The notes below the pieces were generated by a model. That model ran no database searches. It was not told the origin of the DNA and was given only the letters and a program-made list of their open reading frames with translations. From Chryseobacterium nepalense (GTDB lineage: Bacteria; Bacteroidota; Bacteroidia; Flavobacteriales; Weeksellaceae), in the NCBI RefSeq assembly GCF_023195755.1, contig NZ_CP096203.1, positions 3,038,001-3,102,000 of the forward strand: a DNA stretch of 64,000 bases. Direction: 5' to 3'. The translations under genes and the position numbers were made by a program. How positions within the stretch are numbered: the stretch's first letter is position 1; the number at the start of each line of letters is the position of its first letter. Positions 1 through 64,000 of the stretch are shown piece after piece.

Positions 1-1827
1 TTTCAGGAATTCGATCACGGCTTTTAACGTATTGGAAAGCTCCAGTGTTAAACCTTTGTCAGAAATTGTTTTAATATTCGTTTCCTCTCCTTTATAATTT
101 ACCTTCAGATTTCCTAATTTCTGGGAATAACTGAAAATGTCAAAATTCCCGCGGCAGAGAATGGTAATGTCTGAAAATCTGAAACCATTATCCAGACTTT
201 CCTGGATATCTTTCCGCATTCTTTCAGAAGTATCATTATAAAAATCTTCATTCGTAAGATTTTCAATTAAATTTACTTTTACACGACCTTCCATTGAAGA
301 TCTCGGAGTCTGTTCTGCGTCTGTCCCGAAAATATTCTTATGCTCTTCTTCTAAGATATCAGAATGAAAGCGATATAGATCATTATTGAAACGGACTATA
401 TTCTTAGCGCTCCGCCAGTTATCTTTCAGCACCAGAAGTTCGGCTTCCTTGGGAGTAATTTCTTTTTTGTTGATAATATCAAGCATCAGTTTGCTTTCTC
501 CGCCCCGGAAACGGTAAATACTCTGTTTCGGATCTCCAACCAAGGTAAACGAAGTATTTTCAGTAGAGATGGAATGGTCTCTCAGCGGAAGGAAATTCTG
601 CCATTGAAGCTCGGAGGTATCCTGAAATTCATCAAAAAAATAGTGCTGAAACTGGGATCCTACCTTTTCATAGATGAAAGCAGACGGCTCATTTTTAAGA
701 TTTTCGTTGATCAGAATATTGAATTTGCTTAATAGCACAAGATCATTTTCCTGTTCAATTTTTCTCAGCTCATCCTGAATATCTTTATTTACTTTCAGTG
801 GTAAAAGTGCGGAAAGGATTTTCTCTTTTTTCTGTGTTTCAATATAAAGAAGAATCAGCTGCATCCTGTTTTCAAGAAGCTGATCAAGAATTTCTAAAAT
901 ATCACCTTCCTTGTGTTTTGATTTTGAAGAAGCACCTTTACGGTAATTATTGACAACGGATTCCTCTGCAGTGGTAGGAAAAGGAAAACCCGTTCTTTTT
1001 TGCTGGTAAAAATCTAATACTTTAGTGAAAAATCCGCCGATTCCATTTTTGCCCTGCGCGAAATCTTCAATCTCAATACCTTTCGACCTGAATAATTCTA
1101 TCGATTTTGCGGCAAGATCACTCGCCTGTTTTTTGTTTAATACAATCTCTTTACGAAGCGTATTTTTAATATTTTCGTAATTCGTGCTGTCGAAGTCTTT
1201 ATTGTTTTTCAGATGTTCATAATGAATATCCTTTACAAATTCTTTCGCAGAATCATACAGGTTTTTATTTAAATTAATTCTTTCATTATTCTCAAGGCTG
1301 TAATCCACATAATCCATGAACGATTCGGAAATCACTTCATTTTCCCCGATCTGGTCAAGCATTTTATCCACGGCTTCAATAAGGAAGGGCTCGGCTTCAA
1401 TTTCAAGATTAAAATTTTTAGCCAGACCCAATTCATAAGAAAAGCTTCTTACAAGTCTGGAGTTGAAACGGTCTATAGTTCCGATATTCAGAGTAGAATA
1501 ATTATGAAGAACATAATCCAGCAGTTTTTTTGCACGGATATGAAGTTCATCAATGGTAATCTTAATGCCTTCAAGTTCAAATGCTTTCTGGATATTTTTC
1601 AGATCACTATTTTCCGCGAAATCATCCGACGAGAAATTTCCCAGCCAGCTCAGGATTCTTTCTTTCATTTCGTTGGCTGCCTTGTTGGTAAAAGTGAGTG
1701 CCAGAATATTCCTGATCGATTGCTGTTGATTAGGATACCGGAGACAGATCATCAAAAGCCGCTGCACCAGCGCATAGGTTTTCCCCGAGCCGGCTGAAGC
1801 ATTGATAACGGTATAAGAATTTTGCAT
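1..1827 (-). CDS. UvrD/AddA-like ATP-dependent helicase-exonuclease, N-terminal part (cut by left window edge)
   Basis: Reading the minus strand from an ATG at 1827 gives 609 codons without a stop, so the gene continues beyond base 1. The protein opens with a Walker A motif (ASAGSGKT, about residues 10-17), has a DEFQDT Walker B/helicase motif near residue 399 and a GDPKQSIYRFRGG motif near residue 430. These are superfamily 1 UvrD/RecB/AddA hallmarks. The length before motif II and the wording of the motifs fit the RecB/AddA branch of Bacteroidota, which acts with an AddB-like partner in double-strand break resection; the C-terminal nuclease domain would lie outside the window, so nuclease activity cannot be shown here. 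The start is chosen because the Walker A lies at the very N-terminus, as is usual in this family. Confidence 0.88.
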   Translation of the reverse strand, partial: MQNSYTVINASAGSGKTYALVQRLLMICLRYPNQQQSIRNILALTFTNKAANEMKERILSWLGNFSSDDFAENSDLKNIQKAFELEGIKITIDELHIRAKKLLDYVLHNYSTLNIGTIDRFNSRLVRSFSYELGLAKNFNLEIEAEPFLIEAVDKMLDQIGENEVISESFMDYVDYSLENNERINLNKNLYDSAKEFVKDIHYEHLKNNKDFDSTNYENIKNTLRKEIVLNKKQASDLAAKSIELFRSKGIEIEDFAQGKNGIGGFFTKVLDFYQQKRTGFPFPTTAEESVVNNYRKGASSKSKHKEGDILEILDQLLENRMQLILLYIETQKKEKILSALLPLKVNKDIQDELRKIEQENDLVLLSKFNILINENLKNEPSAFIYEKVGSQFQHYFFDEFQDTSELQWQNFLPLRDHSISTENTSFTLVGDPKQSIYRFRGGESKLMLDIINKKEITPKEAELLVLKDNWRSAKNIVRFNNDLYRFHSDILEEEHKNIFGTDAEQTPRSSMEGRVKVNLIENLTNEDFYNDTSERMRKDIQESLDNGFRFSDITILCRGNFDIFSYSQKLGNLKVNYKGEETNIKTISDKGLTLELSNTLKAVIEFLK

Positions 1828-1981
1828 TTCGATTGGAATTCAATGTGCAAGTTACTTAATTTTTAAGTGAAATTTTAACAAATTGAGCGGTTGATTTAAC
1901 AGTTTTAAAGCTATAAATCAAAAAGAAATGCTAAAACGCGTTAACTGTGGTTAAACTTCCCGAAATATTTAAAAATAATTA

Positions 1982-1989
1982 TAGTTTTG
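1982..1989 (+). promoter_or_regulatory. Candidate -7 box (TAnnTTTG type)
   Basis: TAGTTTTG matches the Bacteroidota -7 consensus TAnnTTTG and lies 19 bases before the GTG start at 2009. I do not see a clear TTTG -33 box about 19 bases upstream, so this rests on the -7 element alone. Confidence 0.4.
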
Positions 1990-2008
1990 CTCTAATAAAA
2001 AACTTTCC

Positions 2009-2746
2009 GTGAAAATTAAACTACTTTTTGTCTTATTTACCGTTCTTTTCATCAATATTCAGGCCCAGGATTATATTTTCGGGAAGGTGACTTCTGAAGA
2101 TAATAATGAAATTTCCGATGTTACGGTCATTAATATAAGGACTGACGAAAGAATTTCAACCAATCGCGACGGCCATTTTATGATATCCGGAAGAGCAGGA
2201 GATGAGCTTCGGTTTGTGAAAAACGGTTATGAAAGAGCCAACAGAAAAATCAATAAAGAAAACATCAGTGCACCTGTTAATGTTATGCTCATGAGATCGG
2301 CAACACTTATTGCAGAAGTAGAACTGAAAAAAGAAATTACAGGAGATCTTAAAATTGATTCCAAAAACCTTAACCCTCCAAAGAAAGTCCAGAAACTTAA
2401 GAGTGATCTTGCTGTCTACATGAAGCGAAAATCAGCACCTTCGGTTTTAGCACCGCGTGCGGGGGAATTTGTACAGCCGGTAACAAAAGGTGTATTTTCT
2501 CTGGGAAAAGTTAAAAACAAGTGGGATGATATGGATCTCCTGAATTACCTGCAGAATGCCCTTGGAACAGAGTTTTTTGAAGATCTTAAAATTGAAAAAG
2601 CACAGATACAGCATTTTATCCTTTATATACTGAGAACAGGTTTTGAAAGAAAAAATATCCTTAAATACGGCTATGTTACCGAAGCGGATCTGAACAGGTT
2701 TAAAAATGCTGTACTAAACAGAATCTCGGCCTATAAAACTCCCTAG
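2009..2746 (+). CDS. Secreted carboxypeptidase-like regulatory-domain protein (copy 1)
   Basis: A 245-residue protein with a GTG start followed by a clear signal peptide (MKIKLLFVLFTVLFINIQAQ). Right after it comes the pattern of a CarboxypepD_reg-like beta-sandwich (I-x-G-x-V-T-x-E-D...I-s-d-V-t-V-I-N, then D-G-x-F-x-I-S-x-x-x-G-D-E-L-R-F), about residues 22-95. The remaining 150 residues are mostly helical and unassigned. It is a paralogue of the next gene, with the same layout and a shared D-E-L-R-F-...-G-Y-E-R block. Such domains occur at the start of TonB receptors and in envelope proteins of Bacteroidota; here the domain stands without a barrel. Function unknown; periplasmic or outer-membrane location is inferred from the signal peptide. 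Confidence 0.75.
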   Translation: MKIKLLFVLFTVLFINIQAQDYIFGKVTSEDNNEISDVTVINIRTDERISTNRDGHFMISGRAGDELRFVKNGYERANRKINKENISAPVNVMLMRSATLIAEVELKKEITGDLKIDSKNLNPPKKVQKLKSDLAVYMKRKSAPSVLAPRAGEFVQPVTKGVFSLGKVKNKWDDMDLLNYLQNALGTEFFEDLKIEKAQIQHFILYILRTGFERKNILKYGYVTEADLNRFKNAVLNRISAYKTP

Positions 2747-2769
2747 GTTCATTATATATCTTAAAAGTA

Positions 2770-3546
2770 ATGAGAATCAAACTTTTAATTTTTGTAATAT
2801 TTCCTTTTCTCCATGTATTTTCACAAAAAACGATAGAAGGATCCATTACTGATGAAGACGGCGTTGCGCTTCCTGCTGTGATGGTCATGAATATCTCTTC
2901 AGAGAAAAGGACCTATACTGCCTTAGACGGAACTTTTTCAATCGAAGCAGCGCCTGAAGATGAATTACGGTTCATACGTTCCGGCTATGAAAGGTCTTCT
3001 ATACAGGCAAAATATCTTACAGAAAATAAAGCAACGATTAAACTGATAAGAATCGCTGAACAGATTGAAGAAGTAGAAATCGCCAACCTTACCGGCGATA
3101 TCAAAAAGGATTCCCGCGCGATGGCCAAAATCGATAAAGGAAAGTTGGTGGAAGATGCAGTAGGACTTACGCAACCTGTTGGGAAAATGAGGGAAACGCC
3201 GGCAGATATAAAACAGGTGTTACTTCCTATTTTGCTGGGAAATCTCAATATTCAGGGACTTTATGATGTTATTAGCGGAGATGCGAGGCGAATGAAAAGG
3301 CAGTATAAATATGATGACCTCCAGGAAGATATTGCATGGATTCGCGAAAGGGTGGAGGATGATTATTTCATCAAAGAAGGCATTCCCAAAGAAAGGATCT
3401 CCGAGTTTATTGAATTTTCATTTTTAGACAAACCACAGACAAGAGCTTTTGTAAGGGCTAAAAACCTCACAGGTGCTTTATCAAGAATGGAAGAATCTCT
3501 TCCGGTGTTCGTTGAAAGATTGAAGGAAAGTTCTGTCGGAAAATAA
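2770..3546 (+). CDS. Secreted carboxypeptidase-like regulatory-domain protein (copy 2)
   Basis: A 258-residue protein with a signal peptide (MRIKLLIFVIFPFLHVFSQ), then I-E-G-S-I-T-D-E-D-G-V-A-L-P-A-V, a CarboxypepD_reg-like start, and the D-E-L-R-F-I-R-S-G-Y-E-R block also seen in the upstream gene. The C-terminal half is charged and helical. It lies 23 bp downstream of copy 1 on the same strand, so the two are probably co-transcribed and arose by tandem duplication. The C-terminal parts have diverged far more than the N-terminal domains. Function unknown. Confidence 0.75.
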   Translation: MRIKLLIFVIFPFLHVFSQKTIEGSITDEDGVALPAVMVMNISSEKRTYTALDGTFSIEAAPEDELRFIRSGYERSSIQAKYLTENKATIKLIRIAEQIEEVEIANLTGDIKKDSRAMAKIDKGKLVEDAVGLTQPVGKMRETPADIKQVLLPILLGNLNIQGLYDVISGDARRMKRQYKYDDLQEDIAWIRERVEDDYFIKEGIPKERISEFIEFSFLDKPQTRAFVRAKNLTGALSRMEESLPVFVERLKESSVGK

Positions 3547-3559
3547 ATATGTTCAGATA

Positions 3560-4072
3560 TTAATGATACACAATATCGTAAATTTCATCTTTAATATCTT
3601 TTACATTCTCTGGCGTATAATTGGATAATAACCATAAATTAAGAGGTTTTTTACCCTTTCCGTAACTTGGCTGTACATACATTTCATCGATAAGGCGGAA
3701 GCCGTTTCTCTGATAGAAGGCATAGCGTCTTGCCGCATTTTCATTCACATGTTCCGGTTCTATTTCCAGGATTATTCTGGGATAGTTTTCAAAAAGATAT
3801 TTTGTAATATGTGAGCCGAGTTTCTGGTTTCTGAATTCTTCGAAAACTTCAAAATGTTCCACAAAAGTATAAGTGCTGAGTTCCCAAAGAATGAGGTACC
3901 CAATATTGTTTGATTCGTGGAGGACAGATAGGATTTTTACTTTAGGATTTGTAAACAAAGGAACCAGTTTTTCCCAGTCTCTTCGTTCGTTTTCACAAAA
4001 AGTGGTGCAGTATGAACCGTAAATCTGCTCAACTCTGTAATCTTCCGGGGAAGTAATCTGTAAAAATTCCAT
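3560..4072 (-). CDS. GNAT-family N-acetyltransferase
   Basis: A 170-residue protein with the GNAT acetyl-CoA binding signature R-N-Q-K-L-G-S-H (Q/RxxGxG/A type) at residues 81-88, preceded by the E-H-F-E-V strand and followed by a helix, then Y-x-R-x-G-F-R-L-I-D (residues about 123-132), the usual motif B region. The substrate cannot be read from sequence. It converges on the upstream gene and is followed closely upstream on its own strand by the PspC-domain gene (3 bp gap), suggesting one transcript with the DUF2851 gene. Confidence 0.8.
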   Translation of the reverse strand: MEFLQITSPEDYRVEQIYGSYCTTFCENERRDWEKLVPLFTNPKVKILSVLHESNNIGYLILWELSTYTFVEHFEVFEEFRNQKLGSHITKYLFENYPRIILEIEPEHVNENAARRYAFYQRNGFRLIDEMYVQPSYGKGKKPLNLWLLSNYTPENVKDIKDEIYDIVYH

Positions 4073-4075
4073 AGT

Positions 4076-4297
4076 TTAAAGATCAAAAACATTAGGTCTT
4101 CTGGTGATGAAAATATCTTTCACCCATAGTGTAAATGCCAGTCCGAGGTAAATCAGGAAGAAAAATCCTGCCGTAGCAAAAGTAGAGTAAATAAAAAATA
4201 CTCTGAGTTTGGATACCGGAATACCCAGTTTTGCGCCGGTTCTCGTAAGAACACCGAACCATTCTCTTTCCATTTTGTGGCGGATGTTATCTAGCAT
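4076..4297 (-). CDS. Small PspC-domain membrane protein
   Basis: A 73-residue protein made of a PspC domain: a short amphipathic N-terminus (W-F-G-V-L-T-R-T-G-A-K-L-G), then one hydrophobic membrane segment at about residues 33-57. PspC domains occur in the envelope-stress phage-shock system, but the small stand-alone Bacteroidota versions have no defined role and no pspA or pspB is visible nearby. It sits 1 bp from the DUF2851 gene and 3 bp from the GNAT gene, so the three are likely one operon. Confidence 0.75.
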   Translation of the reverse strand: MLDNIRHKMEREWFGVLTRTGAKLGIPVSKLRVFFIYSTFATAGFFFLIYLGLAFTLWVKDIFITRRPNVFDL

Positions 4298-4298
4298 T

Positions 4299-5564
4299 TT
4301 AAGATTCTTTTAAAAGTGTAAATCCAATACTGCAATTTAAGCAATTTTTTTGTACACAAAAATGATTGAAATGATAAATGAAACTTTGGCTTTCCAGGGA
4401 GCTGAGGATTTTTATATTCATTTTACTCCAACTGTCAATCACCGCGTTTTTTTCTGCGGGCAGATTTTTATAAAAAGCAAGGAGTTCCTCTGTAATTTCT
4501 TCATGGTGGTATCGGTGGTACGTATATTTCAGAGGCAGGATTGTGTTTAAGATGATAAGTTCTACAAAGTCTCTGCTCAATACTTTGGGTTGATGTACCG
4601 TGGAAATTTTTCCGAAGTTGAAATGATTGTCCCAATATTCCGAAGTTTTGATTTCTTTAAATAAACTGAACAATTCTTCTGCGGATTTTGCATAAATAAC
4701 TTTTGAAAATAAATTCTGGTGCTGATGATACAAATCCGCCAGCTGAGACAGACGCAGCGTGGGGAAATTAGGCGGACGCAGCCTTAAAAATTTAGGATGG
4801 ATTCTTACATCAGATATTTTAAATTTTGCTTTCAAAAAATCAAATTCCCTTTTCCAGATTTTTACTAATTCATCCTTCGGATCTTCCAGCCACCCCGCAA
4901 TCCCGAATAATAAAGCTTCAAGCTGCGTTTTGTTTTGGCGTACTTTAAGAACAATTGAAAATTCAATGCTTTCTGCAATTTGCCTGAATATCTCAGCATT
5001 GATCTTCAGTCCGAAAGAATAGGCAAGGCTGTGGAACAGAATGGCTTCAAAATTATTGTTGAATTTCTTCAGCTTTTTTTCAAGGTCTTCAGCTTTTTCA
5101 TTCAGTTTTTTCAGGATATTTTGTTCATGAAAACCAACAGGAATATGTTTTGGATTGAAGCTGCTTTCGCAGGCAATGAACTGATTTCCACTTAACAGCT
5201 TTTCATATTTCCAAAGCATACCCTCATCAATATGGTGTTTCAGTTCCAATGTCGGAATGTTTTTATTATTCAGTTCATCAATGTCCATGTTATGTTCATA
5301 AACGGCATGAAGGATAATGTTCTGATAATTCGGATCCTGGGAATGATTGTGGAAGATCCAGTCGGAAGATTTTATATGAAGTTCTATGTGTCCGGCTAAA
5401 ATAACGCCGCCGACTTTAATTTTAGCCTCTAAAAAATCCGGTCCGGAATCGGTGTTCCATTTCCCGAAGTCAATAATTTCAATGGGATTTCCTCCCATAT
5501 CCCTGAAGTCGAAATGTTTAAAGATCTTATGGTTCCAAAGATATTGGAGTAGCTTTTCAGTCAT
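4299..5564 (-). CDS. DUF2851 family protein
   Basis: A 421-residue protein recognised as DUF2851 from its N-terminal block (T-E-K-L-L-Q-Y-L-W, then G-P-D-F-L-E-A-K-I and G-H-I-E-L-H-I-K-S-S-D-W) and its Cys-containing C-terminus (C-x4-C-x2-C-S-I-G near residues 405-415). The family is common in Bacteroidota and has no established function. No signal peptide or membrane segment is visible, so it is probably cytoplasmic. The conserved D-F-x-E-A-K and E-x-H-I-K stretch resembles a nuclease-like core, but that is only an impression. First gene of the presumed DUF2851-pspC-GNAT operon. Confidence 0.8.
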   Translation of the reverse strand: MTEKLLQYLWNHKIFKHFDFRDMGGNPIEIIDFGKWNTDSGPDFLEAKIKVGGVILAGHIELHIKSSDWIFHNHSQDPNYQNIILHAVYEHNMDIDELNNKNIPTLELKHHIDEGMLWKYEKLLSGNQFIACESSFNPKHIPVGFHEQNILKKLNEKAEDLEKKLKKFNNNFEAILFHSLAYSFGLKINAEIFRQIAESIEFSIVLKVRQNKTQLEALLFGIAGWLEDPKDELVKIWKREFDFLKAKFKISDVRIHPKFLRLRPPNFPTLRLSQLADLYHQHQNLFSKVIYAKSAEELFSLFKEIKTSEYWDNHFNFGKISTVHQPKVLSRDFVELIILNTILPLKYTYHRYHHEEITEELLAFYKNLPAEKNAVIDSWSKMNIKILSSLESQSFIYHFNHFCVQKNCLNCSIGFTLLKES

Positions 5565-5606
5565 GAGTGTTTTTATGTTGTGCTAATTTAGGAAATTGTT
5601 GCTGAT

Positions 5607-5645
5607 AATAATAAAGCTGCCTTCTTTTGAGGCAGCTTTATTTTA
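5607..5645 (-). terminator. Rho-independent terminator after the 5643 gene
   Basis: A perfect 9-bp stem (5613-5621 with 5631-5639, core AAAGCTGCC) with a 9-base loop lies directly beyond the stop codon at 5643. Read on the minus strand it is followed by an A/T-rich tract, so it probably ends the three-gene cluster that starts at 8965. Confidence 0.65.
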
Positions 5646-6656
5646 TTTTGAAATCTTAATTTTTTTTAAGTCTATATTTATACGTTTTAGACCACCATTC
5701 ATCTTTATTTTTATTAGATCTTCAACATAGGTTCCCATTAATGGGACAGCTTTGTCACCTATCAGTCTATAATAAGGAGCTTCGTATTTTTGAAATCTTT
5801 CCGGATAATCCTCATCTATAGAAGGTATTGTATTTATTCGAATGAAAGAATCAAATTCTATCAATTGGGCTTTTATTGTTGTATCTTTTTTATAATCAGC
5901 ATAATTGTCAAATTTAAAAGGATCGCCCGGACTTGCCCATTTGCCGTCTTTTGTTTTATATACGTCAAAGAACTGATATTTTTCCTGATATAGCTTTCCG
6001 CAATATTCACCTACAAATAACAGTACTTTATCATAATATTCAATCATGGGCCTACCAAGGTGGCTGTTTGATGTAAATTCTATAGTATCATTGGGATAGT
6101 CACCATAAACTTCATCGATAATTCTGTACTTATATTTCATGCCTCCGCCATCTAATGTAACTACATTGCAGTAATAAGGATCTTCTTCATATTTTTTGGA
6201 TATTTGTTCTCCTACGAAGATATAAAAATTAGAAGGTTGCTTTTGTTCACAGGGAATGTAAGTAACGCATGGCTCCGGTTCAAGGTAAACTTTTATTTTT
6301 TTCGTTATAATATCTGCAACTTTATATTTTTGAGTAAAATATTTATAACTATAAAAATATAAAGTATCGGTAGGCTTAGCTTTTATTTCATAATTACCTT
6401 TTTTATCCGCCTGGGTAACATATTTTTTGTTTTTACAAAGATTTTGGTAAATATCTCCATCTTCACTCCAACTTTTAGTGGCAGTTCTCATATCTCTATA
6501 CTTTTTTAAAGTATCATTAACCACAATCATGACAAAATTTCGGTTCTTGGTGGTATCTCTTGCAATACTTTTTACGGTAACTTTCTGAGATTTATAAAAA
6601 GAGACAAAGAAGATTAAAAATAGAATAATAGTTCTTTTCTGAATATTTAATTTCAT
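5643..6656 (-). CDS. Secreted protein of unknown function (third gene of JAMM cluster)
   Basis: A 337-residue protein with a signal peptide (MKLNIQKRTIILFLIFF...SQ). An upstream in-frame ATG exists at 6680, but the ATG at 6656 gives the cleaner signal peptide. The mature protein starts with a beta-rich segment reading like a carboxypeptidase-regulatory repeat (A-D-K-K-G-N-Y-E-I-K-A, D-T-L-Y-F-Y-S) and then has unassigned mixed sequence with several Cys (C-x4-C-x-Q). I do not recognise the family. It is the last of three same-strand genes for exported proteins and ends at a terminator. Confidence 0.6.
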   Translation of the reverse strand: MKLNIQKRTIILFLIFFVSFYKSQKVTVKSIARDTTKNRNFVMIVVNDTLKKYRDMRTATKSWSEDGDIYQNLCKNKKYVTQADKKGNYEIKAKPTDTLYFYSYKYFTQKYKVADIITKKIKVYLEPEPCVTYIPCEQKQPSNFYIFVGEQISKKYEEDPYYCNVVTLDGGGMKYKYRIIDEVYGDYPNDTIEFTSNSHLGRPMIEYYDKVLLFVGEYCGKLYQEKYQFFDVYKTKDGKWASPGDPFKFDNYADYKKDTTIKAQLIEFDSFIRINTIPSIDEDYPERFQKYEAPYYRLIGDKAVPLMGTYVEDLIKIKMNGGLKRINIDLKKIKISK

Positions 6657-6697
6657 AACTTTTATATAAAAACCGTCCAAAAACGGTTTACAATTAT

Positions 6698-7204
6698 TTA
6701 TTCAGAGTAATCCTCACTATCATATCCTTTAACTCCCGTAAACTCTATTTTCTCTATTTTCATATTAGAAAAAAATTGAGCTACATTGGGATCCCAAACC
6801 GCATGATACTGTTCCATTAAACTTTGTACCTGAGGAAATGGAATTTCATTTTCAAAGGTTATTATTACTAATGGATATTGAAAAGAATTCTTAGATGAAA
6901 CTCTAAGCATAGCCATATCAACAAAAAATAACTTTAGAACATAATATTTATTGCTGGACGATATTTTCGTATCATATATCCAACCGTTAGGCTGAACATT
7001 TTTATTAAGCATCTCATTTTGTAAGCTTGAAAAGTTTTGGTTGTAAAACTGTATTTTATTTGGGATAATACCGTTTAATTTTGGAACGACATCATTATAA
7101 TGGTTAATATAGTCTGTTGCTGTTTGAGCTTTGCAATTAAGCAGAAATAATATGTTCGTAACAAATGTTACCTTTAAAATGATCTTTATTATTGTTTTTT
7201 TCAT
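6698..7204 (-). CDS. Predicted lipoprotein of unknown function (second gene of JAMM cluster)
   Basis: A 168-residue protein whose N-terminus (MKK... then F-L-L-N-C-K) looks like a lipoprotein signal with the Cys near residue 24. The mature part is a small alpha/beta domain with no motif that I recognise; the C-terminus is acidic (D-S-E-D-Y-S-E). It starts 15 bp after the stop of the JAMM lipoprotein gene and is followed 41 bp later by another secreted protein. The size and position would suit a partner or inhibitor of the upstream peptidase, which is inference only. Confidence 0.6.
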   Translation of the reverse strand: MKKTIIKIILKVTFVTNILFLLNCKAQTATDYINHYNDVVPKLNGIIPNKIQFYNQNFSSLQNEMLNKNVQPNGWIYDTKISSSNKYYVLKLFFVDMAMLRVSSKNSFQYPLVIITFENEIPFPQVQSLMEQYHAVWDPNVAQFFSNMKIEKIEFTGVKGYDSEDYSE

Positions 7205-7219
7205 AGTGCTTATTATTTA

Positions 7220-8965
7220 TTATGGACATTTAGAGATTATTAATTTTTCATCTATTACACCATTAGCAAGAGTTATTTCGTTTAGAGAAATTTGTAATTT
7301 CTTTAAATTACCATTGCTATCTGCTTTCGCTAAACTTATTCCTGAATTAAAATGATCAAGAATGTATGCCATTGCTATAGCACGCTTATTATAATATTCT
7401 CCTGATACTATTGAATTAGCATAGTTATATGCGAAAATATATTTCACCTTTTCAAATTCTTTTCCAAGTTTAGTTTTCTCTTTTATGCTATGCGTTAAGG
7501 TGTCGTAGTTTTCACTTCTTGGAAAATCTGTCAAAAACTGGGCTGCAAGTGCAGGATCCGTAACTATAAGTGCATAGGTTTCATTATTTCCATTACTTAC
7601 TCCATATACCAAATTGAATTTAATAGTATTATTGCTGTTTATCATCCTTTCAAGCAAAGAAAACAAATCTCCGCCAGACGGACTTCCAGGCGTACCGGCA
7701 TGCGAGTGTGCAGAACCTATAGCTGTAGAGTTTTGCAGTTGATTAAATGGTGGAGATACCGAAGAAACATTTCCGGAAGCAGGATTGGTTGCTTCATACT
7801 CTCCTGAAGCTGTGTTTTGGCCTATAGCAACACCCCATTCTATATTATCATTTGCTTTATTCTCCAAAACCTGCTTTATTTTTTGCTGCCCTACAGGGCT
7901 TTTAAGAACCTGATTAACTTTATCAATAACCGGTTTTGTTTTTTTACAAGGGCTGTCTGCTGACAGATATTGATTATAAAACTCTTCCCACGTAGCATTA
8001 GGATGGTCCATAAAATATTGTACCGCTTCATTATGAAAATTCAAATTTTCTGTATTGTTGGCAATAGAATAATTGTTGAGGTAGCTCTCAATGATATTCT
8101 GGTAAATATCTACATGCTCATTTGCCCATTGTCGGTACAACGCTCCGGGAAGCTGTTCCCAAAAAAGATAAGCTCTCAATGCTCTTACATAGCCTGCATC
8201 GGTAGAAGGCGGTACATTAGGATCAAAAACATATCCGCTCGGGTCGGTAAGATATGCAGCAGAGCCACCCTCTGTAATAGGGTCTACAGGAGGAGGTGGA
8301 TTGGAAGGGTTTCCATTACTTGGTCCGCCAAAACCACCGGAGTTATCTCCACCTCCACTTCCTACACAAACAGTTAAGGTTTCCAGACAGCTCTCACATT
8401 TGTCGCATGCATCCCAGCTGCAACCGTTTTTACAATGCCATACACTCACGCTGTAAGAAGCCAGGCAGTCTTCATAACTTGAAGTTTTGGCAACCGCATT
8501 TTTGTGGGTGTGTTTCTGGGCTATGGAAGCCGCTTCCGAATCGTAATACACATAGGGAGTGTTCCCTATTATCCTTATAATAGAATAATGAAGCGTGCCA
8601 TCATTTCTCTTGCGGTATACCATATTATAGACATCCTGGGGATTGCCGAACAGAGAATAGATTCTAAAGGCATAGGTAGAAATATCCCCATTGGCTTTAA
8701 TACGGTTGATCGTTTCTGTATCAATGAGGAATCCCGAAAGTGGGTCGTCATGCTGACTGTTTTTTTGTGCGGTGTTTAGTGGAGAAATTACCTCTCCAAC
8801 TTTTTGAATCTGTGTTTCTTTTTGGAAAACAGAAAAGGAAATAATATCCTGATTTCTGTTTGCAGAGATTTCATTTAAAATATCCTGCTCATTTCTACAG
8901 GAAACAAGAGTGAGGAACACCGTTAATAAAAACAGCCATGAAATTTTCTTTCTCATCATTTGCAT
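7220..8965 (-). CDS. Lipoprotein with a JAMM/MPN+ metalloprotease domain
   Basis: A 581-residue protein. The N-terminus (M-R-K-K-I-S-W-L-F-L-L-T-V-F... V-S-C-R) is a lipoprotein signal; ATG codons at 8965 and 8956 are both possible. Next come an unassigned domain, a Cys-rich patch (W-H-C-K-N-G-C-S-W-D-A-C-D-K-C-E-S-C near residues 175-190), a Gly/Pro-rich linker (about 200-225) and a helical region. Residues 420-433 read H-S-H-x7-S-x2-D, exactly the JAMM zinc motif (H420, H422, S430, D433), with a suitable upstream glutamate at E376 in I-E-W-G-V-A-I-G. JAMM proteins cleave isopeptide or peptide bonds; the substrate of an exported, lipid-anchored one is unknown. The two downstream genes are also for exported proteins and are 15 and 41 bp apart, so a single operon is likely. 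Confidence 0.7.
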   Translation of the reverse strand: MQMMRKKISWLFLLTVFLTLVSCRNEQDILNEISANRNQDIISFSVFQKETQIQKVGEVISPLNTAQKNSQHDDPLSGFLIDTETINRIKANGDISTYAFRIYSLFGNPQDVYNMVYRKRNDGTLHYSIIRIIGNTPYVYYDSEAASIAQKHTHKNAVAKTSSYEDCLASYSVSVWHCKNGCSWDACDKCESCLETLTVCVGSGGGDNSGGFGGPSNGNPSNPPPPVDPITEGGSAAYLTDPSGYVFDPNVPPSTDAGYVRALRAYLFWEQLPGALYRQWANEHVDIYQNIIESYLNNYSIANNTENLNFHNEAVQYFMDHPNATWEEFYNQYLSADSPCKKTKPVIDKVNQVLKSPVGQQKIKQVLENKANDNIEWGVAIGQNTASGEYEATNPASGNVSSVSPPFNQLQNSTAIGSAHSHAGTPGSPSGGDLFSLLERMINSNNTIKFNLVYGVSNGNNETYALIVTDPALAAQFLTDFPRSENYDTLTHSIKEKTKLGKEFEKVKYIFAYNYANSIVSGEYYNKRAIAMAYILDHFNSGISLAKADSNGNLKKLQISLNEITLANGVIDEKLIISKCP

Positions 8966-9171
8966 TTGTTGTGTGTTAAATTAATTCTTACCTATAGATG
9001 CATGTTTTATCCGTAAGGTTGGAAAGAGATAAAAACCAATCTATAGTTATGCGGCAAATCTAAAGAAAATATTTCACATGCATCTGAACTAAAGTTGTAA
9101 AAACGCCAACAAAAGTTGTATTTTTTGAATATAAAAAATACGATTATGAATTTTGAAAAATTTTGATAGTA
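8966..9171. other. Intergenic region upstream of the JAMM cluster, no gene seen
   Basis: This stretch is A/T-rich and presumably carries the promoter for the minus-strand JAMM operon. I see no convincing open frame, RNA gene or strong hairpin before the inverted-repeat element that begins at about 9172. Confidence 0.4.
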
Positions 9172-9293
9172 GCTTCGTCACTTCGAGTGTTTTTTCGCAA
9201 CAAAGTGGAGAAAAATGTATCGAGATGGAATCTCTCTTCAAAATTATAAACTTCTCGATACGATTTTTTAAAAAATCTACTCGAAGAGACGAA
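9172..9293. repeat. 122-bp nested inverted-repeat element
   Basis: The outer arms are 9176-9188 (CGTCACTTCGAGT) and 9279-9291, which match in inverted orientation at 12 of 13 positions. An inner pair, GTATCGAGA at 9217-9225 and its complement at 9253-9261, matches perfectly. The whole can fold as a long imperfect hairpin. No reading frame fills it. It has the look of a miniature repeat dispersed in the genome, which cannot be tested in this window. Confidence 0.6.
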
Positions 9294-9416
9294 AATAAAT
9301 CAAAATGCACAACGGGTTATAAAAAATAGTAAATTAGCTGAAAAATTATTTGAGCTGAAAGACCAGCTTGCTTTCTGGAAAACCCAGGCTGAAAGCCGCA
9401 AGTAATTTCCTGTTTT

Positions 9417-9550
9417 CCCGAAAAGCTGTTGCACCCCTGTAATGACTTTTCGGGAACACCCGAAAGTTTGTCGCACCCTCGCAACGGCTTTTCGGGAAAC
9501 TCCGAAAGCTTCCTGCAGCCTGCAGGAGGTTTTCGGGAACGTCCGAAGGG
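9417..9550. repeat. Array of three 42-bp units, each a hairpin (plus a partial fourth)
   Basis: Units begin at about 9417, 9459 and 9501 with a partial copy at 9542, spacing 42, 42 and 41 bp. Each starts with (C)CCGAAAG and ends with its complement CTTTTCGGG, enclosing a variable middle; the third has an extra nested palindrome CCTGCAGCCTGCAGG. The minus strand reads through as a 14-residue repeat with a conserved G-C pair (for example P-E-K-P-L-R-G-C-D-K-L-S), because 42 is a multiple of three, but there is no credible gene start there. It lies directly upstream of the DUF6261 gene. Confidence 0.65.
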
Positions 9551-9619
9551 ATTTTTATACCAGAGCCTGCCGGAATAAAATAATCGCATCATACGGTTTA
9601 ATAATAAAATAATACACAA

Positions 9620-10360
9620 ATGAATTTTATCGACTTACCAAAACTTCGCAACGCAGAATACCTGCAATACGTAAAAGACTTCTCAGGAATTATCGCCCTG
9701 AACAACCCCGCAACCTTACAGATCGATGCCAAGCTTTCAGCGTTCAATGCCCGAATTTCCGAGCTGGAAAACCTGTATAAGAAAGCGTTGGCTAATGAGA
9801 AAACACAGGAGCTTTTGCTTTTGGATGAAAGAAGGGATAATGCAGTGATAGGGATTAATTATTACCTTTTGTCCCAGTCTTACCATTTCGAAAGCACAAG
9901 AAAAGAGAACGCTCAATTGCTTCTCGACAGTATTTCGTTGTACGGCAGCAGCATTGCGCGTCTCAATTACCAGGCAGAAACCGCCACGCTTAATAATCTC
10001 ATTAGGGATTGGGAAAATAAGCCGGAATTGGCGGATGCTATTTCCTATTTTCAACTCTCAGGATGGGTGGCGGAACTGAAGAATGCCAATGAATTGTTCA
10101 ATACAAAATATCTTTCCCGTACCCAGGAATACGGAGATGCCAGTCCGGAAACCATTAAGTCTAAAAGGGAAGAGGTGAATGCCGCATACTATGCTTTGCG
10201 TGACAGGATCGATGCGCTTCATCTTCTGGTGGAAACACCGCCGTCGCCATACGCCACCGTCATCAATCAGCTGAATGCGCTTACGGATCAATATAATGTA
10301 CTGCTGGTGAACCGTAAGGATACGGCTGCTCCGGAGAATGGTGCCAGAAATGAGATGTGA
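9620..10360 (+). CDS. DUF6261 family protein
   Basis: A 246-residue protein without signal peptide or membrane segment, predicted almost fully helical with coiled-coil character (long runs such as I-S-E-L-E-N-L-Y-K-K-A). The opening F-I-D-L-P-K-L-R-N-A-E-Y-L-Q-Y and the overall shape match what I know as DUF6261, a Bacteroidota family of unknown function, often in several copies per genome. The gene is isolated, with hairpin-forming repeats upstream and a purine-rich tandem repeat that begins inside its last codons. Confidence 0.7.
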   Translation: MNFIDLPKLRNAEYLQYVKDFSGIIALNNPATLQIDAKLSAFNARISELENLYKKALANEKTQELLLLDERRDNAVIGINYYLLSQSYHFESTRKENAQLLLDSISLYGSSIARLNYQAETATLNNLIRDWENKPELADAISYFQLSGWVAELKNANELFNTKYLSRTQEYGDASPETIKSKREEVNAAYYALRDRIDALHLLVETPPSPYATVINQLNALTDQYNVLLVNRKDTAAPENGARNEM

Positions 10361-10399
10361 AAGTGAGAAGTAAGATGTAAGAAGTAAAATGTGAGAAGG
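10353..10399 (+). repeat. Purine-rich 7-bp tandem repeat
   Basis: Six degenerate copies of a 7-base unit (consensus roughly WGTRARA: ATGTGAA, AGTGAGA, AGTAAGA, TGTAAGA, AGTAAAA, TGTGAGA) run head to tail from the last sense codons of the DUF6261 gene, across its stop, into the intergenic region. One strand is almost free of C. Confidence 0.6.
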
Positions 10400-10510
10400 G
10401 GTTGAGGTTGGGAGATCAAAAATGAATCATTAATTCATATGGAATATTAAAGATATTTTATTAACTCTCTCTAAACCTTATAAAAATCTTAACGTTTAAT
10501 TGATAACATC

Positions 10511-10550
10511 AAACAAAAAAGGCTGCATTACCAAAAATGCAGCCTGTATT
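10511..10550 (-). terminator. Terminator after bshA
   Basis: A 9-bp stem, AGGCTGCAT (10520-10528) with ATGCAGCCT (10537-10545), and an 8-base loop lie 16 bp past the bshA stop. Read on the minus strand it is followed by a run of T (the A tract at 10511-10520), the normal form of an intrinsic terminator. Confidence 0.75.
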
Positions 10551-10565
10551 TTAGATTCTAAAACC

Positions 10566-11714
10566 CTATACTTTAGTTAGTTCATTTTTAAATTTTTCAA
10601 TAGTCGTTCTATACATTTCCTCATAGATAGGAAGAATGTTTTTCAGATCGAATTTAATGGCCTGTTCTTTCGCATTTTTCTTCATTTCAATTAAAAGTTC
10701 TTCATTGCTCAGCAGTTTAATGGTATAGTTGCTCATGGCTTCCACGTTTCCGATTTCCGCTAAAAATCCGGTTTCACCCTGGATGTTCACTTCCGGAATT
10801 CCTCCCGCGTTGGAACTTATAACCGGTGTATAGGCAGCCATCGCTTCCAGTGCGGCAAGACCGAAACTTTCCTGTTCCGAAGGCAGTAAAAAGACATCGG
10901 ATAACTGAAGAATTCGGTACAGGTCGTTTACCTTTCCAAGCAAACGGATTTTTGAGATTAGGTCAGGATTTTCCTCAAGGAACTGATTAACCTTCTCCAT
11001 ATCCGGCCCTTCCCCGATAATGATTAATTTCGATTTTACCTTTTTCTGTACACTTTTGAATATCTGAAGCACTTCATCCACCCTTTTTACAGGTCGTAAG
11101 TTGGAAACGTGGATCAGGATCTTTTCATCAGGATTTGCAAATTGTGTCCTTTGACAGTCACTAGGTTCATCAAATTCAGAATTATCAATAAAATTGGTAA
11201 TCACCTGAATTTCTTTTTTAATATTGAAAAACTGAAGAGTGTCTTTTTTTAAGCTTTCGGATACGGAAGTGATCGCATCAGACTGATTAATGGAAAATTC
11301 TACAGCATGTTTGTAGCTCGGATGCTGCCCAACCAGTGTGATATCAGTACCGTGAAGGGTAGTAACCAGCGGAATGTCATTATCATCTTCCTTCAGCATC
11401 TGCTTTGCGGTAAATGCGGCATAAGCATAAGGAATAGCATAATGGGCATGAAGAAGATCCAGCTTATAGAGATTTACAACACGGTAGATCATTGAGCTCA
11501 GTGCAATGTCATAAGGCTGATACTGGAACAGGGGATAGGTCTGCACATTTACCCTGTGAAAGAAAATATTCGGATTGGTAATATCCAATCTCGCCGGAAG
11601 TGCATTGCTGATGAAGTGAACTTCATAACCTTTGTTGGCAAGCGACATTCCCAGTTCTGTTGCTACAATTCCGCTTCCTCCGTAGGTGGGATAGCAAAGT
11701 ATGCCTATTTTCAT
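10566..11714 (-). CDS. bshA: N-acetyl-alpha-D-glucosaminyl L-malate synthase BshA
   Basis: A 382-residue GT4 glycosyltransferase. The N-terminus (M-K-I-G-I-L-C-Y-P-T-Y-G-G-S-G-I-V-A-T-E) is the BshA signature; the acceptor-side H-A-H-Y-A-I-P-Y-A segment and the UDP-binding end (S-E-Q-E-S-F-G-L-A-A-L-E-A-M, G-E-T-G-F-L) are present. BshA joins UDP-GlcNAc and L-malate, the first step of bacillithiol synthesis; bshB and bshC are not in the window. It lies 18 bp downstream of an unknown gene that in turn follows a GH3 gene, so it appears to be the last gene of that transcript. Confidence 0.93.
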   Translation of the reverse strand: MKIGILCYPTYGGSGIVATELGMSLANKGYEVHFISNALPARLDITNPNIFFHRVNVQTYPLFQYQPYDIALSSMIYRVVNLYKLDLLHAHYAIPYAYAAFTAKQMLKEDDNDIPLVTTLHGTDITLVGQHPSYKHAVEFSINQSDAITSVSESLKKDTLQFFNIKKEIQVITNFIDNSEFDEPSDCQRTQFANPDEKILIHVSNLRPVKRVDEVLQIFKSVQKKVKSKLIIIGEGPDMEKVNQFLEENPDLISKIRLLGKVNDLYRILQLSDVFLLPSEQESFGLAALEAMAAYTPVISSNAGGIPEVNIQGETGFLAEIGNVEAMSNYTIKLLSNEELLIEMKKNAKEQAIKFDLKNILPIYEEMYRTTIEKFKNELTKV

Positions 11715-11732
11715 TTATTTTGTCGGTATTTC

Positions 11733-12383
11733 TTAATTATTTGTTCTGCAGTTCTTTTCATAATAATCTATAAGAACTTTAACATCATTATTTTTAATCT
11801 GAATTTTTCCATCATTAAAATCACTTACAAGTTTCGGACAGATATCTGTGAAAAAATTTTTAATCAATCTCCTCATAACCTGTTTTTTATTTGGTGTCCA
11901 CATACTATTATCAAAATAAATCAAATGTGGTTTTTCATTTTTGTACTGGAAAAAGAAATTGGTCAATTCAGAAGGTTTTACAATATAATGATAACTGTCT
12001 CTTACTCCTCCATCATAAGAATATGCTACATATGTTGAGATTTCTCCCGAAGTTGATATTTTTCTGATCCATCCATAATCCGATTTTGGTTTATCAGATA
12101 AAAAGTAATAAATAAGCTCTCTATATTCTGCTGTAACAGGGAGATTGTTTTTAGGATTAATATATTCAACTTTATCTAATAAGCTAACCTTAATTTTTTC
12201 TTTCTTTTTAGAACCATTTTCTATGAAGGCCAATTTGTTTTCTTCATTAGACACTATATCTGCTTTTCCTGTTCTTTTGCTTCCATCTAAAAAGTAGAGA
12301 GTGGCATCAAATTGCTGAGCTTTTACGGTGAAGGAACCTGCAACAGCTAAAAAAAGTAAAAGTTTAATAATTTTTGATATCAT
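11733..12383 (-). CDS. Secreted protein of unknown function between GH3 and bshA
   Basis: A 216-residue protein with a signal peptide ending near Q22 (S-F-T-V-K-A-Q-Q). The mature part begins with a beta-rich segment (F-D-A-T-L-Y-F-L-D-G-S-K-R-T-G-K-A-D-I-V) of the kind seen in many small Bacteroidota envelope proteins, then a basic helical end. I do not recognise the family. The gaps to the GH3 gene (15 bp) and to bshA (18 bp) indicate co-transcription. Confidence 0.6.
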   Translation of the reverse strand: MISKIIKLLLFLAVAGSFTVKAQQFDATLYFLDGSKRTGKADIVSNEENKLAFIENGSKKKEKIKVSLLDKVEYINPKNNLPVTAEYRELIYYFLSDKPKSDYGWIRKISTSGEISTYVAYSYDGGVRDSYHYIVKPSELTNFFFQYKNEKPHLIYFDNSMWTPNKKQVMRRLIKNFFTDICPKLVSDFNDGKIQIKNNDVKVLIDYYEKNCRTNN

Positions 12384-12398
12384 CTGCTTTAATAGGAT

Positions 12399-14090
12399 TT
12401 ATTTTTGTGAATCATTCAGATCAATTCCCATTCCTGCTTTCAGTTTATCATTTACTAAAACAGGTAGCCTGCCGCCTATTTTTGTTTTTCCTTTCAGTGC
12501 ATTGGCTGTAGCAGTCATAGAATCATCGTTGTTTTCATAAGAAACTAAGACTGTAGAAATATTTGAAAGGTCAATATCTTTAAGGGCGTAAGCGCTTCCG
12601 AAAACATTCAGTATAACATTTTGATTTTTTGATAATTCATATAATATCTTTTTTGATGCCTCTGAAATTTTGTAAGATTTGTATGCTGTGGAATTGTCCT
12701 TATGCAACCCTATAATCACTGTAGAATTCGCAGGAATTGTACTGATCTCATTTGCTTTTTTAATTATCAATTCAGAACCCATTTCATTAACAAAAGTTTG
12801 ATAAGGTGCCTCCTCCAGAGGAATATAATAGACTGTATTTCCTTTCAGGGGAAGCAATTTTTTATCATCTTTCAATAATGTTAAAGCATTTGCATATAAA
12901 TTCTGAACCAATGTTTTATGAGAATCATTGTTTAAATCTGAATTGATGTTTTCAGGATTTTTCGGGCTGTACTTATCCAAGCCTAAGAAATATTTTGTCA
13001 GAAGGATTTTCTTTACACTTTCTTCAACCCTTGACTGCGAAATTTCGCCATTATCAATTGCTTTCTGAATAAGTTTTTTTCCTTCTGCAACACCCTGGGA
13101 GAAAAGCATAATATCATTTCCGGCCTTAAAAGCCATCGCATCCAGTTCGCCCGGTTTATATTTGCTGGCCACTGCACCCATATTTAATGCATCGGTAATA
13201 ATGAGTCCTTTATAACCTAATTTTTCTTTCAGCAGACCGGTAATAATATTTTTTGAAACCGAAGCAGGAATTCCTTTTCCTGATTCTAAAGTAGGAACAT
13301 ATAAATGGGCAACCATTACGCCTCCGATGCCTTCTTTCATTAATGCTTTAAAAGGAGCAAGTTCAACGGTATTAAGCCTGTCAAGGTTGTGGGAGATTAC
13401 CGGAAGATCCAGGTGAGAATCTGTGCTGGTATCACCATGTCCCGGGAAATGTTTTATGGCCGCCAGAATAGTATTGTCCTGAAGACCGCTGGCATAAGCA
13501 GATGCAGACCGGATAACGTTGCCCACTTCAGATCCGAAGCTTCTGTTGCCGATAATCGGGTTGTCAGGATTGGTGTTTACGTCAACAACGGGAGCAAAAT
13601 CCCAGTTGATTCCCATTCTTTGGCAGTCTTCTGCTATTTTGGCAGACATCTGGCGGATCAGATTTTTATCCTGAATAGCTCCCAGGGTCATGGCCCAGGG
13701 AAATTTGTGTGCGGCAGCAATTCTCTGGTACAATCCCCATTCCGCATCCATCCCGATCATTAAGGGAATTTTGGATTTTTGCTGGAATTCATTAACCAGA
13801 TTGATTTCTCTTGCCGCGTCATCCTGCATCAGGATAAGACCGCCGATCTTTTCATTTACAACAATATTCCGTACGGTATTGATCTCATTTTCACCTTTAT
13901 TGGTGTATAATGCAATGATAAAAAGCTGTCCGAGCTTTTCATCCTGTGAAAGATTTTTGTATGTTTTATCAACCCAATGATTAGCTTTTTTTATATCTTC
14001 CCTGGAAAGGTTTTTAGGGACATATTGTGCCGCAATTTTTGGGCTGAATAATGAGATAATAAAGATTGATGTACAGACCAGTTTCTTCAT
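12399..14090 (-). CDS. Glycoside hydrolase family 3 protein (beta-N-acetylhexosaminidase-like)
   Basis: About 563 residues with a signal peptide (MKKLVCTSIFIISLFSPKIAAQ). The ATG at 14090 is preferred over an in-frame ATG at 14108 because it begins the signal peptide. The GH3 N-terminal barrel is clear: D-A-E-W-G, then K-H-F-P-G-H-G-D-T-S-x-D-S-H (the His/Asp dyad loop of NagZ-like enzymes) and I-I-T-D-A-L-N-M-G-A, which carries the nucleophile Asp. A C-terminal GH3_C-like alpha/beta domain follows. The KHFPGHGDT loop indicates the NagZ/hexosaminidase branch, so cell-wall or N-acetylhexosamine turnover in the periplasm is likely. Confidence 0.88.
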   Translation of the reverse strand: MKKLVCTSIFIISLFSPKIAAQYVPKNLSREDIKKANHWVDKTYKNLSQDEKLGQLFIIALYTNKGENEINTVRNIVVNEKIGGLILMQDDAAREINLVNEFQQKSKIPLMIGMDAEWGLYQRIAAAHKFPWAMTLGAIQDKNLIRQMSAKIAEDCQRMGINWDFAPVVDVNTNPDNPIIGNRSFGSEVGNVIRSASAYASGLQDNTILAAIKHFPGHGDTSTDSHLDLPVISHNLDRLNTVELAPFKALMKEGIGGVMVAHLYVPTLESGKGIPASVSKNIITGLLKEKLGYKGLIITDALNMGAVASKYKPGELDAMAFKAGNDIMLFSQGVAEGKKLIQKAIDNGEISQSRVEESVKKILLTKYFLGLDKYSPKNPENINSDLNNDSHKTLVQNLYANALTLLKDDKKLLPLKGNTVYYIPLEEAPYQTFVNEMGSELIIKKANEISTIPANSTVIIGLHKDNSTAYKSYKISEASKKILYELSKNQNVILNVFGSAYALKDIDLSNISTVLVSYENNDDSMTATANALKGKTKIGGRLPVLVNDKLKAGMGIDLNDSQK

Positions 14091-14208
14091 AATTTTGAAT
14101 AATAACAAAAATACAATTAAAAAGATGATGAAAACAATGTTTTTAAGTTTTTTGGTATATGATTTGAATACGCTTTATAAATAACAAGAACAATTAAACT
14201 TTTATAAA

Positions 14209-14721
14209 ATGAAAAAATATCTTCCAATTTTGCTGTTAGCTTTTGTAAGCTTATTTATATTCAGCTGTGATGATAATGATAACGTTGTGGGAGACGGCGA
14301 TACTTACCCTAAAATGAGGGATGTAAGTGGAAGCTTTACCAATGCAAACGGATATTCCTTTACAGTTCCGATTAATATACAAAATACAGATGTTGTATTA
14401 ATATACAGAAGAGATCCTGCAGCAAGTAATGCATGGCAGTTAATTCCGAAGACCTATTATTTGTCAGGTGGAAGAGAGCTCGATTACAATGCTTTGTTTG
14501 ATTCTCAAAATGTGGAAATTTATACTGAAGCCAATTTTGATCAGACAACAATGACTTCTTCTGAGGTATCACAGTATCTTACGAGCCAGACGTTCAGAGT
14601 AGTTTTGGTTCCTGCAAGCCCTGCGAAAGGTGCATCAGCAGTTGATACAAGTGATTATAATGCGGTAGTGAAATATTATAACCTTGATGAGTCTAAAATA
14701 ACGACAATCAAAGTTAATTAA
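14209..14721 (+). CDS. Predicted lipoprotein of unknown function
   Basis: A 170-residue protein with a lipoprotein signal (M-K-K-Y-L-P-I-L-L-L-A-F... F-S-C-D-D-N-D-N) and an acidic stretch after the Cys, a feature associated with surface-exposed lipoproteins in Bacteroidota. The mature part is beta-rich with no motif I can name. It is a single gene, divergent from the GH3 operon and ended by the bidirectional terminator at 14754-14782. Confidence 0.65.
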   Translation: MKKYLPILLLAFVSLFIFSCDDNDNVVGDGDTYPKMRDVSGSFTNANGYSFTVPINIQNTDVVLIYRRDPAASNAWQLIPKTYYLSGGRELDYNALFDSQNVEIYTEANFDQTTMTSSEVSQYLTSQTFRVVLVPASPAKGASAVDTSDYNAVVKYYNLDESKITTIKVN

Positions 14722-14753
14722 GACATATCTTTTCAGTTTTTTATAATTACAAA

Positions 14754-14782
14754 AAAGCTCCGGAATTAATTTCCGGAGCTTT
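14754..14782. terminator. Bidirectional terminator
   Basis: A perfect 12-bp stem AAAGCTCCGGAA / TTCCGGAGCTTT (14754-14765 with 14771-14782) with a 5-base loop lies between the convergent lipoprotein gene and ribA. A run precedes it and T-rich sequence follows, so it can end transcripts from both sides. Confidence 0.75.
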
Positions 14783-14787
14783 GCTTT

Positions 14788-15384
14788 TTATTTATCATTT
14801 TCATCCAACAAATGGCCAAAATAATCTTTCTTTGTCTGCAAATAACCTCTGCTGATTTCATTGGCGGGAATTTGTAAAGGAATTCTGGAATTAAGATGGA
14901 TATTGCTTTCTTCTACATATTTTACCTTTTCAGGATTATTGGTAAGCAGATTAATATCTTTTATATCCAATAAATTAAGAATTTCAATAGCAACACCGAA
15001 GTTTCTGTCATCTGCAGGGAGTCCCAGCTTTAGATTGGCTTCTACTGTGTCAAATCCTTTTTCCTGTAAAGAATATGCTTTTAACTTGTTAATGATCCCG
15101 ATATTTCTGCCTTCCTGGCGAAGGTAGATAATAACTCCTCCATTTTCATGGATATATTTCATGGCTGCATCCAATTGCTGCCCACATTCGCATTTTTTTG
15201 AATGGAAAACTTCTCCGGTAATACATTCTGAATGGAAACGCACGTTTACAGGTTTTGAAAAATCTGTTTTATCTGCGACAATAGCCATGTGAGGCATCCA
15301 GTCATTCTCATTTTCGGATAAAGCAATCATTCGGAAAGTACCATATTCCGTAGGAACATTGGACTCCGCCTGAATTTTAATCAT
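14788..15384 (-). CDS. ribA: GTP cyclohydrolase II
   Basis: A 198-residue protein with the full GTP cyclohydrolase II signature: the zinc cysteines in H-S-E-C-I-T-G-E-V-F-H-S-K-K-C-E-C-G, followed by Y-L-R-Q-E-G-R-N-I-G-I with the catalytic Arg. It converts GTP to 2,5-diamino-6-ribosylamino-4(3H)-pyrimidinone 5'-phosphate, the first step of riboflavin synthesis. The length fits a stand-alone RibA rather than the RibBA fusion. It starts 17 bp after the stop of the lipoprotein gene upstream on the same strand, so it is probably the distal gene of the envelope cluster transcript. Confidence 0.93.
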   Translation of the reverse strand: MIKIQAESNVPTEYGTFRMIALSENENDWMPHMAIVADKTDFSKPVNVRFHSECITGEVFHSKKCECGQQLDAAMKYIHENGGVIIYLRQEGRNIGIINKLKAYSLQEKGFDTVEANLKLGLPADDRNFGVAIEILNLLDIKDINLLTNNPEKVKYVEESNIHLNSRIPLQIPANEISRGYLQTKKDYFGHLLDENDK

Positions 15385-15401
15385 TGATACCCTTAGTTAG
15401 T

Positions 15402-15857
15402 TTAATTTGCTTTAATATAATCTTCAATTGCAGAAACATTGGTTTTTAATCTTACCAGATACCGGTTCAGGATTTCATTATCATCCTTGTTAAGACTTGT
15501 TCTCAGCTTCTGAACTTTTTTATAAGATTTTTCAAAGTCTTTTAAAGCTTTATTTTTCCCGCTCAGATTATCCGCATCTATCGCATAAAGATAGTTTTGC
15601 AGGCTGTATTTCAAAGTAATGATTTCGCTATTTAAAGCTGTATTTTTGAATTTGGGAAAAGTGGCGATCAGATTGGAAATTTCGGAAGCATTTACATTAC
15701 TTTTTACATTAATATCAATGCTGTTTTTTGTTCCTTTATCGGAATCTGATCCTTTGGTTTCGCTATAAAAGCCGGTAGACAACGGAGAAAAGTTTTGTTT
15801 TTCCGTTGCACAAGATGTTATAATTAGTAATACCCCAAAAAAAAGTGATCGTTTCAT
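15402..15857 (-). CDS. Small helical lipoprotein of unknown function
   Basis: A 151-residue protein with a lipoprotein signal (MKRSLFFGVLLIITSCATEK). The mature part is mostly helical and charged, with no identifiable motif. The start ATG overlaps the TGA stop of the DUF4254 gene (ATGA, four bases), which supports translational coupling to that gene. Confidence 0.65.
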   Translation of the reverse strand: MKRSLFFGVLLIITSCATEKQNFSPLSTGFYSETKGSDSDKGTKNSIDINVKSNVNASEISNLIATFPKFKNTALNSEIITLKYSLQNYLYAIDADNLSGKNKALKDFEKSYKKVQKLRTSLNKDDNEILNRYLVRLKTNVSAIEDYIKAN

Positions 15858-16468
15858 TTTTGTTGCCCCTTTTGATACAGGACTGGGTTAAGACTTTCAT
15901 CGTTGTACATTTTCATCTGTTTGTACACTTTCATCTTAACATCACCGTTCTCAATATCAGTAAGCAACTGATTAATAGAAGTTGAAAGATCTTCATGCTG
16001 TGCAAGAAGAACATCTAATTTTGCCTTACAGTTGGCTCTGTGTTCTTCGGAAGCCGAATCTCTGTTTGCCTCTAACGACATATGATAAACCTTGAGTGCG
16101 AGAATTGATAATCTGTCTACCGCCCATGCGATAGTTTCAGTATTGATTTTTGCTTCAGGTTTAGGAATTACACTTTCATACTTTTTAAGAAACCAGCTGT
16201 CTATAAATTCTACCAGATCAGTTCTTTTCTGATTGGATGCATCTATCGCCCTTTTAAGTTGAAGCGCTTCAGCCGGATCAATATTTTCATCTCTAATTAT
16301 ATCTTCCAAATGCCATTGAACGGTATCAATCCAGTTTTTTGCATACAAAATTCGTTCCAAAGTGTCTTTTTCGAACGGATTATTAATTAGAGTGTTAACG
16401 TCATCAGACACGTGATAATCTTCAATAGATTTGTTGAAGACTTTCCATGCGGTCTCTGTAAAATTCAT
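15854..16468 (-). CDS. DUF4254 domain-containing protein
   Basis: A 204-residue, fully helical, soluble protein matching DUF4254 (F-T-E-T-A-W-K-V-F-N at the start, then W-H-L-E-D-I-I-R-D and R-T-D-L-V-E-F-I-D). The function is not known. In Bacteroidota it is usually next to envelope genes, as here between tatA and a lipoprotein gene; the gap to tatA is only 15 bp. Confidence 0.8.
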   Translation of the reverse strand: MNFTETAWKVFNKSIEDYHVSDDVNTLINNPFEKDTLERILYAKNWIDTVQWHLEDIIRDENIDPAEALQLKRAIDASNQKRTDLVEFIDSWFLKKYESVIPKPEAKINTETIAWAVDRLSILALKVYHMSLEANRDSASEEHRANCKAKLDVLLAQHEDLSTSINQLLTDIENGDVKMKVYKQMKMYNDESLNPVLYQKGQQK

Positions 16469-16483
16469 CGGTTATAGAATTTT

Positions 16484-16690
16484 TTAGTTGCTTGAAGGAT
16501 TGTTGTTTGTGGTTTTGTTTTCAGAACCAGGCTTGTCTTCTTCCTTTACTGCATCTTTAAATTCTTTAATACCGGAACCAACTCCTCTCATTAATTCAGG
16601 GATTTTTTTACCTCCGAAAAGTAAAAGAAGAATGATGGCTACGATCAGAATGTGTTGCCAAGATAATGACAATATTGTTAATGTATTCAT
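16484..16690 (-). CDS. tatA: Twin-arginine translocase subunit TatA/TatE
   Basis: A 68-residue protein beginning M-N-T-L-T-I-L-S-L-S-W-Q-H, one membrane helix (about residues 13-29), a F-G-G-K-K-I-P-E-L-M-R hinge and an amphipathic helix (G-S-G-I-K-E-F-K-D-A), then a charged tail: the standard TatA layout. An in-frame ATG at 16735 would add 15 residues ahead of the helix and overlap the EnvC gene end, so the inner ATG at 16690 is chosen. It forms the channel for folded twin-arginine substrates; tatC is not visible here. Confidence 0.9.
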   Translation of the reverse strand: MNTLTILSLSWQHILIVAIILLLLFGGKKIPELMRGVGSGIKEFKDAVKEEDKPGSENKTTNNNPSSN

Positions 16691-16719
16691 TGCTAAATTT
16701 TTTACAAAGTTAATCTTTT

Positions 16720-18285
16720 TTAATAAGAAACCCAACCTAAAGGATCAACAGGTGTGCTTCCGTTCCATACCTGGAAATCAAGGGTATAAGTTCCATCAAA
16801 ATCCTGTCCTATTACTCCTACCGGAGTTCCTGCCGAAACCTGCTGGCCTTTGGAAACACTAACACTTCCGAGATTAGAATAAATGGTGAAATAATTCCCG
16901 TGTTTCAGGATAACAGTTTTCGTTCCGTCACTATTGGCCAATACTGAAGAAACAGTTCCTGGAAATACCGATTTTGCCCGCGTTCCGGACGGTACTGAAA
17001 TTTTAATACCGTTGTTCTCCTCGTCAATATTTTTAAATACCGGATGGGGATGTCTTCCGAATCGGTGGGTAATCTGTCCTATTTTATCAGCCGGATAGCC
17101 CAATCTTCCTCTATTATCTGCAAAATTGCTTCCTGCAACAGTTGTTACGCCATAATTGGTCATTGCTTTTGTTTCCGCAGCTTTTTTATCATCCTCATTC
17201 TTTTTCGCCAGAGCTGCTTCTGCGGCTCTTGCTGCAATCAGTTTATCGGAGGCTTCTTTTGCTTTCGCAGCTGCTTCGTCAGACGCTTTTTTAGCAGCTA
17301 TTTTTCTGGCTTCATCTCTTGCTGTAGCCTCTGATCTTGCAGCATCTTCATTTCGTTTTCTCTCTTCTTCGGCTCTTTTTGCCGCCAGCTCGGATGCTTT
17401 TCTTGCTTCAGTTTCTGCTGCCCGTCTTTCTTTTTCAAGTGCTTCTGCACGGGCTTTATTTTCAGCTTCAATTCTGGCTTTTTCTCTTTCGGCAGCAATT
17501 TTGGCAAGACGAATTTTTTCAGCTTCGGCTTTTTTTCTTGTTTCTTCCTCTGCTTTGGCAATTCTGATTTCTTCTGCTATAATTGATCTGATCTGCCCTT
17601 CCAATGCTTTTGATTGTGCCTGTTTTTGTCTGAGCTCTGACGTAAGTTTGGATTCGTTTTTCTTAAATTCTGCTACCAGCTGTTCTTTTTGAGATCTTTC
17701 CGCATTAATCGTTGTTAAATCTTTCTGCTGATTGACAAGAAGATTTGCTTTTTCTTTTACAGAATTCTGTTTCTGGGCGATAGATTTTTTAATTTTAGTT
17801 GCAGCGTTGGTGATTTCCGCCGCTTTTTTATCCTGATAATCGGAATATTGTTTTAAATACTGAACCCTTCTTATTGCCTCACCCAGGTTTTTAGCAGAAA
17901 GAATAAAAGTTACTTTATTTTGGACGCCCTTATTTTTATAGGCATTCACCAAAACTTTGGCGTAATTTTCCCTAAGGATTTTAAGCTCTCTGTTCTGGCG
18001 GTTAATTTCAAGCTGACGAAGGTAGATTTCATCTTCAATAAATCTCTTTTCTTTCTGAGTGTTGTTATAAACCTTTTCTCTCAACATCAACTTTTTATTA
18101 ACATTTTCAAGATAAGCTATAGAAAGTTTTGATTCATTTCTTGTTTTTGCTAAATCTGTATTTATCTGAGCAATTTGTTTTTTAAGTTCAGCATTTTGTT
18201 TTTGCAATTGTTCTTTTTTACCACCTTGTCCATAGTGCAGTCCGAACAGTAAAATACTTATTAAAAAGCTAAATTTTTTAATCAT
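16720..18285 (-). CDS. EnvC-like murein hydrolase activator with degenerate M23 domain
   Basis: A 521-residue exported protein: signal peptide (residues 1-19), a long coiled coil (about 20-250), an extended Ala/Glu/Lys/Arg-rich helical stretch (about 250-370) and a C-terminal LytM/M23 domain from about 385. Catalytic M23 enzymes have an H-x-H pair near the end; here the corresponding segment reads L-D-F-Q-V-W, and the first zinc motif is also altered, so the domain is probably not a peptidase. This is the expected form of EnvC/NlpD-type activators, which switch on cell-wall amidases at division. It overlaps the DUF4292 gene by four bases. Confidence 0.85.
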   Translation of the reverse strand: MIKKFSFLISILLFGLHYGQGGKKEQLQKQNAELKKQIAQINTDLAKTRNESKLSIAYLENVNKKLMLREKVYNNTQKEKRFIEDEIYLRQLEINRQNRELKILRENYAKVLVNAYKNKGVQNKVTFILSAKNLGEAIRRVQYLKQYSDYQDKKAAEITNAATKIKKSIAQKQNSVKEKANLLVNQQKDLTTINAERSQKEQLVAEFKKNESKLTSELRQKQAQSKALEGQIRSIIAEEIRIAKAEEETRKKAEAEKIRLAKIAAEREKARIEAENKARAEALEKERRAAETEARKASELAAKRAEEERKRNEDAARSEATARDEARKIAAKKASDEAAAKAKEASDKLIAARAAEAALAKKNEDDKKAAETKAMTNYGVTTVAGSNFADNRGRLGYPADKIGQITHRFGRHPHPVFKNIDEENNGIKISVPSGTRAKSVFPGTVSSVLANSDGTKTVILKHGNYFTIYSNLGSVSVSKGQQVSAGTPVGVIGQDFDGTYTLDFQVWNGSTPVDPLGWVSY

Positions 18286-19130
18286 TTAATCTCAATTTTC
18301 TTATAACTGGATGGTACAGAATAAGGTGTATCCATCCTCGAAAAGTCAAATTTCGTATTTTCCAGTAAAATCTGACTGTTTTTTGAGCCTTTTATAATTA
18401 TTTTAACATTTTTAGGCAATCTGATTCCATTGATTTCTTCCCAATTACTGTAGGAAACATTAAGCTCATCAGGAGATAAAACGTCTTTAAGATTAACGTT
18501 CAGCAAATCATAATTGGTGTCGTAATCAAGGACGATTTTATATTCTCTGGTTCTTCCTTCGGTCTCTATTTTCTGATTAACGTTGGATGCCATTTTAAAC
18601 CCCTTGGAATTTTGGGTAAGGGTAAACTGCGAGTCGTTTATTTTAACAAAAGTCCTTCCCAGTAAAATTTTCTCTAAAGATTTATAGTCGATGAAATTAA
18701 CATTCAGGAGGTTATTAAGGTACTCGAAATCGGAATCAATATACGTTTTACTGGTTTTATCCTGCCCTTTTATTCCTTCCGGAGTAGCAATTCCCCGGGC
18801 TACTGTAATGATAAATGCCTGAAGATTCATCCATACTTTTTTGTCTTTTTCAATATATATTGTAGCATCAAGGGTTGGGATAAAGCTTCCGGTTTCTACA
18901 TTTACTTTACTGCTGATTTTAATCTGCTCAAACTGTGGCGGAGGAACTACATGTTCGAAAAACGGAAGTTTATTTCTGATGGGTTCATTCACATCTCTCG
19001 GATTCTGGTCGGTTTCCAGTACAAACGTACTGTCGGTTTTTATATTTTTATTGGCTTTTCTGCCTGCATTTCTCGTTTTACAGGATGTTACAGCAAAAAG
19101 CAATAAGAGTACTATGATCCAGTTTTTCAT
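18282..19130 (-). CDS. DUF4292 lipoprotein
   Basis: A 282-residue protein with a lipoprotein signal (M-K-N-W-I-I-V-L-L-L-L-F-A-V-T-S-C-K). The ATG at 19130 is preferred to one at 19145 because it starts the signal. The long antiparallel-beta body (I-K-I-S-S-K-V-N-V-E-T, later Y-K-I-V-L-D-Y-D-T-N-Y-D-L) resembles LolA/LolB-type half barrels; DUF4292 is the Bacteroidota family I assign it to. It regularly lies next to an EnvC-like gene, as here, and stop and start overlap (ATGA). Confidence 0.8.
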   Translation of the reverse strand: MKNWIIVLLLLFAVTSCKTRNAGRKANKNIKTDSTFVLETDQNPRDVNEPIRNKLPFFEHVVPPPQFEQIKISSKVNVETGSFIPTLDATIYIEKDKKVWMNLQAFIITVARGIATPEGIKGQDKTSKTYIDSDFEYLNNLLNVNFIDYKSLEKILLGRTFVKINDSQFTLTQNSKGFKMASNVNQKIETEGRTREYKIVLDYDTNYDLLNVNLKDVLSPDELNVSYSNWEEINGIRLPKNVKIIIKGSKNSQILLENTKFDFSRMDTPYSVPSSYKKIEIK

Positions 19131-19177
19131 GTATTTACCTTTCAATTTATAAAATTACGTTGCAATATTAACGCCAA

Positions 19178-19201
19178 ACCACACAAAACATTTTGTGTGG
19201 T
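19178..19201. other. Perfect 11-bp hairpin between nucleotidyltransferase and DUF4292 genes
   Basis: ACCACACAAAA (19178-19188) is followed by CA and its exact complement (19191-19201). There is no T run on the minus strand after it, so it is not a classical terminator; it may reduce or stabilise transcript passing into the DUF4292-envC part of the operon, or be a protein-binding site. Confidence 0.5.
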
Positions 19202-19243
19202 CTGAAGATACTTATTTGCGTTGAATTATCTATTTTGACAGAA

Positions 19244-20260
19244 TTATTTCGATAAGAAATCAAGAACGGAATAATCTCCCAAGGAAATTTCTCTCGACAC
19301 CCCGAAATACTGCGCAGAATTCCCAATCATAGAATTCGATAGGTTTCCGTGATTGATTTGTGTATTTTCCTGAATCAGAGAGTTTTCAATATTAGAATTA
19401 ACCACTACCGTGTTATTTCCTAATGAAACTCCGGGACCAACTTTTGAGTTGGAGATTTTGACATTTTCACCAATAAAACACGGCGGAATAATCAGTGAAT
19501 TTTCGATTTGTGCTGAAGCCGGATATTGGGCCATTGCTTCTTGTTCGTAGGCGAGAATTTTACTGTTGGTTTCTACGGTAGCGTTTTTATTTCCGCAGTC
19601 CATCCAATCGTTTACCTTTCCTAAGGTAAATTTCGCTCCTTTTGCGCGGAGATTCTCCAGGGCTGTGGTAAGCTGATATTCTCCACCATTTTTGATGTCG
19701 TTATCCATTAGATAATTGATTTCATCCATCAGTTTTTCAGCACTGTTGAAATAGTAAATCCCGATAATGGCAAGATCTGAAACAAAAGTCTGTGGCTTTT
19801 CAACAAAATCTGTAATAAACCCGTAGTTGTCTAATTTTACAACTCCGAAAGCTGAAGGATCTTCTACGCTTTTTACCCAGATTACACCATCCGAATTTTT
19901 ATCCAGAATAAAATCTGCACGGAAAAGAGTATCGGCAAAAGCGATCACAATATTATCGCTCATTGATTGCTCTGCACATTTGATCGCATGAGCAGTGCCA
20001 AGAGGATCGGTCTGGTAATAAATACTTCCTTTCGCTCCCAGTTTTTCAGCAATATGGATAAGGGATTTTTCAATCTCGGGGCCAAAATCTCCAATGATGA
20101 AAGCAACTTCTTCAATTTCTTCTCCTGCGACTTTGGCGATGTCTTCTACCAGCCTTTGAACGATAGGTTTTCCGGCAATCGGAATCAAAGGTTTCGGAAC
20201 GGTAAGAGTATGTGGGCGTAATCTGGAACCACGTCCAGCCATAGGAACGATAATTTTCAT
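19244..20260 (-). CDS. Sugar-phosphate nucleotidyltransferase with C-terminal hexapeptide repeats
   Basis: A 338-residue protein. The N-terminus holds the nucleotidyltransferase signature M-A-G-R-G-S-R-L-R-P-H-T with the P-K-P-L-I-P-I-A-G-K-P sugar-phosphate block, and F-A-D-T-L-F in the metal-binding position. Residues about 255-320 read as left-handed beta-helix repeats (E-N-V-K-I-S-N-S-K-V-G-P-G-V-S-L-G-N-N-T). Family members make NDP-sugars such as dTDP- or GDP-glucose or mannose; the exact sugar cannot be told. Position between the flippase and envelope genes fits surface polysaccharide synthesis. Confidence 0.88.
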   Translation of the reverse strand: MKIIVPMAGRGSRLRPHTLTVPKPLIPIAGKPIVQRLVEDIAKVAGEEIEEVAFIIGDFGPEIEKSLIHIAEKLGAKGSIYYQTDPLGTAHAIKCAEQSMSDNIVIAFADTLFRADFILDKNSDGVIWVKSVEDPSAFGVVKLDNYGFITDFVEKPQTFVSDLAIIGIYYFNSAEKLMDEINYLMDNDIKNGGEYQLTTALENLRAKGAKFTLGKVNDWMDCGNKNATVETNSKILAYEQEAMAQYPASAQIENSLIIPPCFIGENVKISNSKVGPGVSLGNNTVVVNSNIENSLIQENTQINHGNLSNSMIGNSAQYFGVSREISLGDYSVLDFLSK

Positions 20261-20397
20261 AAATTATATTAGTATGTTTTTTTTATTAGGTTATAATTTT
20301 TTATAAAGATAGCAATAAAACTATGTTTGTGGTATAATCTCAGGAGTTTTGCATAATATTAAAACAGAAACCATACGCAGCAAATTAAAGACCAAAT

Positions 20398-21882
20398 TTA
20401 TTTTCTGATTTTTGAAAGAAGCATCTCTTTTTCAGAATACATCAATATGCCTGCATAAATGATGAATAATAAGTTTCCGATCCAAAGATTATAATCAAAA
20501 AATTCTACGATAATATAGCTGAATACAGCCAAAAGCATAACGAAAAAGGAAATTTTCTTCATTCTGTAAGGAATAGGATAGTATTTCTGACCTAAAAAAT
20601 AAGATAAGACCATCATGGTAAAATAAGCACCTAATGTGATCCAGGCCGAAACCATAAAACCATATTGCCTTAGTAAAAAGAGATTCAAAACGATTGTTAT
20701 AATGGCCCCTATCCAGGAAATATAGGTTCCAACTCTCGTTCTGTCAGTTACTTTGTACCACGTGGAAAGATTGTAATATATCCCGAAAAAAAGATTAGCA
20801 ATAACAATAATAGGAATGATGTTAATGGCAACCCAGTATGAACTGTTGGGCACCAGTAAAAGCTTAAGCCAGGATACGTTGGCAATGATTCCCAAAGCAA
20901 CTACAGATGCGAAAAAAGAGAAATATTCGGTTACTTTTGCATAGGTTTTCTTTGCATTTTCATTGTTCATCTGTTTAAAGAAAAACGGTTCAATTCCCAT
21001 TCGGTATGCCGTAACGAAAAGTGTCATTAAAACGGCCATTTTATAACATCCGCCATATGCTCCTGCATCACCGTCATCAATGATAAATTTCTGGATGAAT
21101 TTATCGAAGTTTTCATTCACCATGAAGGCGAGTCCGGCAATCATAATCGGCCAAGAATATTTTAGCATCTGGAAGAAGAGTTCTTTTGAAAACTGCAGCT
21201 TCACCTTCAGGATAACCGGTAAGACCAATATGACCCCTAAAAAGCTCGCCGCAAGATTGCTGTAAAACGGATACGAAACTTTTTCCTTTAAGCCTAATTT
21301 TAAACTGAATTCCTGCGGAATATAAAGAAATAATGCAATAGCAAAAGCACTCTGGAAGACAGCCTGAATCACTCTTACAGCAGTATATTTTATCGGTCTG
21401 TTGTGAAATCTGAACCAGGCCAGCGGGATTACAAGAATATTGTCAAAGAATGCAATCCATGCAAACCAGCGAATAAACTCCGGCGTTTCAGAATATCCGA
21501 AAACATTGGCAATGGGCTGATTAAACAGCAATACCAACACCAGAAAAACAGTTGATAAACCTGTTAAAAACCAGAAAGAAGTATTGAAAACCTTCTGTTC
21601 ATTATCTTTATCGGATGAAAACCTGAAATAAGCCGTTTCAAAACCAAAAGATAACACGATATTAACAAAAGATATCAGTGCATATAAATTGGTGAAAATG
21701 GCAAACGAACTGTTATCAATATTTTTTATAAAGAGATAGTTTAACAGTACAACAATGATCCTCGGCATAATAGCGCCAATTCCGTAGATAATTGTTTCGT
21801 TGAGGAGTTTCTTCAAAATCTGAAATTTTATGCAAATGTAAATATTTAGAAATTGATTTTTTATTGACGATATTAAATTCAT
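20398..21882 (-). CDS. Oligosaccharide flippase / polysaccharide biosynthesis membrane protein
   Basis: A 494-residue protein with about 14 membrane segments, of the MATE/MOP flippase superfamily (Wzx-like): L-L-N-E-T-I-I-Y-G-I-G-A-I-M-P-R-I at the beginning of the first segment, and the D-K-F-I-Q-K-F-I block before the mid-protein helices. The N-terminal 20 residues before L-L-N-E-T look like an extension; a TTG at 21816 would be a plausible alternative start closer to relatives. It probably moves lipid-linked oligosaccharide across the inner membrane and may be transcribed with the nucleotidyltransferase downstream. Confidence 0.85.
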   Translation of the reverse strand: MNLISSIKNQFLNIYICIKFQILKKLLNETIIYGIGAIMPRIIVVLLNYLFIKNIDNSSFAIFTNLYALISFVNIVLSFGFETAYFRFSSDKDNEQKVFNTSFWFLTGLSTVFLVLVLLFNQPIANVFGYSETPEFIRWFAWIAFFDNILVIPLAWFRFHNRPIKYTAVRVIQAVFQSAFAIALFLYIPQEFSLKLGLKEKVSYPFYSNLAASFLGVILVLPVILKVKLQFSKELFFQMLKYSWPIMIAGLAFMVNENFDKFIQKFIIDDGDAGAYGGCYKMAVLMTLFVTAYRMGIEPFFFKQMNNENAKKTYAKVTEYFSFFASVVALGIIANVSWLKLLLVPNSSYWVAINIIPIIVIANLFFGIYYNLSTWYKVTDRTRVGTYISWIGAIITIVLNLFLLRQYGFMVSAWITLGAYFTMMVLSYFLGQKYYPIPYRMKKISFFVMLLAVFSYIIVEFFDYNLWIGNLLFIIYAGILMYSEKEMLLSKIRK

Positions 21883-21970
21883 TCATAAACCTTAATTTTG
21901 AAAAACTTTGTGAAATTTCTGAACTTTGACAAAGTTGGATAATTTACCACCACTTAATTTAAAAGTAAAA

Positions 21971-23308
21971 ATGAGGACCTTAATCAAAAATGTAAAAATC
22001 GTTAATGAAGGAAAAATATTTGAAGGCGATATTTTAATAGAAAACGATATAATTTCCAAAATAGATACTAATATTTCAGAACAGGCAGATGAGACAATTG
22101 ATGGTTTTGGAAAGTATCTTTTACCGGGAGTTATTGATGACCAGGTGCATTTCCGTGAGCCTGGCCTTACGCATAAAGGTGATATTGAAAGTGAATCCCG
22201 AGCAGCTGTTGCAGGTGGAACCACCAGCTTTATAGAACAGCCTAATACGGTTCCCAATGCCGTAACCCAGGAATTATTAGCGGATAAATATGAAATTGCT
22301 TCTCAGAAATCATATGCCAACTACGGTTTTATGATGGGAGGGACAAATGATAATCTCGAAGAAATCTTAAAGACCAATCCGAGAAACGTTCCGGGAGTCA
22401 AATTATTTTTAGGTTCTTCTACAGGAAATATGCTGGTTGATAATCCGGAAACACTGGAAAATATTTTCAGCAATACGAAAATGCTGATTGCCGTTCACTG
22501 TGAAGATGAAGCAACCATCAGAGCCAATACGCAACAATACATTGATCAGTACGGAGAAGATATTCCGGTGAAATTCCACCATTTGATCAGAAGTGAAGAA
22601 GCCTGTTATAAATCTTCTTCAAAAGCTGTCGAGTTGGCAAAAAAAACAGGAGCGAGGCTGCACGTTTTCCATTTGTCAACGGCGAAAGAATTGGAGCTTT
22701 TCCGAAACGATATTCCATTAAAAGATAAAAAAATCACGGCGGAAGTTTGTGTTCATCATTTGACTTTCACCAATGAGGATTATGAAACAAGAGGTTCGCT
22801 CATCAAATGGAACCCGGCTGTAAAAACCCAACACGATAAAGACGGACTCTGGGAAGCGTTGCTTGATGACAGAATTGATGTGGTTGCCACTGACCATGCG
22901 CCTCATACTTGGGAAGAAAAACAGAATGTTTACACAAAATGTCCTTCTGGAGCGCCTTTGGTGCAGCATTCTTTGGTGGTGATGCTTGAAAATTATAAAA
23001 ACGGAAAGATTTCTTTAGAGAGAATCGTTGAAAAAATGGCTCATAATCCGGCAATTTTATTCAGAATTGAAAGAAGAGGTTTCATCAGAGAGGGGTATAA
23101 AGCTGATTTGGTTTTAGTAGATCTGAATGAGAACTGGACAGTAGAAAAAGAAAATATCCTTTACAAATGTGGTTGGAGTCCGTTGGAAGGAATGAGTTTC
23201 CATTCTAAGGTAACCCATACTTTTGTAAATGGAAATTTAGTTTACGAAAACGGAAAGATTAATGAACAGAAATTCGGGGAGCGACTGCTTTTTGAAGTTC
23301 AGGAATAA
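21971..23308 (+). CDS. Dihydroorotase (class I amidohydrolase)
   Basis: A 445-residue protein beginning M-R-T-L-I-K-N-V-K-I-V-N-E-G-K; a more distal ATG at 21926 would add 15 residues of non-conserved sequence. It has the amidohydrolase metal site: D-D-Q-V-H-F-R-E-P-G, then H-C-E-D, H-L-S-T and V-A-T-D-H-A-P-H-T. It interconverts carbamoyl aspartate and dihydroorotate in pyrimidine synthesis. The first His of the usual H-x-H pair is Gln here. I recall Q or H at this position among Bacteroidota relatives, so activity is not excluded. It is a single gene divergent from the flippase. Confidence 0.85.
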   Translation: MRTLIKNVKIVNEGKIFEGDILIENDIISKIDTNISEQADETIDGFGKYLLPGVIDDQVHFREPGLTHKGDIESESRAAVAGGTTSFIEQPNTVPNAVTQELLADKYEIASQKSYANYGFMMGGTNDNLEEILKTNPRNVPGVKLFLGSSTGNMLVDNPETLENIFSNTKMLIAVHCEDEATIRANTQQYIDQYGEDIPVKFHHLIRSEEACYKSSSKAVELAKKTGARLHVFHLSTAKELELFRNDIPLKDKKITAEVCVHHLTFTNEDYETRGSLIKWNPAVKTQHDKDGLWEALLDDRIDVVATDHAPHTWEEKQNVYTKCPSGAPLVQHSLVVMLENYKNGKISLERIVEKMAHNPAILFRIERRGFIREGYKADLVLVDLNENWTVEKENILYKCGWSPLEGMSFHSKVTHTFVNGNLVYENGKINEQKFGERLLFEVQE

Positions 23309-23324
23309 AAAGGTTTAAATTAAT

Positions 23325-23366
23325 ATTACGATTACGGGCGGGCTTTAGCCCGCCCGTAATCGTAAT
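23325..23366. repeat. Long perfect palindrome with GC core (hairpin, possible bidirectional terminator)
   Basis: The arms 23325-23343 and 23348-23366 are perfectly complementary over 19 bp with a TTTA loop; the core is GGGCGGGC/GCCCGCCC and the ends are ATTACG repeats. It lies between the convergent dihydroorotase and azoreductase genes. The right flank has no strong T run, so either a terminator without U tail or a dispersed palindromic element is possible. Confidence 0.7.
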
Positions 23367-23434
23367 AATCTTTCAGCATTAATATTGCAAATAAGATCAA
23401 TGCTTTTCTATTATATTAAAGTTGGTGACTGAAC

Positions 23435-24037
23435 TCAGGCAATTACAATACTTTCAATTCCTTTTGATAAAGCTGTATCCTGGATAACAGGAAGACCCAG
23501 GCCTTCCGCCCGGAAAACACTGATGTCGGTAATCCCGATAAACCCAAGCACGCTTTTCAGATAAGGTACTACAAAATCATAAGCCTGATAATCGCCTTCT
23601 GAAAAAATAGAGCCACTCGCTACTGCGATATACACTTTTTTATTTTTCACCAGACCTTCAAATCCGTTTTCGGAGTATCGGAAAGTCATTCCGCCTCGTG
23701 CAATATGATCAATATAAGCTTTTAAAACAGAAGGGATTCCAAAATTATAAATAGGAACAGAAATGATGATGATATCTGACGCCTGCAATTGTGCAATTGC
23801 GTCATCCGAGCGTTTTACTGCTGCGTTTTGTTCCGGTGTTCTGTTTTCAGCCGGAATAAACCAGGAATCTACCTGCTCTTCGCCCAAATGAGGGAAAGGG
23901 TTTTTCAGCAGATCCAATGTTGTTATGGAATGTTCAGGATACGTTTCCTGCAATTTTTCTTCAATGGCGTTTCCCAGTGTTCTGCTTGCCGAACCATTGG
24001 TTCTCGGACTTGAAATAATATGAAGTACGTTTTTCAT
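23435..24037 (-). CDS. azoR: FMN-dependent NADH-azoreductase
   Basis: A 200-residue flavodoxin-fold protein of the AzoR family: S-S-P-R-T-N-G-S-A-S-R phosphate loop for FMN, V-P-I-Y-N-F-G-I-P-S-V-L-K-A-Y-I-D at the dimer and active site, and A-S-G-S-I-F-S-E-G-D-Y in the FMN ring loop. It reduces quinones and azo compounds with NAD(P)H. It is divergent from an HxlR-family regulator with a perfect palindrome between them, a common arrangement for quinone- or thiol-stress responsive reductases. Confidence 0.88.
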   Translation of the reverse strand: MKNVLHIISSPRTNGSASRTLGNAIEEKLQETYPEHSITTLDLLKNPFPHLGEEQVDSWFIPAENRTPEQNAAVKRSDDAIAQLQASDIIIISVPIYNFGIPSVLKAYIDHIARGGMTFRYSENGFEGLVKNKKVYIAVASGSIFSEGDYQAYDFVVPYLKSVLGFIGITDISVFRAEGLGLPVIQDTALSKGIESIVIA

Positions 24038-24073
24038 TTTTTGAATGATTAAAATTTCTTCAACAAAATTATG

Positions 24074-24126
24074 TACATTTGCTTATGAAAAGTAAGTAGT
24101 GAACAAAAGGTTAGTACTAACCTTTT
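24074..24126 (+). promoter_or_regulatory. hxlR promoter -7 box and 22-bp palindromic operator candidate
   Basis: TACATTTG at 24074-24081 fits the Bacteroidota -7 consensus. The sequence 24105-24126, AAAAGGTTAGT followed by its exact complement, is a perfect 22-bp palindrome, placed just downstream of the expected transcription start and between the divergent azoR and HxlR genes. HxlR proteins are winged-helix dimers that bind such dyads, so this is the best candidate operator for the adjacent regulator. Confidence 0.6.
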
Positions 24127-24150
24127 TATTAGTTGTTAATTTTTAATCAT

Positions 24151-24528
24151 ATGGAAAATCAGGATCAGGTCTGTAAAAATGGATGTAAGGCTGCGTGCAG
24201 TGAAAATCTTGCTGCGGTGGAAGATGCATTATATGTGATCGCAGGAAAATGGAAGCTCAAAATCATTATTGTTCTGCAGGAAATGGGAAATGTTCGTTTT
24301 AATGAGTTACAAAGACTTATTCCCGGTATTTCCGCAAGGGTTTTATCGAACGAGCTCAAAGATCTGGAACTGAACGGATTTGTAAAAAGGGTGGTGCATG
24401 CCGAACAGATGCCTGTTGTAGTAGAGTATATATCAACAGATTATAGCCATACTTTAAAGCCTGTGATCATGTCGCTGTCACAATGGGGAAAAACGCATAA
24501 ACGAAAAATTAAGGAAGAAATGCTTTAA
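24151..24528 (+). CDS. HxlR-family winged-helix regulator
   Basis: A 125-residue HxlR protein: the hallmark A-L-Y-V-I-A-G-K-W-K-L-K-I-I block, then F-N-E-L-Q-R-L-I-P-G-I-S-A-R-V-L-S-N-E-L-K-D-L-E (recognition helix) and G-F-V-K-R wing. The ATG at 24151 is chosen over an upstream TTG. The N-terminus has three Cys (V-C-K-N-G-C-K-A-A-C), reminiscent of redox- or quinone-sensing HxlR members such as YodB and HypR. Likely represses the divergent azoR through the palindrome at 24105-24126. Confidence 0.9.
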   Translation: MENQDQVCKNGCKAACSENLAAVEDALYVIAGKWKLKIIIVLQEMGNVRFNELQRLIPGISARVLSNELKDLELNGFVKRVVHAEQMPVVVEYISTDYSHTLKPVIMSLSQWGKTHKRKIKEEML

Positions 24529-24565
24529 TTCGCGGAATGTTTCGTAAAGTCTGTTTTGTTTATAA

Positions 24566-25462
24566 CTAATTAAAAGATTGTCTGAATTCCAAAGGAGACA
24601 TCTTCGTTTTCTTTTTAAAAAGCGTACTGAATGACTGCGCATGCTCAAATCCCAGCTCATAGGCAATTTCACTTATCGAAAGCTCTGTTGTTGAGAGTTT
24701 CTCTTTTGCTTTGCTGATCAACTTTTCGTGAATATGCTGTTGCGTATTTTGCCCGGTATGAACCCTCAAAAGATCGCTCAGGTAATTGGGCGAAAGATTC
24801 ATGGCTTCTGCGATTTGCTGAACAGTAAGCAGTTCTTTTTCAGCTGAATTATCATTAAAATAATCATTCAGAAAAGCTTCAAATTTTGCCAGAAGATGAT
24901 GATTTCCACTTTTTCGGGTAATAAACTGTCTTTCATAAAATCGTTTGGAATAATTCAGCAATAACTCAATTTGCGACAGAATAATTTCCTGGGTATGATG
25001 ATCGATGTGCTGGCATTCTTTATCAATCTTAAATAAGATTTCAAGCAAATCATTTTCTTCGTCTTCAGAGAGATGCAGCGCTTCATTAACGGCGTAAGAG
25101 AAAAATCCGTAGGAAGAAATGGTTTTTGCTAGGGAATGTTTCAGAAGAAAATCTTCGTGGAAAATCAACAGGTAACCTGTGTTTTTGCAATCCATCGTCT
25201 GCAGATCCAGATATTGAACTTGGTTGGGCGCTGTAAAACTCAACACCCCTTTATCATAATCGTAATGCTGTTGTCCGTATTTTATTTTTCCTGTAGCGTT
25301 TCGTTTCAGGGCTACACAGTAATAATGGCTCACAAAACCTTTCCATACTTCATCTTCGATAAAAATACTTTCTGAAAGGTTAATAACGCTTACCATTGGA
25401 TGTTTCGGTTCCGGTAACGACAAAAGTCTGTGAAAATGGGAAATAGATTGTATGGTGTTCAT
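24566..25462 (-). CDS. AraC-family transcriptional regulator
   Basis: A 298-residue protein with an N-terminal cupin-like sensor region and a C-terminal AraC DNA-binding domain of two helix-turn-helix units: I-A-E-A-M-N-L-S-P-N-Y-L-S-D-L-L-R and I-S-E-I-A-Y-E-L-G-F-E-H-A-Q-S-F-S-T-L-F-K-K, ending M-S-P-L-E-F-R. It lies downstream of an aldo/keto reductase gene on the same strand, 240 bp away, and may control it. Confidence 0.88.
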   Translation of the reverse strand: MNTIQSISHFHRLLSLPEPKHPMVSVINLSESIFIEDEVWKGFVSHYYCVALKRNATGKIKYGQQHYDYDKGVLSFTAPNQVQYLDLQTMDCKNTGYLLIFHEDFLLKHSLAKTISSYGFFSYAVNEALHLSEDEENDLLEILFKIDKECQHIDHHTQEIILSQIELLLNYSKRFYERQFITRKSGNHHLLAKFEAFLNDYFNDNSAEKELLTVQQIAEAMNLSPNYLSDLLRVHTGQNTQQHIHEKLISKAKEKLSTTELSISEIAYELGFEHAQSFSTLFKKKTKMSPLEFRQSFN

Positions 25463-25522
25463 ACTTAAGGTTTATAATAGTAAAGGTAACAATTATTTGG
25501 ATTCTTCAAACCGTCTTGGATT

Positions 25523-25603
25523 TGGGCGCCTTTTTCCGTCTTCCACTCCCGCTTTTTTGCTTCACTTCGTTGCGCAAAAAGAGCTCCGTTCAAGCCGGGG
25601 CGC
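25523..25603. repeat. GC-rich dispersed-type element between AraC and aldo/keto reductase genes
   Basis: The stretch begins GGGCGCC, ends CCGGGGCGC, and contains an internal imperfect hairpin (GCTTTTTTGC ... GCAAAAAGAGC). From memory, very similar blocks recur in Chryseobacterium genomes between unrelated genes, so I take it as a dispersed palindromic repeat. No reading frame is evident. Only one copy is in the window. Confidence 0.5.
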
Positions 25604-25623
25604 ATAAAAGTACTACTTATAAA

Positions 25624-25650
25624 CCTAACAGGTTTCAAAAACCTGTTAGG
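25624..25650 (-). terminator. Hairpin downstream of the aldo/keto reductase gene
   Basis: A perfect 12-bp stem CCTAACAGGTTT / AAACCTGTTAGG (25624-25635 with 25639-25650) with a 3-base loop, 52 bp past the stop of the aldo/keto reductase. On the minus strand it is followed by TTTATAAG, so an intrinsic terminator is plausible; it may also belong to the neighbouring repeat element. Confidence 0.5.
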
Positions 25651-25702
25651 CTTGAATTATTACGAATTTTACTTTAAAGATTTAACTTTTGAAAAGAAAA
25701 TA

Positions 25703-26710
25703 CTAATAATCTAAGAGTCCCATCCCGAATTCATCGTATGTCGCTCCCGTATCCGTTCCCAACGGCACAATACTTTCAAGCTTCTCAATATCAGATTCGC
25801 TTAACTGAATGCTTGCTGCTTCAATATTCTGTTCAAGATATTTTCTGCGTTTCGTTCCCGGGATCGGAACAATTCCTTTGCTGATGATCCACGCCAGAGC
25901 GAGTTGAGAAGACGTAATTCCTTTTTCTTTTGCCATGGCTTCAATTGCTTCCACCAGCTCAATATTTTTATGAAAATACTGTCCCTGAAATCTTGGAATT
26001 CCTCTTCGGAAATCATTTTCCGGCAAATCATCAATGGAACGAATCTGTCCGGATAAAAATCCTCTTCCCAACGGTGAATAAGCTACAAAACCAATTCCCA
26101 ATTCATTCAGTGTTTTGATGACGCCTTTTTCTTCAACGGTTCTTTCAAACAAAGAATATTCGCTCTGAACTGCCGAGATCGGATGAATAGCATGTGCTTT
26201 CTTTACGGTTTCAGAAGATACTTCGGATAAACCAATATAACCGATTTTACCTTCTTTTACCAGATCGCTCATGGCGCCAACCGTTTCTTCTACCGGAACA
26301 TTCTTATCCAGTCGGTGCATATAATACAGGTCGATGTAATCGGTTTTCAGATTTTTGAGTGAGCGTTCAACAGATTTTTTAACATAGTCTTTACTTCCGT
26401 TGATTTTCCAGGTAATCTGTTCGTTGTCATCAATTTCCCAACCAAATTTGGTGGCGATGATATATTGGTCCCGATTGCCTTCAATTGCTTTTGCAATAAG
26501 CTGCTCGTTTTTAAAAGGACCGTACAGATCTGCCGTGTCCAGAAAATTTCCGCCCAGTTCCAAAGAACGGTGAATGGTGGCAATAGCTTCTGCTTCATCT
26601 GCAGGACCATACATATTGGCATCTCCAAATCCTGTCATTCCCATACATCCTAAACCAATATTCGGGATGATGAGTCCCTGGCTTCCTAATTTTACCTGAT
26701 TCAATTTCAT
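25703..26710 (-). CDS. Aldo/keto reductase
   Basis: A 335-residue TIM-barrel oxidoreductase. The catalytic set is visible: D in L-D-T-A-D-L-Y-G-P with Y four residues on, K in I-I-A-T-K-F-G-W and H in Y-Y-M-H-R-L-D; the NADPH-binding end reads P-I-P-G-T-K-R-R-K-Y-L-E-Q-N. It belongs to the AKR13/YhdN-like general reductases. The substrate is unknown. Its neighbour downstream is an AraC regulator on the same strand. Confidence 0.9.
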   Translation of the reverse strand: MKLNQVKLGSQGLIIPNIGLGCMGMTGFGDANMYGPADEAEAIATIHRSLELGGNFLDTADLYGPFKNEQLIAKAIEGNRDQYIIATKFGWEIDDNEQITWKINGSKDYVKKSVERSLKNLKTDYIDLYYMHRLDKNVPVEETVGAMSDLVKEGKIGYIGLSEVSSETVKKAHAIHPISAVQSEYSLFERTVEEKGVIKTLNELGIGFVAYSPLGRGFLSGQIRSIDDLPENDFRRGIPRFQGQYFHKNIELVEAIEAMAKEKGITSSQLALAWIISKGIVPIPGTKRRKYLEQNIEAASIQLSESDIEKLESIVPLGTDTGATYDEFGMGLLDY

Positions 26711-26842
26711 ATTGTTGATTTTTATTGATACAAAATTGAAGAGAAATTAAGAACCTGATGTATGCAAAACGCTGATTGTCGTATGCAAATTACAGATGAG
26801 CAGAATTTAATCTCATTTATCATTGAAAATAGTGTTTAAAAG

Positions 26843-29137
26843 CTATTTCTTTGGTTTCGAACCCATATAAAAATTCAATTTCCCACCATTTATGATATCC
26901 GAATGTTTTAATGTAAAGTTTTTAATTTCCTTACCATTCAACAGGATTTTTTGAACATACACATTTTTTGGACTTTGATTAATCGCTTCGATCTCAAAAG
27001 TTTTTCCGTTTTCTAAATTCAAAATCGCATGGTCGATTGCCGGACTTCCAATGGCATACTCTTCCGAACCCGGAGCAACAGGATAAAATCCAAGCGAACT
27101 CAAAATATACCAGGCGCTCATTTGTCCCGCATCGTCGTTCCCACCTAATCCATCTGGAGTTGCTTTATATTGCATTTCAAGAATTCTTCTGATCTGCGCC
27201 TGGGTTTTCCAGGGCTGTCCTGCCCAATTATAAAGATAAGCCACGTGATGTGCCGGTTCGTTTCCGTGGACGTAGCCTCCGATAATGCCTTCTCTTGTAA
27301 TGTCCTCTGTATCTGCAAAAAACTCGTCAGGCAAATGCATGGTGAACAATTCATCCAGCTTGGAGGCAAATTTTTTCTTGCCACCCATAAGCTGAATTAA
27401 TTCACCCGGATTTTGCGGTACAAAAAAAGTATAATTCCACGAATTTCCTTCAATGAAGCCCTGTCCGTGCGTACTCAGCGGACTAAAATCTTTTTTAAAA
27501 CTTCCGTCTGCAAGGCGGGGACGCATGAATCCATTACTTTTATCAAAATTATTTTTCCAGTTTTCGGAGCGTTTGATGAACTGATTATAAAGTTCTGTTT
27601 CGCCTAAATGTTTCGCCAGTTGTGCGATTGCCCAGTCGTCATAAGCATATTCCAGCGTGTTGGAAACCGAAGTTCCGTTTTTTTCCGAAGGAATATATCC
27701 TAAATCAATATATTGCCCGATGCCTTCATAATCTCTTTTGTTAGCTGTAGCAACACAGGCTGATAGGGCTGCTTTTGCGTCACCGTCATAATTTCCTTTA
27801 ATAATGGCATCTGCGACAACGCTTACGCTGTGATAGCCGCTCATACACCAGTTGTCATTAGCGTAATGTGACCATATCGGAAGCATTTTCATAGAAAACT
27901 GATCGTAATGCACCATCATAGATTTCACCATATCGCCGTTTCTTTTTGGCTGGATGATATTAAAAAAGGGATGTAGTGCACGATAGGTATCCCAAAGGGA
28001 AAAAGTAGTATAATTGGTGAAGCTTTCTACCCGGTGAATATTTTGATCCAAACCTTTGTATTCTCCGTTTACATCCATATACGTGGTCGGATTGATAAAA
28101 GTATGGTACATTGCCGTATAAAAATTCGTTTTCTCAGTATCTGAACCTTTAATGACTATTTTATTAAGCTCATTATTCCATATTTCCTGGGTTTGTGCTT
28201 TTACCTGATCAAAAGATAAATTTCCGGCTTCTTTTTCTAAATTTTCAAGGGCATTGGCCTGGCTTACCGGTGAAATGGCTAATTTAATTTCAATGGCTTC
28301 ATTTTCTTCCGTATCGAAATCGAAATACATTTTCAGGTTTTTTCCTGCGATTTCGGGGAAATTTTTAGTCTGGTCGAATTTTCTCCAAAAGCCATTATAA
28401 ACCTGCTTCCCATCATAATTCTTCTGTCCGTAAGATTTGAAAGGCTTTGAGAATTTCATGGCAAAATAAACGGTTCTCGTTCTTGCCCAGCCGTTGGTCT
28501 GACGATAGCCGGTAACAGTGTTTTCGTTTTCTACCCGAACATAAGTCCAGATATTTTTTCCTTCATAATTATAGATTCCGGACATCAGATCAAAAATAAT
28601 ATGCGCCTGATCCGACTTCGGAAAAGTGTATCGATGGACACCAACTCTTGTTGTTGAGGTTAATTCGGCTAAAATATTATGATCCTCCAGTTTTACTTTG
28701 TAATAGCCGGCTTCTGCTTTTTCGTCCTTATGGGAAAATCGGCTTCTGTAGCCATTTTCAGGATGGTCTGCAGTTCCGGGATTCAACTGTAACTTCCCGA
28801 TAGTCGGCATTATTAAAAAATCTCCCAAGTCTGAATGTCCTGTTCCGCTGAAATGGGTCGAGCTAAACCCTACGATGGTTTTATCTTCGTAACGATAACC
28901 GGCGCAGTATTTATAGACTTCGCCATTATATTTCCCATTGAGTTCATAAGCAATAGTGTCGGTTTCCGGACTTAGCTGAACGGCTCCGAAGGGTGCAGTG
29001 GCTCCGGGATAGGTATGGCCCATTTTTTCTGTACCGATCAGAGGATTAACAAATTGTATTAATTTTTCAGATTTTTGGGCATTGGTAAATGCGCCGAAAA
29101 GCAAAAGAATAAAAACAAAAGTTCCGGGATTTTTCAT
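26843..29137 (-). CDS. GH92 family glycosidase (exo-alpha-mannosidase type)
   Basis: A 764-residue exported protein; ATG at 29137 begins a signal peptide (M-K-N-P-G-T-F-V-F-I-L-L-L-F). GH92 features: V-N-P-L-I-G-T, G-H-T-Y-P-G-A-T-A-P-F-G-A-V-Q-L-S-P near the start, the S-S-T-H-F-S-G-T-G loop, S-L-W-D-T-Y-R-A-L-H-P and the C-terminal G-G-N-D-D-A-G-Q-M-S-A-W-Y with the catalytic acid region. GH92 enzymes are calcium-dependent exo-alpha-mannosidases. No SusC/SusD pair is nearby, so it is not part of an obvious polysaccharide-utilisation locus; it is followed upstream by a two-component system. Confidence 0.92.
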   Translation of the reverse strand: MKNPGTFVFILLLFGAFTNAQKSEKLIQFVNPLIGTEKMGHTYPGATAPFGAVQLSPETDTIAYELNGKYNGEVYKYCAGYRYEDKTIVGFSSTHFSGTGHSDLGDFLIMPTIGKLQLNPGTADHPENGYRSRFSHKDEKAEAGYYKVKLEDHNILAELTSTTRVGVHRYTFPKSDQAHIIFDLMSGIYNYEGKNIWTYVRVENENTVTGYRQTNGWARTRTVYFAMKFSKPFKSYGQKNYDGKQVYNGFWRKFDQTKNFPEIAGKNLKMYFDFDTEENEAIEIKLAISPVSQANALENLEKEAGNLSFDQVKAQTQEIWNNELNKIVIKGSDTEKTNFYTAMYHTFINPTTYMDVNGEYKGLDQNIHRVESFTNYTTFSLWDTYRALHPFFNIIQPKRNGDMVKSMMVHYDQFSMKMLPIWSHYANDNWCMSGYHSVSVVADAIIKGNYDGDAKAALSACVATANKRDYEGIGQYIDLGYIPSEKNGTSVSNTLEYAYDDWAIAQLAKHLGETELYNQFIKRSENWKNNFDKSNGFMRPRLADGSFKKDFSPLSTHGQGFIEGNSWNYTFFVPQNPGELIQLMGGKKKFASKLDELFTMHLPDEFFADTEDITREGIIGGYVHGNEPAHHVAYLYNWAGQPWKTQAQIRRILEMQYKATPDGLGGNDDAGQMSAWYILSSLGFYPVAPGSEEYAIGSPAIDHAILNLENGKTFEIEAINQSPKNVYVQKILLNGKEIKNFTLKHSDIINGGKLNFYMGSKPKK

Positions 29138-29208
29138 GCAAGAATTTTTTCGATGCATAAATTTAGATAAAATCGAATGATAATGATTTATGGTTTTTGA
29201 TTAATCAA

Positions 29209-29889
29209 TTATTTTTCAGAAAAACGAAAGCCAATACCATGCAGATTTTCAATGACAATATTTTCTTCTTCTGCCAATACTTTTCTCAATCTGGAAATGA
29301 ATACATCCAGACTTCGGCCCATGAAATAATCATCATCGCCCCAGATGGCTTTCAGAATGTCCTGTCTTTTCAGGACGGTATTTTTATTACGGATAAAATA
29401 AAACAGCAGATCAGATTCTCTTTGGGTAAGGGTAATCATGTTTTGGGCGTCCTGCAACGTATAGTTTTTAGGATCAAAAGTATATTTTCCTACTTTGAAT
29501 TTTGATGGAAAAGCATTCGTTTTCTTAGAGCGCCTCAGGAAAACTTCGATTTTCAGAATCAATTCCTCAATGCTGAAAGGTTTTACCAGATAATCATCGG
29601 CCCCGATTTTTAATCCTTTGATTCGGTCCTCTTTCAGCGCTTTTGCGGATATGAAAATAATTGGAATCTCAGTGTTTTTCTCACGGATCCGTTCTGCCAG
29701 TTCAAAGCCGTTAAGTTCGGGCATCATGATATCAAGAAGACAGATGTCAAAAGTCTCTTTATTAAATGCCTCAAGTGCTGATTTCCCATCACGATAACAT
29801 GAAATGTTGTAATGATTTTCCAGGCTGTCCTGAATCAGGAAGGCAATCGTTTCATCATCTTCGGCATACAGAATTTTAGATTTTTCCAT
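29209..29889 (-). CDS. OmpR/PhoB-family response regulator
   Basis: A 226-residue regulator. The receiver has acidic residues D-D (residues 11-12), phospho-acceptor D53 in C-L-L-D-I-M-M-P-E and K in Y-L-V-K-P-F. The C-terminal winged helix reads L-T-Q-R-E-S-D-L-L-F-Y-F-I-R and R-S-L-D-V-F-I-S-R-L-R-K. The start at the ATG 29889 is preferred over an upstream TTG. It lies 12 bp after the kinase gene; the two form a two-component system with unknown signal. Confidence 0.92.
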   Translation of the reverse strand: MEKSKILYAEDDETIAFLIQDSLENHYNISCYRDGKSALEAFNKETFDICLLDIMMPELNGFELAERIREKNTEIPIIFISAKALKEDRIKGLKIGADDYLVKPFSIEELILKIEVFLRRSKKTNAFPSKFKVGKYTFDPKNYTLQDAQNMITLTQRESDLLFYFIRNKNTVLKRQDILKAIWGDDDYFMGRSLDVFISRLRKVLAEEENIVIENLHGIGFRFSEK

Positions 29890-29901
29890 CTCTTTCAAAT
29901 A

Positions 29902-31149
29902 TTAAAGTGGCAGAGTAAGGGTAATGGTGATTCCTTTATCGGCGTTATTTTCAACCGAAATTTTCCAGTTATGCTGCTGGACAACTTTTTTCACGTAAAA
30001 TAAACCTAGCCCGAAACCATTCACTTCATCGCTTTTTGGGGTATTCACTCTGTAAAATTTATCAAATATATGAGGAATGTTTTTAGCAGGAATCCCAATT
30101 CCGTTATCTTTAAACTTTAAATATAATGCTTTTGAGTCTTTTAATGAAGAAATAAAAATGACGGGTTTGGTACCGCAGTATTTTATAGAGTTATCTAAAA
30201 TATTATAAACGATATTGGTAAAGTGAAACTCATCGGCAACGATGGATAGATTGCTCTCAATATCTATTTGCACGGAAAGATCTTCGTTTTTTTGCTTTAT
30301 ATTATCAATGATTTCCTGGATAAAAGGAAGCAACACAATTCTTTGCGGCTTTAAAGATAACCCTGAAGCGTCATTCTTGGCAATATTTAATATCTTTTCA
30401 ATATGTCGGTTAAGTTTATAGCTTTGATCGGTAATAATTGAGGTATAAGTCTGCAATTTAGGATTGTCTTTTACGATATCCTGTTTGGTTAATGCTTCTG
30501 AAGCCAGCAATATGGAAGAAAGTGGTGTTTTGAATTCATGCGTCATATTATTAATGAAATCCCTTTGCAGCTCTGCAAATTTTTTCTGCTGGATAATGGT
30601 GTAGATCGAATAAACATATACTAAAAGAATAATGATTAATGCAAAAGTGAGCACGTACCAAAAACGCAATGAGCTGATAAGGTACGTCGTTTTATCAGGA
30701 AAACGGATAGAAAAGTAATAAACGAGATTTTTGTGTTTAGGAAATTTAATGATCTTCTCGTTTGGGCTTTCCTGATGCTTCGAGACGAATTTCCCGTAAA
30801 GCATCTGATCGCTGTGACAATTGTACAGTGCATACACATAATCGGTGTTGATCTGGAAGCGATTAAATTCGGTCTTAAGATAATATTCCAGTAATTCAGG
30901 ATGAAATTCATTATTAATGTTTACCACATAATAATCATTGGAAATATTCTGTACCGGACTTTCGCTGAAAGACGTTTTTCCACCGGACAATTTTTCTACC
31001 ACTTCGAGCAGGGCAATGTTCACGGTCTGATTAAATTTTTTATCTTCAAGATTATACGCCTGCCGGGTCCACATCAGCTGGGCAATTAAGATCCCGATAA
31101 TTGCCACAAATCCGAGGGTAATGATAATATTGAGTTTTTTTATTTCCAT
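29902..31149 (-). CDS. Membrane sensor histidine kinase
   Basis: A 415-residue protein with a first membrane helix at about residues 7-26, a periplasmic domain of about 130 residues, a second helix (Y-V-L-T-F-A-L-I-I-I-L-L-V-Y-V-Y) and a HisKA domain with N-M-T-H-E-F-K-T-P-L-S-S-I (phospho-His), then HATPase N-, G1- and G2-boxes (I-L-D-N-S-I-K-Y, D-N-G-I-G-I-P, G-F-G-L-G-L-F-Y-V). The ATG at 31149 is preferred over an upstream TTG. It partners the response regulator directly downstream; the sensed signal is unknown. Confidence 0.92.
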   Translation of the reverse strand: MEIKKLNIIITLGFVAIIGILIAQLMWTRQAYNLEDKKFNQTVNIALLEVVEKLSGGKTSFSESPVQNISNDYYVVNINNEFHPELLEYYLKTEFNRFQINTDYVYALYNCHSDQMLYGKFVSKHQESPNEKIIKFPKHKNLVYYFSIRFPDKTTYLISSLRFWYVLTFALIIILLVYVYSIYTIIQQKKFAELQRDFINNMTHEFKTPLSSILLASEALTKQDIVKDNPKLQTYTSIITDQSYKLNRHIEKILNIAKNDASGLSLKPQRIVLLPFIQEIIDNIKQKNEDLSVQIDIESNLSIVADEFHFTNIVYNILDNSIKYCGTKPVIFISSLKDSKALYLKFKDNGIGIPAKNIPHIFDKFYRVNTPKSDEVNGFGLGLFYVKKVVQQHNWKISVENNADKGITITLTLPL

Positions 31150-31253
31150 TTTATCAAACAATATTATCCAAAAATATTTATTTATCTTTGGCTATTAACA
31201 ACTCATTAACAAATGTTTGAAACCGGTTAACACGCAAAACTTGTTATCACCTT

Positions 31254-31261
31254 TACATTTG
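31254..31261 (+). promoter_or_regulatory. Candidate -7 box of the DUF1573 gene
   Basis: TACATTTG matches TAnnTTTG and lies 54 bases before the ATG of the DUF1573 gene. A correctly spaced TTTG -33 box is not evident. Confidence 0.4.
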
Positions 31262-31314
31262 CTATATCAAAAGACATAATACGTTTCTTGTAACAATTAA
31301 TAAAATTTTATATC

Positions 31315-31728
31315 ATGAAAAAATTAAAAATTACAGCTCTTTTAGCAGTGTTGGCATTTTCTCCATTCTATGCGGGAGTTTTTCCTGCTGACAGCAATCC
31401 CGTTGTTAAAGTACTTGCAGATGCCATTAAATGGAAATCAGAATCTATTGATGTAGGAAATATTCCTCAGGGAAAACCTAAAGTGATCCGATTTGAATTC
31501 ACCAATACATCCAAAAAACCTATTGTCATTGAAAATGTGGCGCCATCTTGCGGATGCACAACGGCAGACTACACCAAAACTCCTATTCTTCCCGGAAAAA
31601 AAGGATTCGTAGAAGCGAGTTATAATGCTGCAAGTGCAGGTCCCTTCATGAAGACGGTAAATGTTACCACCAGCGACAGCAAAACTCCTAAAACGCTTTC
31701 TTTCAAAGGCACGGTTGTTGCATCTTAA
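31315..31728 (+). CDS. DUF1573 domain secreted protein
   Basis: A 137-residue protein with a signal peptide (residues 1-20) and one DUF1573 Ig-like domain: F-D-V-G-type opening (I-D-V-G-N-I-P-Q-G-K-P), F-E-F-T-N-T-S-K-K-P-I-V-I and the conserved S-C-G-C-T-T-A-D-Y. The domain is frequent and often abundant in Bacteroidota; its function is not settled. The gene is solitary and followed by a hairpin terminator. Confidence 0.88.
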   Translation: MKKLKITALLAVLAFSPFYAGVFPADSNPVVKVLADAIKWKSESIDVGNIPQGKPKVIRFEFTNTSKKPIVIENVAPSCGCTTADYTKTPILPGKKGFVEASYNAASAGPFMKTVNVTTSDSKTPKTLSFKGTVVAS

Positions 31729-31758
31729 TTTCTATTAATTTAATCTTGTTCAATATAA

Positions 31759-31799
31759 AAAACGGCGTGATCATTACTGGTTACGCTGTTTTATTTTTA
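31759..31799 (+). terminator. Terminator after the DUF1573 gene
   Basis: A 10-bp stem (31759-31768 with 31783-31792, one G-T pair) with a 14-base loop is followed by TTATTTTTAG, 30 bp past the stop codon. Confidence 0.65.
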
Positions 31800-32162
31800 G
31801 GAGCTTTATAAATACAGCGAAAGTTATATTATTCTATTTGAAGCTTTTCCGGCTTTCCGCACTCGCTATTTTACTATTTTCGGCGGCGCGAAGCCGCGCC
31901 GCCGAAAATAGTAAAATGAGCTCAGACAAAGCTGCAATCCGGGCTAGGATCGAAGTCATCATTTCAATTTCAGGCATTCAAAAAAAATTTATTTTTTCCA
32001 GGAAATAGATAATCATCTTCCTCTGAATTTTTGTAACCTTTTGAATTGTTTCATCGTCAATTCTTTTGCGGTAAAATAAAATAATTATTTAGTGCATTAT
32101 TTCTTGGGTTATTTTAAAGAACGGCAATTCAATATTTAGTATTTTTAAGAAAAATAAACAAT
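31800..32162. other. Intergenic region with a GC-core palindrome, otherwise nothing seen
   Basis: The segment between the terminator and the SDR gene holds one strong hairpin (listed separately at 31868-31917). The rest, about 32000-32150, is A/T-rich and probably carries the promoter of the SDR gene. No open frame or RNA gene is evident. Confidence 0.4.
31868..31917. repeat. Perfect 23-bp palindrome with GC core
   Basis: The arms 31868-31890 and 31895-31917 are perfectly complementary, with an AAGC loop. The outer part is A/T (ATTTTACTATTTT), the core is CGGCGGCGCG. It resembles the palindrome at 23325-23366 in plan (A/T ends, GC core, 4-base loop) but not in sequence. It lies 140 bp past the DUF1573 gene, beyond a normal terminator, so it is probably not a terminator itself. 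Confidence 0.7.
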
Positions 32163-33044
32163 ATGAACTTATATACACAACCCATGTTACGCGAAGATGC
32201 CTTAAAAGACAAAGTAGCCATCATTACCGGTGGCGGAAGCGGTCTTGGAAAAGCCATGACAAAATATTTTCTTCAGTTAGGTGCAAAAGTGGTAATTACT
32301 TCCAGAAATCTTGAAAAATTACAGGCGACAGCCAAAGAACTGGAAGACGAAACCGGTGGAAAAGTTCTCAGCGTGGCATGTGATGTTAGAAACTGGGATG
32401 AGGTGGAAGCAATGAAAGAAGCTGCTTTAAAAGAGTTTGGAAAAATTGATATCTTATTGAATAATGCAGCCGGAAATTTTATTTCTCCTACAGAAAGGCT
32501 GACGCATTCAGCCTTCGATTCCATCCTGGATATTGTTTTAAAAGGCACAAAAAATTGTACCCTTTCTGTCGGGAAACACTGGATCAATTCCAAAACACCC
32601 GGAACCGTTCTGAATATCGTAACCACCTATTCCTGGACAGGTTCAGCGTATGTTGTTCCGTCCGCCTGTGCCAAAGCAGGCGTGTTGGCGATGACAAGAT
32701 CTTTAGCGGTGGAGTGGGCAAAATACGGAATCCGTTTCAATGCGATTGCTCCGGGACCATTTCCTACAAAAGGAGCCTGGGACAGGTTGCTTCCGGGAGA
32801 TCTGCAGGAAAAATTCGACATGAGAAAAAAAGTTCCGCTAAGAAGAGTAGGAGAACATCAGGAATTGGCCAATCTTGCGGCGTATCTGGTTTCGGATTAT
32901 TCCGCATACGTAAACGGAGAAGTGGTAACCATTGATGGTGGTGAATGGCTTCAGGGAGCGGGAGAGTTTAACATGCTGGAGGATATTCCGCAGGAAATGT
33001 GGGATGCCCTGGAAGCAATGATTAAGGCAAAAAAATCAAATTAA
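32163..33044 (+). CDS. 2,4-dienoyl-CoA reductase-type short-chain dehydrogenase
   Basis: A 293-residue SDR with the NADP-binding T-G-G-G-S-G-L-G-K-A and N-N-A-A-G-N-F motifs. The usual Y-x3-K is absent; instead it has T-Y-S-W-T-G-S-A-Y-V-V-P-S-A-C-A-K, where Tyr, Ser (11 on) and Lys (4 more) have the same spacing as the catalytic Tyr, Ser and Lys of mitochondrial 2,4-dienoyl-CoA reductase DECR. That supports reduction of 2,4-dienoyl-CoA in unsaturated fatty-acid beta-oxidation. The gene is solitary. Confidence 0.85.
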   Translation: MNLYTQPMLREDALKDKVAIITGGGSGLGKAMTKYFLQLGAKVVITSRNLEKLQATAKELEDETGGKVLSVACDVRNWDEVEAMKEAALKEFGKIDILLNNAAGNFISPTERLTHSAFDSILDIVLKGTKNCTLSVGKHWINSKTPGTVLNIVTTYSWTGSAYVVPSACAKAGVLAMTRSLAVEWAKYGIRFNAIAPGPFPTKGAWDRLLPGDLQEKFDMRKKVPLRRVGEHQELANLAAYLVSDYSAYVNGEVVTIDGGEWLQGAGEFNMLEDIPQEMWDALEAMIKAKKSN

Positions 33045-33162
33045 TTTTAGGTCTTACTAGAATCACAAAGATTTGATTGTAAGTTAGCATATTCATTAGT
33101 AAGGTTAAAAATAGCTTTTTTCTTTTGCGGTTAAATGAAGGTAAAAAGCTTTAGGTAAAAGT

Positions 33163-33197
33163 AAAGTAGATTCTCTATCGGGAATCTACTTTTTTTA
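33163..33197 (+). terminator. Intrinsic terminator before the DUF2589 operon
   Basis: A perfect 11-bp stem AAAGTAGATTC / GAATCTACTTT (33163-33173 with 33182-33192) with an 8-base loop runs directly into a T tract (33190-33197). It insulates the DUF2589 operon from upstream transcription. Confidence 0.75.
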
Positions 33198-33259
33198 TTT
33201 GGGGGATTCTACGGTTGAAGTTTCGTTGAATTACTGAGATAGTTCACTCTTGAGCGAGA

Positions 33260-33267
33260 TAAATTTG
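33260..33267 (+). promoter_or_regulatory. Candidate -7 box of the DUF2589-subtilase operon
   Basis: TAAATTTG matches TAnnTTTG and lies 34 bases before the first ATG of the operon, downstream of the terminator at 33163-33197. No clear -33 TTTG at the normal distance, so strength or activator dependence is open. Confidence 0.45.
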
Positions 33268-33301
33268 CAGTAGAAATTTTTACTAAAACAAATTCAAAAA
33301 C

Positions 33302-34171
33302 ATGGAAACATTAAAGTCGGTGTTGGAAGCAAACCACACCAAAAAATCAAAAAACGAATTAATTGACCTTTTAACAGGACTGGAAAAATCATTAACGCCT
33401 GCAGTGTACGAAAAAGTTTCGGGAATTGAAACATCCGAACTGGCTTCTTTATCAAACAAAGAATTAATAAGCATTATTGATGACTTCAAAAAAAATTACG
33501 ATGAGAAATGGGAAAAATCTTTTGCCGCAGTTTCATCGGAAGTAATGAAAATGATTGCAGGAAAAATAGCTGCTGATGACCATGTGTTCAAAACATCAGG
33601 TGCTGAAAGTGCAGACTTTGCCGCAGAGCTGGGAAGCATTGATTTTGCAAAAATTATTGGCGGGCCGCTTGACGCATGTGTTAAAGCACAGTCCAACGCA
33701 GCTATCAGCACGGTGAACTTCATTCAGCAGGTTGGTTTTGAAAAAGACGGAGAGGAAAACAAACTTCGTATGGCAGAATTCAAATACAAAAAACATGTCC
33801 CGAATCCTGAATATAAAAACGAAGAAGAAACCCCGAATGTAGACGCTACCATTGAGCAGGATGTGGAAATTTCCGTTCCTTTCATTGCTTTACTAAATGT
33901 GCCGAGCTTCAGAATCGAAACCTGTGATGTAGATTTTAATGTGAAATTAAATTCTACCTACACCAAAGACGTAAGCGATGAATTCGGAATTAAAGCAGGT
34001 GCTTCGGGAGGTTTTGGTCCGGTAAAATTCAACGTCGATGTATCTTACAAGAGAACTTCCAGCACGGGAATTAAAGTGGAAAAAGAATATTCTCTTGGGG
34101 TAAAAGTGAAAGCTACTAATGACGAAATGCCTGCAGGACTGGAAAAAGTTCTGGGATTACTTGCACAATAA
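33302..34171 (+). CDS. DUF2589 domain-containing protein (operon gene 1)
   Basis: A 289-residue protein without signal peptide. Residues 1-140 are helical (a repeated L-T-x-L-E-K-S-L-T and D-E-K-W-E-K-S-F pattern). From about residue 180 it is beta-rich with the DUF2589 signature: E-I-S-V-P-F-I-A-L-L-N-V-P-S-F-R-I-E, then D-V-D-F-N-V-K-L-N-S-T-Y, a Gly/Ser-rich loop, F-N-V-D-V-S-Y-K-R and Y-S-L-G-V-K-V-K-A, ending P-A-G-L-E-K-V-L-G-L-L. The family has no known function. First gene of a five-gene operon (15 bp to the next) with a cytoplasmic protease, so it could be its substrate, scaffold or effector; that is inference. Confidence 0.7.
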   Translation: METLKSVLEANHTKKSKNELIDLLTGLEKSLTPAVYEKVSGIETSELASLSNKELISIIDDFKKNYDEKWEKSFAAVSSEVMKMIAGKIAADDHVFKTSGAESADFAAELGSIDFAKIIGGPLDACVKAQSNAAISTVNFIQQVGFEKDGEENKLRMAEFKYKKHVPNPEYKNEEETPNVDATIEQDVEISVPFIALLNVPSFRIETCDVDFNVKLNSTYTKDVSDEFGIKAGASGGFGPVKFNVDVSYKRTSSTGIKVEKEYSLGVKVKATNDEMPAGLEKVLGLLAQ

Positions 34172-34186
34172 AACTTTTACGAGATC

Positions 34187-34906
34187 ATGATTAAATTATC
34201 AGATTACCTGGATTATCTCAATAATGAGATAATTCAGGCTCGTAAAAAAGCAGACGAAAATGCAGTTGCCATAGCAAAAGAGTATGCTCAGCACGAGTAC
34301 TTAAAATATTTTAAAGTTCCGAGATATTCGCTTCCCAGTGTGAAAATGGATATTCCTATTAAAATCACCGATATTGATGCCGATGCCGACAGGAATTTTC
34401 CGATAAATGAACTCAAATTAATTCGCGATGTCAACGAACGAATTTATACGGTCAACAAAGAAAAACAGATGAATATTCAGCCGATTTCCACGAAAAACAT
34501 TCAGACGGAAGATTTCAAAACATTACTGAATTCCGTAAGAGGCGGAGGTCTGGAATATTTGAGGCTGCCGAAAATTGAGAATGAAACGAAGGCTCCTGCA
34601 GGCAGGATGCAAACTGCAAAATCTATCGCTGCCGTTCCGCAAAAACCTGTTGAGAGACCTATAGAAGGTACCTCCACGGAAGAAGAGTCTGCAGCATTGA
34701 GACAAATTTATACCGAAGTTCTGAACAGGTATAGTTTGATCAATTCAAAATTGAACAACATTTATATTGACCCGAATACCAATTCCGCCGAAGATAAAGA
34801 TAAATTATTCATCAATCTTCATGTGGAAATGGAAGAAGAGGGTATTAGGATCATGTCTTACAAAGATAAAGACGGTAAAGAAATCGAACAGATAATTTTT
34901 GAATAA
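34187..34906 (+). CDS. Unknown protein of the DUF2589-subtilase operon (gene 2)
   Basis: A 239-residue soluble protein. Residues 1-45 form a helix rich in charged residues; P-R-Y-S-L-P-S-V-K-M-D-I-P-I-K-I-T-D-I-D at about 45-65 looks like a shorter version of the DUF2589 beta element of gene 1; a Pro/Lys-rich linker (about 130-165) leads to a helix and a C-terminal beta segment (F-I-N-L-H-V-E-M-E-E-E-G-I). I do not recognise the family. Its stop and the next ATG overlap by one base (TAATG), which implies coupled translation. Confidence 0.6.
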   Translation: MIKLSDYLDYLNNEIIQARKKADENAVAIAKEYAQHEYLKYFKVPRYSLPSVKMDIPIKITDIDADADRNFPINELKLIRDVNERIYTVNKEKQMNIQPISTKNIQTEDFKTLLNSVRGGGLEYLRLPKIENETKAPAGRMQTAKSIAAVPQKPVERPIEGTSTEEESAALRQIYTEVLNRYSLINSKLNNIYIDPNTNSAEDKDKLFINLHVEMEEEGIRIMSYKDKDGKEIEQIIFE

Positions 34907-35484
34907 TGCAGGAACTTGTTCATCACACGATACAGAAAATTCAGGAACTCTTTCAGAAATTTAATAAAGTTCAGGAGTTGTATCTGTCGAAATCTTTCGA
35001 TTTTGACGGACAATTTGAAGCTTTTCTTCACGAATTTTTAGAATATTTGAAAACCAAAGGAAATACCACCTGCGAATCTGACGTGTTGAAGGTTATGAAT
35101 ATGATTTCAACCGTCAAAAGAGGGTTCAATCCCGTTCAGATGGAAAAAATTACCAATGCAAAACGTGAGCTTCAGTGGGGTTTTTCATTCAGTGCAATGG
35201 AAAGTGTCCACGGATTATTGACAGAAATGTACAATAAGGAACAAAAAAAACTGGATGAAGCGGAAGAAATCCTTTCAGGACTTATTGTTTCATTATACCA
35301 GAACGGATTTTTAGATGAAGACAAAGTAAAAGATATCAATACAATCCCGAAAATTGAAATATTCTGGAATTCACTTGTTAACCACAACACACAGATTTTA
35401 GGAATTAACAAAAAACTGAGACTCAGCATGATTTCGGAAGATATATTCCTGGTCATTGAGAAAGTTCTTTTAAAATTAATATAA
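34906..35484 (+). CDS. Unknown helical protein of the DUF2589-subtilase operon (gene 3)
   Basis: A 192-residue, all-helical protein without signal or membrane segment and with no motif that I recognise. Heptad-like spacing near the N-terminus (I-Q-K-I-Q-E-L-F-Q-K-F-N-K-V-Q-E-L) suggests a coiled-coil or bundle. Position between gene 2 (one-base overlap) and the subtilase (9 bp gap) suggests a structural partner in the same complex. Confidence 0.6.
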   Translation: MQELVHHTIQKIQELFQKFNKVQELYLSKSFDFDGQFEAFLHEFLEYLKTKGNTTCESDVLKVMNMISTVKRGFNPVQMEKITNAKRELQWGFSFSAMESVHGLLTEMYNKEQKKLDEAEEILSGLIVSLYQNGFLDEDKVKDINTIPKIEIFWNSLVNHNTQILGINKKLRLSMISEDIFLVIEKVLLKLI

Positions 35485-35493
35485 ACCACTACC

Positions 35494-36750
35494 ATGGAAA
35501 AAGAAAGATATATTGTTGTGCTCGAAGATCAGCAGAAAAAATCCCTCAAGAAAGTAGAAAATGAACTTGAGGTTACCATTACTTCGTCAGAATTTCTTTC
35601 ATCGGAAAACCGTTCTTACGAGGTAATTGATAATGATAACGGTGTCCTATATAAAAATTTAGGCGTTCTGGTCGTGGAAAATATGGATGAAGGGCAATTG
35701 AAAAGTGCCGTTAAAAATGATTCTAATCCCATCATTTATTTTGAAAAAGAAAGAGAATTCTTCTCTGCCGACGAGTTATCAATCATCAATGAACTAAAAA
35801 AGCAATCCGCCGAAATCACCGATAAAATAGCAGAGCTGGAAAAATATATTACAAATAAACCTTTGCCGCAAAAATCCCTCATAGGAATGGAATGGGGATT
35901 AAAAGCGCTTGGTATTGAAAATTCCCTCTACACCGGTAAGGGTATCGATATCTGTATTCTGGATACAGGGATAGAATTGTCACATCCCGATTTTTCAGGA
36001 AGAGAAATAGAAGGAAAATCGTTCATCAGCGGAGAAAGCTGGGACCGCGACCCGAATGGCCACGGAACACATTGTGCAGGAATAGCAGCCGGGAATATCA
36101 GACTGGACAACGGAAAGCGGTACGGAATTGCCAAAGATGCCAATTTAAAAATTGCCAAAGTGCTTTCCGATTCTGGAAAAGGAACCACCAGCAGCGTAAT
36201 CGATGCCATAGACTGGGCTATTACAAAGCAGTTCAGGATTTTATCATTATCATTGGCTTCTGCAGTAAAATTAAATGATTTCCCTTCCCCTCTTTTTGAA
36301 ACCGTAGGTGCAAGGGCATTGGAAAATAACTGTATCATTATTGCCGCTGCCGGAAATGACAGCAGCCGGCCATCACTCCCAAAGCCGGTATCTTCTCCTG
36401 CAAATACTTCATCTATAATGGCAGTTGGCGCGATAGACGGACAAATGAAGATTGCCAGATTCTCTAATGCAGGCTTGAATCCCGCAACGGGAGGCTCTGT
36501 CAATATCTGTGCTCCGGGAGTAGACATCATCAGCGCATATCCGAAAAATACCAAAAATAAAAGCAGCAATTATTACGCAATGAGTGGAACAAGTATGGCA
36601 ACGCCTCATGTTTCCGGAATGATGGCATTGTACATGGAGCAGTTTCCCGAAAAATCGGCAAAAGAAATCTGGGAACTGGCAGAAACGAAAGCAAAACCAA
36701 TCGAAGGACTGAAATACAGGGATATCGGTAGCGGATTAATACAGGCATAA
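35494..36750 (+). CDS. Cytoplasmic S8 (subtilisin-like) serine protease (operon gene 4)
   Basis: A 418-residue subtilase with the full triad: D157 in I-L-D-T-G-I, H190 in N-G-H-G-T-H-C-A-G and S367 in S-G-T-S-M-A-T-P-H-V-S-G, with oxyanion N288 in A-A-A-G-N-D. There is no signal peptide, which is unusual for S8 peptidases. Residues 1-90 look like a propeptide domain (Y-I-V-V-L-E-D at the start, I-I-Y-F-E-K-E-R near the end), then a helical linker (about 92-125) enters the catalytic domain near 130. A protease retained in the cytoplasm beside a free propeptide-like protein suggests controlled, possibly signal-triggered cleavage. Confidence 0.85.
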   Translation: MEKERYIVVLEDQQKKSLKKVENELEVTITSSEFLSSENRSYEVIDNDNGVLYKNLGVLVVENMDEGQLKSAVKNDSNPIIYFEKEREFFSADELSIINELKKQSAEITDKIAELEKYITNKPLPQKSLIGMEWGLKALGIENSLYTGKGIDICILDTGIELSHPDFSGREIEGKSFISGESWDRDPNGHGTHCAGIAAGNIRLDNGKRYGIAKDANLKIAKVLSDSGKGTTSSVIDAIDWAITKQFRILSLSLASAVKLNDFPSPLFETVGARALENNCIIIAAAGNDSSRPSLPKPVSSPANTSSIMAVGAIDGQMKIARFSNAGLNPATGGSVNICAPGVDIISAYPKNTKNKSSNYYAMSGTSMATPHVSGMMALYMEQFPEKSAKEIWELAETKAKPIEGLKYRDIGSGLIQA

Positions 36751-36752
36751 TT

Positions 36753-36953
36753 ATGAAAACCTATATCGCAGTTCTGAAAAAAGATATTGATATTAAAAAA
36801 CTTGAAAACGAACTGAAAAAGAACAATATAAAACCGGCGCCTCACTATATATCTATTGGAGTAGTAAAATTAGAAAGTGAAAAGCCGGTTTACCAGAAAG
36901 ATTTTGAAGCCTATTTCATTTCTGTGGAAGAGGATAAAAATATTGAGATTTAA
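36753..36953 (+). CDS. Free-standing I9 propeptide-like small protein (operon gene 5)
   Basis: A 66-residue protein starting 2 bp after the subtilase stop. Its pattern M-K-T-Y-I-A-V-L-K-K-D, a helix (I-K-K-L-E-N-E-L-K-K), then I-G-V-V-K-L-E-S and Y-F-I-S-V-E-E-D matches the beta-alpha-beta-beta-alpha-beta plan of Inhibitor_I9 subtilisin propeptides, including the terminal V-E-E-D. It also mirrors the N-terminus of its neighbour (Y-I-V-V-L-E-D...V-E-N-E-L). The likely role is an inhibitor or folding chaperone acting in trans on the S8 enzyme; similarity is by eye and moderately convincing. Confidence 0.6.
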   Translation: MKTYIAVLKKDIDIKKLENELKKNNIKPAPHYISIGVVKLESEKPVYQKDFEAYFISVEEDKNIEI

Positions 36954-37040
36954 TAATATGATTTTAATTATTTATTAAAGATACCAGCGAAGTATGCTTT
37001 CTATTGGATAAACCTTATTTTTGTTTTGTAACTAAAATAT

Positions 37041-37877
37041 ATGATTATGAATTTCAGATTTTCAATCTTAACGATGATGATGTTTGCATTAGGTTTTTCG
37101 CAGGATCTTAAAGTAATGAGTTTTAATATCCGGCTGAATGTAGATTCTGACAAAGAAAATTCATGGACGAACAGGAAGCAGGATGTTGCAGATCTTCTTT
37201 CTTATTATCATCCGGATTATTTCGGGGTTCAGGAAGCGTTGCCGGAACAGATGAAAGACATAAAAAACGGATTGAAGAATTATGATTATGTGGGAGTAGG
37301 AAGAGATGACGGAAAAGAAAAAGGTGAGTTTTCAGCTATTTTCTACGATACAGGAAGACTTCAGGTAATAAAATCAGGGACATTCTGGCTCTCTGAAACT
37401 CCTGAAAAACCATCAAAAGGTTGGGATGCGGCTTTAAACAGAATCTGTACCTACGCGCTTTTTAGAGACAAAAAGTCGAAAAAAGAATTTATGGCGCTGA
37501 ATCTCCATTTCGATCATGTTGGCAATGTGGCCAGGGTAAAATCTTCTGAACTGATTTTAAAAAAGATCAAAGAACTGAATCCTAAAAATTTACCGGTAAC
37601 CGTAAGCGGCGATTTTAATTTAACCGAAGATTCGGAACCGATAAAAATCATGTCACAAAATATGAAGGACAGTTTTTATCATTCAGAAACAAAACATTAC
37701 GGTCCGAAAGGAACATTTACAGCTTTTAATGTCAATGAAATCCCAAAAGACAGAATCGATTATATATTTGTAAAAGGATTTAAAATTAAGTCCCACAGAC
37801 ACATCAATGACAGGAGGGAAAATCTGCTGTATCCTTCAGACCATTTTCCGGTATTGGCAGATCTGCAGTTTAATTGA
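37041..37877 (+). CDS. Secreted endonuclease/exonuclease/phosphatase-fold protein
   Basis: A 278-residue protein with a short signal peptide (starts at 37041 or, equally well, ATG at 37047). The EEP fold is clear: V-M-S-F-N-I-R-L-N near residue 27, G-V-Q-E-A with the metal Glu, L-N-L-H-F-D-H-V-G-N and V-S-G-D-F-N-L-T, ending Y-P-S-D-H-F-P-V-L-A-D. Family members include sphingomyelinases, nucleases and inositol-phosphate phosphatases; export makes a lipid or extracellular substrate likely. Not tightly linked to the preceding operon. Confidence 0.88.
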   Translation: MIMNFRFSILTMMMFALGFSQDLKVMSFNIRLNVDSDKENSWTNRKQDVADLLSYYHPDYFGVQEALPEQMKDIKNGLKNYDYVGVGRDDGKEKGEFSAIFYDTGRLQVIKSGTFWLSETPEKPSKGWDAALNRICTYALFRDKKSKKEFMALNLHFDHVGNVARVKSSELILKKIKELNPKNLPVTVSGDFNLTEDSEPIKIMSQNMKDSFYHSETKHYGPKGTFTAFNVNEIPKDRIDYIFVKGFKIKSHRHINDRRENLLYPSDHFPVLADLQFN

Positions 37878-37898
37878 TATAACAACTGAAAATGTGAT

Positions 37899-38483
37899 TT
37901 AGCTTTTAGAAGAGACCTTTCCTAATAATCCATACAGGATCTTATCTCTTATTTCATCAGTGATTTCGGAGGTAGATTCTGTATTTCTTTTAAACCAGAA
38001 ATAAGAATTATTTAAAGTGTGGAGAATAAATCTTGTTGTAAATGAGGATGATCGCAATTCCCAGTTTTCCGCCCGGTAAATCTCGGAAATCAATTCCTCT
38101 ACTTCCTGCTGGTAATTTTTCCGAAGCGCAATAAATTCAGGAAGACGTTCTTCCAGGTGTTTCCATTCATTGGAATAAATATGCGTAACATCACGATTTT
38201 TAAGAACTACGGATAAATGTTTGTCAATAAAAAGGTTGAGCTTTTCCTTTGGAGGAATAGATGTATTTTTTACTTCCTGAAGTTCATCGAAAAATTCCTG
38301 GGCAATTCCGAAGCAGATCCATTCTAAAATTTCTTCCTTAGAACGGATGTGGGCATACAATGAAGCTGCCTTGATATTGAGCTTTGTCGCCAAATCCCGT
38401 ACAGAGCTGCCCATATACCCTTTTTCTTTGAAAAGTTCTACGGCAACATCTAATATTTTCTTCTGTTTTTCTTTAAGCTCCAT
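37899..38483 (-). CDS. TetR/AcrR-family transcriptional regulator
   Basis: A 194-residue TetR protein; the ATG at 38483 starts M-E-L-K-E-K-Q-K-K-I-L-D-V-A-V-E-L-F immediately before the helix-turn-helix (S-V-R-D-L-A-T-K-L-N-I-K-A-A-S-L-Y-A-H-I). An in-frame upstream ATG at 38552 would add an unlikely extension. The ligand domain is not diagnostic. TetR-type PaaR proteins control phenylacetate genes in some bacteria, so this regulator is a candidate for the paa operon 10 kb away, without direct proof. Confidence 0.85.
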   Translation of the reverse strand: MELKEKQKKILDVAVELFKEKGYMGSSVRDLATKLNIKAASLYAHIRSKEEILEWICFGIAQEFFDELQEVKNTSIPPKEKLNLFIDKHLSVVLKNRDVTHIYSNEWKHLEERLPEFIALRKNYQQEVEELISEIYRAENWELRSSSFTTRFILHTLNNSYFWFKRNTESTSEITDEIRDKILYGLLGKVSSKS

Positions 38484-38849
38484 CTGGTAAAACGCAAAAG
38501 TAATTATTTTGATTGTAATATTTTGTTTTTCAACGGATGATTTTGTCTTCAATAGGAACGGATTTTAGTCCCATTTAAAATATAAAAATTTTCCACTTTC
38601 CTTTAGCCTAAATTTATTATGTTCGTTTTAAACTTGATAAAGGAATTTTAAACTTCTTTTTTTTTGAATTTTTCCAAATCTGACTTTTCTTCCATGATTT
38701 TTTACTCTAAAACAGCTAACCGGAATTTTTGTCTGTTACAATCAGGTTTAAAATGCATTTTTCGGAAATTTTGTCTATGTTTTTTGAAAAATCAATAATT
38801 GAACACTTTTTGCGATATAGCTCTTGAATTAAATGATTAAATACGATGG
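38484..38849. other. A/T-rich intergenic region upstream of clpB
   Basis: About 370 bases with no convincing frame or RNA gene. It should hold the promoter of the TetR gene on one side and of clpB on the other. I see no CIRCE-type GCACTC-N9-GAGTGC heat-shock operator before clpB. A repeat-like hairpin follows at 38854-38930. Confidence 0.4.
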
Positions 38850-38853
38850 AGGG

Positions 38854-38930
38854 CATCAGAAATTAGAAAATCAGATTTAAAAAATTAACATTTATTACAC
38901 TCTTATGGTCTGAAATCTGATGTCTGAAAT
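38854..38930. repeat. Hairpin array of degenerate 8-bp units upstream of clpB
   Basis: The left side splits into CATCAGAA, ATTAGAAA and ATCAGATT; the right side into GTCTGAAA, TCTGATGT and CTGAAATT. The core ATCAGATTT (38870-38878) and AAATCTGAT (38913-38921) are perfectly complementary with 34 bases between. The plan resembles the 8-bp arrays in the paa operon but with a different unit. Confidence 0.5.
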
Positions 38931-38973
38931 TATACAAATGAAAACCGAATTAAATCAAAAATATATATAGAAT

Positions 38974-41580
38974 ATGAACTTAAACCAATATACTGTAAAA
39001 TCGCAGGAAGCCATCCAGGCTGCTCAACAGGTAGCCATGGAATTCGGCAACCAGAGTATTGAGCCTCAACATCTTCTTGAAGGTATTTTTCAGGTGGATG
39101 AAAATATTTCGCCTTTCTTATTAAAAAAATCAGAAGCTGATGCTGTTTTGGTAAGAGAGCGCAACCGTGAAAATTTAGAGAAACTTCCGAAAGTACAAGG
39201 TGGAAATATCTACCTTTCACAATCGGCGAATAAAGTTTTGCTTGATGCACCCAACATCGCAAAAAAAATGGGTGATGAATATGTGACGATAGAACATCTT
39301 TGGCTTTCGCTGTTAGAAACGAATTCAGAAGTTTCAAAAATGCTGAAAGATATGGGTGTTACAAAAAGCCTTCTGGAAGGCGGGATCAAAGAATTAAGAA
39401 AAGGAAGCAAGGCAACTTCTGCAAGTTCGGAAGAAACCTACCAATCTTTAAACAAATATGCTAAAAATTTCAACGAATTAGCGGCAGAAGGTAAACTGGA
39501 TCCCGTAATCGGACGTGATGAAGAGATCAGAAGAGTCTTACAGATTCTTTCAAGAAGGACAAAAAACAACCCAATTCTTATCGGGGAACCCGGTGTAGGT
39601 AAAACAGCCATCGCTGAAGGAATTGCCCATAGAATTATCAGCGGCGACGTTCCTGAAAACCTGATGGACAAAACTTTGTATTCTTTGGATATGGGGGCCT
39701 TGATTGCCGGTGCAAAATATAAAGGTGAGTTTGAAGAGCGTTTAAAATCCGTTGTAAATGAAGTCATTAAATCAGACGGACAGATTATTCTTTTTATTGA
39801 TGAGATCCATACTTTGGTGGGAGCCGGAGGCGGTGAAGGCGCAATGGATGCTGCCAATATTCTGAAACCGGCACTGGCAAGAGGAGAATTAAGAGCTATC
39901 GGCGCAACAACCCTCAATGAATATCAGAAATATTTTGAAAAAGATAAAGCGTTGGAAAGACGTTTCCAGAAAGTAATGGTGGAAGAACCTGATACAGAAT
40001 CGGCTATTTCTATTCTTCGGGGAATTAAAGATAAATATGAAGCACACCATAAAGTAAGAATTAAAGATGAAGCGATTATCGCGGCGGTGGAAATGTCGCA
40101 GAGATATATTTCAGATCGTTTTTTACCGGATAAGGCGATTGACCTTATTGATGAAGCTTCTGCCAAATTGAGAATGGAAATCAATTCTAAGCCCGAAGAA
40201 CTTGATGTTTTAGACAGAAAGCTGATGCAGCTGGAAATTGAATTGGCTGCGATCTCAAGAGAAGGAAACCAAACGAAAATCGATCACTTAAAAGAAGATA
40301 TATCGAAAATTTCCGAGCAGAGAAATGAAATCAATGCCAAATGGCTGAAAGAAAAACAAAAATCTGAGGATTTAACCCAGATTAAAAAAGATATAGAGTC
40401 TCTGAAACTGGAAGCCGAAAGAGCTTCTAGAGCCGGAGATTACGCAAAAGTAGCAGAGATCCAATATGGAAAACTCCGCGAAAAAGAGGAAGAGCTTTCC
40501 AAGCTTGAACTGGAGATGCAAAATCATCAGAATGAATTGATTAAAGAGGAGGTGACTGCTGAAAATATTTCTGAAGTCATCGCCAAATGGACAGGAATTC
40601 CTGTAACCAAGCTTCTTCAGTCTGAAAGAGAAAAGTTATTGAATCTGGAAACAGAACTTCATCACAGAGTTGTAGGACAAGACGAAGCGATTACCGCCGT
40701 TGCGGACGCCATCAGAAGAAACAGAGCGGGATTAAGCGATGATAAAAAACCGATCGGTTCATTCTTATTCCTGGGAACAACCGGAGTCGGGAAAACCGAG
40801 CTGGCAAAAGCTTTGGCGGAGTTTTTATTTGATGATGAAAACAATATGACGAGAATTGATATGAGTGAATATCAGGAGCGTCATTCCGTTTCGAGATTGG
40901 TGGGTGCGCCTCCGGGATATGTAGGATATGATGAAGGCGGACAATTAACGGAAGCGGTTCGCAGAAGACCTTATTCTGTGGTTCTTTTAGACGAAATTGA
41001 AAAAGCGCATCCGGATGTTTTCAATACATTGTTACAGGTTTTAGATGATGGTCGTTTAACAGATAATAAAGGACGGGTGGTGAATTTTAAAAATTCAATC
41101 ATCATCATGACTTCGAATTTAGGTTCGCACTTAATTCAGGAACGCTTTGACTCTGCTCAGCGCGACAAAGATGACAACATCAGTCCTGAGACCTTGGAGG
41201 AAGCAAAAGATGAGGTTTTCGATTTGCTGAAACAAACCTTACGCCCGGAATTCCTGAACAGAATTGATGAGGTGGTGTTATTCCAGCCGTTAAGAAAAAA
41301 AGAGATTGGAAAAATTGTTACCTATCAGCTGAGAGGTTTCAATGATATGCTTTCAAAACGGAATATCATTATGACGGCCACTCAGGACGCTGTAGATTAT
41401 CTGATGAACAAAGGCTATGATCCTGCATTTGGAGCAAGACCTTTAAAAAGAGTAATTCAGCAAGAAGTGCTTAACAAATTATCAAGGGAAATTCTCGCCG
41501 GAAATGTAAATGACGGAGACCGGATTACACTGGATTATTTCGAGGAAACGGGCCTTGTTTTCAGACCTGCGGAATTATAA
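38974..41580 (+). CDS. clpB: ATP-dependent disaggregase ClpB
   Basis: An 868-residue Hsp100 protein with all ClpB parts: N-domain (residues 1-145), AAA-1 with G-E-P-G-V-G-K-T, a coiled-coil middle domain (about 410-530), AAA-2 with G-T-T-G-V-G-K-T and the C-terminal small domain. The middle domain separates it from ClpA/ClpC. It rescues aggregated proteins with DnaK. The length is standard. It is a single gene with a terminator of its own. Confidence 0.96.
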   Translation: MNLNQYTVKSQEAIQAAQQVAMEFGNQSIEPQHLLEGIFQVDENISPFLLKKSEADAVLVRERNRENLEKLPKVQGGNIYLSQSANKVLLDAPNIAKKMGDEYVTIEHLWLSLLETNSEVSKMLKDMGVTKSLLEGGIKELRKGSKATSASSEETYQSLNKYAKNFNELAAEGKLDPVIGRDEEIRRVLQILSRRTKNNPILIGEPGVGKTAIAEGIAHRIISGDVPENLMDKTLYSLDMGALIAGAKYKGEFEERLKSVVNEVIKSDGQIILFIDEIHTLVGAGGGEGAMDAANILKPALARGELRAIGATTLNEYQKYFEKDKALERRFQKVMVEEPDTESAISILRGIKDKYEAHHKVRIKDEAIIAAVEMSQRYISDRFLPDKAIDLIDEASAKLRMEINSKPEELDVLDRKLMQLEIELAAISREGNQTKIDHLKEDISKISEQRNEINAKWLKEKQKSEDLTQIKKDIESLKLEAERASRAGDYAKVAEIQYGKLREKEEELSKLELEMQNHQNELIKEEVTAENISEVIAKWTGIPVTKLLQSEREKLLNLETELHHRVVGQDEAITAVADAIRRNRAGLSDDKKPIGSFLFLGTTGVGKTELAKALAEFLFDDENNMTRIDMSEYQERHSVSRLVGAPPGYVGYDEGGQLTEAVRRRPYSVVLLDEIEKAHPDVFNTLLQVLDDGRLTDNKGRVVNFKNSIIIMTSNLGSHLIQERFDSAQRDKDDNISPETLEEAKDEVFDLLKQTLRPEFLNRIDEVVLFQPLRKKEIGKIVTYQLRGFNDMLSKRNIIMTATQDAVDYLMNKGYDPAFGARPLKRVIQQEVLNKLSREILAGNVNDGDRITLDYFEETGLVFRPAEL

Positions 41581-41613
41581 GTAGTTTTTTTTCATATATA
41601 TTATTTTGTAAGT

Positions 41614-41651
41614 AAGTGCTGTAGATTGTTTTCTGCAGCACTTATTTTATT
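41614..41651 (+). terminator. Terminator after clpB
   Basis: An 11-bp stem with one G-T pair (41614-41624 with 41633-41643, AAGTGCTG core) and an 8-base loop is followed by a T-rich run, 33 bp after the clpB stop. Confidence 0.7.
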
Positions 41652-41787
41652 ATAGTACTTTTCATAAGATTTGGCCCTGAATATACAATCCGTAAAATCC
41701 CTGAAAATAAACAGGAAAAAAACCATGTCGCAGCAATGTGTTTTTTTGCGAACTTTGCATCATCAACTAACATTATAAAACTAGCTT

Positions 41788-42333
41788 ATGAAAACACAAC
41801 CTACCTCCGAAACTGAAACACTGGATCTTAACCTGCCGCCAAATACGATGGCTCAGAATTTTATCCAGATCCTGGTGAATAATTACAGAAATAATCAACT
41901 GAAATCTGTAAAGGATAAAATGGGCATTGATGATGCACATTCCATTCATTTTGACCTTAACACGCTGAAAAAATTTATTGCTGATATTGAAACATTAGCC
42001 TCCGCAAATAATCCGGAAACCAATCCGGAAGATTTAGGAATTCGTTTTTATTATGCTGCATATCCGAACCTTGAAAACTGGGATGTTATGAACAATACTC
42101 CAATAGGAAGAGAATATGCTGAAAAACATACATTGGTAATGATTCCTACCATAAAAAGACAGGATGAAAACGGAGAAATGCTGAGTTACGATTTCAATCC
42201 ACTGGCATTGAGCGGGGACGGAAAAGTACTTGCAATGGCTTCCGCAAAAAATGCAAATTCCGATTGTGAAGTAATTTGCCAGAATCATGGAGCTTTAATA
42301 CCACCAGACAGTACAAAAACTGAATTATTTTAA
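41788..42333 (+). CDS. Unknown soluble protein preceding a sensory cluster
   Basis: A 181-residue protein without signal peptide or membrane segment. It has a L-N-L-P-P-N-T-M-A-Q-N-F region, an N-rich helix, and I-R-F-Y-Y-A-A-Y-P, L-V-M-I-P-T-I-K-R-Q strands; two Cys near the end (D-C-E-V-I-C-Q-N-H). I do not recognise the family. It is 37 bp upstream of a membrane protein and kinase/regulator pair on the same strand and likely belongs to that transcript. Confidence 0.6.
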   Translation: MKTQPTSETETLDLNLPPNTMAQNFIQILVNNYRNNQLKSVKDKMGIDDAHSIHFDLNTLKKFIADIETLASANNPETNPEDLGIRFYYAAYPNLENWDVMNNTPIGREYAEKHTLVMIPTIKRQDENGEMLSYDFNPLALSGDGKVLAMASAKNANSDCEVICQNHGALIPPDSTKTELF

Positions 42334-42370
42334 TATTCTTATCAAAAAAGAAATTTTAACAGTAAGCACG

Positions 42371-43018
42371 ATGAGTGATTTCCAAAGAATAGCATTCGAA
42401 TTTATGTATTGGGCAGAAGGGATTTCAGCTGCTGTCTCTCTTATATTTTATAGCAGAATAAAAGATAAATACTGGAAATACTTTGTGTTTTATCTCATTT
42501 TTATTTTCTTAAGTGAAAGCATCGGAAGATGGGGCGGACTTTTTTTTGAGTATAATAAACAGGCTTTTTACAATTATTTTGTAATTCCTGTACAGTTCAT
42601 TTTTTTCTATTGGCTGTATGCTGCAAGGTCTTTCGGGAAAATGAATCTTTTTCTTATTCTCTCTTCCGTTTACCTCCTTTCATTTATCCCAAGTGAATTT
42701 TTATATTCCGAAAATAAAGTAATGTTTTCTCTTAACTATACACTTGGATGCCTGATTTTAATGATTCTTGTAGTTATGGAATATTATAAACAGATTAACG
42801 ATTCTGATATTTTGAATTTTGATAAAAACAGAATGTTTTATATCAATCTCGGGGTAACCTTGTTTTATATTGGAACGTTGCCGTTCTGGACTTTCCTGGA
42901 ACTTATTAAGCAGTATCGTGAAATATTCAACATTTATTTTGCGTATTTTCTTATTTCAGGAATTATTATGTACATGTTATTTTCAATTTCATTCATATGG
43001 GGAAAACAGAGCTCCTGA
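42371..43018 (+). CDS. Multi-spanning membrane protein of unknown function
   Basis: A 215-residue hydrophobic protein with about six predicted membrane segments and little loop sequence. I do not recognise the family. Its 3' end overlaps the start of the histidine kinase gene by 22 bases in another frame, so the two are probably translated together; it could be a membrane sensor input for that kinase, which itself has only one membrane helix. Confidence 0.65.
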   Translation: MSDFQRIAFEFMYWAEGISAAVSLIFYSRIKDKYWKYFVFYLIFIFLSESIGRWGGLFFEYNKQAFYNYFVIPVQFIFFYWLYAARSFGKMNLFLILSSVYLLSFIPSEFLYSENKVMFSLNYTLGCLILMILVVMEYYKQINDSDILNFDKNRMFYINLGVTLFYIGTLPFWTFLELIKQYREIFNIYFAYFLISGIIMYMLFSISFIWGKQSS

Positions 43019-43782
43019 TAACAATTATCTTATTCAACATGTTTTTTGTGTTGTTTGTTGCAGCAGTGATGATGTACATCCGCAAATACAGGCAGCGTAA
43101 AAAAGAATACCTGCATGAAATTGAAGTGAAAAATGAGATTCACAAGCGTGAACTTCTGGCTACACAACTCGAGATACAACAGGCTACCATGCAGCAGATC
43201 GGCCGTGAACTGCATGATAATATCGGGCAGAAACTTACCCTCGTAAGTCTTTACACCCAGCAGCTTCTGTATGAAAATAAAGTTCCTGAAGTCAGTGAAA
43301 GAATTGATCAGGTTTCGCAGATTATCAACCAGTCTTTGCAGGATCTCAGAAGCCTTTCAAAAACACTCACTGATGATAAAATCAATCAAAAGGAAATTGT
43401 AACTTTAATACAGGAAGAAGTAGACAATACCAATGCTTTTAAAAAATGCAAGGTGTCATTCAAATGCAATTTCAGGCAGCTTGATTTAGGGTTTGCTCAT
43501 AAGAATGTGCTGCTGAGAATTACTCAGGAATTTATTCAGAACAGTATAAAACATTCAAATTGCAAAAATATACGGATTACCCTGAACACTTCTGAAGAAG
43601 CACTTTGGGAACTGAATATTCAGGACGATGGCATCGGTTTCGACCAGTCAAAAATCAAATCAAACGGCATCGGTCTCACCAATATGAAGAACAGAGCCGA
43701 AATTATTGGAGCTGATTTCTGCCTTGAAAGCCGCGAAAATTTTGGGACCACACTCAATATTATTTTAAAGAAACAGTCATGA
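42997..43782 (+). CDS. NarX/DesK-type sensor histidine kinase
   Basis: A 261-residue protein with one membrane helix (about residues 7-27), a short coiled coil and a HisKA_3 domain with phospho-acceptor H73 in Q-I-G-R-E-L-H-D-N-I-G-Q-K-L, then a HATPase (Q-N-S-I-K-H-S, D-D-G-I-G-F, G-I-G-L-T-N-M-K-N-R). There is no large periplasmic sensor region. It overlaps both neighbours: 22 bases with the membrane-protein gene and four bases with the response regulator. Confidence 0.9.
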   Translation: MGKTELLITIILFNMFFVLFVAAVMMYIRKYRQRKKEYLHEIEVKNEIHKRELLATQLEIQQATMQQIGRELHDNIGQKLTLVSLYTQQLLYENKVPEVSERIDQVSQIINQSLQDLRSLSKTLTDDKINQKEIVTLIQEEVDNTNAFKKCKVSFKCNFRQLDLGFAHKNVLLRITQEFIQNSIKHSNCKNIRITLNTSEEALWELNIQDDGIGFDQSKIKSNGIGLTNMKNRAEIIGADFCLESRENFGTTLNIILKKQS

Positions 43783-44417
43783 AAAAGACAATAGTGATCG
43801 TTGATGATCACATACTTATCGCAAAAGCATTAGAAGGAATCATCGATAATTTTGCTGAATTTGAAGTGGTTTATGTGGCAGAGAATGGTAAAGATCTTAT
43901 TCAGAAATTTGAAAACAACAGCAGAATTCCGGATATTATTTTGTTGGATATCAGCATGCCGATCATGGACGGATTTGAAACTGTATTATGGCTTAGGGAA
44001 AATCATCCGGGTGTTAAGGTAATGGCGCTGAGCATGCAGGGTGACGACAAAAGCGTCATTAAAATGATAAAAAACGGGGCAAAGGGCTACTTGCTGAAAA
44101 ATACACATCCGAAAGAGCTTGAAAATGCACTCGTGAGATTGAGCACAGACGGGTTCTTCTACCCCGACTGGGCTTCAAAAATTATTTTCTCCAATATGAA
44201 TAACGACGAGTCGGCAAACAGCATTAAAATTTCCGAACGCGAAAAAGAGTTTCTTAAATACACAGTTACTGAGCTTAGCTATAAAGAAATTGCCGATAAA
44301 ATGTGCTGCAGTCCGAGAACAGTTGAAAGCTACAGGGATCAGCTTTGTGATAAACTTGATCTCAAAACCCGGGTAGGGCTGGCTGTATTTGCTATTAAAA
44401 ATGGATTCGCAGGCTAA
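43779..44417 (+). CDS. NarL/LuxR-type response regulator
   Basis: A 212-residue regulator with D9-D10, phospho-acceptor D57 (I-L-L-D-I-S-M-P) and K in Y-L-L-K-N-T-H, and a C-terminal LuxR helix-turn-helix (I-S-E-R-E-K-E-F-L ... S-Y-K-E-I-A-D-K-M-C-C-S-P-R-T-V-E-S-Y). It forms a two-component pair with the kinase it overlaps (ATGA). Target genes unknown; the metalloprotease gene 190 bp downstream is one possible target. Confidence 0.92.
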   Translation: MKKTIVIVDDHILIAKALEGIIDNFAEFEVVYVAENGKDLIQKFENNSRIPDIILLDISMPIMDGFETVLWLRENHPGVKVMALSMQGDDKSVIKMIKNGAKGYLLKNTHPKELENALVRLSTDGFFYPDWASKIIFSNMNNDESANSIKISEREKEFLKYTVTELSYKEIADKMCCSPRTVESYRDQLCDKLDLKTRVGLAVFAIKNGFAG

Positions 44418-44608
44418 AAGTTAGGATGTATTAAAATTTTGATTAATGTGATATTTATGCAATAAATTATTGTCTGAATTAATGTTTTCTCATAGTAATA
44501 TTAAAAATGTTATTGATTGAATAATAAAATTAAGTAACATATTGGTGAAATACTTGTGTAATAATTCTGAATTTTTTAATTTCATTTTCTGTAACAAAAT
44601 ATATTTAT

Positions 44609-45601
44609 ATGAAAAAACTACTATTCGGAGTTCTTATGCTGAGCTTCCTGTCGTGTAACAGTGACAACATTAACAACCAGACTGAAGAGTCCTCAAACAA
44701 CACAGAAAATTTAGGCGGATCTGCCTTTAAAAGAGGATGTCCGTCTGAAGACATCAGGAAAACTGCCCTTCAGAGCAGTGCTGAACTCAGACAAAAATAT
44801 TCTGAGCTTGAAGCCAATACAGAAAAATTTACCAATGATCTTAAATTGGGGAAAGTACTTTCCGATGGAACAGTTGAAATTCCTGTGGTGGTAAATGTCT
44901 TATACAGAACCTCAGCAGAAAATATTTCCGCTGCCCGTATTGCAGAGCAGATTGCTGTTCTGAATGCAGATTACGGAGGGACAAACACGGATGTCTCTAA
45001 AATCCCGACTGCTTTTCAGGGGGTAAAAGCCGGAGATGTTAAAGTAAGATTCAGGCTGGCAAACACCGTGAGAAAATCTACTACCAAAACGAGCTGGAGC
45101 ACAAATGACGCGATGAAAAGATCTTCAAGCGGCGGAATTGATGCTACAAGTCCTGCCAATTATCTTAATATCTGGGTTGTAGGAAATATGGGACAGATCC
45201 TTGGATATGCTACATTTCCGGAATCTTCAGGGCTGTGGAATGACGGAGTCGTAATCGCTGCTTCTTATTTCGGGAAAACAGGGGCTTCAGCGCCATTTAA
45301 CCAAGGAAGAACCGCTACGCATGAGGTAGGGCATTATTTAAATCTCAGACATATCTGGGGGGATGCTAACTGCGGAAATGATCTTGTTACGGATACTCCT
45401 ACCCAAACGGGTCCAAACTATGGAAAGCCAAGCTATCCGTTATATAATACCTGCGGAGGTGTACAAAGATCTGTAATGTTTATGAATTATATGGACTATG
45501 TGGATGATGCTGCCATGTTTATGTTCTCATCAGGACAGAAAACAAGAATGCAGTCTGTGGTAGCTTCATCAGGAGCAAGGTCAGGATTAAGACTGTATTA
45601 A
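44609..45601 (+). CDS. M43-type zinc metalloprotease lipoprotein
   Basis: A 330-residue protein with a lipoprotein signal (M-K-K-L-L-F-G-V-L-M-L-S-F-L-S-C-N). The zinc motif is H-E-V-G-H-Y-L-N-L-R-H-I-W-G-D (HExxHxxGxxH-like in the metzincin M43 pappalysin-related group), with a downstream F-M-N-Y-M-D-Y Met-turn region. These enzymes are extracellular endopeptidases. It ends at a strong bidirectional hairpin. Confidence 0.88.
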   Translation: MKKLLFGVLMLSFLSCNSDNINNQTEESSNNTENLGGSAFKRGCPSEDIRKTALQSSAELRQKYSELEANTEKFTNDLKLGKVLSDGTVEIPVVVNVLYRTSAENISAARIAEQIAVLNADYGGTNTDVSKIPTAFQGVKAGDVKVRFRLANTVRKSTTKTSWSTNDAMKRSSSGGIDATSPANYLNIWVVGNMGQILGYATFPESSGLWNDGVVIAASYFGKTGASAPFNQGRTATHEVGHYLNLRHIWGDANCGNDLVTDTPTQTGPNYGKPSYPLYNTCGGVQRSVMFMNYMDYVDDAAMFMFSSGQKTRMQSVVASSGARSGLRLY

Positions 45602-45628
45602 TTGCGTAATACCTTTTCATAAATACGA

Positions 45629-45663
45629 AAGTCCGGCTGTTTCAGAATGAAACAGCCGGACTT
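45629..45663. terminator. Bidirectional terminator hairpin
   Basis: A perfect 16-bp stem (45629-45644 with 45648-45663; core GTCCGGCTGTTTC) with a GAA loop lies between the convergent M43 and M1 genes. It is the strongest terminator-like hairpin in the window. Confidence 0.75.
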
Positions 45664-45676
45664 GTTCTATAGCTTT

Positions 45677-47539
45677 TTATAAAGTTTTCTTATTGTCATC
45701 TGGCGTATAATCCATGAAAATTCCGCCATTGAGATTTATCGATTGTACCTTTTTGGTAATTGGAATGGTCAGCATGGTCTGTCTTTGGTCTTTTTCCCAG
45801 ACGGAAGGCGAGAAATGAAGCTTTTCCGCTGTTCCGTCTTCATAGGTGATTTCTGCTGAAAAAGGAATAACAAAACCGCCTACATTATCTATGTTTACCG
45901 TTAAAAGATCATTCATCTGGCTGGCTCCGGCTACTTTAAGATCAATATAATTATTGGTGTAAAACCAGTTGTTGAAAAACCAGTTGAGGTTTTTTCCGGA
46001 ACCCGAGTTCATGGAATAGAAATAATCCCATGGAATAGGATGTTTGCCATTCCAGTTATTCATGTAGTGATGCAATGCTTTTTTAAAAAGGTCATCTCCA
46101 AGATAATCCTTTAAGGCAAGATAAGATAATGAAGCTTTTACATACGAATTGTTTCCATATCCTGCACCGCTTACCTGTGTGCTCATGGTGATAATGGGCT
46201 GGTCCTGTTCTGCTGAAGGATCATTGATCCATCGTTTCACTCTGAAATTTTTATAAAATTCTTTGGCTTTAGCCTCACCATTTTCATCGATTCCGATCAG
46301 ATATTCCAATGTGGTTGCCCAGCCTTCATCCATAAAAGCATATCTCGTTTCGTTGATTCCCATATAGAAGGGAAAATACGTATGCGCAATTTCATGATCG
46401 GCCGTTAATCTGGCATCCTGGAAATCATCAGGAATGCTGGTATCGTTGATCATCATCGGGTATTCCATATCGGCATATCCTTGTACGGCAGTCATAACAT
46501 TGTAGGGATATTCTACGCCGGGCCAGTTTTTGGAAAACCAGTCCAGGTTGTAGCGCATCCATTCAACATAATGTTCAAAATCTTTAGCTTCAGGTCCGTA
46601 TGCAGCCTGAACACTGGTTCTTTTTGTTTTCAGCTGAACGCTTGATGCATCCCAGGCATAGTGGCTGCTTAGTGCAAAACAGAAATCTGTAATATGGCTG
46701 GCTTTAAATTTCCACACATTCCATTTATTCTGCCTCGTAACTTTTCCGGATTTCATTTCGTGTGGAGTAGCCACATGAATCACCTTGTCACTTTTTAAAG
46801 AGGTTTTGTATCTTTTTAAATACTCAGACTGAAGAACGGCTTCGGGATTAAGAAAATCTCCCGTGGCCCAGACTACATAATTTTTTGGAGCGCTAATAGC
46901 AAAGCTGTAATCGTTAAAATCATTATAAAATTCCTGCCTGTCGGAATGTGGGAGCATATCCCATCCGTTATAATCATCATACACAGATATTCTCGGGAAA
47001 GAATAGGCAACATAAAAAGTTTCAGGATCGATCTGACCTTCTCTTCCGCTCTCTACAGATAGCGGGTATTCCCATTCAATCTTTATTTCAGCTTTGGACT
47101 TAGATTTTAAAGCGGAATTCAATTTTATCTTTTCAACGGTTCCCCAATTTTCACTGTTAACAGCATATTTTTCGCCATTTACAATAAATGATTTAATATG
47201 CAGTCCCGAGGTTAAAAAATCTTTGGAAACCATACCCGATCTTGGAGCCTGCGGTTTATGTAAATTATTTACGAACCGGATAGCAAGTTCCGTAAGATTG
47301 TCCGGGCTGTTGTTGCTGTAAAGAATCGTTTCTTTTCCGGAAACGATTTTCGAATTAGCATCCACTTTTACCTCTACATTATAAACCCCTTTGTTTTGCC
47401 AGTAATTTTTTCCAGGTGCTCCGGATAAATCGCGCGTACCATTGGCGTATGCTTTCTTGATATTTCTTGGCATATACAACTCCTGAGCAGAAAATTGCCA
47501 TGAAGCCAGAAGCAATAATCCCCAAACTAATCTTCTCAT
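45677..47539 (-). CDS. M1 family metallopeptidase (aminopeptidase)
   Basis: A 620-residue exported enzyme; ATG at 47539 starts the signal peptide (M-R-R-L-V-W-G-L-L-L-L-A-S-W), and an upstream ATG adds 19 implausible residues. The zinc site is H-E-I-A-H-T-Y-F-P-F with the downstream E in E-G-W-A-T (HExxH-x18-E). The exopeptidase motif region reads M-E-Y-P-M-M, where soluble aminopeptidases have GAMEN, so substrate preference may differ. It is followed by the bidirectional terminator. Confidence 0.88.
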   Translation of the reverse strand: MRRLVWGLLLLASWQFSAQELYMPRNIKKAYANGTRDLSGAPGKNYWQNKGVYNVEVKVDANSKIVSGKETILYSNNSPDNLTELAIRFVNNLHKPQAPRSGMVSKDFLTSGLHIKSFIVNGEKYAVNSENWGTVEKIKLNSALKSKSKAEIKIEWEYPLSVESGREGQIDPETFYVAYSFPRISVYDDYNGWDMLPHSDRQEFYNDFNDYSFAISAPKNYVVWATGDFLNPEAVLQSEYLKRYKTSLKSDKVIHVATPHEMKSGKVTRQNKWNVWKFKASHITDFCFALSSHYAWDASSVQLKTKRTSVQAAYGPEAKDFEHYVEWMRYNLDWFSKNWPGVEYPYNVMTAVQGYADMEYPMMINDTSIPDDFQDARLTADHEIAHTYFPFYMGINETRYAFMDEGWATTLEYLIGIDENGEAKAKEFYKNFRVKRWINDPSAEQDQPIITMSTQVSGAGYGNNSYVKASLSYLALKDYLGDDLFKKALHHYMNNWNGKHPIPWDYFYSMNSGSGKNLNWFFNNWFYTNNYIDLKVAGASQMNDLLTVNIDNVGGFVIPFSAEITYEDGTAEKLHFSPSVWEKDQRQTMLTIPITKKVQSINLNGGIFMDYTPDDNKKTL

Positions 47540-47839
47540 TAAAATTTTTTTATAATCAATTAATTTAACATAAAAATAATGAAAAACAGTAATCAAATAT
47601 TACTCATCTTATTATTTATCAGCTGTTAACAAGTAAAATTCAACACAACCTCTTTCCAGTATTGTTTTTACTTTAAATAATATATTATACAGCTTTAATC
47701 GGACGTACAAAGATACATCAATTTAGCACGGATGTTATAAAAGTATATTAAAAAGAAGTCATATTTATAGCGTATTTAAACCAATTATTTTATGAAATGT
47801 TGTATTATTTTAATTAGTGATATGATGAAATAATAAATA
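47540..47839. other. A/T-rich intergenic region before the paa operon
   Basis: About 300 bases of low-GC sequence between the divergent M1 and paaK genes with no convincing frame or RNA gene. The last part, from 47840, carries the paaK promoter and operator candidate listed separately. Confidence 0.4.
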
Positions 47840-47888
47840 TTTGGCAGAAACAAAAAATCTTTTTACATTTACACCTAACAAGTGTTAG
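47840..47888 (+). promoter_or_regulatory. paa operon promoter with 14-bp palindromic operator candidate
   Basis: TTTG at 47840-47843 and TACATTTA at 47864-47871 are spaced by 20 bases, close to the Bacteroidota pattern TTTG-N19-TAnnTTTG. Directly downstream, at the expected transcription start, CTAACA-AG-TGTTAG (47875-47888) is a perfect dyad apart from its two central bases. This position suits a repressor of the TetR type that releases on a CoA thioester. Confidence 0.6.
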
Positions 47889-47896
47889 TTAGTTAT

Positions 47897-49213
47897 ATGG
47901 ATTTTTCAGTTGAATATTTAAAGCTCAACCAGTTGAGACAGCTTCAGTCTGAGCGGTTGATGAATTTGGTAGGCTATCTTGGAGAGAAGTCGGAGTTTTA
48001 TAGAAGAAGGTTTAATGAAGAAGGAATAGTTCCACAAGATATCAGGTCTATTGAAGATATTACGAAACTTCCTATTACTTACAAGCAGGATTTGAGAGAC
48101 AATTATCCGTTCGGATTATTTACCGTTTCTAAAAATGAACTGCAGAGAATTCACTGTTCAAGCGGAACAACAGGTAAGCCGACGGTTGTTGGATACACCA
48201 AAGAAGATGTTGATTTATTCAGCGAAGTCGTAGCGAGATCTTTGAATGCGGCAGGGGCAAAACCCGGAATGCAGTTGCACAATGCCTATGGTTACGGGAT
48301 TTTTACTGGTGGGTTGGGACTTCATTATGGCGCTGAAAAATTAGGAATGAGCGTTCTTCCTATTTCCGGAGGGATGACAGCGAGGCAGGTAGATTTAATT
48401 GTAGATTTTAAGCCGGAAGTTCTTTGCTGTTCACCTTCTTACGCTTTAACGCTGGCGGATGAATTTGCAAAAAGAGGAATTTCTGCGGATGAAATCAGCT
48501 TGAAATATGCCGTTTTAGGTTCTGAACCCTGGACGGAATTGATCAGGCATCATATTGAAGAAAGGCTTGGCGTTCATGCGACCAATATTTATGGTTTAAG
48601 TGAAATTATCGGTCCCGGCGTTTCTATGGAGGATTTTGAGGAAAAAGGAGGAGCTTACATTTGGGAAGATCACTTTTATCCTGAAATTTTAGATCCGATT
48701 ACGAAAGAACCGGTACCATTTGGAGAAGAAGGCGTTTTGGTGATCACGACTTTAACGAAAAAAGCAATGCCGCTGTTACGTTACTGGACAAATGATATTA
48801 CCAGTCTTTACTATGATGAAAATGGTAAAAGAACCATGGTAAAGATGAAACCAATTCTTGGAAGAGCAGATGATATGCTGATCGTAAGAGGAGTAAATGT
48901 TTATCCAAGCCAGATCGAGGAAGCGTTTTCTCATATAAAAGGTGTTGTTCCGAATTATTATTTAACACCGGTTGAAAAAGAACAAATGTGTGTCGCGCTG
49001 GATATTGATGTGGAAGTAGATGATGAATTGGTAAGGGCGCAAAATTTAAGTTTAAATACCGACGATTATGCTATTTTTGTCGGAAATTTCGGAAAAAATA
49101 TAGAAAACGAAATTAAAAAGCGGGTAGGAATCACCACGAAAGTAAAAATTCATGCTCAGGACAGCCTTCCGAAATGCGAAGGCGGAAAAATTAACAGAAT
49201 ACTTAAAAAATAA
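47897..49213 (+). CDS. paaK: Phenylacetate-CoA ligase
   Basis: A 438-residue adenylate-forming enzyme; the ATG at 47897 is preferred to a GTG at 47882. Motifs: H-C-S-S-G-T-T-G-K-P-T-V-V-G-Y-T-K (phosphate loop), N-I-Y-G-L-S-E-I and Y-W-T-N-D-I-T-S, then R-A-D-D-M-L-I-V-R-G-V-N-V-Y-P hinge of PaaK. It activates phenylacetate to phenylacetyl-CoA with ATP. First gene of the operon; paaE starts at the next base. Confidence 0.95.
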   Translation: MDFSVEYLKLNQLRQLQSERLMNLVGYLGEKSEFYRRRFNEEGIVPQDIRSIEDITKLPITYKQDLRDNYPFGLFTVSKNELQRIHCSSGTTGKPTVVGYTKEDVDLFSEVVARSLNAAGAKPGMQLHNAYGYGIFTGGLGLHYGAEKLGMSVLPISGGMTARQVDLIVDFKPEVLCCSPSYALTLADEFAKRGISADEISLKYAVLGSEPWTELIRHHIEERLGVHATNIYGLSEIIGPGVSMEDFEEKGGAYIWEDHFYPEILDPITKEPVPFGEEGVLVITTLTKKAMPLLRYWTNDITSLYYDENGKRTMVKMKPILGRADDMLIVRGVNVYPSQIEEAFSHIKGVVPNYYLTPVEKEQMCVALDIDVEVDDELVRAQNLSLNTDDYAIFVGNFGKNIENEIKKRVGITTKVKIHAQDSLPKCEGGKINRILKK

Positions 49214-50299
49214 ATGAATTCATTTTATAAACTAAAAACGGTTAAGGTTCAAAAAGATACCAACGATGCAGTAAATGTAGCCGTTGAAATTCCTGAGGAA
49301 CTGAAGGATAAATTCAGGTTCAAGCAGGGGCAGTATCTTAATTTCAGAATGATAATCAACGGAAATGAAGAGAGACGGTCTTATTCTATCTGTAACGCAC
49401 CAAGCGAGAAAAGTAACACGCTGGAAGTACTGGTAAAATTATTGGAAGGCGGAAAAGTTTCCGGATACTTCAACGAGCATCTTCACATGGATGAAATGCT
49501 GGAAGTGATGCCTCCAATGGGCGGTTTCAACACATCTTATCACCCAACAAATGTTAAAACGTATATCGGTCTTGCTGCAGGAAGCGGAATTTCCCCGGTA
49601 TTGTCCAACATCAAAGAAAGTCTTTACCAGGAACCGAATTCAAACGCTTATCTGTTCTACAGCAATAGAAGTATGAATCATGTAATGAAAAAGGCTGAGA
49701 TCGATAAATTGGTTGAGCACTTCAACGGAAGACTGAAAGTTATCTATTTGGTTAGCCGTGAAAAGCATGAAGACCAATTATTTGAAGGAAGAATCTGTCC
49801 GGATAAACTGGAGCAGCTTTTTGAAAGGCATCCTCAAATTGATGTTAAAGAATCTACATATTTTATCTGTGGCCCTTCAGAGATGATTAAGAGTGTTGCC
49901 GATTATTTAAAGAAAGATAAAAAAGTACCGGCCATTCAGGTTTTATTTGAATATTTCACCGCTCCGGATGAAGAAAACACGGAGGAAATGAGTGATGAAT
50001 TCAAAGCGATTGCCAATATCGAAAGTATGGTAACGGTAATCATTGATGATGATGAATATTCGTTCCACCTGAATTCTAAAAAAGAAAGTATCTTAGATAA
50101 AGCATTGAAAGACAATCTTCCAGTACCTTTTGCATGTAAAGGAGGAGTTTGCTGTACGTGTAAAGCTGAAGTTTTAGAAGGTGAAGTTTTCATGGAAAAA
50201 AACTACGCACTTACCGAAGAAGAAGTAGCCAGAGGTTATGTTCTTACCTGCCAGTGTCATCCTACAACGAATGTGGTGATGCTTAATTATGACGTGTGA
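49214..50299 (+). CDS. paaE: Phenylacetyl-CoA epoxidase reductase subunit PaaE
   Basis: A 361-residue ferredoxin-NADP reductase-like protein: FAD-binding R-R-S-Y-S-I-C-N-A-P, NAD-binding G-L-A-A-G-S-G-I-S-P-V, and a C-terminal plant-type 2Fe-2S ferredoxin with C-x4-C-x2-C (C-K-G-G-V-C-C-T-C) and a fourth Cys in L-T-C-Q-C-H. It passes electrons from NADPH to the PaaAC diiron oxygenase. Placing paaE ahead of paaA differs from the E. coli order paaABCDE. Confidence 0.95.
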   Translation: MNSFYKLKTVKVQKDTNDAVNVAVEIPEELKDKFRFKQGQYLNFRMIINGNEERRSYSICNAPSEKSNTLEVLVKLLEGGKVSGYFNEHLHMDEMLEVMPPMGGFNTSYHPTNVKTYIGLAAGSGISPVLSNIKESLYQEPNSNAYLFYSNRSMNHVMKKAEIDKLVEHFNGRLKVIYLVSREKHEDQLFEGRICPDKLEQLFERHPQIDVKESTYFICGPSEMIKSVADYLKKDKKVPAIQVLFEYFTAPDEENTEEMSDEFKAIANIESMVTVIIDDDEYSFHLNSKKESILDKALKDNLPVPFACKGGVCCTCKAEVLEGEVFMEKNYALTEEEVARGYVLTCQCHPTTNVVMLNYDV

Positions 50300-50301
50300 T
50301 T

Positions 50302-50372
50302 AATATAACAATGTAAAAGTTTACCAATGTAACAATTATTGCTAGACTGTTAAATTGATACATTGTTACATT
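50302..50372. repeat. 8-bp-unit hairpin array (AATNTRAC family), paaE-paaA gap
   Basis: Four forward units AATATAAC, AATGTAAA, AGTTTACC, AATGTAAC, a 7-base spacer, and four inverted units GCTAGACT, GTTAAATT, GATACATT, GTTACATT. Position is exact to the base at period 8. The two halves can pair along their full length with mismatches. Confidence 0.7.
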
Positions 50373-50395
50373 TTAAAATTTGAAAAATTTTAATT

Positions 50396-51334
50396 ATGGA
50401 TTTAGAAAAATTTGTACAATACGTACACGACGAAAATAAAGTAGAACCAAAAGATGTAATGCCTGACGATTACAGGAAATTATTGGTTCGTCAGATCTCC
50501 CAGCACGCCCATTCCGAAATTGTGGGAATGTTACCTGAAGCCAACTGGATTTCCAGAGCGCCTTCGTTGAGAAGAAAAATGGCGCTTTTGGCGAAAGTTC
50601 AGGATGAGGCAGGTCATGGTTTATACCTTTATTCTGCAACAGAAACTTTAGGTGACGGAACGGTGAGAGCCGACAGAGATGCCACTTATGATGATATGCT
50701 TTCAGGGAAAGCAAAATATTCCAGTATCTTCAATTATCCGACATTAAGCTGGGCAGATATCGGCGCCATCGGCTGGCTGGTAGACGGAGCGGCAATTATG
50801 AATCAGGTAATGCTGATGGGAAATTCTTACGGCCCTTATTCCAGAGCGATGGTTAAAATCTGTAAGGAAGAATCTTTCCACCAAAGACAGGGTTATGAGA
50901 TTTTGATGGCGCTTTGCCGTGGTACAAAACAGCAGAAAGAAATGGCTCAGGCTTCATTAAACCGTTTCTGGTGGCCGGCGTTAATGATGTTTGGTCCGAA
51001 TGACGACAGTTCACCAAATTCTAAGATCTCTATGAATTACAGGGTGAAAAGAGAAAGTAACGACAGCCTTCGTCAGAGATTTGTTGACGTTACTGTTGCT
51101 CAGGCTGAGTTTTTAGGATTAACCATTCCGGATAAAGATTTAAAATGGAATGAAGAAAGACAGCACTATGATTTCGGGGAACTTCCTTGGGATGAATTCA
51201 TGGAAATCCTGAAAGGGAACGGACCGTGCAATAAAAAACGTATCGAAACCAAAAGAAAAGCTCAAAGAGAGAATTCTTGGGTAAAAGAAGCTGCAGCAGC
51301 TTTCGCAGAAAAACAACAAAAAGAAGTAATATAA
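50396..51334 (+). CDS. paaA: Phenylacetyl-CoA epoxidase oxygenase subunit PaaA
   Basis: A 312-residue ferritin-like protein. Diiron ligands are visible: E41 in H-A-H-S-E-I, E71-x-x-H74 in D-E-A-G-H and E159-x-x-H162 in E-S-F-H. It inserts oxygen into the aromatic ring of phenylacetyl-CoA to give the 1,2-epoxide, as catalytic partner of PaaC. The length matches the family. Confidence 0.97.
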
Positions 51335-51453
51335 TTTGAAAATGTGCTAATTTGAAAATTTGGAAATGACCTTAACCAAGTTAATTATTCTCAAATTTTC
51401 AATTAAACTGATCAATCAATTTTCAAATTAACCAATTTTCAAATTTTCAAATT
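51333..51453. repeat. 8-bp-unit hairpin array (AATTTGAA family), paaA-paaB gap
   Basis: Forward units AATTTGAA, AATGTGCT, AATTTGAA, AATTTGGA, AATGACCT start inside the paaA stop codon (the AA of TAA is the first unit's start). The right side has the inverted units TTCAAATT, AACCAATT, TTCAAATT, TTCAAATT. The first 73 bases nearly duplicate the start of the next array (five differences). Confidence 0.75.
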
Positions 51454-51457
51454 AATT

Positions 51458-51739
51458 ATGGCAAATTTAGATATGTGGGAAGTGTTTATTCAGACTAAAC
51501 CGGGATTATCTCACAAACACGTTGGAGTGGTACAGGCACCAACAGCAGAAATGGCTTTGCAGAATGCAAGAGACGTTTATACAAGAAGAAAAGAGGGGAC
51601 TTCGGTTTGGGTGGTTCCGAGTAAATATATTGTGACTTCGGAAGGGGTGGACAAAGAAGCGTTCTTCGATCCGGCTGATGACAAGTTGTACCGTCACCCG
51701 ACTTTCTACGAAATTCCGAATGATGTAAAAAATATGTAG
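51458..51739 (+). CDS. paaB: Phenylacetyl-CoA epoxidase subunit PaaB
   Basis: A 93-residue protein matching PaaB (D-M-W-E-V-F-I-Q-T-K-P-G-L-S-H-K-H-V-G-V-V-Q at the start, A-L-Q-N-A-R-D-V-Y-T-R-R). It is needed for assembly of the epoxidase. The neighbouring gaps on both sides hold hairpin arrays. Confidence 0.95.
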   Translation: MANLDMWEVFIQTKPGLSHKHVGVVQAPTAEMALQNARDVYTRRKEGTSVWVVPSKYIVTSEGVDKEAFFDPADDKLYRHPTFYEIPNDVKNM

Positions 51740-51745
51740 ATTAAT

Positions 51746-51866
51746 AATTTGAAAATGTGCTAATTTGAAAATTTGGGAATGACCTTAATCACGTTAATTA
51801 TTTTCAAACTTTCAATTAAGACAATTCACCCAATTTTCAAATAACTAATTCTCAAATTTTCAAATT
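51746..51866. repeat. 8-bp-unit hairpin array (AATTTGAA family), paaB-paaC gap
   Basis: Forward units AATTTGAA, AATGTGCT, AATTTGAA, AATTTGGG, AATGACCT; right side CTCAAATT, TTCAAATT and related inverted units. The left part closely repeats the array between paaA and paaB. Confidence 0.75.
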
Positions 51867-51874
51867 AAAAAATA

Positions 51875-52624
51875 ATGAACCCATTATACAATTATTTATT
51901 AAAACTGGCAGACGACAGCTTCATCATGGGACAACGTTTGTCCGAATGGTGTGGAGAAGGTCCTTATCTGGAGGAAGATATCGCATTAACTAATATCGCA
52001 TTAGATGAACTTGGACAGGCCAACAACTTTTACGTATACGCTTCAAGAGTTATAGACAACGGAAAAAGTGAAGATGATCTTGCCTTTTTAAGATACGAAC
52101 ATGAATACGTAAATGCCCATTGGACAGAGCTTCCCAACGAAGATTATGCACAGACGATTTTAAAAGTATACGTTTTTGCAGTCTATCAGAAATTAATGTA
52201 CGAAGCATTGTCAAATTCTGCAAATGAAGAACTTTCTGCTATTGCCCAGAAGTCTTTGAAAGAAGTAAGATATCACTATACTCATGCTGCTTCCTGGATG
52301 AAGATTTTCGCTCAGGGAACTGAAGAAAGTAGAACCCGGCTGGTAAAGGCCGTTGAGAATATCTGGGAATATACAAAAGGTTTATTTGCAAAAACAGAAG
52401 GTGAAGATGATTTGATAGCTTTAAATATTGCTCCAAATACAGATGTTCTTTACGAAGAATTTTTAGCGATCACCCAAAAAGATTTTGCAGATTTCGGGAT
52501 GGAATATCCAACAAATCCTTTTATGCAGCCAAAATCAAGAACAGGTTATCACACGGAATATTTTGGATATATTCTTTGTGAATTACAATATATGCAGAGA
52601 GCGTATCCTGGTTGTACTTGGTAA
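51875..52624 (+). CDS. paaC: Phenylacetyl-CoA epoxidase structural subunit PaaC
   Basis: A 249-residue ferritin-like subunit with D-E-L-G-Q-A-N-N-F-Y and E-V-R-Y-H-Y-T-H-A-A-S-W-M of PaaC. It pairs with PaaA as a non-catalytic partner in the oxygenase core. Confidence 0.95.
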   Translation: MNPLYNYLLKLADDSFIMGQRLSEWCGEGPYLEEDIALTNIALDELGQANNFYVYASRVIDNGKSEDDLAFLRYEHEYVNAHWTELPNEDYAQTILKVYVFAVYQKLMYEALSNSANEELSAIAQKSLKEVRYHYTHAASWMKIFAQGTEESRTRLVKAVENIWEYTKGLFAKTEGEDDLIALNIAPNTDVLYEEFLAITQKDFADFGMEYPTNPFMQPKSRTGYHTEYFGYILCELQYMQRAYPGCTW

Positions 52625-52639
52625 AAAAATCAATGAGTT

Positions 52640-52717
52640 AATTTGAAAATGTGCTAATTTGAAAATTGAGGAGTGCCATAAATTTTCAAATTACCCAAAT
52701 TTTCAAATTTTCAAATT
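52640..52717. repeat. 8-bp-unit hairpin array (AATTTGAA family), paaC-paaD gap
   Basis: Forward units AATTTGAA, AATGTGCT, AATTTGAA, AATTGAGG; inverted units at 52702-52709 and 52710-52717 (TTCAAATT). It fills the gap from just after the paaC stop up to 4 bases before the paaD start. Confidence 0.7.
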
Positions 52718-52721
52718 AATT

Positions 52722-53186
52722 ATGAAAAATCCTTTAGACATATTAGAACTCGTTCCTGATCCGGAAATTCCGGTAATCAATATTGTGGAATTGGGCATTG
52801 TAAGAGAAGCAAAAGTTACCGGCGAGAATTCTTGTGAAGTAACGATTACGCCTACTTATTCAGCCTGTCCCGCTATGTTTACCATTGAGGAAGATATCAT
52901 CAAGATCATGAAACAAAACGGGTGGGAGGCAAAAGTAGTGACCAAGATGTTTCCGATTTGGACAACGGACTGGCTTACTGATGAAGCAAGAGAAAAACTT
53001 CGCGTTTATGGAATCACGCCTCCCGAAAAAGGAGCCGACGAACACCATATCGGAAAACCAAAAAAATGCCCTCGCTGCGGTTCTATGAACTCAAAACAGA
53101 TCAGCAGATTTGGGTCTACTTTGTGTAAGGCTTCTTATCAATGCTTAGACTGTTTAGAGCCTTTTGATTATTTTAAATGCCATTAA
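52722..53186 (+). CDS. paaD: PaaD, epoxidase maturation protein
   Basis: A 154-residue protein: an N-terminal MIP18/DUF59 domain (E-L-V-P-D-P-E-I-P-V-I-N-I-V-E-L-G-I-V) and a C-terminal zinc-ribbon-like part with C-P-R-C and C-x5-C-x2-C patterns. The ATG at 52722 is chosen; an upstream in-frame ATG at 52659 would start inside the repeat array. PaaD is thought to insert iron-sulfur clusters into PaaE. Confidence 0.92.
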   Translation: MKNPLDILELVPDPEIPVINIVELGIVREAKVTGENSCEVTITPTYSACPAMFTIEEDIIKIMKQNGWEAKVVTKMFPIWTTDWLTDEAREKLRVYGITPPEKGADEHHIGKPKKCPRCGSMNSKQISRFGSTLCKASYQCLDCLEPFDYFKCH

Positions 53187-53188
53187 TC

Positions 53189-53272
53189 AATTTGAAAATG
53201 TGTAAATTTGAGAATGAGTTAATTAATAGAAATTGCTTAAAAAATATCTTCAAATTATATAATTTTCAAATT
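53189..53272. repeat. 8-bp-unit hairpin array (AATTTGAA family), paaD-paaG gap
   Basis: Forward units AATTTGAA, AATGTGTA, AATTTGAG, AATGAGTT, then the inverted units TTCAAATT, ATATAATT, TTCAAATT before the paaG start. Confidence 0.65.
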
Positions 53273-53286
53273 AAAAAATTAATACT

Positions 53287-54087
53287 ATGTACACACAACT
53301 CGATATTGAGAGCCACTTCGAAGGAAAGCTTAAAATTGCTTACCTGAATCAACCTGACACCATGAATGCGCTTACAAAGCCATCATTATCAGATCTGAAA
53401 GATTTTGTAAAAGAATGCAGTGAAGATCCTCAGGTACGATGTGTTGCTATTTCAGGAAGAGGAAGAGCTTTTTGTTCCGGTCAGAATTTGGATGATGCTT
53501 TTGTTCAGGGAAATGAGCATCATGATAATGATATTATCAGAAAAATTGTGGAAGATTACTACAATCCTCTGGTTATGGAAATTACGCGCTGCAGAAAGCC
53601 TGTAGTGGCTTTGGTTAATGGTCCCGCAGTAGGAGCAGGAGCGATGTTGGCGTTAATTTCTGATTTCGTTTTAGCGGTTGATAAATCGTACTTTGCACAG
53701 GCATTTTCTAATATCGGCCTTATACCGGATACGGGAGGAACTTATTTCTTACCAAAATTAATGGGTAGACAGCTTGCAAATTATTTAGCATTTACAGGAA
53801 AAAAATTATCGGCTGAAGAAGCAAAATCATACGGATTGGTGGCTGAAGTTTTTAATGAAGAAGAATTTCTATCAAGATCCATGGAAATTCTTGAGAAAAT
53901 GGCAAATATGCCGACGGCAGCCATTAAACTTACCAAAAAAGCTTTCGCCAATTCTTACAACAATACACTGAAAGAACAGCTGGAACTGGAAGCAGATCTA
54001 CAGCAGGAAGCAGCAGGTACAGAAGATTTCGTGGAGGGAGTAAGTGCCTTTTTACAAAAAAGAAAACCCGATTATAAAGGAAAATAA
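53287..54087 (+). CDS. paaG: Ring 1,2-epoxyphenylacetyl-CoA isomerase PaaG
   Basis: A 266-residue crotonase. The oxyanion loops read G-R-G-R-A-F-C-S-G-Q-N-L and V-N-G-P-A-V-G-A-G-A; the active-site segment G-L-I-P-D-T-G-G-T has Asp where hydratases have Glu, as in PaaG. It turns the epoxide to the oxepin-CoA and probably also isomerises later double bonds. No second crotonase (paaF) is found in the operon. Confidence 0.9.
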   Translation: MYTQLDIESHFEGKLKIAYLNQPDTMNALTKPSLSDLKDFVKECSEDPQVRCVAISGRGRAFCSGQNLDDAFVQGNEHHDNDIIRKIVEDYYNPLVMEITRCRKPVVALVNGPAVGAGAMLALISDFVLAVDKSYFAQAFSNIGLIPDTGGTYFLPKLMGRQLANYLAFTGKKLSAEEAKSYGLVAEVFNEEEFLSRSMEILEKMANMPTAAIKLTKKAFANSYNNTLKEQLELEADLQQEAAGTEDFVEGVSAFLQKRKPDYKGK

Positions 54088-54092
54088 GAATT

Positions 54093-54178
54093 AATATAAC
54101 AATGTAGTAATCTAGCAATGTAACAATGACCAAAATTTTTTACATTGGTAAACTGCTACATTGTTAGATTGTTACATT
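54093..54178. repeat. 8-bp-unit hairpin array (AATNTRAC family), paaG-paaH gap
   Basis: Forward units AATATAAC, AATGTAGT, AATCTAGC, AATGTAAC, AATGACCA; inverted units TTTACATT, GGTAAACT, GCTACATT, GTTAGATT, GTTACATT, in strict period 8, ending 6 bases before the paaH start. Confidence 0.75.
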
Positions 54179-54184
54179 ATAAAC

Positions 54185-55318
54185 ATGAAAAATGTAGGAA
54201 TTATCGGTGCCGGAACAATGGGAATCGGCATTGCACAAGTAGCCGCAACGAACGGATGCAAAGTCTGGATTTATGACGCGAATGCAAAACAAGTAGAAAC
54301 GGCAACCGTAGGTTTGGAAAAAACATTGACTAAACTGGTCGACAAAGAAAAAATTTCAGCAGAAAAAATGACTGAAATTTTAAACAATATTTCCATCGCT
54401 ACTGAACTGAAAGACTTCAAAGATTGCGAATTAATCATTGAAGCCATCATCGAAAACAAAGAAATCAAAACCAAAGTTTTCACAGAATTGGAGAAACACG
54501 TTTCAGAAAGCTGTGTTATTGGTTCCAATACTTCATCCATTTCCATCACCTCTCTCGGTGCGGAATTACAGAAACCGGAGCGTTTCATTGGCATTCATTT
54601 CTTCAACCCGGCTCCGTTGATGCCTTTGGTTGAGGTCATCCCATCTTTATTAACAGAAAAATCTTTAGCGGGAAAAATCTATAATCTTATGAAAGATTGG
54701 GGAAAGACACCGGTTATTGCTAAAGATATTCCAGGATTTATCGTAAACAGAATTGCCCGTCCTTATTATGGAGAAGCATTAAGAATTGTGGAAGAGAACA
54801 TCGCAACGGTAGAACAGGTAGATGAAGCCATGAAAACATTAGGAAATTTCAGAATGGGACCTTTTGAATTAATGGACCTTATTGGTGTTGACGTCAATTT
54901 CTCCGTAACCAAAACCGTGTACAACGAATATTTTTACGATCCGAAATACAAACCGTCTCTCCTTCAGCAAAGAATGTCTGAAGCCAAACTTCATGGCAGA
55001 AAAACAGGGAAAGGCTTCTATGATTATTCTGAAGGTGCACAAAATCCTGTTCCTCAAAAGGATGAAGTATTGTACGATGATATTTTTCACAGAATTCTTT
55101 CCATGCTTATCAATGAAGCTGTTGAAGCAAAAAGATTGGGAATTGCCAGTGATGAAGATATTGAATTAGCCATGCAGAAAGGTGTAAATTATCCAAAAGG
55201 TCTTTTACAATGGGGAAAAGAAATAGGATACGATCTGGTAACTGAGGTCCTTGAAAATCTTTATGATGAGTATCAGGAAGACAGATACAGACAAAGTCCA
55301 TTGTTGCGTAGAATGTAA
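54185..55318 (+). CDS. paaH: 3-hydroxyadipyl-CoA dehydrogenase PaaH
   Basis: A 377-residue 3-hydroxyacyl-CoA dehydrogenase; ATG at 54185 starts the NAD-binding G-I-I-G-A-G-T-M-G-I-G-I-A-Q. The catalytic H in G-I-H-F-F-N-P-A-P and N further on are present. It oxidises 3-hydroxyadipyl-CoA. Clearly shorter than the roughly 475-residue E. coli PaaH: only one full set of C-terminal domains is present. Confidence 0.9.
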   Translation: MKNVGIIGAGTMGIGIAQVAATNGCKVWIYDANAKQVETATVGLEKTLTKLVDKEKISAEKMTEILNNISIATELKDFKDCELIIEAIIENKEIKTKVFTELEKHVSESCVIGSNTSSISITSLGAELQKPERFIGIHFFNPAPLMPLVEVIPSLLTEKSLAGKIYNLMKDWGKTPVIAKDIPGFIVNRIARPYYGEALRIVEENIATVEQVDEAMKTLGNFRMGPFELMDLIGVDVNFSVTKTVYNEYFYDPKYKPSLLQQRMSEAKLHGRKTGKGFYDYSEGAQNPVPQKDEVLYDDIFHRILSMLINEAVEAKRLGIASDEDIELAMQKGVNYPKGLLQWGKEIGYDLVTEVLENLYDEYQEDRYRQSPLLRRM

Positions 55319-55359
55319 CCTGTTTATTTATAGATTGTTGCTGTAAAAAATAATAAATT

Positions 55360-55581
55360 ATGATTAAAAAGAAATTGATCTCATCTTTTATAGTTGCATT
55401 TTTTTCAACGATTTTTATAGGAGGTATATTTTATTTAACTGATACTCGTTTTAAACCGATTGACGGTGATAAAATGTTTAGTTGGGGATTCGTAATCATT
55501 TATTTTTTAGCAATGTTCATAACTAATTTCTTTATGGATAAACTGATAATTTTTTTTAAAAGACTAATCCAAAAGATTTGA
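55360..55581 (+). CDS. Small two-helix membrane protein inside the paa operon
   Basis: A 73-residue protein with two membrane helices (about residues 8-28 and 41-67), starting 41 bp after paaH. I do not recognise it. It is not a known Paa protein. No repeat array separates it from its neighbours. Confidence 0.55.
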   Translation: MIKKKLISSFIVAFFSTIFIGGIFYLTDTRFKPIDGDKMFSWGFVIIYFLAMFITNFFMDKLIIFFKRLIQKI

Positions 55582-55596
55582 TAAAATAAATGTTTA

Positions 55597-55911
55597 ATGG
55601 ATATAAATGCATTCAGAGCCGAACTGGAAACAAGATTGAGCATTGAAAAACAATATATTGTTCAAAAGCTTTCTTCGATAAATGATTATCAGGAAAAACT
55701 TGAATCATTGGGGAAATTCAATGAAAAATATCGTGAAATAATTAAAAGGTTATCCAATGAATTTGGAATTGATTTAAATGAGCCTTTTCAAACAGAAAAT
55801 CCATCAAAATCGGAAAGTCTTACTTATGAACAGATCATTTTAGGTAGAACTATGAGTATTTATGACAAATTGGTTGATGAATTATATGACGAAATAACAA
55901 GTACAAATTAA
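55597..55911 (+). CDS. Small helical protein inside the paa operon
   Basis: A 104-residue, charged, fully helical soluble protein with coiled-coil character (E-K-Q-Y-I-V-Q-K-L-S-S-I-N-D-Y-Q-E-K-L-E). Family unknown. It starts 15 bp after the small membrane protein and ends 2 bp before paaI, so the three are probably co-translated; the two small proteins may form a pair. Confidence 0.55.
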   Translation: MDINAFRAELETRLSIEKQYIVQKLSSINDYQEKLESLGKFNEKYREIIKRLSNEFGIDLNEPFQTENPSKSESLTYEQIILGRTMSIYDKLVDELYDEITSTN

Positions 55912-55913
55912 AG

Positions 55914-56327
55914 ATGAATCCGAGACAGGTTGCAGAATATATGTTCGATCAGGATTTTTTTTCCCAATGGATGAATATCAAACTGATTGATGTTAAAGAA
56001 AATTATTGTTTAATAGAAATGCCCATTAAAAAAGAAATGATTAACGGGCTGAAAACCGTTCACGGGGGTGTTACGTTTGCTTTTGCAGATTCGGCACTGG
56101 CGTTTTCATCCAACAACTCCGGAGATGCTGCCGTAGCCCTGAACTGTATCATCAATTTTACCAAAGCAGGAAAAGAAGGCGATGTTTTCAGAGCAGAAAG
56201 CATTTTGGTAAATGACACCAGAAAAACTGCTGTTTACGATATAAAAATTACAAATCAAAATAAAGAATTGATTGCAAAATTTGTCGGAACAGTATATAAA
56301 ATTGGAAAGAAAGTAACGGAGCTGTAA
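55914..56327 (+). CDS. paaI: Hydroxyphenylacetyl-CoA thioesterase PaaI
   Basis: A 137-residue hotdog thioesterase with N-G-L-K-T-V-H-G-G-V-T-F-A-F-A-D-S-A-L-A-F-S, matching the PaaI active site (N, H-G and D). It hydrolyses dead-end aromatic CoA thioesters formed in the pathway. Confidence 0.92.
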   Translation: MNPRQVAEYMFDQDFFSQWMNIKLIDVKENYCLIEMPIKKEMINGLKTVHGGVTFAFADSALAFSSNNSGDAAVALNCIINFTKAGKEGDVFRAESILVNDTRKTAVYDIKITNQNKELIAKFVGTVYKIGKKVTEL

Positions 56328-56330
56328 CTC

Positions 56331-56370
56331 AATGTAACAATTTATCAGTATAACAATTTAACAATGATGA
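56331..56370. repeat. Half array of 8-bp units (AATNTRAC family)
   Basis: Units AATGTAAC, AATTTATC, AGTATAAC, AATTTAAC, AATGATGA run forward after paaI, but no inverted half follows before the four-helix-bundle gene. It may be a broken element or the left part of one interrupted by that gene. Confidence 0.6.
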
Positions 56371-56390
56371 AATAAAATTAATGAACACAA

Positions 56391-56741
56391 ATGATAAATT
56401 TCGAGAACAATCCATTAATTGAGAAAACAGTTCAATTTTCTTTAGATATTATTGAATTTTGTGAACTGTTAGATGAAAAAAGAAAATTTGTTATTGCTAA
56501 ACAATTGTTACGCTCTGGGACAAGCATAGGAGCCAACTCATTTGAAGCACAAAACCCACATAGCAAGAGTGATTTTATCAATAAAATGAAAATCGCAGCA
56601 AAAGAATTAGAAGAAACAAAATATTGGCTCTATCTCTGTAAGCATTCAAAAACTTATCCTTTTAATGAAAAGTTAGAACTTCAGGTTGCCGAGATTGGGA
56701 AAATTATATATAAAATATTAAGTACAAGTTTAAAAAATTAA
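56391..56741 (+). CDS. Four-helix-bundle protein (23S rRNA intervening-sequence type)
   Basis: A 116-residue protein matching the TIGR02436/IVS-type four-helix bundle: I-A-K-Q-L-L-R-S-G-T-S-I-G-A-N-S-F-E-A and K-E-L-E-E-T-K-Y-W-L. Family members are found in 23S rRNA intervening sequences, beside mobile elements and as Avd in diversity-generating retroelements. It is not a Paa protein; it is flanked by hairpin arrays on both sides inside the operon, suggesting insertion together with them. Confidence 0.85.
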   Translation: MINFENNPLIEKTVQFSLDIIEFCELLDEKRKFVIAKQLLRSGTSIGANSFEAQNPHSKSDFINKMKIAAKELEETKYWLYLCKHSKTYPFNEKLELQVAEIGKIIYKILSTSLKN

Positions 56742-56810
56742 TCTAGCAATGTACCAGTTTATCAATATATCAATAATTGTTACACTGTTACATTACTAGA
56801 TTGTTACATT
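56740..56810. repeat. 8-bp-unit hairpin array (AATNTRAC family), before paaJ
   Basis: Forward units AATCTAGC, AATGTACC, AGTTTATC, AATATATC, a 7-base centre, then GTTACACT, GTTACATT, ACTAGATT, GTTACATT. The first unit overlaps the TAA stop of the four-helix-bundle gene. Confidence 0.75.
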
Positions 56811-56819
56811 AAAAACATT

Positions 56820-58025
56820 ATGAACAACGTATACATCATAGATTACATCAGAACACCCATTTCAAAATTAAGCGGTGGTCTTTCAGAAGTTAGAGCCGAT
56901 GATTTGGCTGCCATTGTTATTAAAGAAATTATAGCAAGAAATCCTGAAGTTCCGGTTGAAGAAATTGAAGATGTTATTTTCGGATGTGCCAATCAGGCAG
57001 GTGAAGACAACAGAAATGTAGCCAGAATGGGTCTTTTATTGGCAGGGCTTCCGTATAAAATCGGCGGGGAAACCGTAAACAGATTATGTGCTTCGGGAAT
57101 GTCTGCGGTGGCCAATGCATTTCGTTCTATTGCAGCTGGAGAAGGTGAAATTTATATTGCCGGCGGAGTGGAGCATATGACACGTTCGCCTTACGTAATG
57201 TCAAAACCCAGCACAGCTTTCGGAAGAGACAGCCAGATGTTTGATACCACTTTCGGATGGAGATTCATCAACCCGAAAATGAAAGAAATGTACGGGGTAG
57301 ACGGAATGGGCGAAACCGCAGAAAACTTAGCGGATATGCACAATATCAGCCGTGAAGATCAGGATAAATTTGCCCTTTGGTCACAGCAAAAAGCAACGAA
57401 AGCCCAGGAAAGCGGAAGGCTTGCTGAAGAAATCATAAAAGTTGAAATTCCTCAGAAAAAAGGCGAACCGAAGATCTTTGATAAAGACGAATTCATTAAA
57501 CCGGCTTCTTCAATGGAAGGTTTAGGGAAGCTTCGTCCTGCTTTCAGAAAAGAAGGAACGGTAACGGCTGGAAATGCTTCCGGCATGAATGACGGTGCAG
57601 CTGCATTGATCTTAGCCAGTGAAGAAGCAGTACAAAAATACGGACTTCATCCTATTGCAAAAATTTTAGGTTCAGCTGTTGCTGGTGTGGAACCAAGAAT
57701 CATGGGAATCGGTCCTGTAGAAGCTACTCAGAAAGTATTAAAAAGAGTCAGTCTATCGTTAGACGATATGGATATTATCGAACTAAATGAAGCATTCGCA
57801 GCGCAGGCTTTGGCAGTAACCAGAACGTTAGGCCTAAAAGATGACGATTCAAGAGTGAATCCAAACGGAGGAGCGATTGCTATTGGTCATCCACTTGGTG
57901 TTTCGGGAGCAAGAATTGTTGGTTCTGCCGCAATGGAATTGCAAAAACAAAATAAAAAATATGCCTTGTGTACTCTTTGTATCGGTGTCGGACAAGGGTA
58001 TGCGATGGTGATTGAAAAAGTATAA
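56820..58025 (+). CDS. paaJ: 3-oxoadipyl-CoA thiolase PaaJ
   Basis: A 401-residue thiolase with the acyl-binding Cys in N-R-L-C-A-S-G-M, the C-terminal G-H-P-L-G-V-S-G-A-R and C-I-G-V-G-Q-G. It cleaves 3-oxoadipyl-CoA to succinyl-CoA and acetyl-CoA. Full length. Confidence 0.95.
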   Translation: MNNVYIIDYIRTPISKLSGGLSEVRADDLAAIVIKEIIARNPEVPVEEIEDVIFGCANQAGEDNRNVARMGLLLAGLPYKIGGETVNRLCASGMSAVANAFRSIAAGEGEIYIAGGVEHMTRSPYVMSKPSTAFGRDSQMFDTTFGWRFINPKMKEMYGVDGMGETAENLADMHNISREDQDKFALWSQQKATKAQESGRLAEEIIKVEIPQKKGEPKIFDKDEFIKPASSMEGLGKLRPAFRKEGTVTAGNASGMNDGAAALILASEEAVQKYGLHPIAKILGSAVAGVEPRIMGIGPVEATQKVLKRVSLSLDDMDIIELNEAFAAQALAVTRTLGLKDDDSRVNPNGGAIAIGHPLGVSGARIVGSAAMELQKQNKKYALCTLCIGVGQGYAMVIEKV

Positions 58026-58035
58026 CTTTTTCAAT

Positions 58036-58143
58036 AATGTAACAATATAGAAATGTATCAATGTATCAATTCCATTGTAATGAAGTATAGTAACTTGTCG
58101 AATTATCTATTGGTAAACTGTTAGATTGATACATTGTTAAACT
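58036..58143. repeat. 8-bp-unit hairpin array (AATNTRAC family), paaJ-paaY gap
   Basis: Forward units AATGTAAC, AATATAGA, AATGTATC, AATGTATC, a longer centre of about 45 bases, and inverted units GGTAAACT, GTTAGATT, GATACATT, GTTAAACT. Confidence 0.7.
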
Positions 58144-58163
58144 AAATTTTTAACAAAAAATTT

Positions 58164-58757
58164 ATGAATATCTACTCATACCACGGAATCAAACCAATCA
58201 TTAAATCTTCCGCTTACGTTCATCCGCAGGCGGTAATTATCGGCAATGTGGAAATCGGCGAAGAAGTTTATGTCGGTCCCAACGCGGTGATCCGTGGGGA
58301 CTGGGGTAAAATTATCGTCAAAGACGGCGCTAATGTTCAGGAAAACTGTACGCTTCACGTTTTTCCCGGGATTGAAACCATTTTGGAAGAATCTGCACAT
58401 ATCGGTCATGGCGCCATTATTCATTCCGGGCATATCGGAAAAAACTGCTTAGTCGGAATGAATGCTGTCGTAATGGATAAAGCCGTTATTGGTGACGAAT
58501 GTATTATTGGCGCTTTGGCTTTTGTACCTGCAAATTTTACTTGTGAACCAAGAAAACTGATCGTTGGAAGCCCAGCAAAAATTATCCGTGATGTTTCGGA
58601 TGAAATGATTAAATGGAAAACAGAAGGGACAAGACTATATCAGGAATTGGCGAGAGAAGGAAAAGATGCTATTTTGCCTTGTGAGCCATTTACAGAATAC
58701 GTTCAGCAGATTCCTACGAAAGTTGTTGATTACAGCATTTGGGATGATATTAAATAA
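58164..58757 (+). CDS. paaY: PaaY, hexapeptide-repeat gamma-carbonic-anhydrase-like protein
   Basis: A 197-residue left-handed beta-helix protein with V-Q-E-N-C-T-L-H, I-G-H-G-A-I-I-H-S and G-H-I-G-K zinc-His positions of the gamma-CA group. PaaY is a thioesterase-type partner in phenylacetate metabolism in other bacteria. The length fits. Confidence 0.88.
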   Translation: MNIYSYHGIKPIIKSSAYVHPQAVIIGNVEIGEEVYVGPNAVIRGDWGKIIVKDGANVQENCTLHVFPGIETILEESAHIGHGAIIHSGHIGKNCLVGMNAVVMDKAVIGDECIIGALAFVPANFTCEPRKLIVGSPAKIIRDVSDEMIKWKTEGTRLYQELAREGKDAILPCEPFTEYVQQIPTKVVDYSIWDDIK

Positions 58758-58828
58758 TATAACAATATACCAGTGTAAGAAATGTAACAATTAATTGGTA
58801 AACTGTTATATTATTACATTGTTAAATT
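58756..58828. repeat. 8-bp-unit hairpin array (AATNTRAC family), paaY-paaZ gap
   Basis: Forward units AATATAAC (overlapping the paaY stop), AATATACC, AGTGTAAG, AATGTAAC; inverted units GGTAAACT, GTTATATT, ATTACATT, GTTAAATT. Confidence 0.7.
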
Positions 58829-58835
58829 AAATTTT

Positions 58836-61331
58836 ATGGAAAAGTTAAAAAACTATATTCACGGCGAATGGGTCGAAGGAACCGGAAATGGTATTCCTTT
58901 GTACAATGCTGTGACAGGAGAACAGGTTGCTGTTTCTGATACGGAAGGCTTGAATTTTGAACAGGCTCTGGACTATGGAAGAACAGTCGGCTACAAAAAC
59001 CTCTCGTCCATGACATTTTACGATCGTGGAGAAATGCTGAAAAAAGTAGCGCTTTACCTTTTAGAAAGAAAGAAAAAATATTACGATTTATCTTATAAAA
59101 CAGGAGCAACTCATGTAGATTCGTGGGTAGATATTGAGGGCGGTTTCGGTACTTTCTTTACCTACTCAGGGTTGGCAAAGAGAATGCTTCCGAATACGCC
59201 TTTTTGGGTAGATGGGGAAACTCAGAAGATTTCTGCCAACGGAACTTTTTTGGGAACGCATATTTTAACACCAAGCGAAGGTGTTTCTATTCAGATCAAT
59301 GCCTATAACTTCCCGGTTTGGGGAATGTTGGAAAAACTATCTACCTCGTTATTGGCAGGTGTTCCGTCTATTGTAAAACCTTCACCTTATGGTTCATATT
59401 TAACGAACGCCGTTTTCCACGATATGATCGAAAGCGGATTGCTTCCGGAAGGAGCCGTTCAGCTTGTGTGTGGTGAGCCTGGAAATATTCTGGATTACGT
59501 TCAGGATGGAGATTCTGTGTTGTTCACAGGTTCTGCCAATACAGGAAGAAAATTAAAATCGTTACCTTCGGTTGCAGGAAATGCGGTCCGTTTCAATATG
59601 GAAGCAGATTCTCTGAACTGTTCAATCCTTGGTTTGGATGCAAAGCCGGGAACTCCGGAATTTGATCTGTTCATCAAAGAAGTTCGTAACGAAATGACCA
59701 CTAAAGCCGGGCAAAAATGTACAGCGATCCGAAGAATTGTTGTACCTGAGAATTTGATAGGCGATGTTCAGCATGCTTTATCTAAAGCTTTAGACCAGAC
59801 AAAAATCGGTAATCCGTTAAGCAGAGAAACAAGAATGGGATCTTTGGTAGGAAAGCAGCAGTATGATGAAGTCGTTAGAAAAATCAATTTGCTGAAAGCA
59901 GAAACCGAGCTTATTTATGACGGAAAACATGAATTGGTAGATGCCGATTACGAAAACGGAGCCTTCATGAGCCCGAAACTGTTTTTAAATGATAAACCGT
60001 TCGAGAAAAATATTTCTCACGATGTCGAAGCTTTTGGTCCTGTTTCTACGTTAATGCCTTACAAAGATGCCGAAGAAGCTGCGGCGTTGGCAAAAAGAGG
60101 AAAAGGAAGTCTGGTTGGTTCCATCGTTTCTTATGATAATAACTTCGTTGCAGAAACCTCATGGAAAATGGCATCTCAGCACGGAAGAATTTTTGTGTTG
60201 AACAGAGACAGTGCGAAAGAAAGTACAGGTCACGGTTCGCCGCTTCCGACTTTAATGCATGGCGGCCCGGGAAGAGCAGGCGGCGGTGAGGAAATGGGCG
60301 GACTGAACGGTCTTCATTTTTTCCTTCAGAAAACGGCAATTCAGGGTTCTCCGGATATTTTAACGGCAATTACGAAAATTTATCAGCAGGGTGCTGAGAA
60401 AAAATATTCAGACAAACATCCTTTCAGGAAATATTTTGAAGAAGTTGAAGTTGGAGATTCTTTAGAAACCGCAGGAAGAACCGTAACGGATGCGGATATC
60501 GTAAATTTCTCCAATGTTTCATGGGATCATTTTTATGCGCACACCGATGCTACAAGTTTAACGGGAACTATTTTCGATAAAACGGTTGCTCACGGATATT
60601 TTATTCTTTCTGCGGCAGCAGGATTGTTTGTTTCCGGGAAAAAAGGGCCGGTTATTGCGAATTACGGACTGGAAAACTGTTCTTTCTTCAAGCCTGTTTA
60701 TGCCGGAGATACAATCACGGTGTATTTAACAGCGAAAGAAAAGATCAACCGAGGCGTAAAAGGAAGAAATATTCCATCTGGTGTTGTAAAATGGCTGGTT
60801 GAGGTTGTTAATCAAAGAGATGAAATTGTTTGTGTGGCTACAATTTTAACATTAGTAGCAAAACAATCTCCTTTTATTGAGTTAAACCTGAAAAATATTC
60901 AGAAAGCATTAAATGGTTTAACGGAATCTACTCAGCCGGAATGGGGGAAAATGTCGCCTCAGCAAATGATCGAACATCTGGAGCATGGCGTATTAGTAAG
61001 TTTAGGAGAACCGGAAGCTGATAAATGCTTCACGCCTGAAGAAAATCTGGAAAAATGGCAGGATTCGCTGTACAATCACCGGAAAATGCCGAAAGATTTC
61101 CCTGCTCCGTTCTTAGCGGATGATGAAAAACTTTTAGAATTAAGACATAAAAATCTGGAAGCGGCTAAACAATCATTCCTGGACAATCTTAAGAGATTCA
61201 TAATTTATTATAAAGAAAATCCACAGGCTGAGCATATGAATTTCGTGTTCGGGAAACTGAATAAAGAAATGTGGGAATTAATGCACAGAAAACATTTTAC
61301 CCATCATTTTGAGCAGTTTGGATTGATTTAA
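58836..61331 (+). CDS. paaZ: PaaZ ring-opening bifunctional enzyme with extra C-terminal DUF1569-like domain
   Basis: An 831-residue protein against about 680 in E. coli. Residues 1-530 are an aldehyde dehydrogenase with catalytic Cys in G-Q-K-C-T-A-I; about 535-680 form a MaoC-type hotdog hydratase (V-S-W-D-H-F-Y-A-H-T-D, A-H-G-Y-F-I-L-S). The extra 150 residues (from about 683) contain W-G-K-M-S-P-Q-Q-M-I-E-H-L and end H-F-T-H-H-F-E-Q-F-G-L, the pattern of DUF1569 (DinB-like helical domain). The first two domains open the oxepin ring and oxidise the aldehyde; the third is unexplained. Confidence 0.9.
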   Translation: MEKLKNYIHGEWVEGTGNGIPLYNAVTGEQVAVSDTEGLNFEQALDYGRTVGYKNLSSMTFYDRGEMLKKVALYLLERKKKYYDLSYKTGATHVDSWVDIEGGFGTFFTYSGLAKRMLPNTPFWVDGETQKISANGTFLGTHILTPSEGVSIQINAYNFPVWGMLEKLSTSLLAGVPSIVKPSPYGSYLTNAVFHDMIESGLLPEGAVQLVCGEPGNILDYVQDGDSVLFTGSANTGRKLKSLPSVAGNAVRFNMEADSLNCSILGLDAKPGTPEFDLFIKEVRNEMTTKAGQKCTAIRRIVVPENLIGDVQHALSKALDQTKIGNPLSRETRMGSLVGKQQYDEVVRKINLLKAETELIYDGKHELVDADYENGAFMSPKLFLNDKPFEKNISHDVEAFGPVSTLMPYKDAEEAAALAKRGKGSLVGSIVSYDNNFVAETSWKMASQHGRIFVLNRDSAKESTGHGSPLPTLMHGGPGRAGGGEEMGGLNGLHFFLQKTAIQGSPDILTAITKIYQQGAEKKYSDKHPFRKYFEEVEVGDSLETAGRTVTDADIVNFSNVSWDHFYAHTDATSLTGTIFDKTVAHGYFILSAAAGLFVSGKKGPVIANYGLENCSFFKPVYAGDTITVYLTAKEKINRGVKGRNIPSGVVKWLVEVVNQRDEIVCVATILTLVAKQSPFIELNLKNIQKALNGLTESTQPEWGKMSPQQMIEHLEHGVLVSLGEPEADKCFTPEENLEKWQDSLYNHRKMPKDFPAPFLADDEKLLELRHKNLEAAKQSFLDNLKRFIIYYKENPQAEHMNFVFGKLNKEMWELMHRKHFTHHFEQFGLI

Positions 61332-61391
61332 TTGAAAATAATTAATAAATTTATAAACCCTTTCAGTCATTGTTCTGGAAGGGATTTTAAT

Positions 61392-62102
61392 ATGAATCAT
61401 ATAAAGACTTTTTTTGCGGCATTATTTATTACAATCATTTTTAATTCTTGTCGAAAAGAGGAATATAATGATTCATATATTTTAGAAGAGAAATTTGTTG
61501 ATAATGTACATATTGGCAGACAATCAAAATCAAAAGTTGAAGTTAAAAAATTTACCAATCTAAAAACCAGAGATACATTTGTGTTAGTAGTCTTTTATGA
61601 TTTGAAAAAAAGCTGGGTTGAAACAAAAGATGGTTATTTTCATCATTGGGAACAAACCCATTGTTACTACTTCGATAAAGATGGTCTTACAGGAATAAAT
61701 GCCGAAATTTCAGATTTCAACAATGATGGGTTTAAGGATTTTACTTTTCAAAGCGGAATAGCAGCAAGAGGCGGAAATGTTATCAAGACACTATTTATCT
61801 ATAATCCCGAAAGTAAAAATTTTACTCTTATTAAAAACTCAGATTCTTTTCCAAACTTAAGCTACAATTCAACATTAAACTGCATTAATTCTCTTATTTT
61901 AACGGGATCTACAACTACCAGTTTTCTTAGAATTAAGGGAGATTCTTTAGATGAGTTTGCAAGAGTAGATGTGTCGGACAAAATTTTAGTTGAAGAAAAA
62001 GATTCTTCAGGGAAATTTAGAATTATCGAAGAAAAAATATTTACTGGTAATGACGAAGATTTTTACAGAACATATAAAAACTATAAACCTTTGGAATTTT
62101 GA
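61392..62102 (+). CDS. Predicted lipoprotein of unknown function
   Basis: A 236-residue protein with a lipoprotein signal (M-N-H-I-K-T-F-F-A-A-L-F-I-T-I-I-F-N-S-C). The ATG at 61392 is preferred over an in-frame TTG just after paaZ. The mature part has beta-rich sequence with D-F-N-N-D-G-F-K-D-F, which resembles an FG-GAP/calcium-binding repeat. Function unknown. It is 6 bp from the glycosylase gene downstream. Confidence 0.65.
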   Translation: MNHIKTFFAALFITIIFNSCRKEEYNDSYILEEKFVDNVHIGRQSKSKVEVKKFTNLKTRDTFVLVVFYDLKKSWVETKDGYFHHWEQTHCYYFDKDGLTGINAEISDFNNDGFKDFTFQSGIAARGGNVIKTLFIYNPESKNFTLIKNSDSFPNLSYNSTLNCINSLILTGSTTTSFLRIKGDSLDEFARVDVSDKILVEEKDSSGKFRIIEEKIFTGNDEDFYRTYKNYKPLEF

Positions 62103-62108
62103 TATCTT

Positions 62109-62795
62109 ATGAAGAACTTCGGAGAAAAAGTCATAGAATTTAATAAAAAATTAAGCTATAACGGAAATCTTCCCGATGATTTTCATGTACTGAATCCTTA
62201 TCTTGATAATCCCGAAACGTTACTGGTGATGGAAGAGTTTTATCATAAATATTATAGTGACAATCATCAAAGGAAATTTTTAGTTGGAATCAATCCCAGT
62301 CGCCATGGAGCCGGAGTTACCGGTGTGCCCTTCACGGATACCAAACGTCTGGAAAGTGTTTGCGGCATAAAAATGATTTCTGCTTATACGCATGAAGTTT
62401 CATCCGTTTTTGTCTATGATATGATTTCTGAATATGGTGGTGCAAAAGAATTTTATAAAGAAATTTACATTAATTCACCATTTCCGTTGGCCATTGTCAG
62501 AAAATCGAAAGGTAGCTGGATTAATGCCAATTACTACGATGATAAAGCTCTATTTAATGATGTTAAAGATTTTATGATTGATTCTTTAAAAAAACACATC
62601 AGCCTTAACCTGGATACGTCCGAAGTTTTTATCATGGGTAAAAAAAATGCAGACTTTATTTCGAAACTTAATCAGGAAGCTCAACTTTTTGGAAAAATGA
62701 CCGTGCTGGAACATCCCAGGTATATTCAGCAATATAAATCAAAAGAGAAACAACTGTATATTGATAAATATATTTTAGCTTTAAAAAATACCTAA
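62109..62795 (+). CDS. SMUG2-like uracil-DNA glycosylase family protein (DUF4918)
   Basis: A 228-residue protein with G-I-N-P-S-R-H-G-A-G-V-T-G-V-P-F-T-D-T-K, the first active-site motif of SMUG2 (equivalent to G-M-N-P-G of SMUG1), and L-E-H-P-R-Y-I-Q-Q-Y near the C-terminus in the place of the H-P-S loop. It likely removes uracil or a damaged pyrimidine from DNA. Its stop overlaps the start of the helicase gene (TAATG), so they are coupled. Confidence 0.8.
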   Translation: MKNFGEKVIEFNKKLSYNGNLPDDFHVLNPYLDNPETLLVMEEFYHKYYSDNHQRKFLVGINPSRHGAGVTGVPFTDTKRLESVCGIKMISAYTHEVSSVFVYDMISEYGGAKEFYKEIYINSPFPLAIVRKSKGSWINANYYDDKALFNDVKDFMIDSLKKHISLNLDTSEVFIMGKKNADFISKLNQEAQLFGKMTVLEHPRYIQQYKSKEKQLYIDKYILALKNT

Positions 62796-64000
62796 TGAAT
62801 TCATTTCCACAAGGGATACAATTTAAATATAGCTGGAGAAAGTATCAGCAAAACTTATTAGATCATCTTGATGATTATTTTCCAGATAAGCATCTTCATA
62901 TTGTTGCTCCTCCCGGTTCTGGGAAAACAGTTTTGGGATTGGAAATCATGTTAAGGTTGAATAAACCTGCTTTAATTGTCACACCCAATTTAGCCATCCG
63001 AAGCCAATGGATACAAAGATTCTGTGAATTGTTTCTTGATGAACAAGTAATACCTGAATGGATTTCAACAGATATTAAAAATCCGGGTCTTCTTACTGTA
63101 ACCACGTATCAGGCAATTCATGCGGCATGTAATAGCAAAACCGAAACTATCAACAAGAATTATCCGGATCCTAAATTCGATATTTCGTCAATAATTAAGA
63201 TCCTGAAAAAGCAGAATATTTCGACTTTTATTCTGGATGAAGCTCATCATCTGAAAAGTTCTTGGTGGAAGAGTATTACAGATATTAAAGAAATAATTTC
63301 ACCCACTATCGTTGCGCTCACGGCAACACCTCCTTTTGACGTTTCCGGACCGGAATGGGAAAGATATATTCAGCTGAATGGTTCTGTGGATATTGAAATA
63401 TCGGTTCCTGAGCTAATGCTTGAAGGAGATCTTTGTCCGCATCAGGATTTGGTATATTTCGCGACTCCTACTAAAAAAGAAAAATATGCTATTGAAAGGT
63501 ATTATGAAACCGCGAGAATTTTTTTTGAGGAATTAAAAACAGATAAGATTTTATTGTATGCCTTTGAAAATCATCCTGTCTATCAAAATCCTGAGATGCA
63601 TCTTGAATGGATTTATGAAAATCTTTCATCATATACTTCGGGTTTGGCCTATTTAAATTTCAAAGAAAAAAAAATTGCAGATATCCATTTTGAAATAATT
63701 GATGATCAACGAAAAATTGTTCCGGCATTTAATTTTTTCTGGCTTGAAGAATTGCTGTATTCTTACTTTTTTACTTTTGATAATTATTTTAGCGATTTTA
63801 GGGAACACCGTACGAATCTTGAAAGCAGATTGAGAAGAAACGGATTTCTTGAAAAGAAAAGGATAAGTTTTTTTGATAACAAAAGTCTAAACCAGTTCTT
63901 TAGTTTAAGCATGGGAAAACTTGAGGGAATAAAAGATATTGTTGATTTTGAATTCTCTGTACTGAAAGATGATCTGAAAATGGTTATCCTTACCGACTTT
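62795..64000 (+). CDS. SF2 DEAH-type helicase, N-terminal part (cut by right window edge)
   Basis: 402 codons from an ATG that overlaps the previous stop by one base, running to the window edge without a stop. Walker A is A-P-P-G-S-G-K-T (about residue 45), motif Ia I-V-T-P-N-L, motif II D-E-A-H-H and motif III L-T-A-T-P. The region after motif III is not a standard helicase lobe (a long hydrophobic/aromatic insert about residues 270-370), and the C-terminal RecA domain is outside. Coupling to a uracil-DNA glycosylase points to DNA repair or to a defence function. Confidence 0.85.
   Translation, partial: MNSFPQGIQFKYSWRKYQQNLLDHLDDYFPDKHLHIVAPPGSGKTVLGLEIMLRLNKPALIVTPNLAIRSQWIQRFCELFLDEQVIPEWISTDIKNPGLLTVTTYQAIHAACNSKTETINKNYPDPKFDISSIIKILKKQNISTFILDEAHHLKSSWWKSITDIKEIISPTIVALTATPPFDVSGPEWERYIQLNGSVDIEISVPELMLEGDLCPHQDLVYFATPTKKEKYAIERYYETARIFFEELKTDKILLYAFENHPVYQNPEMHLEWIYENLSSYTSGLAYLNFKEKKIADIHFEIIDDQRKIVPAFNFFWLEELLYSYFFTFDNYFSDFREHRTNLESRLRRNGFLEKKRISFFDNKSLNQFFSLSMGKLEGIKDIVDFEFSVLKDDLKMVILTDF

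Follow-up and report, generated by a model that had tools for sequence, protein, structure and literature searches.

The locus analysed here, which lies on the reverse strand of a 64,000-nucleotide stretch of Chryseobacterium nepalense DNA (the window), probably encodes a toxin-immunity pair. It would belong to a class of polymorphic toxins built as lipoproteins, in Bacteroidota of the Chryseobacterium type, with a JAMM tip that hydrolyses its substrate outside the cytoplasm and with an exported immunity protein. In the mechanism that we propose, the toxin P0001 would carry a lipid anchor and an LES-type signal by which it is flipped to the surface of the cell, and it would be passed to a neighbouring cell on contact. 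Its tip, which a C340-C580 disulfide may stabilise, would hydrolyse an extracytoplasmic target in rival cells; the bond cut would most likely be a peptide or isopeptide one, in peptidoglycan or an envelope protein. The immunity protein P0002, exported without a surface signal, would sit in the periplasm and block the sibling toxin.

P0001, the predicted polymorphic lipoprotein toxin, has 581 aa by its ORF call and translation (positions 7220 to 8965, reverse strand, as for all features below). Its signal peptide ends in the lipobox V-S-C23 (8897 to 8965). C23, the predicted lipid anchor, is followed by R-N-E-Q-D, an LES-like sequence with acidic residues at +4 and +6. The carrier or "escort" region (residues 23-340, 7946 to 8899), which is common to toxins with other payloads, contains a Cys-rich patch with seven Cys (residues 167-200, 8366 to 8467) and a Gly/Pro-rich linker (residues 201-235, 8261 to 8365). 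The JAMM-like payload domain occupies about residues 340-581 (7223 to 7948), with the conserved C340 and C580 at its borders. It includes E376, the predicted catalytic Glu (7838 to 7840), and the predicted zinc site H420-S-H422-x7-S430-x2-D433 (7667 to 7708). The ORF, lipobox, Cys-rich patch, proline linker, H420-D433 motif and E376 are all found where an earlier sequence-only reading had placed them. Among the window genes, GC content is 0.412 in the carrier, 0.344 in the payload and 0.286 in the immunity gene.

In searches of same-family genomes, the N-terminal ~250-340 residues of P0001 matched different proteins from those matched by its C-terminal ~240. The comparison shows, at the level of sequence, a constant lipoprotein carrier (residues 1-340) and an exchangeable C-terminal payload (residues 341-581). 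Relatives of the carrier bear as their tips an AHH nuclease (PF14412, E 3e-7), a Tae4 amidase (PF14113, E 1e-15), a second JAMM-like type, an HExxH protein or unknown domains, and relatives of the JAMM domain ride on several dissimilar lipoprotein carriers. The orthologous loci of C. cheonjiense and C. takakiae have the upstream region in common (78-79% DNA identity) and are ~91% identical in DNA to the window as far as residue ~340, after which payload and immunity gene change. Past this residue, the C. takakiae ortholog carries the second JAMM-like tip (~20% identity) and a DUF6705 immunity gene. The C. cheonjiense ortholog carries a JAMM tip of 45% identity and three tandem P0002 homologues, and its toxin gene has a stop codon ahead of the payload. 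At a third locus, in C. takakiae, a carrier of 86% identity is joined to a Tae4-like tip whose reading frame is broken. The P0001 family therefore has the constant N-terminus and variable C-terminal payload by which polymorphic toxins are recognised. Orphan payload stubs and tandem immunity copies are present among the family loci.

The exact HxHx7SxxD motif was found in P0001 only, among the 23,839 aa of window ORFs of at least 100 aa. Over 65 homologous domains, C340 and E376 are conserved in all 65, H420, S430, D433 and C580 in 64, and H422 in 63; in a single copy (L082) the second His has been lost. The zinc ligands, on whose retention in homologues the JAMM assignment had been made to depend, are thus kept in 63 to 65 of the 65 domains at each position. 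Two alignments of relatives, mostly 15-45% identical to the window sequence, had the two Cys, E, H, H, S and D as their sole invariants in common. The near-invariance of these residues in 65 domains of such low identity indicates that the motif did not arise by chance, and the spacing from HxH to S, which ranges from 6 to 9 in nearly all homologous domains, varies as that of a real loop should. The earlier description of an exported lipoprotein with a JAMM-type site is borne out by this conservation.

No library profile passed its cut-off on P0001. DUF4329 (PF14220) matched the payload with 19.6 bits (E 9e-4), short of its gathering score of 28.6, and Prok-JAB with 15.2 bits (E 0.02), short of its cut-off of 25; these weak matches recurred in 6/16 and 3/16 family members, respectively. 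Toxin-JAB1 (PF15659) gave no profile match to the payload, with a profile-profile probability of 5% in hhalign. A bridge to DUF4329 through locus L178 was rejected: the family-matching protein there (41.5 bits) and the DUF4329 protein come from different ORFs, and the former has no meaningful Pfam match of its own. The AF2 model, built from two sequences after a third, misaligned one was left out of the input, had a mean pLDDT of 54 and was too poor for reading an MPN fold. Foldseek with this low-confidence model gave no significant fold match, nor did profile searches against the PDB turn up a significant match to any JAMM enzyme.

The position of the domain bears on the suggestion, made in the sequence-only reading, of a processing system, in which the JAMM domain would be a peptidase that cuts the carrier to release the toxin. 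Such peptidases are common in polymorphic toxins (PMC3482391). However, the JAMM domain comes last in 65/65 proteins, in the slot that Tae4 or AHH fills in other proteins, and the immunity gene follows. Because nothing lies beyond the domain to be released, a processing role is not supported, and we hold it to be very improbable.

The gene next to that of the toxin, in the same direction, encodes P0002 (6698 to 7204; 168 aa), an exported, lipoprotein-like protein with a signal peptide and the lipobox-like sequence LLNC. From adjacency and co-variation it is predicted to be the immunity protein of the JAMM toxin. In nearly all copies the downstream gene starts −32 to +28 bp from the toxin gene. 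Among 47 non-redundant loci, the similarity of the downstream protein tracked that of the JAMM domain (Mantel/Spearman rho 0.72, permutation p 0.001, n=47), whereas its correlation with the carrier was rho 0.12 (n=47). Near-identical carriers with different payloads are followed by unrelated downstream genes, and the reverse pattern was also seen. The downstream proteins comprise a family of 39 (the P0002 type) and a family of 5 (DUF6705), the latter accompanying the second JAMM type. The window's own genome has three other JAMM genes, and its four DUF6705 genes all come directly after these. An independent profile search for P0002-type genes placed most of them beside a JAMM gene, often in tandem. 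Across these loci the P0002 family is shown, as far as sequence comparison goes, to be inherited together with the payload, and the locus has the adjacent downstream immunity gene, co-varying with the payload, that is typical of polymorphic toxins. An AbiEi match of P0002 (PADLOC, E 8e-4) was taken as chance; P0002 is exported. DUF6705 was not mentioned in the literature searched. The other suggestion of the sequence-only reading, a conflict system, is strongly supported by payload swapping, the adjacent exported gene and the co-variation of payload and immunity.

It could also be supposed that the locus is no weapon, P0001 being a surface peptidase for feeding or protein maturation and P0002 its regulator or chaperone. 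Many lipoprotein hydrolases are displayed by Bacteroidota, and nine genomes share a conserved 422-aa JAMM subgroup that is not followed by an exported gene, which suggests that the JAMM domain may not always need an antidote. But the payload swaps with Tae4 and AHH toxin domains, and the tandem immunity copies, the orphan payload stubs and the patchy distribution of the family (91/321 family genomes) also argue against a surface peptidase, which we consider quite unlikely.

A toxin-immunity pair being preferred, its limits were defined from the third gene. The earlier description of a three-gene cluster of secreted proteins is right in that three co-directional genes with signal peptides are present, but P0003, the last of them, is no conserved partner. 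It encodes an exported CarboxypepD_reg-like protein (5643 to 6656), for which a start at ATG 6656 is more likely than at TTG 6680, and is placed outside the unit by its distribution and by a weak terminator-like hairpin that precedes it. P0003 occurs in 2/149 family genomes besides its own, away from JAMM genes. A conserved three-gene cluster was rejected on this distribution, the second gene (P0002) alone being a conserved partner. The locus is best read as a two-gene toxin-immunity unit.

Where the tip acts can be approached through its immunity proteins. Those encoded downstream of JAMM toxins are exported in 53/55 cases, by a heuristic under which 22/58 window genes count as exported. Tae4 acts on the cell wall, and Tae4 tips on carrier relatives have exported neighbours, whereas an AHH nuclease tip on a carrier relative has a DUF1963 immunity protein without a signal peptide, a contrast between two or three Tae4 cases and one AHH case. 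The Toxin-JAB1 loci found in Bacteroidota have lipoprotein neighbours and the DUF4329 loci found there mostly exported ones. The bracketing Cys pair provides the only Cys in 54/65 JAMM domains, which suggests a C340-C580 disulfide around the domain.

These observations bear on a reading in which the JAMM tip would act as a nuclease inside the cytoplasm, with the exported immunity protein stopping it on its way there. Zhang et al. (2012) reasoned that toxin JABs, which are without the ubiquitin-tail tunnel, may be nucleases (PMC3482391), and Tox-JAB-2 is named among the characterised effectors in a nuclease-effector paper (PMC9635880). In Salmonella, the immunity genes that go with DUF4329 Rhs effectors encode no signal peptides (PMC10469887), so that in other systems a JAB tip can act in the cytoplasm. 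Against a nuclease stand the contrast between exported JAMM immunity and the cytoplasmic immunity protein that accompanies an AHH nuclease tip on the same carrier, the conserved Cys pair at the domain borders, and the lipoprotein or exported neighbours of Toxin-JAB1 and of most DUF4329 genes found in Bacteroidota; we regard it as unlikely. The payload is a predicted JAMM-type zinc hydrolase, more likely an extracytoplasmic hydrolase than a nuclease.

The anchors of the two proteins differ. An acidic residue at +3 to +6 after the anchor Cys was present in 53/54 toxins vs 1/32 immunity proteins, counts in which some Cys are possibly not the lipidated one and the background set is impure. Toxin anchors are C-R-[NT]-[DE]-like and immunity anchors C-K-[AS]-Q or similar. 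In Bacteroidetes, lipoproteins with a positive or polar residue and then acidic residues are surface-sorted (LES; PMC5080379). Applied to these anchor residues, the rule suggests, as a lead, that the toxin is probably on the outer side and the antidote on the inner. No VipB/TssC match for a T6SS sheath was obtained in the complete genome, in a search whose sensitivity for Bacteroidota T6SS is not established.

JAMM enzymes act as deubiquitinases in eukaryotes, and an effector of this kind against eukaryotic hosts might be imagined. By the reasoning of PMC3482391, dedicated immunity genes argue for a bacterial target; in addition, JAMM tips share carriers with the anti-cell-wall Tae4 domain, and an effector aimed at eukaryotes seems extremely improbable.

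JAMM enzymes are as a rule cytoplasmic, as the sequence-only reading had it, but secreted Tox-JAB-1 and Tox-JAB-2 were predicted in 2012 (PMC3482391). Zhang et al. described Tox-JAB-1, which occurs in RHS proteins and has the lipoprotein Imm65 as its immunity protein, as well as Tox-JAB-2 (DUF4329); the activity they favoured was that of a nuclease (PMC3482391). Like P0001, Tox-JAB-2/DUF4329 (PF14220) and Tox-JAB-1/Toxin-JAB1 (PF15659) have a C-terminal payload, an E...HxH...S arrangement and an adjoining immunity gene; the Imm65 of Tox-JAB-1 is a lipoprotein, and P0002 is lipoprotein-like. P0001 differs in its lipoprotein carrier in place of RHS repeats, in its immunity families and in the additional Cys bracket, and it falls below the DUF4329 cut-off and has no Toxin-JAB1 match. 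The NTF2-type immunity of Tox-JAB-2 was not recognised in P0002, for which no Pfam model exceeded its cut-off and no solved structure had a similar fold. By profile comparisons, the P0001 family cannot be filed under either Tox-JAB-1 or Tox-JAB-2.

Other systems share parts of the architecture. SitA/SitI of myxobacteria (PMC8546572) has a lipoprotein escort domain, a swappable tip and an adjacent immunity gene, a likeness of architecture only and not membership; the tips reported for SitA are nucleases that act in the cytoplasm, unlike the tip proposed for P0001, and SitA is delivered by TraA outer-membrane exchange. The TANFOR toxins are likewise from Bacteroidetes and have a constant N-terminus, tips such as AHH and downstream immunity, but they are large TANFOR/Fn3 proteins and proposed T9SS substrates, and the TANFOR paper mentions no lipoprotein or JAB. 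The APD1/APD2 effectors of Amoebophilus, also in Bacteroidota, have a lipobox, a constant N-terminus and polymorphic C-termini, but are thought to be aimed at the amoeba host and are deployed in parallel. Tae4/Tai4 amidase pairs are related through the Tae4 tip with an exported neighbour on relatives of the P0001 carrier; they differ in fold and chemistry and are normally T6SS-delivered.

Relatives of the JAMM domain extend beyond the genus and family, though few genomes across the phylum have one (7/296), and a search of genome contigs gave three loci only. A phage or plasmid gene was considered and rejected, with no match in phages or plasmids, one weak PHROGs match and no viral-contig relative.

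The toxin class has been known since 2012 as Tox-JAB; the carrier, the immunity family and the link to DUF6705 look new. It is possible, though doubtful, that the locus represents a new class of surface-sorted lipoprotein weapons, with toxin and antidote on opposite faces of the outer membrane and, as the main payload, a periplasmic JAMM enzyme that might cut peptidoglycan crosslinks or another isopeptide or peptide bond of the envelope. No report of such periplasmic or envelope use of JAMM enzymes was found in the literature searched. Whether Tox-JAB acts as a nuclease or a peptidase has been unsettled since the 2012 prediction, and one carrier with JAMM, Tae4 or nuclease tips would be a natural experiment in which the location of the immunity protein tells where the tip works. 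DUF6705 and the unnamed P0002 family gain a predicted function, namely immunity, and the P0001 family suggests that in Bacteroidota a toxin and its antidote may be directed to opposite sides of the outer membrane.

The 5' end of the toxin gene is nearly identical to that of a paralogue in the same genome (contig C1, 1947567). The match has 95% identity over 181 bp (window 8889-9069) and takes in the leader plus the opening ~26 codons of the reading frame, past which the two proteins diverge. The 5' end was probably exchanged recently with this paralogue. Further upstream, short GC-rich repeats are present at window 9320-9560, and partial copies of them adjoin several other toxin loci.

All DUF6705 (PF20448) genes in this genome lie directly 3' of JAMM genes (L104, L105 and L106, at C1:1948993-1950067, 2448547 and 2886081). 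DUF6705 is predicted to be an immunity family. A literature search for DUF6705 found nothing.

The exported protein P0003 (window 5643-6656, minus strand) gives weak matches to the CarboxypepD_reg and BamP models and is rare. A JAMM lipoprotein of ~422 aa is conserved across nine genomes (L052, L056, L058-L063, L069), in all of which a downstream exported gene is absent; at the one locus that was read, the neighbouring gene is on the opposite strand. This subgroup may be domesticated, or may have no relation to conflict.

In a distant Bacteroidota genome (L178), a JAMM domain at 2770-3336 (minus strand) resembles that of the toxin (41.5 bits); it is close to RHS-type fragments bearing a DUF4329 domain, and an exported protein comes after it. 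A carrier relative at another locus (L159, ORF 1501-3336) has at its C-terminus a zincin-like region with an HExxH motif, which appears to be a further payload type. Elsewhere (G080:C1:2691309-2692084), two orphan C-terminal JAMM stubs are interleaved with genes of the type of P0002, the predicted immunity gene, an arrangement which resembles the leftovers of displaced cassettes.
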